A DNA stretch of 37,642 nt from Bacteroidaceae bacterium (GTDB lineage Bacteria; Bacteroidota; Bacteroidia; Bacteroidales; Bacteroidaceae), in assembly GCA_017933995.1 (NCBI GenBank), contig JAGBKI010000018.1, forward strand, positions 1-37,642. Direction: 5' to 3'. This document shows positions 1 through 37,642 of the stretch, in pieces. A program made the position numbers and the translations under genes. Below the pieces are notes generated by a model, which was not told where the DNA came from, ran no database searches, and saw only the letters and a program-made list of their open reading frames with translations. Position 1 is the stretch's first letter; each line of letters starts with the position of its first letter.

Positions 1-2
1 CG

Positions 3-224
3 CCCTATACACATAGCCACCTTATGCTTGTGGAACGCTTGGAACTTACGCAGGAACTCGGACAGGAACTAATGAACTTCCTCGACGAGATGGTTCCGAT
101 GTACATCGAAGCACGCTATCCAAAATACAAACAGCGTGTAGCAAGCACCCTGAACAAACAAGTGTGCGCTTACATTCTCGAACAAACAAAAAAGTTACAC
201 GAATGTTTACTCCAAAAGTTCTGA
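3..224 (+). CDS. HEPN domain protein, 5'-truncated (toxin side of HEPN/MNT)
   Basis: The reading frame is open from the window edge and the first in-frame ATG at 24 lies inside the domain, so the gene starts outside the window. The visible 73 residues are helical and end in a segment typical of HEPN proteins: an acidic helix, then Y-I-E-A-R-Y-P-x-Y, then a C-terminal helix with a conserved-looking Y-I-L-E. HEPN proteins of this small type are usually RNases paired with a minimal nucleotidyltransferase that neutralises them, in some systems by AMPylation. The catalytic R-x4-6-H motif normally sits near this C-terminal end, but I do not see a clear copy in the visible part. The MNT gene begins at 203, before this gene stops, which indicates translational coupling. 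The family call is fairly sure; toxicity is inferred. Confidence 0.7.
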   Translation, partial: PYTHSHLMLVERLELTQELGQELMNFLDEMVPMYIEARYPKYKQRVASTLNKQVCAYILEQTKKLHECLLQKF

Positions 225-520
225 CCCAAGAGGAGGCCATAAACCTTGTGCGCCAATACAAGACGGTCATCTCCCCGCGCTTCAACGACGATGTGCAGGT
301 GTATATGTATGGTTCGTATAGCAAAGGTTACGCCAACCCCTGGAGCGACATTGACGTGGCTGTCGTAGTGCCAAAGATAGAAGGCGAATACCTGCCCTTG
401 GCCACTGACCTTTGCCACGACATCCACAAGGTGAGCGTCCTCATCGAACCCGTTCTCCTCGAAGCCGACGAACCCTCGCCGCTCTACCGTGACGTGATGC
501 GCACTGGCATCCGCGTCTGA
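203..520 (+). CDS. Minimal nucleotidyltransferase (MNT) domain protein, antitoxin partner
   Basis: A 105-aa protein with the nucleotidyltransferase signature G-S-Y-S-K-G followed by W-S-D-I-D-V-A-V-V. The two Asp of S-D-I-D are the expected metal ligands of the Pol-beta-like fold. The frame opens at 164, but the ATG at 203 gives a normal domain start (M-F-T-P-K-V) and a 22-nt overlap with the end of the HEPN gene, so I chose 203. In HEPN/MNT modules the MNT protein is the antitoxin and can AMPylate a Tyr of the HEPN toxin; that role here is inferred from the pairing. No obvious Shine-Dalgarno sequence is present. The length suits a complete MNT. Confidence 0.82.
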   Translation: MFTPKVLTQEEAINLVRQYKTVISPRFNDDVQVYMYGSYSKGYANPWSDIDVAVVVPKIEGEYLPLATDLCHDIHKVSVLIEPVLLEADEPSPLYRDVMRTGIRV

Positions 521-605
521 ACCCTTTCCGTCAAAAAGTTACCCCAACCCGCGCTGCCCCTCCCGGCGGCGTTTTTCACGAAACCCTCCCCCACCCCATA
601 GCCCC

Positions 606-2051
606 GTGATACCCGCCCTCGTATTCGCCGCCCTGGCCGCCTACTGCCTGCTGCTCTACCTCGCCGCCCGCCGACGGGGCGCAGCCGCCGACAACGACAC
701 ATTCTTCCGCGCGGGGCGCAAGTCGCCATGGCCGCTCGTAGCCTTCGGAATGATAGGTGCCAGCGTCAGCGGCGTGAGCGTGGTCAGCGTGCCGGGCATG
801 GTGCGCGCCACAGGGATGACCTACCTACAGATGTGTATGGGCTTCTTCGCGGGCTACCTCGCCATTGCCTTCGTGCTGCTGCCGATGTACTACCGCCTGC
901 GCCTGACCAGCATCTACCGCTACCTCGCCGCGCGCTTCGGGCCGCGCACCCACCGCACCGGCGCGGCCTTCTTCCTGCTCAGCAAACTGACCGGTGCCTC
1001 GGCGCGCCTATACCTGGCCTGCGTCGTGTTGCAGGAACTGGCGGCGCGCCCCCTCGGTGTGCCGTTTGCCGTGACGGTGGCGGCGGTGCTGGCCACCATC
1101 TACCTCTACACGCGGCGCGGCGGCATCGCCACCCTCGTGCGCACCGACGCCCTCCAGACACTGTGCCTGCTCGTGGCCACCGGTGCCATCATCTGGGCCG
1201 TGGCCGACAGGATGTGCCTCACGCCCGCTGGCATCGCCGCCACCGTGGCCGGCAGCCCGATGGGGCGCGTCTTCTGCTGGGACACGCACAGCACGCAGTT
1301 CTTCCTGCGGCAGTTCATCAACGGCGCGTTCATCACCATCGTGATGACCGGCCTCGACCAAGACATGATGCAGAAGAACCTGACCTGCCCCCGCCTGCGC
1401 GATGCGCAAAAGGACATGTGCCTCTACGGCGCGGCCTTCGTGCCGGTGAACCTGTTGTTCCTCATACTGGGCGTGCTGCTTTACACCTATGCCGCCCAGG
1501 CTGGCATCGCGCTGCCCGACAAAGGCGACGCCGTGCTGCCCCACCTCGTCAGCAGCGGCGCGCTGGGCGTGGCCGTCGTCTTCCCCTTCACGGTGGGCGT
1601 GGCGGCGGCGGCACTGTCGAGCGCCGACAGCGCGATGACCGCCCTGACAACAAGCGTCTGCGTCGACTTTCTCGGCGTGGAGCGCGAGGACTACGGACGC
1701 GAGCGCGCCGAGCGCACACGCCGCCGCGTCCACGCCACCACTGCCCTGGCCTTCGCAGCCTGCATCGCCGTGTTCACGGCAGCGGGCAGCGGCACCATCA
1801 TCGACACCATCTACCGCATGGCGGGCTACACCTACGGCCCCCTGCTGGGTCTCTTCGCCTTTGGCATGGCCACACGCCTTCGCGTGCGCGACCGCCTTGT
1901 CCCCCTCGTGGCCGTCCTCGCACCCATTGTCTGCGCTGCCCTCGACTACGCCGCGCCGCGCCTATGGGGCTACACGTTCAGCTACGAACTCCTGCTGCTC
2001 AACGCCGCCCTCACCGCCCTCGGCCTGTTCGCCCTCGTGCGCCGCGCTTAA
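606..2051 (+). CDS. Sodium:solute symporter (SSS family)
   Basis: A 481-aa integral membrane protein of the SSS family, with about 13 hydrophobic segments starting at the N-terminus (I-P-A-L-V-F-A-A-L-A). The start is GTG at 606; no better ATG lies upstream. Family landmarks are a G-L-D-Q-D-M-M-Q-K-N-L segment near residue 255, common in Bacteroidota SSS proteins, and A-L-S-S-A-D-S-A-M-T-A-L-T-T near residue 340, matching the conserved Na+-site helix. It should couple Na+ entry to solute uptake at the inner membrane. The substrate cannot be assigned. The gene is very GC-rich, which keeps a 499-aa frame and several antisense frames open; these are shadows. There is no partner gene in the same transcription unit, and gcvT downstream has its own promoter. 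Confidence 0.87.
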   Translation: MIPALVFAALAAYCLLLYLAARRRGAAADNDTFFRAGRKSPWPLVAFGMIGASVSGVSVVSVPGMVRATGMTYLQMCMGFFAGYLAIAFVLLPMYYRLRLTSIYRYLAARFGPRTHRTGAAFFLLSKLTGASARLYLACVVLQELAARPLGVPFAVTVAAVLATIYLYTRRGGIATLVRTDALQTLCLLVATGAIIWAVADRMCLTPAGIAATVAGSPMGRVFCWDTHSTQFFLRQFINGAFITIVMTGLDQDMMQKNLTCPRLRDAQKDMCLYGAAFVPVNLLFLILGVLLYTYAAQAGIALPDKGDAVLPHLVSSGALGVAVVFPFTVGVAAAALSSADSAMTALTTSVCVDFLGVEREDYGRERAERTRRRVHATTALAFAACIAVFTAAGSGTIIDTIYRMAGYTYGPLLGLFAFGMATRLRVRDRLVPLVAVLAPIVCAALDYAAPRLWGYTFSYELLLLNAALTALGLFALVRRA

Positions 2052-2125
2052 CGGATGGCCCTCTGGCACAAAGTGATGGCTTTGGCCGTAAAATGCTAAT
2101 TTCTGCAAACTTTTCAAGAGCGCAT

Positions 2126-2156
2126 TTTGCCAAGCGCTGCGCGTTGTTTATTTTTG
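2126..2156 (+). promoter_or_regulatory. Promoter of gcvT (Bacteroidota sigma-ABfr type)
   Basis: TTTG at 2126-2129, a 19-nt spacer, then TATTTTTG at 2149-2156. This is an exact match to the Bacteroidota -33/-7 layout and lies 52 nt before the gcvT ATG. Confidence 0.75.
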
Positions 2157-2208
2157 CACTGTCCCACACAAGGCGGAAGCAATACTTTACTCCTTATATT
2201 AATACACT

Positions 2209-3300
2209 ATGTCTGAAACAAAAGTGACGTGCCTGCACGAGCGGCACATCGCACTGGGTGCCAATATGGTGCCGTTCGGCGGCTTCGACATGCCGCTCTA
2301 CTACAAAGACATCACCACCGAACACAACGCCGTGCGCCACGAAGTGGGCGTCTTCGACGTCTCCCACATGGGCGAAGTGCGCGTCACCGGTGCTGAAGCC
2401 GAGAAGTTTGTACAACACATCTTCACCAACGACGTAGCCGGTGCCGAAGTCGGCAAAATCTTCTACGGAATGATGCTCTACCCCCACGGCGGAACCGTGG
2501 ACGACCTGCTGGTCTACAAGATGGGCGAGAACGACTTCTTCCTCGTCATCAACGCAGCCAACATCGACAAGGACTACGCCTGGATCGTGGAGCAGTCGAA
2601 GGGCTACGACGTAGTGACCGAGAACCAGAGCGACTACTACGGCCAGCTCGCCATACAAGGCCCCAAGGCCGAGGCGCTGATGAAGCCCGTGCTCGATCTG
2701 GACTGCGCCGAACTCACTTTCTACACCTTCAAGATCGTCGAGGCTGGCGGCGAGACCGTCATCGTCAGCCGCACGGGTTACACCGGCGAGGACGGCTTCG
2801 AGGTCTACGGCTCGCACGCCTACATCCAGTCCGCCTGGGACAAACTCATCGAAGCCGGTGTGCAGCCCTGCGGCCTCGGCTGCCGCGACACGCTGCGCTT
2901 CGAGGTCGGCCTGCCCCTCTACGGCGACGAACTCAGCGATGAAATCTCGCCCGTCATGGCAGCACTCTCCATGTTCGTAAAGCTCGACAAGGAAGAGTTC
3001 ATCGGCAAGGAAGCCTGCGCCGAGCAGAAGGCAAACGGCATCAAGCAGAAGGTCGTGGGCATCGAACTCAGCGACAAGGGCATACCCCGCCACGGCTACC
3101 CCGTGTGCGCCGAGGGCAAGGAAATCGGCTACGTCACCACGGGCTACAAGAGCATCTGCACGGGCAAGAGCGTCTGCATGGCACTCATCGACACGCAATA
3201 CGCCAAACTTGAAACGCCCGTCGAGGTGATGATACATGGCAAGGCACGCAAGGGCGTCGTCTGCAAGAAGCGCTTCTATCAGAAGAGTTACAAGAAATAA
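2209..3300 (+). CDS. gcvT: Aminomethyltransferase, glycine cleavage system T protein
   Basis: A 363-aa cytoplasmic enzyme, the usual length for GcvT. It moves the aminomethyl carbon from lipoyl-GcvH to tetrahydrofolate, giving 5,10-methylene-THF and ammonia. Family landmarks are the N-terminal P-F-G-G-F-D-M-P-L-Y, V-F-D-V-S-H-M-G-E near residue 50, the R-T-G-Y-T-G-E-D-G-F-E-V motif near residue 190, and G-L-G-C-R-D-T-L-R-F-E near residue 225, which are folate-binding-domain motifs. The C-terminal barrel ends in K-A-R-K-G-V-V. It starts at ATG 2209 behind a strong promoter. gcvH follows after 59 nt in the same direction, so they form an operon. The P protein and lipoamide dehydrogenase are not in this window. 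Confidence 0.95.
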   Translation: MSETKVTCLHERHIALGANMVPFGGFDMPLYYKDITTEHNAVRHEVGVFDVSHMGEVRVTGAEAEKFVQHIFTNDVAGAEVGKIFYGMMLYPHGGTVDDLLVYKMGENDFFLVINAANIDKDYAWIVEQSKGYDVVTENQSDYYGQLAIQGPKAEALMKPVLDLDCAELTFYTFKIVEAGGETVIVSRTGYTGEDGFEVYGSHAYIQSAWDKLIEAGVQPCGLGCRDTLRFEVGLPLYGDELSDEISPVMAALSMFVKLDKEEFIGKEACAEQKANGIKQKVVGIELSDKGIPRHGYPVCAEGKEIGYVTTGYKSICTGKSVCMALIDTQYAKLETPVEVMIHGKARKGVVCKKRFYQKSYKK

Positions 3301-3359
3301 CAAACGGGGCTTTTTAAGTATTACTTACTTCCCCCATAATCCCAAATACCCAACCCACA

Positions 3360-3737
3360 ATGGCAAAAGTAATTGAAGGGCTCTACTACGCAGAGAGCCA
3401 CGAGTTTGTAAAGGTAGACGGCGAGTTCGGCTACATCGGCATCACCGACTACGCCCAGTCGCAGCTCGGCAACGTGGTCTACGTCGATATGCCCGAGGAG
3501 GGCGACGAAGTGACCGCTGGCGAGGAGTTCGGCGCCGTCGAGAGCGTCAAGGCCGCCAGCGACCTCATCTCGCCCGTCAGCGGCGAAGTGGTCGAGGTGA
3601 ACGAAGCCTTGGAGGACGAGCCCGAGCTCATCAACAAAGACGCCTTCGAGAATTGGATTATCAAGGTGCGCCTCAGCGACCCCTCCGAGCTTGACAACCT
3701 GCTCGATGCTGCCGCCTACGAGGACATCTGCAAATAA
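3360..3737 (+). CDS. gcvH: Glycine cleavage system H protein (lipoyl carrier)
   Basis: A 125-aa lipoyl-domain protein of normal GcvH length. The lipoylated lysine is K64 in the motif G-A-V-E-S-V-K-A-A-S-D. The upstream segment Y-I-G-I-T-D-Y-A-Q-S-Q-L-G is also diagnostic. It carries the aminomethyl intermediate from the P protein to GcvT and the reduced lipoamide to the L protein. The ATG is preceded directly by an A/C-rich AACCCACA stretch rather than a Shine-Dalgarno sequence. It is the last gene of the gcvT-gcvH unit, since a strong intrinsic terminator follows 26 nt later. Confidence 0.95.
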   Translation: MAKVIEGLYYAESHEFVKVDGEFGYIGITDYAQSQLGNVVYVDMPEEGDEVTAGEEFGAVESVKAASDLISPVSGEVVEVNEALEDEPELINKDAFENWIIKVRLSDPSELDNLLDAAAYEDICK

Positions 3738-3762
3738 TCCGTAGGTTTCTCTCCCCATCAAG

Positions 3763-3800
3763 GCGGGGGCTTGCTTTTTGAAGCAAGCCCCCGCTTTTTT
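3763..3800 (+). terminator. Intrinsic terminator of gcvT-gcvH
   Basis: Perfect 14-bp GC-rich stem (3763-3776 with 3781-3794), a 4-nt loop and a run of six T at 3795-3800. Confidence 0.92.
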
Positions 3801-3817
3801 ACGAACCAACCTTGTAG

Positions 3818-3860
3818 ACACACAAAACAATCCCGTGGTACATATTGGCACCACGGGATT
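3818..3860 (-). terminator. Terminator of the minus-strand surface-protein unit
   Basis: Perfect 11-bp stem (3829-3839 with 3850-3860) with a 10-nt loop. On the minus strand it is followed by the T-rich TTGTTTTG. It lies 22 nt past the stop of the 1584-aa gene, and with the gcvH terminator it separates two convergent units. Confidence 0.8.
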
Positions 3861-3882
3861 GGCTACTAACAGTGAATTAGGC

Positions 3883-6800
3883 TTAGCGCACCAGCACACG
3901 GTAGGTCTTGGCGCGCTGGCCAGCACGTTCAACAGTGACGAGGCAAACGCCGGGGCGCAGACGGAGGTCGGCATTGCTACCAGCGCCACTGCGGGCGATG
4001 AGACGTCCGTCGGCAGTGTAAGCACTGACACGCGTGATGTCGTTGCTGGGGCTGAATACACTGATACGTTCGTCGCTCACGGTAATTTCAAGACCGTCAG
4101 CCTGTGGCGCGGCGGCGATGTCCGTAGGCTCGGTATTAACCAACACGAAGCGACCGATGCAGGTACCCTTGAGGCCCGTGAAGGCTGGCAGTGCGTCGAG
4201 CATATAGGTCAGACCCGTATTGCGATCGAGCAGGCGGTAACCCTGTAGGTCGAAGCCGCCGAGAGCGTCGAAGGAAAGTTGCACGGTATCGCTGCGGCTG
4301 ATGACGCCCAGCACGACTTCGCGCTCATCGCGCAGGGCTCGGATGTCGCAGGCGCGGTCGCCCATTAGTGTGAAGACGGCAAGGGCGGGGGTGGCCTCTT
4401 CGTCGACAATGGTTTCGGCCTGCGGCACGACGTCGTCGCCCACAAGCAAGGCGGCGGCTTCGGTGCCAGCGGCGCGGGCTTTGATGCGCATGAGGGGGCG
4501 AGTCGGGGCAGCATCGTCTTCGGCGGCGGTCATGCGGAACATGTCATCGTTGAAGTTCAGCGTGAGCGAGTTCGTGGCACTATTAAGCGTGACGAAGAAC
4601 GCCTGCATCGGCGCAATGAAGTCGGCACCGTCGGCAGTAGCAAGCAGTTCGCCGTCCACGCTGACCAGCGCTGTGGTGGATGCGCCGTTGTGAACCTGCA
4701 CGCTGGCCACGCTGGGATTGGCTTCAATGAAGTCCTTCACGGATATGTGGCTCATGAAGGGATTGCCCACGAGATAGGTCGTCGTGGCAAGCGTGGACGA
4801 GAGCGTCAGGGTCAGCGCAGCAGCTTTGTTGAACACCGAACGGTCGTTTTCGGTCTCGTAGGTGTATTGGTGGCTGCGCAGCGCCTCGTCCTCATAGACG
4901 AAGCGGTGAGCACCGTCGCGCGTCAGCCCCGTCTCATTCCATTTGGACTTTTCCTGCGTGCCTTCGTAGTAATAATAATATGTGTCGTAGGCTTTGGGCA
5001 GGCGCACGGTAAGCGTCCCCTCGCGTTCTTCGGCATCGGCATAGAGCGAGAAGCCCTCACCAAGACCATAGAGTTTCTTCAGGACATTGAAGCGGCGCGA
5101 CCAATTGGCGACAGTGGCAGCAGCTGGAGAGTTTTCGCCGTTAGCCAAGCGGAAGTCGGTGGCCGTTTCCCACACGCGCTGGTAGAAGCGCGGAGCAAAG
5201 CGGTTTTCGGGATAGGCAGCAACCATGTTTACAGCATCGCCCTCAGAAGCGAGCGTCATGAAGTAGCCGCCAGAGGTGATGGTGTCTTGGTCGGCGGCGG
5301 CCACAAAGAAGTCGCCCGTGTAGACGCTCTTCAGCGGGGCAGAGAGCATGTACCAGCGTCCAGCTTGGGGAGCAAAGTCCACCCATGCGCGCTCGTAGTT
5401 GAGACGGTATACTTTCTCAACAGCAGCACCGCTCTCAAAGTGGATACCACGACAACCGTACTCGTCAGCATCCTCTTCGCCCTGCTCATTGAGTACCTTG
5501 TCGAGCGAAGGATATACGCGGGCATCGGAGGGGATTATGACGTTGGTGCAGAGGTAGGGCGAGCCTTCCGTCCAGTTGTCCCAGTCGTTCCAATCCTGGC
5601 TCAGCGTATTCGCGCGCCAAGTGGTCTGTAGCGGGTGTACCATATACTCGGTCGTGCCAATGAGTTGCTGCTCGCCGTTGTAGACATAGGCCGTGAATCG
5701 ACCGGCCTTTTTCGTCACGATGTCGTAGGTGATGAGGCGGCTGTCGTCGTGCGAGCTTTCAAGTTGCTGCATCTCTACGCCGTGGTCGGGGAAAGAAACG
5801 TAGTAACGCTGGCCCGCGCTGTTCACCTTGCACTGGAAAGCGATGGTGCCGCCCACACAGACGGACGGTGTCTTGAACTCACTGGCCACATCATCGGGAC
5901 ACGATTGTGTGTCACGGTTGTCGGCAATACCGTCGGCATCGATGTCGTTGCGTAGCAGGATACCGTAGATTTTAAGTGTCTTGTTCACCTCAAGCCCACC
6001 GCCCGCTACAATCTGGATCTCGTCGAAGTCGCTCTTCGGCTGGAGGTAGAGCACGGTCTGCCCACTACCCGATATAACGTTGGCACCGAGCACGCCCCAG
6101 TTCGTGGAACTCTCGCCCGTGGCCTTGCCGTTGTGGTACGTCTCGACCTTCATCACTTCGCCCACGTTGGCGTTGAGGGCTATGATGTCGTTATCAACCA
6201 CTACGCCAACCTGGTGGCGGAAGTCCACGGTGCGTCCCAGTTTCACGATGATGCGCTGCGTGCCGGCGTTGGCCGTCTTCTGCAACAAAGCGTAGGACTG
6301 AAGCAGCGGGTCTATGTCCACGATATTTGACAAGTTGGTAGTAACGCAGCCCACAGCGGCCACCTCGACCTGCGTGCCCATATTGACTATGGCACCGTAG
6401 TTCTTGTAGGTCACAATGTCGGCTCCATCTATTATCTGATTGTTGGCAGGGTCGCTCGGATCGTCCATAAAGGCGTAGTAGAACTTAATGTCATTCACGT
6501 CGAGGTTGAGCGTGCCGATTTTCCACAGTTGTATCTCCTTTACGTCGAGCGTACCGTCTTTGGAGGCTTTGGGAACAGTGATACAGATGCGAATCTTGTT
6601 GCTCTTGTCTGTGCCGTCCTCGCTGTTAGCATTGCTGCCGATGAGGTTCACGCCGAGTACGCCCGCATTCTCGACGATGGAGGAATAAATGCGGTTGCCT
6701 TCGGCGTCGAAGCAGCGTATTTGGAAAGCATCGAGCAGGGAAAGACCAATGTTGGTCTGCTGCATCTCAACCACGAAACCTATGCGCACAGCGTCAAGGG

Positions 6801-8637
6801 CATCGGCCTTACTGCCTTCGTAGAGGTAGCCGTCCTTCTTCTTGATGCCCATTATGATACCATTGGCTCCGGCCAGCTGCAAGCCGCCAGTGTAAGTGGC
6901 GTAGTTTGTGAGGTCGCCGTCGAGAATGTTCTCAGCGTTCTCGATGTTGGAGATGGAAAGGATGTTGGCGCTGGTCTGACCGTGCAGGTCAAACGCAAAG
7001 TCATATTCGTCGCCTGTCAGAGCCGTTTCCTTGGTCAGCGCGGTAAAATCGGCCTCTTGGCCTCGGTTGATGGTCACATAGTCCACGCAGGGGTTGTCGC
7101 CCTCGTCGTCAAGGCTGGTAACTTTGAACACGTAAGGCCCCGTGTCGTTCATCCCACTCACGAATCCCTCATCGTCCACAGTGGGCTTGCCTTCTTCGGA
7201 GGGATAGGACGGCCAGCGGTAGGCCTCCCACTTTACGTTGATGGCGGGATTGCTCTTGAGTTTGTGCGTGGTTTGATTGTCGCAGATGTTGGTGTCCATC
7301 ATGGGGTTGAGCATACACTCGTGCTCCACAACGGGTTTGGGACGCACAAACCCATAGTACACACCGTAGCCGTCGCCGAGGTTGAGCACGCCGAGGGCGG
7401 AGTAGAACGTGATTTCGGCACCGCTGAAGTCCTCCCCGGCCACGATATAACTGGTTTGGTCGCCGCCAGAGGCGACGGAGAGGCTCAGCACGTCGGCACT
7501 GATGGTAGTCGTCTGCACCTTCTCGCCCTTACGGTTGTAGAGCGCGATATCTATCCACGTGCCCACATTGAGTACGTCGGCCACCTGCACGAAACCGAAC
7601 TTGAAGCCTACCTGGTCGCCCGCCTTGAAGAGTTCGGACGTGGCGTAGTCGTTCTTCACATTGACACGCACACGCCCCTTGAAGGCCACACTGGCCAACT
7701 GCACGGCGCTGACGAGGGTACACTTCTCGTCAAGCATCTCGTTCTCGGCGGTGCCGATGACATCACGCTCTGCGCCCGAGGTCATCGGAATGGGGATGCC
7801 GCCCACCAACGGTGAGGGCATAAAGGCTTCGCACGAAACGGACATATCTTCGTGTCCGCTCTTCTCGCAATAATCGTGGACACCCTTCACGGTGAGATGC
7901 ACGTCGTGCGCATCGCCCACAAAGGCATACTTGATCATCACGAGTTTGCCAACCTCGGCATTGACCGCGCCGCCCTGCACAAGGGCTACTTCGTCGAACT
8001 TCTGGCTGCTCACGGCGGTGAGGTTGGCACACGTCTGCTGGCTGCCGGGGATGCCGATGAGCGTCAGCTTCACGCCGCTGCCACTGTTGGCCTCACGCAC
8101 GGTCTGGTCGTCAACCAGTTTGCCGTCGCAGTAGAACCAGATGTGGTAGGTCTTAATGAGGTCGAGCGAAAGCACGCTGCTGCCACTGCCCGCCACGATA
8201 CAGAAACCAGCGGTGGTACCAGCGGCGTAGTAGTCGCGCATGTCGCGCACACTGACTGTGGGGCTGGTGACAACGGTCGCGCTGACCACCGAGGGGAACG
8301 TGGCGTAGTCGTCGATGTCCTCGTTCGTGAGGTTCTCCAGCCCGCTGGTGCCCGTACCCACGGCCACCACGTTGATGACACGGTTCACAGAACAGTGGCG
8401 GCCCACCAGTGCGCGGCGCGCGGAGAGATAGGGTGTCTTGGTTTCGGTGCGGTCGGACGACACTCTGGAGTCTGTCTCCTGCCAAGTCACGGCATCGGCC
8501 TTGTTGGCAGCCATGGCCTCGCTTTGGTCGGGTTCGTCGTCTGCTTGGGCGAAGCCTGCAATGGGCGCAGCGGCAAGCAGGGCGCACAACGCCATACGGG
8601 TTACGCGCGCGCGTATATATAATACGGAGTGTTTCAT
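3883..8637 (-). CDS. Large exported surface protein with type IX-like C-terminal sorting domain
   Basis: A 1584-aa protein. I chose the ATG at 8637, which gives a signal peptide with a basic n-region, a hydrophobic A-L-C-A-L-L-A-A-A-P-I-A-G core and an F-A-Q cleavage end; the open frame extends 17 codons further without a plausible leader. The N-terminal two thirds holds about four diverged modules of roughly 150 residues, each with a D-Y-A-T or N-Y-A-T opening, an L-G-V / L-G-A middle and a D-E-I / D-V turn before Y-Y-G-F or similar. Near residue 900 a D-x-D-x-D-G-x-x-D-N stretch resembles a calcium-binding thrombospondin-3 turn. Near residue 1012 W-N-D-W-D-N-W is typical of Bacteroidota surface proteins. 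The last 75 residues fit a type IX sorting domain (Y-T-A-D-G-R-L-I, P-G-V-C-L-V-T-V). Likely secreted or cell-surface; no enzyme domain is visible. Confidence 0.8.
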   Translation of the reverse strand: MKHSVLYIRARVTRMALCALLAAAPIAGFAQADDEPDQSEAMAANKADAVTWQETDSRVSSDRTETKTPYLSARRALVGRHCSVNRVINVVAVGTGTSGLENLTNEDIDDYATFPSVVSATVVTSPTVSVRDMRDYYAAGTTAGFCIVAGSGSSVLSLDLIKTYHIWFYCDGKLVDDQTVREANSGSGVKLTLIGIPGSQQTCANLTAVSSQKFDEVALVQGGAVNAEVGKLVMIKYAFVGDAHDVHLTVKGVHDYCEKSGHEDMSVSCEAFMPSPLVGGIPIPMTSGAERDVIGTAENEMLDEKCTLVSAVQLASVAFKGRVRVNVKNDYATSELFKAGDQVGFKFGFVQVADVLNVGTWIDIALYNRKGEKVQTTTISADVLSLSVASGGDQTSYIVAGEDFSGAEITFYSALGVLNLGDGYGVYYGFVRPKPVVEHECMLNPMMDTNICDNQTTHKLKSNPAINVKWEAYRWPSYPSEEGKPTVDDEGFVSGMNDTGPYVFKVTSLDDEGDNPCVDYVTINRGQEADFTALTKETALTGDEYDFAFDLHGQTSANILSISNIENAENILDGDLTNYATYTGGLQLAGANGIIMGIKKKDGYLYEGSKADALDAVRIGFVVEMQQTNIGLSLLDAFQIRCFDAEGNRIYSSIVENAGVLGVNLIGSNANSEDGTDKSNKIRICITVPKASKDGTLDVKEIQLWKIGTLNLDVNDIKFYYAFMDDPSDPANNQIIDGADIVTYKNYGAIVNMGTQVEVAAVGCVTTNLSNIVDIDPLLQSYALLQKTANAGTQRIIVKLGRTVDFRHQVGVVVDNDIIALNANVGEVMKVETYHNGKATGESSTNWGVLGANVISGSGQTVLYLQPKSDFDEIQIVAGGGLEVNKTLKIYGILLRNDIDADGIADNRDTQSCPDDVASEFKTPSVCVGGTIAFQCKVNSAGQRYYVSFPDHGVEMQQLESSHDDSRLITYDIVTKKAGRFTAYVYNGEQQLIGTTEYMVHPLQTTWRANTLSQDWNDWDNWTEGSPYLCTNVIIPSDARVYPSLDKVLNEQGEEDADEYGCRGIHFESGAAVEKVYRLNYERAWVDFAPQAGRWYMLSAPLKSVYTGDFFVAAADQDTITSGGYFMTLASEGDAVNMVAAYPENRFAPRFYQRVWETATDFRLANGENSPAAATVANWSRRFNVLKKLYGLGEGFSLYADAEEREGTLTVRLPKAYDTYYYYYEGTQEKSKWNETGLTRDGAHRFVYEDEALRSHQYTYETENDRSVFNKAAALTLTLSSTLATTTYLVGNPFMSHISVKDFIEANPSVASVQVHNGASTTALVSVDGELLATADGADFIAPMQAFFVTLNSATNSLTLNFNDDMFRMTAAEDDAAPTRPLMRIKARAAGTEAAALLVGDDVVPQAETIVDEEATPALAVFTLMGDRACDIRALRDEREVVLGVISRSDTVQLSFDALGGFDLQGYRLLDRNTGLTYMLDALPAFTGLKGTCIGRFVLVNTEPTDIAAAPQADGLEITVSDERISVFSPSNDITRVSAYTADGRLIARSGAGSNADLRLRPGVCLVTVERAGQRAKTYRVLVR
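8602..8627 (-). repeat. Alternating CG/TA 26-bp element, copy 1 (inside signal-peptide codons)
   Basis: Ten nucleotides of CG alternation (8604-8613) are joined to an alternating TA tract and flanked by TACGG. It encodes L-Y-I-R-A-R-V in the n-region of the large surface protein. A near-identical element lies at 16471-16496 in non-coding DNA. Confidence 0.6.
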
Positions 8638-8656
8638 TGTCGGTTTGTGTGGGTTG

Positions 8657-8818
8657 TTAGTTCCAGAAGTTATTGGGGGTGGCTTCATCTTCTTCCCAGT
8701 CTGATTTACGCGACGACTGGGGACCGCGCTCGTCCTCCTCTGTAGAGATGGTTTCGAGGAGTGCCTCGGGCAGGAAGGCCACAGGCCGCGCCCAGGGAGT
8801 GATATAAATGTGCTTCAT
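8657..8818 (-). CDS. Small 53-aa conserved-type peptide
   Basis: A 53-aa protein starting at ATG 8818 (M-K-H-I-Y-I-T-P). The open frame reaches back to 8869, but that part overlaps the upstream gene. It resembles the short Bacteroidales peptides beginning M-K-K-T-Y-I-x-P followed by an amphipathic stretch, which are commonly annotated as hypothetical. The C-terminal half is acidic and polar (E-E-D-E-R, E-E-D-E-A) and ends F-W-N. It sits exactly between two exported-protein genes, 19 nt from each, in one transcription unit. No signal peptide or membrane segment is visible. Function unknown; a role tied to its surface-protein neighbours is only an inference. Confidence 0.6.
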   Translation of the reverse strand: MKHIYITPWARPVAFLPEALLETISTEEDERGPQSSRKSDWEEDEATPNNFWN

Positions 8819-8837
8819 AGGTGTGGTCTGTGTGGGA

Positions 8838-11302
8838 TTATTTGATGTAAACTTTCTTGCCGCCGACAATGTAGACGCCGCTGCGCGGTGCGCCGCTCAC
8901 GGCGCGGCCTTGCAAGTCGTAAACGGGAGTGGCGGCATCGGTTGCAATGGGATTGGCTTCGAGGCGTTCCATACCCGTAATCTCTTGCTCATCTTCTATG
9001 ACGAAATAGAAGCCGAACGACTTTACGCTCTGCACGCTCTCGGCGTCGAGGTAAGCGCGGTTGGGCAGCAGGTAGTCGCCACTGGGATGTAGCAGGCGCG
9101 CGTAGCCCTTGCTGTTTTTGGTCAGCACCCAATAGTTGCGCCAATTAGCTCCGAAGTAGGGCGCAGTCTCTTGGCTCATGTACGAATTGTCCTCGCTCTC
9201 AGTGATGCCTTTCCAGACGTTGAAACCAAAGGCGTCGTCCGTAACGCTGATGTGGCCGCTTCCGGCAGGCCAGCAGCGCAACTTGTATTCAGTGCAGTTG
9301 TCGCTGCGGATGATGACAGCGTTTCCAGCAGGCACTTCCTTAGCCTCAAGCATCTCCAGCGACACTTCTTTGGAAACCCATCCGCCTGCAAAAAGCTTCA
9401 CGGTGTTCGCGCCGTTGTACTCGTCTGTGCCGTCTTCCGTGCCGTTGGCCACATCGAAGGGATAGTAGAACGTGCTCCACATATAGCCGTCGCTGCCCTC
9501 CTGCCCTTCGCGTGTGTCGGTAAGGAGCTTCACGGTGATAGTGGGCGCGGGCGAGATGATCCAGGCGTTGTTGGTGTTCGCCGTAGGGCTGGAACTGTTG
9601 CAGAGCGAGGCGCGGTGGGCCGCGCTGGGCGAAAGGACGCTCAGGTAGCCGTTGCTGGCGTCAAGGCCGCTCGCGTCTGTACCATAATACACACAAAGGC
9701 TGTACTGACCGTCAATGAGACGGCTCACGAAATAGCGTCCTGCCTTATCTACATCGGCTGTCAGGGGAATATAGCCGCGCGAGTTGCTTCGCGGGTTGCC
9801 GATGTACTTACCCGTGTTGGCGTTGCGGATAAGGTAGACGTTGTGTTCGGGCGAAAGCAGGCCCGTGGCGTTCTCACCGCTTTCTGCGCCATGACCCACG
9901 AGGATGAACTGCCACAGCGCCGAAGCCTGGCTCTCGTCGGGACGGAAGGCGGCGGCGTTGGCGCACGATGCGTCCGTGCCACCGTAAACAGCATCAAGCG
10001 TCAGGGCGTGGTGACGGTGGTCCACATCAGTGAGCCAGCCGTAAGCACCGGGCGTATCCTCGTTGTAGTTTTCGTAGTCTCGGGCTACGTTGATGAGATG
10101 GAAGAACTGGTCCTCTACGATGTCGGCGTGGCTCGTGATACTGGTAGGAAACGCCTCAATACCGTGCTCCTCGCAGTAGTCATCCACGGACATCAGCCCC
10201 CAGTCGGACGAGAAGCCCTGCGACTGCCGTGAAGTCACTGTGCCATCCGGGGTTTCAAGAGAAAAGTACACGTCCACACTTGAAGAATTTCGTGTGGATG
10301 CGTACTTCAATGAGATAAAACGCCGGTCGCCATCGCTTGAAGCAATAATGGCAGGGTTATAAGCGTTTTTCGTGTTGTCTAATGAGAAATTTGCCCCAGC
10401 ATTGCTTGCAGTCCCACTGGTCCACGTGTTCTCCACACGGATGGCAATGTCATAGCCCTTGTTGGTTAGCGTCTTCACGCCGCCCGTGGTGGTGAGCGTC
10501 CACACGCTGAACTGTGTAGGTGTAAACGTACCCTTAAGTGAAGAACCCTCAGCATTGAGGTAGAGGTTGTGGCGGCGATTCAGCAGGACGTAGTCGCCAT
10601 CCGGGTACGAGCCCACCACCTTGGCAGCCTTCGCCGTGGCGATGGCTTCAACAAGCTTCTTGAAGTCTGTGCCCTTGCTGCCATCCAGCCCTGCCCACAC
10701 ACTTTCGCTCACACCGTTGGCTTTAGCCTCGTCTATGAGATCGTCAAAGGAAATAAAAGTCCAAATGTAGTTGTCCTTGTCCTCCTGTGTGAGCGTCTGC
10801 AAATGGATGTAGTTGTAACCGCCCGAACGGACGTGGGCCCAGTACTGCGAACTGTTATTGTTGTTGTAGACGGAAAGGCCGGTGGCATTAAGGGAGTTGC
10901 GTTTCAACCCCCATTCAATACTTACCGAAGCCGTGCCTGTGGAAATAAAATTGCCGATGTCGTCAAGATAGGCACTTGACGAGGCGAGCCAAACGCCCTC
11001 GCCAGCTACCTTGTTGCCTATCTTGTAGGCAGAACTTCCCTCATCAAGAAACCAGAGGAAACCGTTCGCGTCATAATCGCCGTCCCAAGCGATATGGCCG
11101 TCTTTCAATGTGGCAATTGACCAAATTCGCTGGCTGTTGTCCTTATACATATACTCGCCCGTGGCGGCACCACGTATAAGGTAATAGACGCGGCTGCCGG
11201 ATGTGGAAGTTTTAGGGTATTCAGCCCGCTGCGCGAAGCCCGAAATTACCCCCCCCAATTTAGCGCTGGGAGAACAAAAAGCAAAAATAGTAATTTTCGC
11301 AT
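8838..11302 (-). CDS. Exported repeat-containing surface protein, out of frame at a G8 tract (phase-variable or pseudogene)
   Basis: The signal peptide M-R-K-L-L-F-L-L-F-V-L-P-A-L starts at ATG 11302 and runs into eight G (11249-11256), after which its frame stops at once (W-G-G-stop). The 800-residue body is open in another frame. With nine G (or six) the two join as a signal peptide ending G-F-A-Q, giving 821 aa. The body has recurring Y-L-I-R-x-x-x-T-G-x-Y-x motifs (for example near 9820 and 11160), suggestive of beta-trefoil-like or other carbohydrate-binding modules. The C-terminus has V-Y-D-L-Q-G-R-A-V and G-V-Y-I-V-G-G-K-K-V, a very common Bacteroidales sorting-type tail. The open frame extends to 11504 without any leader-like sequence. 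A good promoter lies upstream. It could be a phase-OFF allele, a true frameshift, or a base-calling error in the tract. Confidence 0.78.
11249..11256 (-). repeat. G8 homopolymer at the signal peptide/mature junction
   Basis: Eight C on the plus strand, so eight G in the coding sense, at codons 16-18 of the exported protein. The count decides whether signal peptide and body share a frame: 6 or 9 joins them, 7 or 8 does not. Confidence 0.85.
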
Positions 11303-11351
11303 ACAATAATAAAAATAAGCCGTTAGGCGTGAAATTTGCGTTACCGTGGCG

Positions 11352-11382
11352 CAAAAGTACGCCTTTTGTGCCGCCGCGCAAA
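11352..11382 (-). promoter_or_regulatory. Promoter of the surface-protein unit
   Basis: On the minus strand: TTTG (11379-11382), a 19-nt spacer, then TACTTTTG (11352-11359). It lies 49 nt before the ATG at 11302. A perfect-spacing promoter supports 11302 as the real gene start and argues that the gene is still transcribed. Confidence 0.75.
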
Positions 11383-11605
11383 GTTTTTGGTTCGCAATTT
11401 TGACGAAATGCGACCTTTGTTGCACGAAATGTCGCTTTGCGCGCGCCAAAATGCAAGCGCGCCAAGCAAAACGGCGCATTTTGCTGTTTCCGTGGGGCTT
11501 TCATTTTCCTTTTATGCCTATTGCGCCTTCTCTACCCACACTCCCGTTTTCCGCGCCAGCGTCACAAACTCCCCCGCTTTCCCCACCTTTTCCGTCGGCA
11601 AGCCT

Positions 11606-11613
11606 TAACTTTG
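11606..11613 (+). promoter_or_regulatory. Candidate -7 element for the metalloprotease gene
   Basis: TAACTTTG, a good -7 match, but no clear -33 TTTG at 19 nt. If used, the metalloprotease mRNA would have a leader of about 360 nt containing the palindromic element at 11669-11830. The rest of the 11303-11974 gap holds only this, the divergent promoter and that element. Confidence 0.35.
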
Positions 11614-11668
11614 CGGCGCGAAACGCAATCATGGTATTCGCATCAGCACAAAAGTGAATACGCTGCAA

Positions 11669-11830
11669 AGACGCTGAAAGCGTCGTCCCCTCTGTAACTG
11701 TAGGTACGCGAAGTGCAACGGAGCGCACCTACAGCAGGAAATACATCTTGCGGACACACGCTGAAAGTGTGCCCCACAAGCGATTATTCTTAACTATTTT
11801 CCCGACGTGGGAGACGCTTTCAGCGTCTTA
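11669..11830. repeat. Palindromic MITE-like element, short copy (162 bp)
   Basis: It begins with the palindrome GACGCTGAAAGCGTC (11670-11684) and ends with AGACGCTTTCAGCGTCT (11812-11828). Inside are a hairpin CTGTAGGT...ACCTACAG and an ACACGCTGAAAGTGT palindrome. It is a shortened relative of the 242-bp elements at 17605 and 30621, missing their second long internal hairpin. It contains no coding sequence of its own. Confidence 0.75.
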
Positions 11831-11974
11831 TATACCACGTTTACAAGAAAAGCGAACCATGCACCCATGTGATACATGCAAACAACTTCCCTCTTACCTT
11901 CTAATCCAAACATCTCAAAAGACTTCAGCAAACACCCTAATAACGAATCAAACATACCCAGACCCAATAACAAC

Positions 11975-14341
11975 ATGATGAAAATGCGACTCTACTTGAC
12001 AATCCTTGCTTTAGCCTTATGCTTGCAAGCTACCGCCCAACCCACGCGCTCCAAAGGTGCTCCCCGAGAGAGCGCCGCCACGCAGCAGCGCGCCGCAGCC
12101 CCCGTGAAGATCACCAAGGGGCTGTTCGGCGTGGGCCAGCAGGGCACGAACTGGTACTTTGAAATCCCCGACACGCTGCTGGGCCGCGAGATGCTCGTCA
12201 CCGTGCGCTACACCAGCACGCCCGCCGGATACGGCAAGTACGGCGGCGAGCAGGTGAACCAGCAGACGATGTACTGGGAGCGCACCGCCCAGGGCGACCT
12301 GCGGCTGCGCTCGCGCCTGCTCATCACCCGCGCCGGCGAGTACGAGGAGATAGGCCGCGCAGTTGAGGCCAACAGCAGCGACCCCGTGGTGGGCGTGTTC
12401 AAAAAGGAGAGCGGCGCCTCGCGCGGCACGACGCGCATCAACGTCGGCCAGTTCTTCCTCTCCGACAACGGCGCGCTGACGCTCTCGAAATACGAGAAGC
12501 AGAACCTCGGCGTGACGGCTATGCAGTCCAACCTCTCCGAGATTGAGAGCATCAAGACCTTCCCGCTCAACACCGAGGTGCGTATGCTCACCACCTGGGC
12601 CGCGCCGCAGGGCAAGACGCCCTCGGCAGCACGCACTGGCAAGGTCAGCGTGGGGCTGAACGTCAGCTTCGTGCTGCTGCCCAAACTCGAAGCGCGCCGC
12701 CGCCTGTTCGACCCCCGCGTGGGCTACTTCACCGACCAGTACACCGAGTTCAGCGACTACCAGCAGCACGTCGAGCCGCGCCGCTTCATCACGCGCTGGC
12801 TCCTCGAACCCAAGGACAGCGCCGACCGCGCCGCCATGATGCGCGGCGAACTCGTCGAGCCGCGCCAGCCCATCGTCTACTACATCGACCCCGCCACGCC
12901 CAAACGCTGGCGCAAGTACCTCATCCAGGGCGTCGAGGACTGGCAAGTGGCCTTCGAGGCCGCAGGCTTCAAGAACGCCATCCAGGCGCGCGAGTGGCCC
13001 GACAGTATCAAGTCTATGAGTATGGAGGACGCGCGCTACAGCGTCATCCGCTACCTCGCCTCGCCCATTGAGAACGCCTACGGCCCCAACGTGCACGACC
13101 CGCGCACCGGCCAGATACTCGAAAGCCACATCTGCTGGTACCACAACGTGATGCAGCTGCTCCACGACTGGTATATGGTGCAGGCCGCCACGCTCGACGA
13201 AGCCGCGCGCCAGGTGCGTTTCGACGACGAACTGATGGGCGAACTCATCCGCTTCGTCTCCAGCCACGAGGTGGGCCACACGCTCGGGCTGCGCCACAAC
13301 TTCGGCAGCAGCAGCACCGTGCCCGTCGACAGCCTGCGCGACAAAGCCTGGGTCGAGGCACACGGCCACACGCCCAGCATTATGGACTACGCCCGCTTCA
13401 ACTATGTGGCGCAGCCCGGCGACGGCATCAGCCGCAAGGGAATCTTCCCGCGCATCGGCGACTACGACATCTGGGCCATCCGCTGGGGCTACACCCCCAT
13501 GTGGGACGCCTTCGACGAGGTGAGCGACCACCGCGAACTGGAGGCCAACCTGATGGACAAGTACTACAAAGGCAACCGCCGCCTGTGGTTCGGCGACGGC
13601 GAGACGCGCCGCACCGACCCCCGCTGCCAGACCGAAGACCTGGGCGACGACCCCGTCAAGGCTGGCAACTACGGCATTGCCAACCTCAAGTGGGAACTCC
13701 CGCAACTGCCCCAGTGGAGCTACGACCTCGGCGACGTGAACAACACCTACCTCGCCAACAACTACAGCACAGTGCGCTCGCAACTGCGCCGCTACCTCAA
13801 CCACGCCGTGCGCTACATCGGCGGCACCTACACCGACTTCAAGGCCGTCACCGAGCAAGGCCCCGTCTACCGCCCCACCCCCGCCGCAATGCAGAAGCGC
13901 TGCCTCGCCTTCCTCGACGAGCAGGTGCTGCACGAACCGACGTGGCTCACAGACGTGGCCTACATCGACCGCCTCACCGGCGACCCCACCGCCGTCACGC
14001 TCGGCGTGGGACGCCCCATCGTGACCGGGCTGGTCAGCGCGGCGCAGCTCGCCTACCTCAACACCGAGTACCCCGCCGAGGAGTTCCTGCCCGACCTTGC
14101 CGCCCTTCTGTTCAGCGAACTGGAAAGCGGCGCGGAGGTGACACCCTACCGCCGAGGGTTGCAAAGCGAGTTCGTCAAGGGGCTGACCGCCTACTTCAAG
14201 GAAGCCGACGCCGATGCCAAGGCACGTCCCGCCGTCCTCCAGACACTGCGCGACCTCCAGAAGCGTCTCGCCGCCCACCCCGCCGACGCCCACTTCTCCG
14301 CCCTTGAGGACGCCATCGCCCGCGCCCTCAAAGTGGACTGA
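11975..14341 (+). CDS. Exported zinc-dependent metalloprotease (DUF5117/DUF5118/met-zincin type)
   Basis: A 788-aa protein. The ATG at 11975 gives a clean signal peptide (M-M-K-M-R-L-Y-L-T-I-L-A-L-A-L-C) ending A-T-A-Q; the frame opens 33 codons earlier but that stretch is Asn/Pro-rich and not leader-like. The zinc site is H-E-V-G-H-T-L-G-L-R-H at residues 431-441, the extended HExxHxxGxxH of metzincins, followed by an S-I-M-D-Y Met-turn about 33 residues on. The region before it matches the Bacteroidota DUF5117/DUF5118 layout (F-E-I-P-D-T-L-L-G-R near residue 65). It should hydrolyse peptides in the periplasm or at the outer surface; the substrate is unknown. It stands alone, divergent from the surface-protein unit. 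Confidence 0.88.
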   Translation: MMKMRLYLTILALALCLQATAQPTRSKGAPRESAATQQRAAAPVKITKGLFGVGQQGTNWYFEIPDTLLGREMLVTVRYTSTPAGYGKYGGEQVNQQTMYWERTAQGDLRLRSRLLITRAGEYEEIGRAVEANSSDPVVGVFKKESGASRGTTRINVGQFFLSDNGALTLSKYEKQNLGVTAMQSNLSEIESIKTFPLNTEVRMLTTWAAPQGKTPSAARTGKVSVGLNVSFVLLPKLEARRRLFDPRVGYFTDQYTEFSDYQQHVEPRRFITRWLLEPKDSADRAAMMRGELVEPRQPIVYYIDPATPKRWRKYLIQGVEDWQVAFEAAGFKNAIQAREWPDSIKSMSMEDARYSVIRYLASPIENAYGPNVHDPRTGQILESHICWYHNVMQLLHDWYMVQAATLDEAARQVRFDDELMGELIRFVSSHEVGHTLGLRHNFGSSSTVPVDSLRDKAWVEAHGHTPSIMDYARFNYVAQPGDGISRKGIFPRIGDYDIWAIRWGYTPMWDAFDEVSDHRELEANLMDKYYKGNRRLWFGDGETRRTDPRCQTEDLGDDPVKAGNYGIANLKWELPQLPQWSYDLGDVNNTYLANNYSTVRSQLRRYLNHAVRYIGGTYTDFKAVTEQGPVYRPTPAAMQKRCLAFLDEQVLHEPTWLTDVAYIDRLTGDPTAVTLGVGRPIVTGLVSAAQLAYLNTEYPAEEFLPDLAALLFSELESGAEVTPYRRGLQSEFVKGLTAYFKEADADAKARPAVLQTLRDLQKRLAAHPADAHFSALEDAIARALKVD

Positions 14342-14355
14342 AGCAACAAAAAATC

Positions 14356-14450
14356 AGGAATGAGGAGTTAGGAATGAGGAATTTTGCTGTGCGGCGATAC
14401 GCATTGTTCTGTGCCGCGCGGCAATTCCTAATTCCTAACTTCTCATTTCT
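14356..14450. repeat. Long inverted repeat of GGAATGAGGA-type units
   Basis: Arms 14356-14383 and 14423-14450 pair over about 28 bp with three mismatches, around a 39-nt loop. The arms are themselves tandem (AGGAATGAGGAGTTAGGAAT). It lies just after the metalloprotease stop and may act as a transcript end, though no T-run follows directly. Confidence 0.6.
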
Positions 14451-14494
14451 ATATTCGCCCTCCTCATTCCATATCCCCCTACCCTTTTATTTTG

Positions 14495-16450
14495 ATGCCC
14501 CGTTTCCGCTTTCACTTCGCCTTTCTATTGGCGCTCGTTCTCGTCATAGCCTCCTGCCGAGGCGATGATGAGGTGTTGCAGTCCGCCACCGAAACGTCCG
14601 CCATGGCTGGCGGCACCAGTTTCTTTCTGCTCAACGAGGGCAACATGGGTTCCAACAAAGCCACACTCGATTTCTACGACGGCACGCTCGGCACCTACCG
14701 TCACAACCTCTTTCCCACGACAAACCCCTCCGTGGCACACGAGCTTGGCGACGTGGGCAACGACATTGCGGTCTACGGCGGCAAACTTTATGCCGTGATA
14801 AACGCGAGCGGACTTGTCGAGGTGATGGACGCGCGCACCATGCGCCATCTCGCAGCCATTGCCATCCCGAACTGCCGCTATCTGGCTTTCCACGACGGCA
14901 AAGCCTACGTGAGCAGCTACGCCGGGGCCATCACTCCTGGCGACCCCAATGCCCGGCGGGGCTATGTGGCGCGCATCGACACCGCTTCCCTGCGCGTCGA
15001 AGCGACTTGCGACGTGGGCTATCAGCCCGAGGAGATGGCCATTGCGGGCGGGCGGCTCTTTGTGGCCAACAGCGGCGGATACCGCGCCCCTGCCTACGAC
15101 ACGACGCTCTCTGTCATCGACCTCAAATCCTTTGCCGTGACGACCACCATCGACGTGGCGCAAAACCTGCACCGCGTGCGCCTCTACGACGACAAACTCT
15201 ATGTCGGCGCGCGCGGCGACTACGCCGCCGAAAAGGCCGACGTCTACGTGGTCAATCCCACCACACTCACCGTAGAAGAACGCCTGGGTGTCGAGGCCGA
15301 AAACTTTTGCTTCGCCGCCGACGGCAGCCTGCTCGCCATCCACGGCGGCACCGCCGCACGCGCCTTCGTGCGCTACGACATTGCGCGTCGGGAAACCCGC
15401 CCGCTCATCACCGACGGCACCGAGGCCGACATCGCCACCCCCTACGGCATCGCGTCCGACCCGTCCACCGGTCGTTTCTACGTCACCGACGCTCGCGACT
15501 ACGTGTCGCCCGGGCGTGTCATCTGCTACGATGCCCGTGGCACGCGGCTTTGGGAAGCGCGCGCGGGCGACATACCCGCCCACTTCGCCTTCGCCACGGG
15601 GCGCACCGACATCGGACAAGGCGACGACACCCCTACCGCCACCGATGGCGTGAGCCGCGTTTTCGACTACCGCCCCGCGCCCGGACAGTTCGTCAACATA
15701 CTGCCCGAATATGCCGACGGCGACACGCAGGCCACGATGAACGACAAAGTTTTCGCCGCCATCGGCGAGGGACGGCGCGGGCTGGTCACACTCGGCGCGG
15801 CGGGCGGCTACCTCGTGGCCGGATTCGCCAGCCGCGTGCCCAACGTGCCTGGCGAGGCCGACATCGAGGTACTGGGCAACGCTTTCGAGAACGCCAGCGA
15901 ACCGGGCATCGTCAGCGTGATGCGCGACGACAACGGTAACGGCCTGCCCGACGACACCTGGTACGAACTTCGTGGCAGCGCACACGACGAAGCCCAGTTT
16001 AGTTACACCCTCACCTACACCCGCCCCGCCCCCAACCACACATCTGTGCCTTCGGGCGACCCTTGGTGCGCCGACGCGCGCTACATTTCGTGGCGCGACA
16101 ACCTTGGCGCAACGGGTTTCCTCGAGCAGAACATCTACCACCGCCAGCCCTATTTCCCGGCCTGGGCGGCTGCCGACGAACTCACATTCACCTTCACCCT
16201 TCTCCCCAACCGCGCCTATCTTAGCGGCGACGCCTGGCTACAGCCCGCCTTCGCATGGGGCTATGCCGACAACCAGCCCAACGGCACCGACGGTTGCCAC
16301 TTCGACATCGGGAACGCCATCGACACCAACGGGCAGCCCATAGCCCTCGACGGCATCGACTTCATCCGCATCCACACCGCCGTATTCCGCCAAATGGGTG
16401 CCATCGGCGAAGCCTCCACCGAAGTCAGCGGCATACGCCGCCTGCACTGA
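14495..16450 (+). CDS. Surface lipoprotein: YncE/BtuG-like beta-propeller fused to a C-terminal surface domain
   Basis: A 651-aa lipoprotein. The signal peptide has a hydrophobic core A-F-L-L-A-L-V-L-V and lipobox I-A-S-C with the acylated Cys at 21. A TTG lies one codon earlier at 14492, but ATG is preferred. Residues about 40-380 look like a seven-bladed propeller: repeated short blades such as L-N-E-G-N-M-G-S-N, L-Y-A-V-I-N-A-S-G, A-Y-V-S-S-Y, L-F-V-A-N-S-G-G and L-Y-V-G-A-R-G. This matches DUF5074/YncE-like proteins, a group that includes the cobalamin-capturing lipoprotein BtuG. From about 390 a second domain holds N-G-N-G-L-P-D-D-T-W-Y-E-L-R-G-S and a D-G-I-D-F-I-R-I-H end, typical of Bacteroidota cell-surface proteins. 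There is no TonB receptor or cobalamin riboswitch nearby, so the ligand is open. Confidence 0.75.
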   Translation: MPRFRFHFAFLLALVLVIASCRGDDEVLQSATETSAMAGGTSFFLLNEGNMGSNKATLDFYDGTLGTYRHNLFPTTNPSVAHELGDVGNDIAVYGGKLYAVINASGLVEVMDARTMRHLAAIAIPNCRYLAFHDGKAYVSSYAGAITPGDPNARRGYVARIDTASLRVEATCDVGYQPEEMAIAGGRLFVANSGGYRAPAYDTTLSVIDLKSFAVTTTIDVAQNLHRVRLYDDKLYVGARGDYAAEKADVYVVNPTTLTVEERLGVEAENFCFAADGSLLAIHGGTAARAFVRYDIARRETRPLITDGTEADIATPYGIASDPSTGRFYVTDARDYVSPGRVICYDARGTRLWEARAGDIPAHFAFATGRTDIGQGDDTPTATDGVSRVFDYRPAPGQFVNILPEYADGDTQATMNDKVFAAIGEGRRGLVTLGAAGGYLVAGFASRVPNVPGEADIEVLGNAFENASEPGIVSVMRDDNGNGLPDDTWYELRGSAHDEAQFSYTLTYTRPAPNHTSVPSGDPWCADARYISWRDNLGATGFLEQNIYHRQPYFPAWAAADELTFTFTLLPNRAYLSGDAWLQPAFAWGYADNQPNGTDGCHFDIGNAIDTNGQPIALDGIDFIRIHTAVFRQMGAIGEASTEVSGIRRLH

Positions 16451-16470
16451 CAGGCACACCGTCGCCCACA

Positions 16471-16496
16471 CCGTATATAATATACGCGCGCGCGTA
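16471..16496 (+). repeat. Alternating CG/TA 26-bp element, copy 2
   Basis: CCGTATATAATATA followed by five CG repeats (16485-16494) and TA. It starts 20 nt after the stop of the propeller lipoprotein. Relative to copy 1 at 8602-8627 it is in opposite orientation and differs only inside the TA tract. Alternating purine-pyrimidine of this kind can favour Z-DNA. Confidence 0.6.
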
Positions 16497-16538
16497 GGAA
16501 GCGCAGGCCGTTTTGCTGGGATTCTGAACAAAAATTCC

Positions 16539-16546
16539 TACCTTTG
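16539..16546 (+). promoter_or_regulatory. -7 element of the DUF4923-like lipoprotein gene
   Basis: TACCTTTG, a canonical Bacteroidota -7, 70 nt before the ATG. A TTTG lies at 16512-16515, but the 23-nt spacer is longer than ideal. Confidence 0.6.
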
Positions 16547-16616
16547 CACCCGAAATTAAACCCCGGCGCCGTGAAGGCGTCAAAATCCCGGAAACACCAA
16601 AACCCCAACCCACACA

Positions 16617-17306
16617 ATGAAAAAAGTATTCCTTTCCGCAATCGCCGCCTCGGCCCTGCTGCTGAGCGGCTGCAACTCTGGCCTACAGCAAGCAGGCTCC
16701 CAACTGCTCAACGGTGCCTTTGGCCCCGGCGTCGGCACCATTGTCGGCAATAGCAACACCTCCAGCAACAGCAACACCGGCAACACCGTAACCGCCCTGC
16801 TCGGCGGCCTGCTCGACGGCGTGCTCGGCGGCAGCACACTCACCGCCGACAACATTGTTGGCACATGGACCTACAGCGGTTCGAGCGTAGTTTTCGAGAG
16901 CAACAATGCCCTTCAAAACATCGGCGGCTCCGTTGCATCCTCGGCCATCGAACAGAAGGTAGACGCGCAGTTCCAGAAACTCGGTTTCAACAGCAACACC
17001 TGCCAGTTCACCTTCAACAGCGACAAAACATTCTCGGGCAAGCTGGCCGGAAAAGCCATCAGCGGCAACTACGACCTCAACACCACCAAGAAAACGCTTA
17101 AACTCACCTATCTCGGCGGCCTATCCCACACCACCGTACACGCCGCGCTCAACGGCGGCAAGCTCAGCCTGCTCTTCGAGGCCGACAAACTCAAGACCAT
17201 CCTCAGCACCCTCGGCGGCCTCAGCGGCAACAGCACCATCTCCACGCTCAGCAGCCTCCTCAACAGCTACGACGGGATGCTCGTCGGCATCGAACTCAAG
17301 AAGTGA
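16617..17306 (+). CDS. DUF4923-like lipoprotein
   Basis: A 229-aa lipoprotein with signal M-K-K-V-F-L-S-A-I-A-A-S-A-L-L-L and lipobox L-S-G-C (Cys19). A Gly/Asn/Ser-rich linker follows (residues 35-75), then a lipocalin-like beta region with the motif I-V-G-T-W-T-Y-S-G near residue 82 and N-G-G-K-L-S-L-L-F near residue 180. This matches the Bacteroidota DUF4923 family of about 200-aa lipoproteins, whose function is not known. The ATG is directly preceded by AACCCACACA. It is monocistronic: the next 1 kb is a repeat island followed by a convergent gene. Confidence 0.75.
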   Translation: MKKVFLSAIAASALLLSGCNSGLQQAGSQLLNGAFGPGVGTIVGNSNTSSNSNTGNTVTALLGGLLDGVLGGSTLTADNIVGTWTYSGSSVVFESNNALQNIGGSVASSAIEQKVDAQFQKLGFNSNTCQFTFNSDKTFSGKLAGKAISGNYDLNTTKKTLKLTYLGGLSHTTVHAALNGGKLSLLFEADKLKTILSTLGGLSGNSTISTLSSLLNSYDGMLVGIELKK

Positions 17307-17358
17307 ACCGTCCGGCAGCACTACCCGCTAATCCACAGCGGAGGTGGCCGTAGCCAGG

Positions 17359-17528
17359 CCGGGGCCGCGCCCCGGTGAAACCCACATACGAAACCACTAA
17401 CCCCAGCGGGGTTGCACAAGACACGGAAACGAAAAGTCCCCTTGTGCAACCCCGCTGGGGTTGGTTTTGATACATCGCCGTATCCGGGGCGTTGCCCCGG
17501 CCTATCATCTGCAACCCCGCTGGGGTTG
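17359..17528. repeat. AACCCC/GGGGTT palindrome cluster, locus A
   Basis: Five short palindromes follow one another: CCGGGGCCGCGCCCCGG (17359-17375), AACCCCAGCGGGGTT (17399-17413), its relative AACCCCGCTGGGGTT near 17448-17462, CCGGGGCGTTGCCCCGG (17484-17500) and AACCCCGCTGGGGTT near 17513-17527. The two inner units face each other with TGCACAAG / CTTGTGCA extensions. The same order recurs at 31211-31397. Confidence 0.75.
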
Positions 17529-17604
17529 TTGCCACTGCGCGGCACACAAAGCCCATACAAAGACATGCTGTCCGCTAAAAAAGAGAAACGATGCACCGAC
17601 GTCA

Positions 17605-17846
17605 TGACGCTGAAAGCGTCACCCCCTCTGTAACCGCAGGTACGCGGAATGAAATGGAGCGCACCTGCGGAAAGGCTGTGCTGCGGGACGGACGCTGGAA
17701 GCGTCCCCCACGACGGATGGAAGTAACTTATAGCGCTTCTGGGGGACGCTTCCAGCGTCCGTCACACCATCCGTTGCTGCCGCAGGTGCGCTCCGTTACA
17801 CTGCGCGCACCTGCGGTTACAGAGAGGAAGACGCTTCCAGCGTCTT
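17605..17846. mobile_element. MITE-like 242-bp palindromic element, locus A
   Basis: It starts with TGACGCTGAAAGCGTCA (17605-17621) and ends with AGACGCTTCCAGCGTCT (17829-17845). Arms CCCTCTGTAACCGCAGGT and its inverse GCACCTGCGGTTACAGAG flank a core with two more GACGCTGGAAGCGTC palindromes. The whole element is a large dyad with no credible gene. It matches the element at 30621-30862 in size, order and most sequence. A non-autonomous mobile repeat is the natural reading; no transposase is in the window and no target duplication is evident. Confidence 0.65.
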
Positions 17847-18058
17847 ACACACTACAATTAAAACTTAAAGAGTAAGCTCCCTTTGTATAAAACGTGTGGA
17901 ATCGCCTTCTTTAATCTTTGTTTTCAGAAGAAACAAGAATCTTTAGCAGCAAATCTGCCTATAAAAAACGCATCCCGAAAGCCCCGAAAATCGCGCACGG
18001 TGCCCCTCCATTCGCACTTCGTGGCTCCAAATTCTCGCTTTGTGGCTTTACAATCTCC

Positions 18059-18146
18059 AAATTAAGGCTTAATTTCTACAAACTAAGGCTTAATTTGGCG
18101 AAACATAGGCTTAGTTTGTACAAACTTAGGCTTAATTTGCAGATTT
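18059..18146. repeat. TTA-rich tandem palindrome array, locus A
   Basis: Four palindromic units of the form AAACTAAGGCTTAATTT are separated by 4-6-nt linkers such as CTACA, GGCGA, GTACA and GCAGA. The array ends in TTTGCAGATTTG. It matches the array at 30946-31042, including the linkers. The spacers are far too short for CRISPR. Confidence 0.75.
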
Positions 18147-18169
18147 GTGTGGGCTCGGACGGAAAAGAG

Positions 18170-18204
18170 GCGCGCCCGGAAGCGTTTTAAGGCTCCGGGC
18201 GCGC
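18170..18204. terminator. GC-rich hairpin, possible terminator downstream of the FGE-fold gene
   Basis: Perfect 11-bp stem GCGCGCCCGGA (18170-18180) with 18194-18204 and a 13-nt loop. On the minus strand a short CTCTTTTCC follows. It is 136 nt past the stop of the minus-strand gene, so its role as that gene's terminator is uncertain. Confidence 0.35.
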
Positions 18205-18243
18205 GAAATGTATGGGGTTGCGGTGAATGCGGCTGGGCGGCGG

Positions 18244-18330
18244 CGGGCGCTGAAAGGGCAACGGGTGGCGCTGAAAGGGATGCGGGTGGCGCTGAAAGAG
18301 TTACGGCGGGCGCTGAAAGGGCGGCGGGCG
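18244..18330. repeat. 21-bp tandem repeat (four units)
   Basis: GCGCTGAAAG recurs at 18247, 18268, 18289 and 18310, exactly 21 bp apart, within units of the form GGCGCTGAAAGGGNNNCGG. The 21-bp period keeps both strands open, but neither frame resembles a real protein. It ends 10 nt before the FGE-fold gene. Confidence 0.8.
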
Positions 18331-18339
18331 GCGCGGTGC

Positions 18340-20148
18340 TCACTTGACTTTCAGCACGAGGCGCAGGCCGATTTCGTCGCTACGGGTATTGGCTGGATAG
18401 TGTTCGCGACGCTTCAGCCGCAACTCGTCGTCGTCGCGGGAGGAGGCGGGCAAGAGGGCATCTAAATCAAGCTGAATTTTCTCGCCCAGCGCACGGCCGT
18501 AGCGTCTCACTGTAGACGAGTTCCTCTGCGGGCGCCCGGAGTTGGGGCGGGTGCTATTTCGATAAGTTCCGCTGTTGGTTCCGTTGTAGTAACCACCGGT
18601 GTTGGTTCCTGGGCGACCTGGGGCGGGATTGTTTTGAAAGCCGTTGAAAGTGGTGGTGGTCCCTGTCGTTGACTTGTAACTGCCACCGCGAACCACGATG
18701 TCCAGTCCCGCTTTTGGTTCCGTCACGGGGTCGGGTTGGCTACCGTGGGTATAGGTGAGAAGATATGCGTCACGGCACCATTCCTTGACGTTGCCCGTCA
18801 TGTCATAAATGCCATAGCCATTGGGCAGGCGGTCACAGACTTTATGAACCACATTGTTGGAATTTTCGGCGTACCAGGCCAGACGATCGAGGCTATAGTC
18901 GCCGCTGTAGGTGGGTGCTTTTTCCTTTTTATTAGGCCCAAGCGCGGCATACTCCCACTGGGCTTCGGTGGGCAGGTCGAACTCATATTTTGGGTTTTTG
19001 ACCAGTTTGTTCAGTCTCTCGACAAACTGGCGGCAGTCGTTCCAACTCACGTTGGTTTTAGGCAGGTTTCCGTTGCCCGAATGTCCGCCCATCACGGCGT
19101 CCCACTCGGCGTTGGTCACTTCGTTTCGCCCCATGTAGAACTCTGTGAGCGTCACCTCGTGTTCGTTCTGCTCATCAGACCGTCCTTTCTTGCGTCCCAT
19201 CGTGAACGTGCCGCCTCTGACGCGCCTCATCACCAATTCTGTCTTGTTGGAGAACGTGAAGCAAAGCCCTTCGCCCCCATCCGTCCTGACGACCTTGGGG
19301 GGACGCGGGCGGCTCTTATTGCTCCGAACCATCGCCAGGCGGAAGCCTGTGAAGTTGCCTGCCTTGTCGCGCCCGATATGGTTGCGCGCGGAAACGCGGC
19401 AATAGAAGTCGCTCGAGGCCGCACTGCCTCCGCGCACGACGTAATCGCCGTTGGCGGGCGACGTTTGGCAGGGGTCTTTCTGGCTGTAGTTGAGATAGAC
19501 GCCATAGCGGTCGGCACAGATTTCACCGACATTGCCCGACATGTCGTACAAGTCCAGTTCGTTGGCATTCTTTCCGCCTACGGGCTGAATCCTTTCCCTT
19601 GCATTGTTGGCGTACCAGGCTACGGGGTCCACTGAGGAGGAGCCGCTGAACTTAAAGCCGCCTGATTTATTTCCGCCACGCGCCGCAAATTCCCACTGCG
19701 CCTCGGTGGGGAGACGGAACTCCCATTCATAAGTCAGCCCTTCGTTGTCGAACAGTTTCCCGGCAAAGAGATCTTTGTTGATAAGGGCGATGAATTTTTC
19801 TATCTGCGCCACCGTGACGTTCGTGACGGGGAGTTTGTCGCCTTTCACCACACTGGGGTTGTTCCCCATATAGTACTTCCAAAGTTCCTGTGTCACTTCG
19901 GTCTGCAACATACGGTAGCTGGAGAGTTCCACTTGGTGGGCAGGCAGTTCATCTTCCTGATAGTCCGTGCCTTTGTGCTGTTCCATCGTAGCGCCCATCG
20001 TGAATGTGCCACCTTCTACGAAGCAGACGGTGAAAGGGGGAACGCCGTCGGGCGATTGGTTTTCGGGAACGGGATTTCCGGCAGGCGGTGCCCATGCGCT
20101 CAAGGCCACCAAGAGGGGAAGGAGAATTAGGGGAAGAATTTTTTTCAT
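18340..20148 (-). CDS. Exported protein with two FGE-sulfatase (SUMF1-type) domains
   Basis: A 602-aa protein with a signal peptide (M-K-K-I-L-P-L-I-L-L-P-L-L-V-A-L) and no lipobox. Domain 1, about residues 40-275, has G-G-T-F-T-M-G, L-P-T-E-A-Q-W-E-F-A-A-R-G-G, D-M-S-G-N-V-G-E and V-V-R-G-G-S. Domain 2, about 305-600, repeats all four motifs (G-G-T-F-T-M-G, P-T-E-A-Q-W-E-Y-A, D-M-T-G-N-V-K-E-W, V-V-R-G-G-S). The copper-binding cysteine pair of true formylglycine-generating enzymes is not evident, so it may be a binding or structural variant. Residues 494-545 of domain 2 are a Gly/Asn/Thr-rich insert before the closing G-L-R-L-V-L. It lies 53 nt behind the kinase gene and is probably co-transcribed. 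Confidence 0.87.
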   Translation of the reverse strand: MKKILPLILLPLLVALSAWAPPAGNPVPENQSPDGVPPFTVCFVEGGTFTMGATMEQHKGTDYQEDELPAHQVELSSYRMLQTEVTQELWKYYMGNNPSVVKGDKLPVTNVTVAQIEKFIALINKDLFAGKLFDNEGLTYEWEFRLPTEAQWEFAARGGNKSGGFKFSGSSSVDPVAWYANNARERIQPVGGKNANELDLYDMSGNVGEICADRYGVYLNYSQKDPCQTSPANGDYVVRGGSAASSDFYCRVSARNHIGRDKAGNFTGFRLAMVRSNKSRPRPPKVVRTDGGEGLCFTFSNKTELVMRRVRGGTFTMGRKKGRSDEQNEHEVTLTEFYMGRNEVTNAEWDAVMGGHSGNGNLPKTNVSWNDCRQFVERLNKLVKNPKYEFDLPTEAQWEYAALGPNKKEKAPTYSGDYSLDRLAWYAENSNNVVHKVCDRLPNGYGIYDMTGNVKEWCRDAYLLTYTHGSQPDPVTEPKAGLDIVVRGGSYKSTTGTTTTFNGFQNNPAPGRPGTNTGGYYNGTNSGTYRNSTRPNSGRPQRNSSTVRRYGRALGEKIQLDLDALLPASSRDDDELRLKRREHYPANTRSDEIGLRLVLKVK

Positions 20149-20201
20149 ATTTTTTGAAGGTTAAGCGCTTGCCACGAGGGCTGCGGCAGGCTCGGTTTGG
20201 G

Positions 20202-21905
20202 TCAGAGTCCGGACTGTGCGCGTCGTTCGCGCTCCTTTTGCTCTTTCATTTGCTTGGCTTGCAACACGCGCGCCTCTTCTTCCTGGCGTTTCCGTTCCAG
20301 CTCGCGCTGGCGCTTTTCTTCGGCCTGCTGCAAAAGGGCCGCCTGGCGCTGGCGCTCCTCGGCCTGGCGACGAGCCGCTGCCGCCGCGTCGGGCAGCTGT
20401 GCAGCCGTCTGCGACACTTCCAACAGGGGTTCTGGCGGGGCGGTTTCAACGGTGTCGGTTCGCAAGGTGTCCACTGCTGTGGAGTCGGAGAGCGTGTCGG
20501 CAGGAACGGGGTCGAGGTCAAACGTTTCTTCACCGCCCCAATTAAGGCCGCTCACCACAAAGGCGGCGAGGAAGCCCAGCAGCACGGAGGCTATCACGAT
20601 GAGCACCGTGCGGGTGGTGTTTTTGGCGGGCGGCATGTCCTGCTGCGCCTCGTCGTCTGTGGCGTAAAGCGGCTGTAGCGTCACGACAGGCGCTTCTCCG
20701 CTTTCTTCAGCATCGGGCGAAGCAGCTTCGGTTACGGGTGCGGATGTGAAAACCTGCGTCGCCATGTCGTCGGGAGCGTCGGCTTGGGATTCGTCGCTTT
20801 CCATCTCGTCGATGGGCGCGGCAGTGTCGATGAGCGTTTCTTCGTCCATGGCCTCATCAGTGGGAAAGGCCGACCACGGGGTGTTGCCAACGGATGCGGC
20901 GGGATCGGACGTGGGCTCGGCGAAGACGTTGGCGTACCAGTCGGTGCCCTCTGGGCGCACGGCCTTTTTCATGAGTTGGGACTCGGAGGAGGCGCTGCCC
21001 AGATAGTCGAGCACGGCGGCGGCGTTGTCGGGACGGCTCTTGTAGCGGGGCGACATCAGGCGGACGATGAGGTTGCGCAGGCGCTCCCCCACCCCATCGG
21101 GAAAGTCGAAAGCCTCTTCGGGCGTGTCGGCGTCGTCGATTTGCGTGGGGGTGGGCGGACGGCGGGCGGTGAGCAGATTGTAGAGCGTGGCTCCAATCGA
21201 ATAGAGGTCGCTGGCGGGACCGACGCGGCGCAAGTCGTTCATCATTTGCTCGGGCGGAGCGTAGCCTTGCGTGTAGACCATCGGAGCCGAACTGCTTTCG
21301 CTACCGCTTTCCTCCAACACTTTTGAGGCGCCAAAGTCGATAAGCACGGCGTGGCCGTCGCTGTCGAGCATGATGTTGGCCGGCTTGATGTCCAGATGGA
21401 GCATACGCTTGGCGTGAACCTTTTCCAGCGCGGCGAGCAGCTCCTTGATGTAGGCTGTGGCGCGTTCCTCCGTGAGCGGGCCGTTTTCCCTGACGACTTC
21501 GGAGAGCGAGCGCCCTTCTATGTAGTCCATGACATAGTAGGAGGTGCCGTTCTCATCGGGTATGACGTCGCTGACACGCACTATACCGGGGTGGTGGAGT
21601 TTGTAAATGCGCTTGGCCTCGCGAATAAACTTGCGGCGCAGGCTGTCAAAGTCTTTCTGCTGCTCGGGATTGCTGACCCGCACCAGCCCTGTTTGGGCAT
21701 CGCGTTCCGCAACGCGCTTGACGTAGAACTCCTTGACCACCACGTAGACCGTGTCGTCGCTTTCATCTGTCAGACGAGTGTCTACGGCACGATAGGTGTT
21801 GCCAAAGCCGCCGCTGTTGAGGAAGCCGACAATTCTGTAGCGGCCACCGCCTATACGCGTGCCGCTTGGCAAGAGGTTACCAAGTCCTTGGAAATTATTT
21901 TGCAC
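20202..21905 (-). CDS. Transmembrane Ser/Thr protein kinase (Hanks type)
   Basis: A 567-aa protein. The kinase domain, about residues 20-305, has the glycine loop N-S-G-G-F-G-N-T-Y (30-38), catalytic lysine K58 in V-V-V-K-E-F, catalytic loop H-L-D-I-K-P-A-N (170-177), D-F-G (190-192) and Y-A-P-P-E-Q. The HRD arginine is replaced by Leu, common in Bacteroidota kinases. A Ser/Thr/Asp-rich linker runs to one membrane helix (about 432-454). The outer part ends in an Ala/Arg/Glu/Gln-rich coiled coil. It should phosphorylate Ser/Thr on cytoplasmic targets, with its tail in the periplasm. The following gene encodes an exported FGE-fold protein; kinase and FGE folds are linked elsewhere too, for example fused in Chlamydia Pkn1, so a shared envelope signalling role is inferred. 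Confidence 0.92.
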   Translation of the reverse strand: MQNNFQGLGNLLPSGTRIGGGRYRIVGFLNSGGFGNTYRAVDTRLTDESDDTVYVVVKEFYVKRVAERDAQTGLVRVSNPEQQKDFDSLRRKFIREAKRIYKLHHPGIVRVSDVIPDENGTSYYVMDYIEGRSLSEVVRENGPLTEERATAYIKELLAALEKVHAKRMLHLDIKPANIMLDSDGHAVLIDFGASKVLEESGSESSSAPMVYTQGYAPPEQMMNDLRRVGPASDLYSIGATLYNLLTARRPPTPTQIDDADTPEEAFDFPDGVGERLRNLIVRLMSPRYKSRPDNAAAVLDYLGSASSESQLMKKAVRPEGTDWYANVFAEPTSDPAASVGNTPWSAFPTDEAMDEETLIDTAAPIDEMESDESQADAPDDMATQVFTSAPVTEAASPDAEESGEAPVVTLQPLYATDDEAQQDMPPAKNTTRTVLIVIASVLLGFLAAFVVSGLNWGGEETFDLDPVPADTLSDSTAVDTLRTDTVETAPPEPLLEVSQTAAQLPDAAAAARRQAEERQRQAALLQQAEEKRQRELERKRQEEEARVLQAKQMKEQKERERRAQSGL

Positions 21906-22019
21906 GTTTCCTATTATATTTTATAACGCCAAGAAACGTTGCGGCAATAAAGGTGCAAAGAAAAGCGTAGCGGATTCATATTTTCTTTGCACAGTGGCAG
22001 CGTATCTTCGCTTTCGGGG

Positions 22020-22050
22020 CAAAGATACAGCAAATTGGTCGCACAGACAA
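22020..22050 (-). promoter_or_regulatory. Promoter of the kinase operon
   Basis: On the minus strand TTG (22048-22050), a 20-nt spacer, then TATCTTTG (22020-22027). It lies 115 nt before the kinase ATG at 21905. Confidence 0.55.
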
Positions 22051-22090
22051 TTTTCTGCGCTCAAAAACAAGCGTTTAGGGATTCTCGGCC

Positions 22091-22939
22091 TTAGCGAGAG
22101 GGTTCAAGGAGACAAATTCCAGCCTCGGAAATACTGACGAGGCGCTGGCGGTAGAGCGTGCCGAGGGCCTGCTTGAAGGTTTTCTTGCTGACGCCGAAGC
22201 GGGCGCGGATGTCGTCGGGGGCGGAATGGTCGCCGTAGGGCAGCACGCCGCCTGGAGCCTGGCGCAGGGCGTCGAGCAGGGTGTCGGCAAAGTCGCGGAA
22301 GCGGTCGGTGCCCAGACGCCCAACGGCGAGGTCGAGTTTGCCGTCGGGGCGCACGCGGACTACGCTGCCCGCTATGCGCTCGCCGGGACGCACGGGGGCA
22401 TAAAGCTGGTCGGCATAGAGCTGTCCCTGGTATTGGTGGTCGACAATGGCCTTATAGCCGAGGGGTGTGGCGTGCCACACAAGGACATCCACTTGTTGCC
22501 CCGCGCGGTGGGTGGCGTGCGTGGCGGGGCGCAGGTAGCGGTCAATCTTGGCGGAGGCGACGACACGCTGCGTTTCGGGGTCGATGTGGCAATGGACGAC
22601 GTAGTGGCCGCCCATCTCCATCGGTCGGCGCTGCTCGCTGAAAGGGACGAAAAGGTCTTTCATCAAGCCCCAGTCGAGGAAGGCGCCGTGGCGATTGGTC
22701 CAGGCGCAGCGCAGGCAGGCACACTGTCCGGCGCGCACCAGGGGTTGCTCGAACGTGCCAACGAGGCGCTCGGACTGGTCGAGGTAGACGAAGACGGTCA
22801 CCTCGTCGCCGGGGCGCATCTCGGGGCGCACGTACGCTTTGGGCAGGAGTATCTCGCCCACATCGCCGCCGTCCATGTAGGCGCCGTGGTCGGTGAAGCG
22901 GGTGATGGGGAGGGTGTTGAAGTCGGCAAGCGCTATCAT
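22091..22939 (-). CDS. CvfB/YitL-like S1 RNA-binding protein
   Basis: A 282-aa cytoplasmic protein. The frame opens at a TTG at 22945, but the ATG at 22939 gives M-I-A-L-A-D-F-N. It has an N-terminal S1-like barrel (F-T-D-H-G-A-Y-M-D-G-G near residue 15), a second OB/S1 region (G-A-F-L-D-W-G-L-M-K-D-L-F-V-P near residue 85) and a C-terminal winged-helix segment with F-G-V-S-K-K-T-F-K-Q-A-L-G near residue 255. This order is that of the CvfB family, which binds RNA and affects virulence-factor expression in staphylococci. The role here is unknown. It lies downstream of the LolD-like gene on the same strand, 60 nt away, with a short AGTACTCNG-type repeat in the gap. Confidence 0.88.
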   Translation of the reverse strand: MIALADFNTLPITRFTDHGAYMDGGDVGEILLPKAYVRPEMRPGDEVTVFVYLDQSERLVGTFEQPLVRAGQCACLRCAWTNRHGAFLDWGLMKDLFVPFSEQRRPMEMGGHYVVHCHIDPETQRVVASAKIDRYLRPATHATHRAGQQVDVLVWHATPLGYKAIVDHQYQGQLYADQLYAPVRPGERIAGSVVRVRPDGKLDLAVGRLGTDRFRDFADTLLDALRQAPGGVLPYGDHSAPDDIRARFGVSKKTFKQALGTLYRQRLVSISEAGICLLEPSR

Positions 22940-22999
22940 AGGCAAGGGGGAGTGTCAGAGTACTCGGGAGACTCAGAGTACTCGGAGTATTCAGAAAGC

Positions 23000-23650
23000 T
23001 CACACGACGACGCCGTCGCGCATGTGGATGGTGCGGTCGGTGGTGGCGGCGAGGGTTTCGTCGTGGGTGACGATGACGAAGGTCTGGCCGGTCTCCTCGC
23101 GCAGGCGGAAGAAGAGGCTGTGGAGTTCGGCCTTGTTGGCGGAGTCGAGGCTGCCGCTGGGTTCGTCGGCCAAGACAACGTCGGGCTTGTTGATGAGCGC
23201 GCGCGCCACGGCCACGCGCTGCGCCTCGCCGCCGCTGAGTTCACCCGGCTTGTGGGCGGCGCGGTCGGCCAGGCCCATAAAGTCGAGCAGGCGGGCGGCC
23301 TCTTCCTTCAGTTCGCGGCGGGGGCGCGAGGCGATGAGGCCGGGGAGCATCACGTTCTCCAAGGCGGTGAACTCGGGCAGCAGTTGGTGGAACTGGAAGA
23401 CGAAGCCGAGGTGCGTGCCACGGAAGCGGGCGAGGCGTTTGCGGCTGAGAGCGGAGACGTCGGTGCCGCCAATGGTGACGGTGCCGCCGTCGGGGCGCAG
23501 GAGGGTGCCGATGACCTGCAGGAGTGTGGTTTTGCCGGCGCCGCTGGGGCCGACGATGCTCACCACCTCGTGGGCGGCGATGTCGAGGTCGATGCCGCGC
23601 AGCACTTCGAGCGCGCCAAAGGATTTGCGGATGTTGCGGAGGGAAATCAT
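23000..23650 (-). CDS. lolD: ABC transporter ATP-binding protein, LolD-like
   Basis: A 216-aa ATPase. Walker A is G-P-S-G-A-G-K-T-T near residue 34, the Q-loop is [10 protein letters not shown], the signature is L-S-G-G-E-A-Q-R and Walker B is V-V-L-A-D-E-P-S-G. Its length and the [10 protein letters not shown] / L-A-D-E-P-S-G-x-L-D patterns fit the LolD/MacB-type exporter ATPases that drive lipoprotein release to the outer membrane. The permease subunits are not adjacent, as is often so in Bacteroidota. No promoter is obvious; the 180 nt upstream is filled by TTTAAGAGG repeats. The exact substrate (LolD against another member of the group) is not settled by sequence alone. Confidence 0.87.
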
Positions 23651-23825
23651 TCTTAAGTTTAAGAGGTTTAAGAAGTTTAAGAGGTTTAAGAGGTTTAATC
23701 CGTCCGGGACGGAATTGCGGTTGAGGCCGAAAGGTTAAACTTCTTAAACCTCTTAAACCACTTAAACCTTTTATGAGGCCGCAAGGATTAAACCTCTTAA
23801 ACCTCATTAAACCTCTTAAACTTTA
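23651..23825. repeat. TTTAAGAGG repeat element, left copy
   Basis: Tandem 9-bp units TTTAAGAGG on the plus strand (23655-23697) turn into the inverse CCTCTTAAA units (23740-23822). Between them lies a CCGTCCGGGACGG palindrome followed by TTGAGGCCG. An inverted copy with the same core lies at 25979-26088, on the other side of the antiporter gene. Confidence 0.75.
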
Positions 23826-23829
23826 ACTG

Positions 23830-25875
23830 TCAGCGCACACGGACGGGGACACCGCTGCGCAGGGCGGTGCGCTCGGCCTGGGCGTCGTACTGGTCGGGGA
23901 AGAGTATCATCAGGTTGCGGGTGCTGAAGGAGCGTTCCACCTGGTCGGGGATGCGCTCCATATATTTATGGAACGACAGGGTGCCCTTGCGCGCCATGAC
24001 GATGAGCATCAGGTGATCCTGGCGCGTGCGGTTGACGATGGGCGTGAGGTCGGCCCAGGCGTTGAAGTCGTGGTACAGGGCCTCGGGGCTGCGGTCGGCG
24101 CGGGCATAGTGGTCGCGCAGGGAGGCGATGGTGGGCGGCGTGGCGTAGAACTCCACGCTGCAACTGGCCTGCCCGGCAAGCAGGGCCACCTCGTCGGCCC
24201 AGTGGTGGAAGCCTTTCTCGTATTCGGCGCGCTTGGGCACAAGGACGTGGATGCGGCGCATCAGGGCCAGGGGCATCACGGAGCGGTAGATGAGCACTTC
24301 GCGCGGCGTGGCGCCGAGCAGGTCGGAGGTGAACTTGCCGTAGAAGCTGTCGCTGACGCGCTGCTTGCGGTGCAGGCCGATGAGCAGTTGGTTGGCGCCG
24401 GTCTCCATCAGGGTGTGGTAGATGCCGGTGGTGATGTTCACCGCCCAGCGGTTGTGGGTGGCCAGTGCGACACCCGCCGAGGCGGCAATGCGCGTGGCCT
24501 GCGCCAGGTAACTTTCGCTGTCCTTGCGCCGCTCGGGGCTGTTCTCCAGCACGATGCTGACGGCGGAGAGGGGTTTCTCCTCGCCGCGCGTGCGCAGCAT
24601 CAGGGCGAGTTCCATCAGCGGCTCTACGTTCTCCTGGCGCGCCAGTGCGACGAGTATGCGTTTGCTCTCTGTAGCCGAGGCGGGCGCGTCGTCGCTGCCC
24701 GCAAGGGCGATGCGGCGCGCGGTGCGCTCGGTGACGAAGGAACTGACGACGCAGGTGCCCAGGATGACGAGCATCGCGGCGTTGAAGACGACGGCGGGGA
24801 GCAGGGGCGCGCCGTCGGGCATGGCTATCTTGTAGCCCACGAGGGCTACGGCCAGCGTGGCGGCGGCGCGGCTGGTGGTGAGACCGAACATCAGGCGCGC
24901 GTCACTGCGTTCCATACGGTAGAGGCGCGCGGTGGCCTCGGCGGCGAGCCACTTACCGGCCACAGCGACAGCCAGCATCAGCACGGCCAGCGGCAGCGTG
25001 TGGCGCCAGTCGAGGAAACTGGCGGGGTTGATGAGCATACCCACGCCGATGAGGAAGTAGGGGATGAAAATGCTGTTGCCGATGAACTCGACGTGGTTCA
25101 TCAGGGGCGACGAGGGCGGCACAAGGCGTCCCAGCACGATGCCCACGAGAAACGCGCCGAGAATACCCTCGAAGCCCACGAACTCCATCATGCCCGCGCC
25201 GAGGAACACCATAGCCAGCACGAAGACGTACTGCACGACGACCTCGTTGTGGCGGCGGAAGAACCAGGCCACGACGCGGGGGAAGAGGAAGACGATGACG
25301 GCGCCGATGGCCACGACCTCCAGGGGCAGGCGCACGAGGTGGGCGGTGTCAGCCCCTTCTTTATAAAGTCCGGCTACGACGGCGAGGACAAGGAGGGTGA
25401 TGACGTCGGCCACGATGGTGGCGCCAGTGGCGATGCCCACACTACGCCGGCGCGTGAGGCCGTAGCGCATCACGAGGGGGTAGTTGATGAGCGTGTGGGA
25501 GGAGAGCATCGCGGCGATGAGGGCGGAGGCCGCCGTGCCGAAGCCCCACAGCCGCGCCAGCGCGAAGCCCAGCAAGGCCGGGCAAACGAAACTCAAGAGG
25601 CCGAGCGTGGCGGTCTGGGCGCGCGTCTTGCGCACCTCCTGAATGTTCATCTCCAGCGAGGCGAGGAACATAATGTAGTACAGCCCCACCTTGCCGAACA
25701 GCTCGAAGCTGTCGTCGTACTCCAAGAGGTTTGTGCCGTGCGGCCCGATGATGATGCCCGCCGCAATCATCCCCACGACGGAGGGGATGTGGAGGCGGCT
25801 CATAAGCATCGGCGCAAAGAGTATCACGCTGAGCACGATGAAGAAAATCCACGTGGGGTCGCTTATAATTGGCAT
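23830..25875 (-). CDS. CPA2-family cation/proton antiporter with C-terminal USP-like domain
   Basis: A 681-aa inner-membrane protein. The frame opens at 25950, but the ATG at 25875 (M-P-I-I-S-D-P-T-W-I-F-F-I-V) is the natural start and sits 21 nt behind a -7 element. The N-terminal 400 residues hold about 12 membrane helices with the CPA2 hallmarks I-P-S-V-V-G-M-I-A-A-G-I-I-I-G-P-H-G and F-E-G-I-L-G-A-F-L-V-G-I-V-L-G. The cytoplasmic C-terminal 270 residues start near R-I-L-V-A-L-A-R-Q-E-N-V and resemble universal-stress-type nucleotide-binding folds. It should exchange Na+ or K+ for H+. The ion is not determined. It is flanked on both sides by inverted TTTAAGAGG repeat elements. Confidence 0.88.
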   Translation of the reverse strand: MPIISDPTWIFFIVLSVILFAPMLMSRLHIPSVVGMIAAGIIIGPHGTNLLEYDDSFELFGKVGLYYIMFLASLEMNIQEVRKTRAQTATLGLLSFVCPALLGFALARLWGFGTAASALIAAMLSSHTLINYPLVMRYGLTRRRSVGIATGATIVADVITLLVLAVVAGLYKEGADTAHLVRLPLEVVAIGAVIVFLFPRVVAWFFRRHNEVVVQYVFVLAMVFLGAGMMEFVGFEGILGAFLVGIVLGRLVPPSSPLMNHVEFIGNSIFIPYFLIGVGMLINPASFLDWRHTLPLAVLMLAVAVAGKWLAAEATARLYRMERSDARLMFGLTTSRAAATLAVALVGYKIAMPDGAPLLPAVVFNAAMLVILGTCVVSSFVTERTARRIALAGSDDAPASATESKRILVALARQENVEPLMELALMLRTRGEEKPLSAVSIVLENSPERRKDSESYLAQATRIAASAGVALATHNRWAVNITTGIYHTLMETGANQLLIGLHRKQRVSDSFYGKFTSDLLGATPREVLIYRSVMPLALMRRIHVLVPKRAEYEKGFHHWADEVALLAGQASCSVEFYATPPTIASLRDHYARADRSPEALYHDFNAWADLTPIVNRTRQDHLMLIVMARKGTLSFHKYMERIPDQVERSFSTRNLMILFPDQYDAQAERTALRSGVPVRVR

Positions 25876-25896
25876 TCGGAGTGCGCTTTTTCGCGG

Positions 25897-25904
25897 CAAA
25901 ATTA
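25897..25904 (-). promoter_or_regulatory. -7 element of the antiporter gene
   Basis: TAATTTTG on the minus strand, 21 nt before the ATG at 25875. No good TTTG lies at the -33 position. Confidence 0.5.
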
Positions 25905-25957
25905 CTAAGAAACCGCTTATTAGCGCGCGCGGCGGGCTTGCAAACCGCATTTATTGG

Positions 25958-25965
25958 TACTTTTG
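25958..25965 (+). promoter_or_regulatory. -7 element of asd
   Basis: TACTTTTG, with a TTG at 25938-25940 (17-nt spacer, a little short). The resulting leader of about 120 nt contains the right-hand TTTAAGAGG repeat element. Confidence 0.55.
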
Positions 25966-25978
25966 CGGGCAATAACAA

Positions 25979-26088
25979 GGTTTAAGAAGTTTAAGGAGGC
26001 TTAAGAGGTTTACCCATCCGGCCTCAACTGCCGCTCCGTCCCGGACGGATTAAACCTCTTAAACCTCAAAACCTAATTAAACCTTTTA
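25979..26088. repeat. TTTAAGAGG repeat element, right copy (inverted)
   Basis: Contains TTTAAGAAG-type units, then the core GGCCTCAA...CCGTCCCGGACGG, then CCTCTTAAACC units. It is the reverse complement of the core order at 23651-23825. It lies in the asd leader. Confidence 0.7.
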
Positions 26089-26089
26089 T

Positions 26090-27100
26090 ATGCGTATCGC
26101 TATTGTCGGCGCGAGCGGCGCCGTAGGGCAGGAATTCCTGCGCATCCTCGCCGAGCGCGAGTTTCCCATTGACGAACTGCTGCTGTTCGGCTCCGAGCGC
26201 AGCGCCGGAACCACCTACCGTTTTCGCGGGCAGGACATCACCGTGCGCCTGTTGCAGGAGGGCGACGACTTCAAGGGTGTGGACATCGCCTTCGTGAGTG
26301 CCGGCGGTGGCACATCCCTTCGCTTCGCCGACACCATCACGCGCCACGGCGCCGTGATGATTGACAACAGCAGCGCATTCCGCATGGACGAGGACGTGCC
26401 CCTCGTAGTGCCCGAGGTGAACCCCGAAGACGCGCTCAACCGCCCGCGCGGCATCATTGCCAACCCCAACTGCACCACCATCATGATGGTCGTGGCACTG
26501 GTGGCCATAGAACGCCTCAGCCACATCCGCCGCATACGCATCGCCTCCTACCAGAGCGCGAGCGGCGCGGGCGCGGCGGCTATGCAGGAACTTGAGCAGC
26601 AGTACCGCGAGGTGCTCAGCGGCCAGGCGGTCACCGTCAAGAAGTTCCCCCACCAGCTGGCCTACAACGTCATTCCGCAGGTAGACGTTTTCACAGCCAA
26701 TGGCTACACGAAGGAAGAGATGAAGATGTTCAACGAGACGCGCAAGATTATGCACAGCGACGTGCTGACCTCGGCCACCTGCGTGCGCGTGCCGTCGCTG
26801 CGCAGCCACAGCGAGAGCGTGTGGGTGGAGACGGAGCGCCCCGTCAGCGTTGAGGAGGCGCGCGAGGCTTTCGCAAAAGCCGAGGGCGTGACGCTGATGG
26901 ACGCCCCCGCCGAGGGCGTCTATCCTATGCCGCTCCACCTGGCGGGCAAGGACGACGTGTACGTGGGCCGCGTGCGCAACGACCTGGCCGACCCCAACGG
27001 CCTTTCCTTCTGGCTGGTGAGCGACCAGATACGCAAGGGCGCCGCGCTCAACGCGGTGCAGATTGCGGAATACCTGATACGGGTTGGCAATATAAAATAA
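26090..27100 (+). CDS. asd: Aspartate-semialdehyde dehydrogenase
   Basis: A 336-aa cytoplasmic enzyme, the normal length. It reduces aspartyl phosphate to aspartate semialdehyde with NADPH, the branch point to lysine/diaminopimelate, threonine and methionine. The Rossmann motif is [11 protein letters not shown] (residues 5-15). The catalytic cysteine is C128 in A-N-P-N-C-T-T. The S-Y-Q-S-A-S-G-A-G motif near residue 153 and the [12 protein letters not shown] segment near residue 237, with the active-site His, complete the pattern. It is monocistronic, with its own -7 element upstream and a strong hairpin behind. Confidence 0.95.
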
Positions 27101-27115
27101 GCCACCACCGAAAGA

Positions 27116-27153
27116 CGCAGGCCCGGTTTAGTCGTTGCTAAACCGGGCCTGCG
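27116..27153. terminator. Bidirectional hairpin between asd and the glycosyltransferase gene
   Basis: Perfect 15-bp stem (27116-27130 with 27139-27153) and an 8-nt loop, between two convergent genes and only 4 nt from the stop of the minus-strand one. T-tracts are weak on both sides (CGTTTC on plus, TCTTTC on minus). Confidence 0.7.
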
Positions 27154-27157
27154 CGTT

Positions 27158-28267
27158 TCAGCATCCTTGCGAGCACCAAAAGTCCACGTATGCCCGCGCC
27201 ACGCGGTCGGCATCGTGATGGCGCACGACGTACTCGCGGCTTTCGCGTTGCAGGCGCGGTATTTCCTCGCGCCGCTCCACGAGGTTGCACAAGGCTTCAA
27301 AAACGCTTTCCTCCGTGGGCGCCACATTGACAATGGGGCGCAACTCCTCCTCGCCGAGTATCGCGTAGTTTTCGGGTTCGCCGCCACCCACCACGACAAG
27401 CCCCTGGGCCATCGCTTCGAGGGCGTTCATGGCGGGCGTGTAGGAATAGAGCTGGTCGAGCAGCACGTGGCTTCCGGCCAACAGGCGGCGATATTCGTCG
27501 AAAGGCACGCTCTCCACCAGCGTGACGCCCACCGCCTCGCCGTAGCGCGCCTCCATCCGGCGCAGGGCGCGGAGCATCACGTCCGTACCCTTATAAGCAC
27601 TCCGCCCGCTCATCACGCCGATAAAGAAACGCACCTGCGACGGCGCGGCGGTGGCTATCGTCTGCGGGCGGCTCTTTGCCGTGTCGATGGGAAAGGGGAT
27701 GAACTTCAGCTTGTCGGCGAAATACGGGCGGTAGCTGGCATCGTATTCGTACAACCCGCTGACAATGCCGTCGCAGTCGCGGGCTATGAAATCGTTGAGC
27801 CGCCCTTTTTCGCCGTGCAACCAGTCGGCAATGAAGCGGTCGTTCTCTGCGCTGTGGCGGGCCGACGCGCCGAGGTTGAAATCGCTGTAGCGGAACGTCG
27901 CGCAGTCCGTCCCGGCCTTCACCCAGTACTTGTCCATGCCAAAGGCTCCCAAGAAAACACGACGGTTGTGGCGGCGCAACAGTCGGTAGTAGCGATAGAG
28001 GCGCTCGGCTTTGAGCGGCAGGAAATCAGGACCGATGAGCTGCACCACGTCGAAGCCCCTGAAACGGAGAAAAGCCCGTTCCAGGCGCAGCAGGTAGGCC
28101 AGCGTGGCGAGCCGTCCCAGGCTGGGGCGACGCAAGTCCACGTCGCGCGGGTAGTTCTTCCAGCCATCACCGTCGGAAGCCACACAAACCTCGTGGCCCA
28201 TACGTTTCAGGGCCGCGCCGAGCGTGGCGTGGACATTGCTGTAGTCGCCGATGAGCAGTACTTTCAC
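27158..28267 (-). CDS. Glycosyltransferase (GT4-like)
   Basis: A 369-aa protein read from GTG 28267 as M-K-V-L-L-I-G-D-Y-S-N, the expected start of a GT-B fold. The 48 codons further upstream in the open frame are Arg/Ala-rich and not like a protein start. The N-terminal nucleotide-free domain has G-H-E-V-C-V-A-S-D-G-D-G-W. The donor domain has F-I-G-V-M-S-G-R-S-A-Y-K-G-T-D near residue 215 and a P-A-M-N-A-L-E-A-M-A-Q-G-L-V segment with the GT4-type E-x7-E-like pattern near residue 285. It would add a sugar to a polysaccharide or glycolipid, but no other glycan genes are near. A -7 element ends only 5 nt before the GTG. Confidence 0.8.
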   Translation of the reverse strand: MKVLLIGDYSNVHATLGAALKRMGHEVCVASDGDGWKNYPRDVDLRRPSLGRLATLAYLLRLERAFLRFRGFDVVQLIGPDFLPLKAERLYRYYRLLRRHNRRVFLGAFGMDKYWVKAGTDCATFRYSDFNLGASARHSAENDRFIADWLHGEKGRLNDFIARDCDGIVSGLYEYDASYRPYFADKLKFIPFPIDTAKSRPQTIATAAPSQVRFFIGVMSGRSAYKGTDVMLRALRRMEARYGEAVGVTLVESVPFDEYRRLLAGSHVLLDQLYSYTPAMNALEAMAQGLVVVGGGEPENYAILGEEELRPIVNVAPTEESVFEALCNLVERREEIPRLQRESREYVVRHHDADRVARAYVDFWCSQGC

Positions 28268-28272
28268 GGCTG

Positions 28273-28280
28273 CAAAAATA
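28273..28280 (-). promoter_or_regulatory. -7 element directly before the glycosyltransferase start
   Basis: TATTTTTG on the minus strand, with 5 nt between it and the GTG at 28267. Transcription would begin at or beside the start codon, so the mRNA may be leaderless. The -33 box is not evident. Confidence 0.45.
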
Positions 28281-28378
28281 CGCTTCCCCACCCACGCCCG
28301 CGCCGCTACGGCCCACTTTTTTGCACATCTGCCGACAGAAAACCGCGAAAAAGCGCACGGGCGTTGCGCAGCGCAACG

Positions 28379-28386
28379 TAACTTTG
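28379..28386 (+). promoter_or_regulatory. -7 element of pta
   Basis: TAACTTTG, 58 nt before the pta ATG. No convincing -33 TTTG at 19-21 nt. Confidence 0.5.
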
Positions 28387-28444
28387 CGGTGCGAACCTCA
28401 AAATCGCGCAAACCAACCTATCAAAATAAAAAACCATACACCCA

Positions 28445-29452
28445 ATGGAAATCCTCAACCAGATTGTAGCCCGTGCGCAGGCCAACCTACAGCGCATCGT
28501 GCTGCCCGAAGCCGAGGAGGAGCGCACCCTGCGCGCCGCCGACAAGGCTCTGGCCGACAAACTCGCCCACATCATTCTCATCGGCAACCCCGCCGCCATC
28601 AGCCAAAAGGCACAAGAATGGGGCCTCGCCCACATTGGCGAAGCCACCATCATCGACCCGCTCGACAACCCCAAGAGCGAAGAATACGCCGCCCTGCTGG
28701 CCGAGTTGCGCAAGAAGAAAGGCATGACCATCGAGCAGGCGCGCGAACTGGTGAAGAACCCGCTCTACCTGGGCTGCCTCATCATCAAGAGCGGCGACGC
28801 CGACGGACAAATCAGCGGCGCCCTCAGCACCACCGGCGACACCCTGCGCCCCGCCCTGCAAATCATCAAGTGCTCGCCAGGCATCACCTGCGTGAGCGGC
28901 GCAATGCTCTTGATAACCCCGGAAAAGCAGTTCGGCCAGGACGGCGTGGTCGTGATGAGCGACGTAGCCGTGACCCCCGTGCCCACAGCCGAGCAGCTCG
29001 CGCAGTTCGCCTATTGCACCGCCGAGACGGCCAAGTCCGTGGCCGGTATCGCCGAGCCGCGCGTGGCCATGCTCAGTTTCAGCACGAAGGGAAGCGCCAA
29101 GCACGAAGTTGTCGACAAAGTGGTCGAGGCCACACGCCTTGCCCGCGAGCAGTGGCCCACGCTGCAAGTAGACGGCGAGCTGCAAGCCGACGCCGCACTG
29201 GTTCCCGCCGTGGGCGAAAAGAAAGCCAAAGGAAGCACAATCGCCGGCCACGCAAACGTGCTCATTGCGCCCAATCTTGAAGTGGGCAACATTGGCTACA
29301 AACTCGTGCAGCGTCTGGGCGGAGCCGTGGCAATCGGTCCCATCCTGCAAGGCATCGCACGCCCCGTGAACGACCTCTCGCGCGGCTGCTCCGTAGACGA
29401 CATCTACTACATGGTGGCCATCACCGCCTGCCAGGCACAGGCCGCCCGGTAA
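28445..29452 (+). CDS. pta: Phosphate acetyltransferase
   Basis: A 335-aa single-domain Pta, the short form without the N-terminal DRTGG/P-loop part. It interconverts acetyl-CoA and acetyl phosphate in acetate formation. Landmarks are R-I-V-L-P-E-A-E-E-E-R-T-L near residue 18, a G-A-L-S-T-T-G-D-T-L-R-P-A-L segment near residue 126, V-A-M-L-S-F-S-T-K-G-S-A near residue 206 and G-P-I-L-Q-G-I-A-R-P-V-N-D-L-S-R-G near residue 297, all at CoA- or phosphate-site positions in the family. Acetate kinase is usually next to pta, but ackA is not in this window. A terminator follows. Confidence 0.95.
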   Translation: MEILNQIVARAQANLQRIVLPEAEEERTLRAADKALADKLAHIILIGNPAAISQKAQEWGLAHIGEATIIDPLDNPKSEEYAALLAELRKKKGMTIEQARELVKNPLYLGCLIIKSGDADGQISGALSTTGDTLRPALQIIKCSPGITCVSGAMLLITPEKQFGQDGVVVMSDVAVTPVPTAEQLAQFAYCTAETAKSVAGIAEPRVAMLSFSTKGSAKHEVVDKVVEATRLAREQWPTLQVDGELQADAALVPAVGEKKAKGSTIAGHANVLIAPNLEVGNIGYKLVQRLGGAVAIGPILQGIARPVNDLSRGCSVDDIYYMVAITACQAQAAR

Positions 29453-29491
29453 AGCCCCAGCCACGACGGAAGCCACCGCCCGTACACCCCA

Positions 29492-29526
29492 AAGCCCCGC
29501 CCACCACAAAAAGCGGGGCTTTTCTT
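29492..29526 (+). terminator. Intrinsic terminator of pta
   Basis: 9-bp stem AAGCCCCGC (29492-29500) with 29513-29521, a 12-nt loop and the T-rich TTTTCTTTG. Confidence 0.8.
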
Positions 29527-29555
29527 TGCCGCCTGCCCAATTTGGCATAATTTTG
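29525..29555 (+). promoter_or_regulatory. Promoter of nagB
   Basis: TTTG (29525-29528), 19-nt spacer, TAATTTTG (29548-29555). Full match to the Bacteroidota consensus. The -33 box overlaps the tail of the pta terminator. Confidence 0.75.
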
Positions 29556-29622
29556 CAGCGACCCGCGAAACGGCGGGAGGCTTTCAGGAAATAATCCACT
29601 AAACTTAATCGATACTTTCTCT

Positions 29623-30414
29623 ATGAGACTGATTATCCAACCCGACTACGAGCGGCTTTCGCGCTGGGCCGCCGACTACGTGGTGGCCAAAATCAACGCC
29701 GCCAACCCCACAGCCGAAAAGCCCTTTGTGCTCGGCCTGCCCACCGGCAGCAGCCCCATCGGCCTCTACAAGGAACTCGTCAAGGCCAACAAGGAAGGCC
29801 GCGTGACGTTCAAGCACGTGCTCACGTTCAACATGGACGAATACGTCGGCCTGCCCGAGTCCCACCCCGAGAGCTACCACAGTTTTATGGCCAAAAACCT
29901 CTTTGACCACATCGACTGCCCCAAGGAAAACATCCACATCCTCAACGGCAACGCCGCCGACCTCGAAGCCGAATGCGCCAACTACGAGCGGATGATCGAA
30001 GAAGCGGGCGGAATCGATCTTTTCCTGGGTGGTATCGGCCCCGACGGCCACATCGCGTTCAACGAACCCGGCTCCTCGCTCACCAGCCGCACACGCCAGA
30101 AGACACTGACCACCGACACGCGCATCGCCAACAGCCGATTCTTCGGCGGCGACCCGCAGAACGTGCCCGCCCACGCCCTTACCGTCGGCGTCGGCACGGT
30201 GATGTCGGCACGCGAAGTGCTCATCCTCTGCAACGGCCACAACAAAGCGCGTGCCCTGCAGGCCGCAGTCGAAGGTCCCGTGACGCAGATGTGGACCATC
30301 AGCGTGCTCCAGCTCCACCAGCACGGCATCATCGTCTGCGACGAAGCCGCCTGCGAAGAACTCAAGCACGGCACGTACAAATACTTCAAGGACATCGAGC
30401 GCGAGCAGCTCTGA
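29623..30414 (+). CDS. nagB: Glucosamine-6-phosphate deaminase
   Basis: A 263-aa cytoplasmic enzyme that converts glucosamine 6-phosphate to fructose 6-phosphate and ammonia, in amino-sugar use. It has L-P-T-G-S-S-P (phosphate site), N-M-D-E-Y-V-G-L with D72, and [14 protein letters not shown] with D141, H143 and E148, which fall at the same numbers as the catalytic residues of E. coli NagB. The C-terminal allosteric segment is present (H-G-T-Y-K-Y-F). It is monocistronic, with a consensus promoter and a strong terminator. Confidence 0.96.
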
Positions 30415-30440
30415 GCCGCTCACCCCGTAAGCCCACCCGC

Positions 30441-30487
30441 ACAGGGGCAAAGGCGTCAGCACCGACGCCCTTGCCCCTGTTTTTTTT
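30441..30487 (+). terminator. Intrinsic terminator of nagB
   Basis: 17-bp stem with one mismatch (30441-30457 with 30464-30480), 6-nt loop and seven or more T from 30480. Confidence 0.92.
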
Positions 30488-30620
30488 CCCTGGCAAGCAT
30501 ATAAAAAGGCTGTTGCTGCCCACTAAAATTCTCTGTTCCATCCGAAACATATAATAGGGACGGGAAGCCTGCTTTTTTACACAAGAGGAGGAGTTATTAA
30601 GTTGTAACAGTAACCTTGAA

Positions 30621-30862
30621 AGACGCTGGAAGCGTCTCCCCCTCTGTAATCGCGGGTTCGCGCAGTGGAACGGAGCGAACCTGCGATGTAGGCGGGGCGA
30701 ATGTCGGACGCTGGAAGCGTCCCCCACGACGGGAAGGGGTCACTTTTAGCGCTTCTGGGGCACGCTTCCAGCGTGCATTCGGTAGTATACGGCCTGCCGC
30801 AGGTGCGCTCCGTTTCACTACGCGTACCTGCGGTTACAGAAGGGATGACGCTTTCAGCGTCA
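30621..30862. mobile_element. MITE-like 242-bp palindromic element, locus B
   Basis: It starts with AGACGCTGGAAGCGTCT (30621-30637) and ends with TGACGCTTTCAGCGTCA (30846-30862). Same internal order as 17605-17846: the CCCTCTGTAATCGCGGGT arm, a GGACGCTGGAAGCGTCC palindrome, CCCCACGACGG, TAGCGCTTCTGGGG, a further palindrome, then the GCAGGTGCGCTCCGT...ACCTGCGGTTACAGA arm. Divergence is mainly in the left hairpin. Two copies of equal length support a mobile or duplicated unit rather than chance. Confidence 0.65.
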
Positions 30863-30945
30863 AAAGACGGTTCATCGTTTGAGAAATTTTAGCGGTCACT
30901 AATAAAAAAACGCCCCGAAGCCCCCAAAAAAAATTTTACTAAGCC

Positions 30946-31042
30946 ACAAATCTGCAAATTAAGCCTTAATTTCGCCAAACTAAGACTTAGTTTGTACAAA
31001 CTTAGGCTTAATTTCTACAAACTAAGGTTTAATTTGCAGATT
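30946..31042. repeat. TTA-rich tandem palindrome array, locus B
   Basis: Four palindromic units (AAATTAAGCCTTAATTT, AAACTAAGACTTAGTTT, AAACTTAGGCTTAATTT, AAACTAAGGTTTAATTT) are joined by the linkers CGCC, GTAC and CTAC. The array is bounded by AAATCTGC and GCAGATTT in inverted orientation. Counterpart of 18059-18146. Confidence 0.75.
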
Positions 31043-31210
31043 TAGCCCACTGTAGAATGTTTTTGCAGCGCTATCGCCGCTTTTTGCAGGCACTCCGTAT
31101 GAATATAGTAGGCGCACGGCGGAAAATGAGAGGGGAAAGAATACGGCATCATGACGCTGAAAGCGCGAAGCGTATACCACTGCAAGAAAGCGTCGCCACT
31201 TTTCAACAAG

Positions 31211-31397
31211 AACCCCTGCGGGGTTACAGATTTTTAGACCGGGGCAACGCCCCGGCTATGCGCTGTAACATTACCAACCCCAGCGGGGTTGCACAAAGCC
31301 GACTGCGGGATATTGTGCAACCTCTCCGAGGTTGGTTTTTATTTGCTACCCTACCGGGGCGCTGCCCCGGCCTACCATCTGTAACCCCGCTGGGGTT
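31211..31397. repeat. AACCCC/GGGGTT palindrome cluster, locus B
   Basis: AACCCCTGCGGGGTT (31211-31225), CCGGGGCAACGCCCCGG, AACCCCAGCGGGGTTGCACA, a degraded inverse TGTGCAACCTCTCCGAGGTT, CCGGGGCGCTGCCCCGG and AACCCCGCTGGGGTT (31383-31397). Same order of units as 17359-17528. The remaining parts of 30415-31487 hold only the nagB terminator and a degraded GACGCTGAAAGCG near 31153. Confidence 0.75.
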
Positions 31398-31487
31398 AAT
31401 TCAAACACACACCAAGCCGCCCCTTCCCAAAGTGGGGAAAGGGCGGCTGGAAATGGTTTGTGTGTTTATGTATACGGGAGATGGGGT

Positions 31488-32423
31488 TCAGCGTCCGAAG
31501 CGGCGGCCTGCCGAACGCCCAGAGGCGGAGCTGCCAGTGTTGGAACCGCCTACGCTGCGGCTGTTGTTGAGGCTACTGTTGCCACGCCCGATGCCTTGGG
31601 GCTGGGTTGCGGCGTTTCCATTGCCACGACCGCCGTTGTTGGACTGGCCACCGATGTTGCCGTTGCCACGTCCGCCATTCTGGGACTGGCCGCCGATGTT
31701 GCCATTGCCACGTCCACCGTTCTGGGACTGGCCGCCGATGTTTCCATTGCCACGTCCGCCATTCTGGGACTGGCCGCCGATGTTGCCATTGCCACGTCCG
31801 CCATTCTGGGACTGGCCGCCGATGTGGCCATTGCCACGACCGCCGTTATTGGGCTGGCCACCGATGTGGCCATTTCCACGTCCGCCGTTATAGGGCAGAC
31901 TGCCGGGGCGGGCGTTGCCACGACCTGCACCAGGATAGTGGCGATCGCGCAAACCGGGGGCGGTGCGGGGACGCATGGAGGCATAGGGGCTGATCCTGCG
32001 GTAGGCACCGGGACGCCAGCCGCCGCGATAGGAGCCGTAGACGCCAGGACGGGAGAAGAAGAAGTGGGTGCGCGAATAGCGGCTGTAGACAGGGAAATAC
32101 CAGGCAGAGCGAACCCAACGCAGGGGCTGGTAGAAATAATCGAGCGTGCGGAACAAAGAATACTGCCAGTCGAAGAGCACGTAGCGCAAGTCGGCATCGC
32201 GATATTGCCAATAGGTTCCGTAAATGTCGTGGTGGGAGCTGACGCTAAGGAAGTAGTCAAGGTTTATTTGGTAAGCCATGTCATACTGTTCCTGAGTCAG
32301 GTTAAGTTCGTAGGCCATCTTGTCGGAGAGGAACAAAGCCTGCTCGCGTGCACGTTCGTAGCTGAAAGCGCTGGCCGAGAGGGCGGTGGCCACCAATACG
32401 AGGGAAAGGAGTAAGCGTTTCAT
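31488..32423 (-). CDS. Exported protein with 14-aa Gly/Asn-rich tandem repeats
   Basis: A 311-aa protein with a signal peptide (M-K-R-L-L-L-S-L-V-L-V-A-T-A-L-S-A-S-A). Residues 20-115 form a compact domain with L-T-Q-E-Q-Y-D-M-A-Y-Q-I-N-L-D-Y near residue 42 and many aromatic residues; similar exported proteins occur in Bacteroidales and have no known function. Residues 116-175 are Arg/Tyr/Gly-rich. Residues 178-275 are seven copies of a 14-residue unit, N-G-G-R-G-N-G-N-I-G-G-Q-S-Q, and the C-terminus is Ser/Gly/Arg-rich and basic (R-R-F-G-R). The low-complexity tail could be unstructured and bind nucleic acid or glycans, but this is inference. It is monocistronic, convergent with the repeat island. 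A possible -7, TATTTTTG, lies at 32569-32576 on the minus strand. Confidence 0.75.
   Translation of the reverse strand: MKRLLLSLVLVATALSASAFSYERAREQALFLSDKMAYELNLTQEQYDMAYQINLDYFLSVSSHHDIYGTYWQYRDADLRYVLFDWQYSLFRTLDYFYQPLRWVRSAWYFPVYSRYSRTHFFFSRPGVYGSYRGGWRPGAYRRISPYASMRPRTAPGLRDRHYPGAGRGNARPGSLPYNGGRGNGHIGGQPNNGGRGNGHIGGQSQNGGRGNGNIGGQSQNGGRGNGNIGGQSQNGGRGNGNIGGQSQNGGRGNGNIGGQSNNGGRGNGNAATQPQGIGRGNSSLNNSRSVGGSNTGSSASGRSAGRRFGR
31599..31892 (-). repeat. 42-bp coding tandem repeat, seven units
   Basis: Seven 42-bp units in frame with the exported-protein gene, encoding 14 aa each. The four central units are almost identical at the DNA level (IGGQSQNGGRGNGN), the outer ones diverge (H for N, P for S), and a degenerate eighth follows. 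Confidence 0.88.
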
Positions 32424-32619
32424 TGCTGTAGGGTGTTAAGGGTTGGTGTTTCGTTTTTCTTTTTCGGGCAAGAAACCCTGCGGCTTGTCCGTTTGGTTAT
32501 ATGACGTGTGGGGACAAGAGAGGTTTAAAACCGCAGTGGGTTTTTCTGGTTTTGCATCGGTTGGTAGGCAAAAATACAAAGAAATGGCTTAGCACGGCGA
32601 CAGTTCGCACGGGAAAGTG

Positions 32620-32627
32620 TAAATTTG
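32620..32627 (+). promoter_or_regulatory. -7 element of the DivIC/FtsB-like gene
   Basis: TAAATTTG, 41 nt before the ATG at 32669. No clear -33 box. Confidence 0.5.
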
Positions 32628-32668
32628 CGGCGAAAACCGCATCATTCCCATCGAAAGCGACTAAAAAC

Positions 32669-32995
32669 ATGGCCGATAAACTCAACGGAATCACGCGCTT
32701 CCTGCTGCGCTTCCGCTATATCATTGTACTGATCATCTTCATCGCGGTGGCAGGTTTTTTGGATCCCAACAGTTTCCTAACGCGCTACCGTCTGACGCTG
32801 CGCAACAACGAGTTGCGCGCCGAGATTGCCGACTGCAACCGCCAGTATGCCGAAGCCGAGAAGGAGCTTCACGCCCTGCTTAACAGCCCTAAAGCCGTTG
32901 AGCGCGTGGCGCGCGTACACCTGTTCATGAAGTCCGACGACGAAGATGTCTACGTCGTGGAGCAGACCGACAGCCTGGCCGCCAGCGAAGACTAA
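32669..32995 (+). CDS. Septum formation initiator (DivIC/FtsB-like)
   Basis: A 108-aa bitopic membrane protein. The ATG at 32669 gives a short basic cytoplasmic tip, one membrane helix (Y-I-I-V-L-I-I-F-I-A-V-A-G-F, about 17-31), then a periplasmic coiled coil (L-R-N-N-E-L-R-A-E-I-A-D-C-N-R-Q-Y, 42-70), and an acidic tail. The size, topology and the R-x-E-I-x-x-x-x-x-x-Y pattern fit DivIC/FtsB, which with FtsL and FtsQ/DivIB recruits and activates septal peptidoglycan synthesis. The open frame reaches back to 32501 but that region carries the promoter. The next membrane protein gene starts 20 nt later, so the two are probably co-transcribed. Confidence 0.82.
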   Translation: MADKLNGITRFLLRFRYIIVLIIFIAVAGFLDPNSFLTRYRLTLRNNELRAEIADCNRQYAEAEKELHALLNSPKAVERVARVHLFMKSDDEDVYVVEQTDSLAASED

Positions 32996-33015
32996 CCTCC
33001 CCTACCCTGCTGCCT

Positions 33016-33423
33016 ATGCGCCCGCTCACCCCGTTACAGAACCTGCTGCTGCGCATCGGCGGTGTGCTGATGCTCGTAGCGCTGGTGTTGCCCATTTTTT
33101 TTCCCACCGCCACGGAACTTTCCGCCGCCGCATTCGGTCTCGGTGCCCTGCTTTTCGGCGCGATGCAGTTGCTCGCGCGCTACGACGGGCGCAATGTGAC
33201 GTTGCGCCACCTGCGCCGCCAGCAGATAGCCGGTGCCCTCTTCCTCATTGTCACGGCCATGCTGCTCGTCGGCAAGACGTTCCGCCTCGGCCCGCTGCGC
33301 GGCGACGAGTGGAAACTCGCGCTGGCCGTCGCAGCCGTGTTCGAGGTGTACACCGCCTTCCGCATTCCCGCCGAAGCCGCCAAGGAGGAAAAACGGCGAG
33401 CCGAGGCCACAGGCAAGTGTTAA
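33016..33423 (+). CDS. Small integral membrane protein, unknown function
   Basis: A 135-aa protein with four hydrophobic segments: about 8-27 (L-Q-N-L-L-L-R-I-G-G-V-L-M-L-V), 33-53, 69-86 and 98-113. The loops are basic (R-Y-D-G-R-N, R-H-L-R-R-Q-Q) and the tail is charged (E-E-K-R-R-A-E-A). No enzyme motif is visible. It follows the DivIC/FtsB-like gene by 20 nt, so a link to cell division or envelope growth is possible but only from context. It contains an in-frame run of eight T at 33095-33102 (I-F-F). The open frame, signal-anchor-like first helix and operon position support a real gene. Confidence 0.7.
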   Translation: MRPLTPLQNLLLRIGGVLMLVALVLPIFFPTATELSAAAFGLGALLFGAMQLLARYDGRNVTLRHLRRQQIAGALFLIVTAMLLVGKTFRLGPLRGDEWKLALAVAAVFEVYTAFRIPAEAAKEEKRRAEATGKC

Positions 33424-33522
33424 AGGGAGGTGGCGTTTTGTGAAAAAGTGTTTAAGAAAACGCCACAAGCCGCCCGGAAAGGCTAAAAAAGTTTTAACAG
33501 CAGTGTTTCTTTGCTCCATGCG

Positions 33523-33555
33523 CTTGCAGCGTTGCAAGGGCGTGGTTTAATTTTG
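33523..33555 (+). promoter_or_regulatory. Promoter of the DUF4369 lipoprotein gene
   Basis: CTTG (33523-33526), 21-nt spacer, TAATTTTG (33548-33555), 51 nt before the ATG at 33607. Confidence 0.55.
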
Positions 33556-33606
33556 CTGTCGTCGAGAGCCGGAACAATACTTTTTCCGCCGGTTTTCGCC
33601 CACGTT

Positions 33607-34287
33607 ATGAGGAAACTCGCCCAGCTCATCCCCGCAGCCCTGCTACTATGCTCGTGCGCCACGAACTACAACGTCCAGGGCACCACGTCGATATCGCGCT
33701 TCGACGGCAAGACAGCCTATATCAGTATGCTGTCCGACCAGGGTGTGGCCGCGTTCGACTCTGCCCAGATCAACCACGGCGAGTTCTACTTCTACGGCGA
33801 CGTGGACAGCACCGTCTTCGCCTATCTCTACGTGGGCGGCGAGGAGGTGATGCCCATGGTGCTCGAGACGGGCAACCTGTCCTTGCAGGTAGGCACACTG
33901 GCCCAGCGCGCCAGCGGCACGCCGCTCAACGACCGCCTGAGCCGCTTTTTCCGCGAGCGCGACAAAATAGAGGAACGCCTCTACGCGCTGCAACAAGAGA
34001 GCATGGAACTGTTGCTGAGCGGCCACAGCATGAACGACGTCAATCACCGCCTCGGCGGCAAGCAAGACAAGCTCATCAAGCAGTTGCAGACGCTTGAAAC
34101 CAAGTTCATACAAGCCAACTACGACAACGTGCTTGGCCCGAACGTGTTCATGATACTCACGTCGCAATACCCCTTCCCGGTGATGACCGACCAAATCCAC
34201 AACATCGTGCGCAAGGCACCGCCCCAGTTCCTGCACCACCCGTTTGTGCGCAGCTACCTGCACCAATGCGGCGCCATTAAGCCGTGA
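33607..34287 (+). CDS. DUF4369-type lipoprotein
   Basis: A 226-aa lipoprotein read from ATG 33607; the frame opens 32 codons earlier, but the promoter lies there. Signal M-R-K-L-A-Q-L-I-P-A-A-L-L-L and lipobox L-C-S-C with Cys17. The N-terminal beta domain (Y-N-V-Q-G-T-T-S-I-S-R-F-D-G-K-T-A-Y-I near residue 20, then D-S-A-Q-I-N-H-G-E-F-Y-F-Y-G) matches DUF4369, which in Bacteroidota often precedes a thioredoxin domain. Here the thioredoxin part is missing and a helical segment (residues 120-190, rich in E, Q, L, K) takes its place. It is probably attached to the inner face of the outer membrane. Function unknown. A terminator follows 11 nt after the stop. Confidence 0.8.
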   Translation: MRKLAQLIPAALLLCSCATNYNVQGTTSISRFDGKTAYISMLSDQGVAAFDSAQINHGEFYFYGDVDSTVFAYLYVGGEEVMPMVLETGNLSLQVGTLAQRASGTPLNDRLSRFFRERDKIEERLYALQQESMELLLSGHSMNDVNHRLGGKQDKLIKQLQTLETKFIQANYDNVLGPNVFMILTSQYPFPVMTDQIHNIVRKAPPQFLHHPFVRSYLHQCGAIKP

Positions 34288-34297
34288 AGGACAGAAT

Positions 34298-34336
34298 ATC
34301 CCCCGCAGGACATCGGAACCCTGCGGGGGATGTTTC
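34298..34336 (+). terminator. Intrinsic terminator of the DUF4369 lipoprotein gene
   Basis: Perfect 12-bp stem ATCCCCCGCAGG (34298-34309) with 34320-34331, a 10-nt loop and GTTTCT after it. It overlaps the first open codons of the next frame, arguing for a later start there. Confidence 0.75.
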
Positions 34337-34431
34337 TGATTCCCCAACACACTCACTTCCCCATCTGCATGAAGCTAACCGTGACGGAGACCGACACGGC
34401 GACAAGCCCCATAAAACTTGCCCCACCATCG

Positions 34432-35124
34432 ATGAACACCGAACAGCATAAGCCCAAGAACCGTGCTATTCCGCAGGAAGTGGTTCGATATGTCGAAACA
34501 CAGATTCTGCCTCGCTATGCTGCATTCGACGCTGCCCACCGCGAGGATCACGCACGCAGCGTGATAGCCCGCAGCCTCGCGCTGGCCGAAAAATTAGGAG
34601 TGCGCACCGATATGGCCTATGTCGTGGCCGCCTATCACGACCTGGGGCTGAAGTTCGGGCGCGAGCAGCACCACACAGAGTCGGCACGCATACTGCTTGG
34701 AGACGAGCGGCTGCGCAGTTGGTTCAAGCCCGAAGAACTACAACTGATGGCCGATGCCTGTGAGGACCACCGTGCATCGAGCGCACACCCGCCGCGCTCC
34801 GTCTATGGCCGCATAGTGGCCGAAGCCGACCGGCTCATCGACCCCGAAACCGTTATCCGCCGCACCGTGCAGTACGGCCTTGCCCATTACCCCGAACTGC
34901 CGCCCGACGGGCACATACGCCGTGCCGAGGAGCATCTGCGTACCAAGTACGGCGAGGGCGGCTACCTCCGCCTGCTGCTCGCCGAAAGCCCTAACGCCGC
35001 GCCCCTCCGCCGTCTGCGCCAACTCATCAGCGACCCGCCACGCCTGCATGCCGCCATCGCCCGCATGTTCCAACAAGAGCACGCGCCGGGCAACGAATCC
35101 CCGCAAGCCGCCCAGCCATCTTGA
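34432..35124 (+). CDS. HD-domain phosphohydrolase
   Basis: A 230-aa protein from ATG 34432 (M-N-T-E-Q-H-K-P-K-N). The frame is open from 34330 with an ATG at 34369, but the first part lies in the terminator, and family members start shortly before the P-R-Y-A-A-F-D-x-x-H segment. The metal-binding residues are H (A-A-H-R-E-D-H, near residues 36-40), H-D in A-Y-H-D-L-G-L (near 69-70), and D in E-A-D-R-L-I-D (near 128). HD proteins of this size hydrolyse phosphate esters of nucleotides or similar metabolites; the substrate is unknown. The C-terminal 30 residues are Arg/Pro/Ala-rich. It stands alone. Confidence 0.82.
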   Translation: MNTEQHKPKNRAIPQEVVRYVETQILPRYAAFDAAHREDHARSVIARSLALAEKLGVRTDMAYVVAAYHDLGLKFGREQHHTESARILLGDERLRSWFKPEELQLMADACEDHRASSAHPPRSVYGRIVAEADRLIDPETVIRRTVQYGLAHYPELPPDGHIRRAEEHLRTKYGEGGYLRLLLAESPNAAPLRRLRQLISDPPRLHAAIARMFQQEHAPGNESPQAAQPS

Positions 35125-35136
35125 TGTCCGGGCAGT

Positions 35137-35208
35137 CCGCAATACGACTTCCCCAAGGTCGGCGTCCGCACGCTCAACGAGTTCCTGCAAATTGTCCGCA
35201 GGCAGTAA
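35137..35208 (+). pseudogene. Possible gene remnant (C-terminal fragment)
   Basis: Directly after the HD gene, one frame reads P-Q-Y-D-F-P-K-V-G-V-R-T-L-N-E-F-L-Q-I-V-R-R-Q and stops. It has no start codon (the frame is closed by TGA at 35122) and looks like the amphipathic C-terminus of a lost gene. I do not recognise the family. Chance is possible at this length. Confidence 0.25.
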
Positions 35209-35230
35209 GACACGCTGTGCATAGGCATCC

Positions 35231-35277
35231 ATTTACGCCCCTAAAAGTGCGAACCTTTCACTTTTAGGGGCGTAAAT
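35231..35277. terminator. 19-bp perfect hairpin between convergent genes
   Basis: ATTTACGCCCCTAAAAGTG (35231-35249) pairs fully with 35259-35277 around a 9-nt loop; CCGTTTTGTT follows on the plus strand. Position between the HD gene and the convergent PIN gene fits a transcript end. Its CACTTTT core resembles the units at 37285-37346. Confidence 0.55.
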
Positions 35278-35314
35278 CCGTTTTGTTCCCTATCTTTCCT
35301 GTTATACTTACTGC

Positions 35315-35734
35315 TTATCGATGCTCTATCAGCCGTAAGCCTTGTTTGCGATAGAAAGAGAATTTGGTGTCGGAACTGACCAACGTCATCTTATGGGAGA
35401 TGGCCTGCGCGATGATAAGGTGGTCGAACGGGTCTTTGTGCGCCTGCGCTTCGTTTATTTGTAGTGCGGCCAGCGTGCGAATGACGTTTATGTCCGTGTT
35501 GTCTATCTCTACGGACGGGTCGTTGAGCACAAAGGAAATCATCTCGCTTTCCGTCTTCCAGATATTTGAAAGAAGTTTCTTCGTGCGAAACGCCGTTATC
35601 AGCTCTTGCAGGCTGACAATGCTCAAGTACTTTATATTCTCCGCATCTTCAAGGCAGGCGCACACGTCACGGCTTAGCGAGCCTTTATCGCTAAGCAGGT
35701 ATACATAAATGTTGGTGTCAAGAAGCAGGCGCAT
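35315..35734 (-). CDS. PIN-domain toxin (VapC-like RNase)
   Basis: A 139-aa protein from ATG 35734 (M-R-L-L-L-D-T-N-I-Y-V-Y-L-L). The 50 extra codons of the open frame upstream are another frame of the small gene before it. Acidic PIN residues are D6 in L-L-D-T-N, E in S-L-Q-E-L near residue 43, D in D-P-F-D-H-L near residue 100, and D in S-S-D-T-K-F near residue 119. These match the four metal-binding positions of VapC-type endoribonucleases. The start codon overlaps the stop of a 33-aa gene by one base (TGATG), the usual coupling of antitoxin and toxin. RNA cleavage is inferred from the family. Confidence 0.87.
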   Translation of the reverse strand: MRLLLDTNIYVYLLSDKGSLSRDVCACLEDAENIKYLSIVSLQELITAFRTKKLLSNIWKTESEMISFVLNDPSVEIDNTDINVIRTLAALQINEAQAHKDPFDHLIIAQAISHKMTLVSSDTKFSFYRKQGLRLIEHR

Positions 35735-35835
35735 CAGTCCAAGACGATTGGGTCTGCCACGGTGATGCTCCCTTGCGTAGCCTCGTAGTACTCCCAGAAC
35801 TCTTTGGCCTTTTCTTCTTTCTCTTGCTTGCTCAT
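35734..35835 (-). CDS. 33-aa candidate antitoxin of the PIN toxin
   Basis: A 33-aa frame from ATG 35835 to TGA 35734-35736, reading M-S-K-Q-E-K-E-E-K-A-K-E-F-W-E-Y-Y-E-A-T and then a short I-T-V-A-D-P-I-V-L-D end. It is a charged amphipathic helix, like the toxin-binding part of small VapB or DUF2281-type antitoxins, and has no DNA-binding domain. The stop overlaps the toxin start by one base. Very short, but the overlap and composition support a real gene. Without a DNA-binding part it may not regulate its own promoter. Confidence 0.65.
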   Translation of the reverse strand: MSKQEKEEKAKEFWEYYEATQGSITVADPIVLD

Positions 35836-35980
35836 GATGTGTTGGCTTGGTTGTTCGCTTGCAAAAGTAATGAGTTTTTCCCATACAAAAGCCATACCTT
35901 TATTATTTCTTCCCTCGCCTGCGCCCCCGCATCTAAGGAAAAAGACGCGGGGGCACAGGCCGTTATCCCAAATAAATCCT

Positions 35981-35988
35981 TACTTTTG
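35981..35988 (+). promoter_or_regulatory. -7 element upstream of the structured RNA
   Basis: TACTTTTG, a canonical -7. No strong -33 TTTG is seen. Transcription would start near 35995. Confidence 0.5.
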
Positions 35989-36060
35989 CCGCTGACATAA
36001 GCCTGCGCGGCGGTGCGGGCGACACATAGAATAATAACGAGCGTTTGCTTCGTATTCGGT

Positions 36061-36205
36061 GCTACTCTGAAACTTAGGAACTTTCATTTATGCACATTCA
36101 CGGATAAGTCTGCAAACGTCTGCGCTATAGGCGTAGGCGTGACTTATCGAATGTGCGGGTTTCCTAAGACCTCAGAGTGCAGATAAGTTTTCGTCTGCGC
36201 TTTTT
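36061..36205 (+). ncRNA. Long-hairpin structured RNA candidate with intrinsic terminator
   Basis: Five nested stems: ACTCTGA 36064-36070 with 36172-36178; CTTAGGAA 36073-36080 with 36161-36168; GCACATTC 36092-36099 with 36149-36156; GATAAGTC 36103-36110 with 36141-36148; and an apical stem ACGTCTGCGC 36116-36125 with 36131-36140 (G-U pairs allowed). Small asymmetric bulges separate them. A terminator follows, GTGCAGA 36177-36183 with 36194-36200, then five T. The 5' end may extend to about 35995. It could be a stand-alone RNA of about 200 nt, in overall shape like 6S RNA, or a leader of the methyltransferase gene. The fold is read directly from sequence; identity is unknown. Confidence 0.55.
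36177..36205 (+). terminator. Terminator of the structured RNA
   Basis: Stem of seven pairs (36177-36183 with 36194-36200) with a 10-nt loop, followed by TTTTT at 36201-36205. Its left arm overlaps the closing stem of the long hairpin, so the two compete for 36177-36180. Confidence 0.65.
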
Positions 36206-36249
36206 GTGTCTTATAAAACCCGCCCCGATGATAAGCCGACGCTACAACT

Positions 36250-36259
36250 CGCTATAGCG
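36250..36259. promoter_or_regulatory. Perfect 10-bp palindrome abutting the methyltransferase start
   Basis: CGCTATAGCG ends one base before the ATG at 36261. With ACGCTA upstream (36239-36244) it can also fold into a small hairpin over the ribosome-binding region. Role unknown; an operator or translational hairpin is possible. Confidence 0.3.
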
Positions 36260-36260
36260 T

Positions 36261-37268
36261 ATGGCATCAGAAAATATGCGCTTGGCGCAGAAGGCCAAAA
36301 AGGACGAATTCTACACCTTGCTGACCGACATCGAGAAAGAACTGCGCCACTACAAATATCACTTTGCGGGAAAAACAGTGCTGTGCAACTGCGACGACCC
36401 GCGCGTCTCTAACTTTTGGAAATACTTCACGCTCAACTTCGAGGCGTTGGGCTTGCGGCGCGTTATCGCGACATGCTACAAAAGCCGCACGCCGGATTTG
36501 TTCAGCACCCACGAGAGCGAGCAGGCAGTCTATCAAATCTATGACGGCGACCGCAACGGCAACCGCCGCGTGGACCCCGACGAGATAGAAGTGCGCCCGC
36601 TCCGTGGCGACGGCGACTTCCGCTCACAGGAGTGCATAGACCTCTTGAAGCAGGCCGACATTGTGGTGACAAATCCGCCTTTCTCACTTTTTCGTGAATA
36701 TGTCGCGCAGTTGGTGAGTTATGGCAAGAAGTTTCTTATCATCGGCAACCAAAATGCCATCACCTACAAAGAAATCTTTCCGCTCATACAATCAAACCAA
36801 ATATGGTTGGGTTTCCACACAGGCCACACGCTCTTTGCCGTCCCCGAAACCTACACCATCCCCGACTCCTACGACCCCGCCGACAAGAAACGCCTGCGCT
36901 CAAACGGCTACATCGTGGACGATGATGGAAGATTGTGGCGCAACCTCGGTAATATCTGCTGGTTCACCAATCTTGACCACGACAAGCGGCACGAGGAATT
37001 GATAATGATTAAACGCTACGAATCTGGGCGTTACCCCAAGTATGATAACTGCGATGCCATTGACGTCTGCCCCGTGGCCGATATGCCGATGGACTACGAG
37101 GGACTGATGGGCGTGCCTATCACGTTCCTTGACAAATATAATCCCGAGCAGTTTGAGATTGTCCGTTTCCGAAAAGGTGATGACGGACGCGACCTTTCTA
37201 TCGGCGGCAAATGTCCCTACTTCCGCATCCTCATCCGCCGCAAACAAGCCGTAACGAATAAGGACTAA
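36261..37268 (+). CDS. Adenine-specific DNA methyltransferase, EcoRI family
   Basis: A 335-aa protein with the EcoRI-methylase layout: K-K-D-E-F-Y-T near residue 13, V-L-C-N-C-D-D-P-R-V-S-N-F-W-K-Y-F (40-56), the catalytic N-P-P-F at 138-141 (D-I-V-V-T-N-P-P-F), I-G-N-Q-N-A-I-T-Y-K near residue 162, and W-F-T-N-L near residue 234. It transfers a methyl group from S-adenosylmethionine to N6 of adenine in a specific site; that site cannot be read from sequence. A D-G-D-R-N-G-N-R-R-V-D-P-D insert near residue 95 looks EF-hand-like. No EcoRI-type endonuclease is visible; the next gene encodes a DUF262 protein. ATG 36261 fits the family start. Confidence 0.88.
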   Translation: MASENMRLAQKAKKDEFYTLLTDIEKELRHYKYHFAGKTVLCNCDDPRVSNFWKYFTLNFEALGLRRVIATCYKSRTPDLFSTHESEQAVYQIYDGDRNGNRRVDPDEIEVRPLRGDGDFRSQECIDLLKQADIVVTNPPFSLFREYVAQLVSYGKKFLIIGNQNAITYKEIFPLIQSNQIWLGFHTGHTLFAVPETYTIPDSYDPADKKRLRSNGYIVDDDGRLWRNLGNICWFTNLDHDKRHEELIMIKRYESGRYPKYDNCDAIDVCPVADMPMDYEGLMGVPITFLDKYNPEQFEIVRFRKGDDGRDLSIGGKCPYFRILIRRKQAVTNKD

Positions 37269-37284
37269 AAGCCCGGCAAGTCCC

Positions 37285-37346
37285 TTCCACTTTTAAGTGG
37301 AGGCTTTCCACTGAAAAGTGGAAGCGTTCCACCGAAAAGTGGAAGG
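37285..37346. repeat. Three 21-bp tandem palindromes between the methyltransferase and DUF262 genes
   Basis: TTCCAC begins at 37285, 37306 and 37327, exactly 21 bp apart; each unit is an imperfect palindrome of the form TTCCACNGAAAAGTGGAAG. They can form three hairpins in the transcript or act as a repeated binding site. They fill most of the 104-nt gap between the two genes. Confidence 0.8.
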
Positions 37347-37372
37347 CCACCAGATCAAAACAAATCCCAACT

Positions 37373-37642
37373 ATGAAAATCTCACTCCACGAAATCCCCG
37401 TGCGCGACCTCGTTCTGGGCTACACCGACAGTCAGGAGGAGGGCGTCACGGGCTACGGCGGGCGGCTTGACATCCGTCCGAAGTACCAGCGCGAGTTCGT
37501 CTACAAAGACCGCCAGCGCGACGCCGTGATAGAAACCCTTAGGCGAGGCTTCCCGCTCAACGTGATGTACTGGGTACACTGCGGCGACGGGCACTACGAG
37601 GTGCTCGACGGCCAGCAGCGCACCATCAGCATCTGCCAGTAC
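37373..37642 (+). CDS. DUF262 (GmrSD/ParB-like) domain protein, 3'-truncated
   Basis: The first 90 residues from ATG 37373, open to the window edge. It starts M-K-I-S-L-H-E-I-P-V-R-D-L and contains I-R-P-K-Y-Q-R-E-F-V-Y near residue 38 and V-L-D-G-Q-Q-R-T-I-S near residue 78. D-G-Q-Q-R is the hallmark of DUF262, a ParB/sulfiredoxin-like fold that binds and hydrolyses nucleotides in GmrSD type IV restriction and related defence proteins, often joined to an HNH (DUF1524) domain. The same strand and 104-nt gap tie it to the methyltransferase. Whether it carries a nuclease domain is outside the window. Confidence 0.82.
   Translation, partial: MKISLHEIPVRDLVLGYTDSQEEGVTGYGGRLDIRPKYQREFVYKDRQRDAVIETLRRGFPLNVMYWVHCGDGHYEVLDGQQRTISICQY

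Follow-up and report, generated by a model that had tools for sequence, protein, structure and literature searches.

The 37,642-nt stretch of DNA analysed here (the window; the whole of contig C8 of a Bacteroidaceae draft genome) carries on its minus strand a gene whose signal peptide and intact 800-residue body lie in different reading frames, with a tract of eight G between them and a promoter in front. In some related species, the tract recurs with differing length and phase, and further G or C tracts lie upstream of the gene in others. We consider that this is probably (a probability of about 0.7) a homopolymer contingency locus caught in the OFF state, which would control the export of a beta-trefoil surface protein by a presumably reversible change of tract length.

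Anatomy of the split gene

The features of the site, all on the minus strand, are as follows.

11352..11382, minus: Bacteroides-type promoter by sequence match (-33 TTTG at 11382-11379, 19-nt spacer, -7 TACTTTTG at 11359-11352)
11246..11302, minus: signal-peptide frame of 18 codons, MRKLLFLLFVLPALNWGG (ATG 11302-11300; TAA 11248-11246, directly 3' of the tract)
11249..11256, minus: candidate slip site from sequence, eight G (C on the plus strand); 7, 11 and 8 G at the equivalent position in three other species
8838..11245, minus: body, 800 residues counted from 11240, in another frame than the signal peptide, no internal stop
10185..10625, minus: beta-trefoil (ricin-B-lectin-like) domain, body residues 206-352
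8841..9479, minus: C-terminal module, ending VYDLQGRAVSGAPRSGVYIVGGKKVYIK, with 25 other matching places in the own genome
8657..8818, minus: 53-codon open frame between body and partner gene, from sequence
3883..8637, minus: partner gene, starting MKHSVLYIRARVTRMALCALLAAAPIAGFA, 1,584 residues from ATG 8637

Signal peptides were judged from the sequence and a hydrophobicity rule. The tract sits just 5' of the likely cleavage region (...FAQRA), and the body reads from GFAQRAEYPK... to ...VYIVGGKKVYIK, being open to 8841 with its stop at 8840-8838. An earlier note on this DNA had described the signal peptide and body as intact, in different frames and separated by eight G, and the frame reading bears this out; the lengths that it gave (about 800 residues for the body and about 820 for the joined protein) are arithmetically right, and its remark that no decay is visible in the body agrees with 800 codons free of internal stops. 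Promoters of Bacteroides have the consensus -33 TTTG and -7 TAnnTTTG. The consensus-spaced promoter claimed for the signal-peptide start was found as TTTG-19-TACTTTTG, ending 49 nt before ATG 11302; matches to TTTG-N18..21-TAnnTTTG occur twice on the plus strand of the window and once on the minus strand, at this very place.

The body frame is also open in the 5' direction as far as an ATG at 11504 (888 codons), a point absent from the earlier note. If the body started there, or at a TTG of the same frame close to where the signal peptide begins, the eight-G state would be the working one. This TTG lies two bases before the signal-peptide ATG, and its reading is weakly signal-peptide-like. However, ATG 11504 is located upstream of the promoter, and in two relatives described below the body frame offers little to start from: in G012 it meets a stop shortly before the tract, with no ATG, GTG or TTG between, and in G051 its sole candidate is a TTG that precedes the tract by one codon. 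Since G012 has no such start and G051 just that TTG, the alternative start is not conserved, and we regard this explanation as scarcely credible.

The G tract in the signal peptides of homologues

Among 120 related genomes searched, the gene is present in eight, the own genome included. When 301 genomes of the family were scanned, 21 of them from the window's genus, the body was found in four, all of that genus, and hence in 1 of 30 genera. The conserved partner-gene start, used as query against the species genomes, yielded seven loci, six in genomes already known and one in a new genome, RUG839 (RUG being a cattle-rumen catalogue, as described in the cited part of PMC9769736); a scan of the species-genome contigs with the body protein as query returned no relative. 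The comparison thus covers nine species including the window, with one assembly per species. Seven of these are rumen Prevotellaceae/Bacteroidaceae assemblies, filed under Prevotellaceae, Bacteroidaceae, Prevotella or Alloprevotella, and four of the seven carry a rumen in their titles (goat, sheep and, twice, roe deer). The homologue bodies are 35-44% identical to that of the window, some being nearer to one another, and no internal stop was found in any of the fetched bodies, that of G051 having been seen as two pieces of 152 and 303 residues on two contigs. G019 and G051 pair in the tree with a support of 89/89.

The signal peptide contains a G tract in four of the nine species: 8 G in the window, 7 G in G012, 11 G in G051 and 8 G in G054. 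The first three are out of frame and G054 is in frame. The remaining five (G019, G004, RUG839, G002 and G028) read through and lack a signal-peptide run of at least 7 G. At this place G051 is out of frame with its 11 G, whereas its partner in the tree, G019, has an open frame and a G-rich stretch that is interrupted. Signal peptides comparable to that of the window open the in-frame homologues. As expected of a contingency locus, the tract is a slip-prone repeat placed to set the reading frame or the promoter spacing, and it is kept with varied length among relatives in a gene that is otherwise intact; when both the signal-peptide and the upstream position described below are counted, 8 of the 9 species have a tract. 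The homologues thereby support the reading as a phase switch in the OFF state that the earlier note had put forward, in which reversible switching is the part that we infer. That note had proposed homologues as the check, with loss of the tract among them and further decay of the present copy as the contrary outcome: the tract does recur (4/9), and although five of the nine species lack a signal-peptide tract, which counts against the switch, decay of the window copy was not seen.

The window and G012 share one direction of frame offset from signal peptide to body; in G051 the direction is reversed, and G054 needs no shift. This bears on programmed slippage, in which RNA polymerase or the ribosome would slip at a set rate and yield a low, constant amount of protein from the eight-G allele. 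The site does resemble a recoding site in that the G run is followed at once by TAA in three of the four species, where TAA acts as a stop in two and is read in another frame in G054. At a recoding site the shift direction would be kept among homologues; here one direction is required in two species, the opposite in a third and none in the fourth, and five species do without a tract. Such variation in direction fits a change in tract length and argues against programmed frameshifting, which we judge very improbable.

A fixed frameshift, in which one recent slip in the tract inactivated the gene and left a young pseudogene, has more in its favour. A fresh frameshift would look just like a single out-of-frame copy with tract-free homologues in five of nine species, and one genome gives no date. 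On the other hand, of the four species with a tract, three are out of frame at this same point, and their bodies are all free of internal stops. Reversibility accounts better for lesions that recur at one site with no sign of decay, and we think a fixed frameshift unlikely. An assembly or base-calling error, with the gene truly in frame, carries a rather slim chance. The genome is a draft (2.48 Mb, 66 contigs, 83.7% complete), and indel errors typically fall in homopolymers; yet the frame is broken at this tract in three genomes, in two directions, and four other genes whose signal peptide ends in 8-9 G (see below) were assembled in frame. Since G012 and G051 belong to a single project (RGIG), they may share an error of method. 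Both a frameshift mutation and a base-calling error had been raised as caveats in the earlier note, and both are retained here at the strengths just given, beside the preferred reading of a reversible switch.

Tracts upstream of the gene and the chance expectation

Beyond what the earlier note had reported, six of the nine species have a G or C run of at least 8 in the interval from -450 to the start:

G051: G8 at -148
G004: C8 at -144
RUG839: G11 at -194
G002: C8 at -192
G028: G8 at -320
G054: C8 at -145

The distance from the end of the run to a TAnnTTTG box is 22 nt in RUG839, 14 nt in G054 and 0 nt in G028, where the tract abuts the box and is 320 nt away from the start; the upstream runs of G051, G004 and G002 showed no clear promoter geometry. 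Two of the nine species have tracts at both positions, and G019 has a run neither in the signal peptide nor upstream.

The controls were 43 signal-peptide-like open frames from sequences not selected for tracts (28 from the own genome and 15 from six relatives), a few of which look spurious. A run of at least 7 G or C between -450 and +110 occurs in 8/9 members of the family and in 3/43 controls (Fisher p 1.9e-6, kinship ignored), and a G run of at least 7 in the signal peptide in 4/9 and 0/43, respectively (Fisher p 4.7e-4, kinship likewise ignored). Six partner genes are among the controls and have no run. In the 33 sequences not selected for tracts (500,368 bases, both strands), G runs of at least 7 number 12, and 7 of these belong to the present gene family, three in the signal peptide and four upstream of the start (two of the latter being C runs on the coding strand), which exceeds what chance would give. 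The own genome contains the pattern G8TAA 17 times against a mean of about 4 for 58 genomes; since it is tract-rich, drawing controls from it is not lenient.

The protein and its partner gene

The domain at body residues 206-352 qualifies as a beta-trefoil fold. The Pfam match of the window protein to PF14200 (Ricin-B-type lectin) is marginal, at 26.2 bits against a cut-off of 25.6 with no single stretch passing alone. Among the homologues, G019 is just above the cut-off and RUG839 is a clear match; G028 gave no match to PF14200. No solved structure was found by sequence search. The body is best read as a lectin-like surface protein with putative carbohydrate binding. Many of the 25 other matches to the C-terminal module in the own genome span only the last 35-90 residues.

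A homologue of the partner gene lies 3' of the body gene in 9/9 species, with an open frame of 1,563-1,625 codons in the eight species fetched whole and a partial one in G004. No family in Pfam or NCBIfam matched the partner gene. Its start is well conserved, with 66-83% identity to six relatives over 300-360 residues, against only 35-44% for the body. At 11876-14341 of the window there is a divergent, probably exported met-zincin (DUF5118/DUF5117/DUF4953).

Poly-G tracts elsewhere in the genus and family

Fifty-eight genomes of the genus were scanned for a start followed by G8, and 12 regions were picked by eye among the matches listed. In five of the 12, the tract ends a signal peptide: four are in frame (G038 and G047 with 9 G, G011 and G036 with 8 G), and the fifth, in G021, has 8 G and is out of frame before a DUF3575 body. 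The other seven comprise two in-frame genes without a signal peptide and five regions without a convincing gene. All four in-frame exported proteins share the C-terminal module of the window protein. That the tract is a general trait of proteins with this module was ruled out, as a signal-peptide run of at least 6 G occurs in 0/23 of the parsed own-genome genes (23 parsed of 25 fetched, L157 being cut by a contig end; L175 and L177, which were unparsed, were run-free as controls).

Two individual genes were noted in passing. The DUF3575 gene of G021 (L117:1015-2279) has the same anatomy as the window, eight G splitting a signal-peptide-like start from the body. Its homologues were found in 2 of 58 genomes, itself included; the other one is partial and contains no G or C run of at least 6. 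In G007, a glycosyltransferase gene (L122:824-2080; Pfam Glyco_transf_4 and Glycos_transf_1) has eight G in frame near its start, at codons 12-15, and is a switch candidate without a signal peptide.

For a systematic count, 60 loci were fetched from two start-plus-G8 scans. Forty tracts had an open ATG(K/R) 18-62 nt upstream, and in 17 of the 40 a frame of at least 100 codons follows. A hydrophobic start was seen in 6/17 of these versus 3/23 of the others at the preset mark of 2.0, and in 6/17 versus 0/23 at a mark of 3.0, which was set after the scores were known. The six loci with a long frame and a hydrophobic start are three members of the present family and three others. The remaining matches listed by the two scans were read by eye only.

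G8TAA was counted 240 times, and its reversed form 77 times, in the 58 genomes of the genus. At 45 distinct tracts of at least 8 G before TAA, which come from loci fetched for such patterns, TAnnTTTG lies within 60 nt downstream on the G strand in 10 cases and on the other side in 2. The same test at 834 control positions gave 1.3% and 2.4%; as these positions are mostly genic, the comparison between strands is the stronger control. In 201 genomes of the family, G8 was found immediately next to TAnnTTTG 18 times, in 10 of 30 genera, versus 2 for the reversed pattern. G tracts at promoters thus look like a wider habit of the bacterial family, and switches that act through the length of a promoter spacer are possible across it. 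Among 108 distinct tracts of at least 8 G in the fetched loci, four abut a -7 box directly.

The own genome also contains a repeated intergenic element, in which an inverted repeat TTTTGCTAT...ATAGCAAA is followed by 8-9 G and TAAAATCG. Copies were found at L018, L019, L027, L030, L032, L033 and L035 (contigs C1, C4, C24, C26, C36 twice, and C45), with a variant at L037 (C50) that has other letters after the tract. Five copies have a -7-like box 61 nt further on, and several lie near contig ends. The signal-peptide tract was considered as a copy of this hairpin-plus-G element, and this was rejected, the hairpin being absent before it.

Discussion

As a switch, the locus would work as follows. 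DNA polymerase would slip on the G tract and change its length in single cells. In one of the three phases, signal peptide and body would form a single frame, and the beta-trefoil surface protein would be exported; in the other two, translation would end at the tract or shortly after it. The assembled genome would represent the OFF phase. Slippage would be reversible in the living population, with loss of the protein when OFF, possibly a polar effect on the partner gene, and presumably a role in the variation of a carbohydrate-binding surface protein. One point against such a switch is that tracts of 7-8 G are short for a slippage mechanism; in meningococcus and gonococcus the modal tract length is 9, in the cited part of PMC5953494.

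The closest known arrangements are in Neisseria. The Opa genes carry CTCTT repeats in the region coding for the leader peptide, so that, as here, a slip-prone repeat inside the signal-peptide coding region sets the frame and with it the production of an exported surface protein (PMC3960869, in the portion cited). In Opa, however, the repeat is a pentamer and switching has been measured, whereas the present case is a single G tract in a genus of Bacteroidales, read from sequence. The pilC gene likewise encodes an exported protein and has a tract of 9-20 G inside its reading frame (PMC5953494, same part). It differs in its longer tract and in an unrelated protein. The pilC tract lies in the signal-peptide region.

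A G or C tract beside or between the promoter boxes sets the transcription of Neisseria opc and porA (PMC3960869, in the portion cited), and promoter homopolymers do so for Treponema tprL and tp0126 (PMC7864442, in the portion cited). The upstream tracts of G054, G028 and RUG839 might act in the same way, to judge from their geometry, although the promoter type differs and the present family has its tract upstream, in the signal peptide or, in two species, in both places. In the same order as the window, Bacteroides fragilis has switches that are inverted by an invertase, and the Bacteroides switches named in the cited part of a recent review are inversions (PMC11868660); the on/off logic of surface variation is the same, with inversion there and slippage here. 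No slippage-based phase variation in Bacteroidetes or Bacteroidales, Prevotella and Bacteroides included, appears in the titles and abstract openings of the open-access papers that searches for such cases returned.

It is conceivable, though somewhat doubtful, that poly-G slippage is a general switch for secreted surface proteins in this bacterial family, and that within one gene family the switch has shifted its place between promoter and signal peptide with switchability kept, selection preserving the ability rather than the place.

The phase variation known from Bacteroidales is mainly by DNA inversion, and the present locus looks like a slip-type on/off switch of the kind better known from pathogens, here in a bacterium with relatives in the rumen. 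If this is true, a group of gut bacteria would also use slip-based switches on secreted proteins, gene callers would list such genes as pseudogenes or unexported proteins, and the rumen metagenomes already available would allow the switch states to be read directly. Among relatives the tract has apparently moved between promoter and signal peptide, which would make the family a good case for the origin and upkeep of contingency loci.
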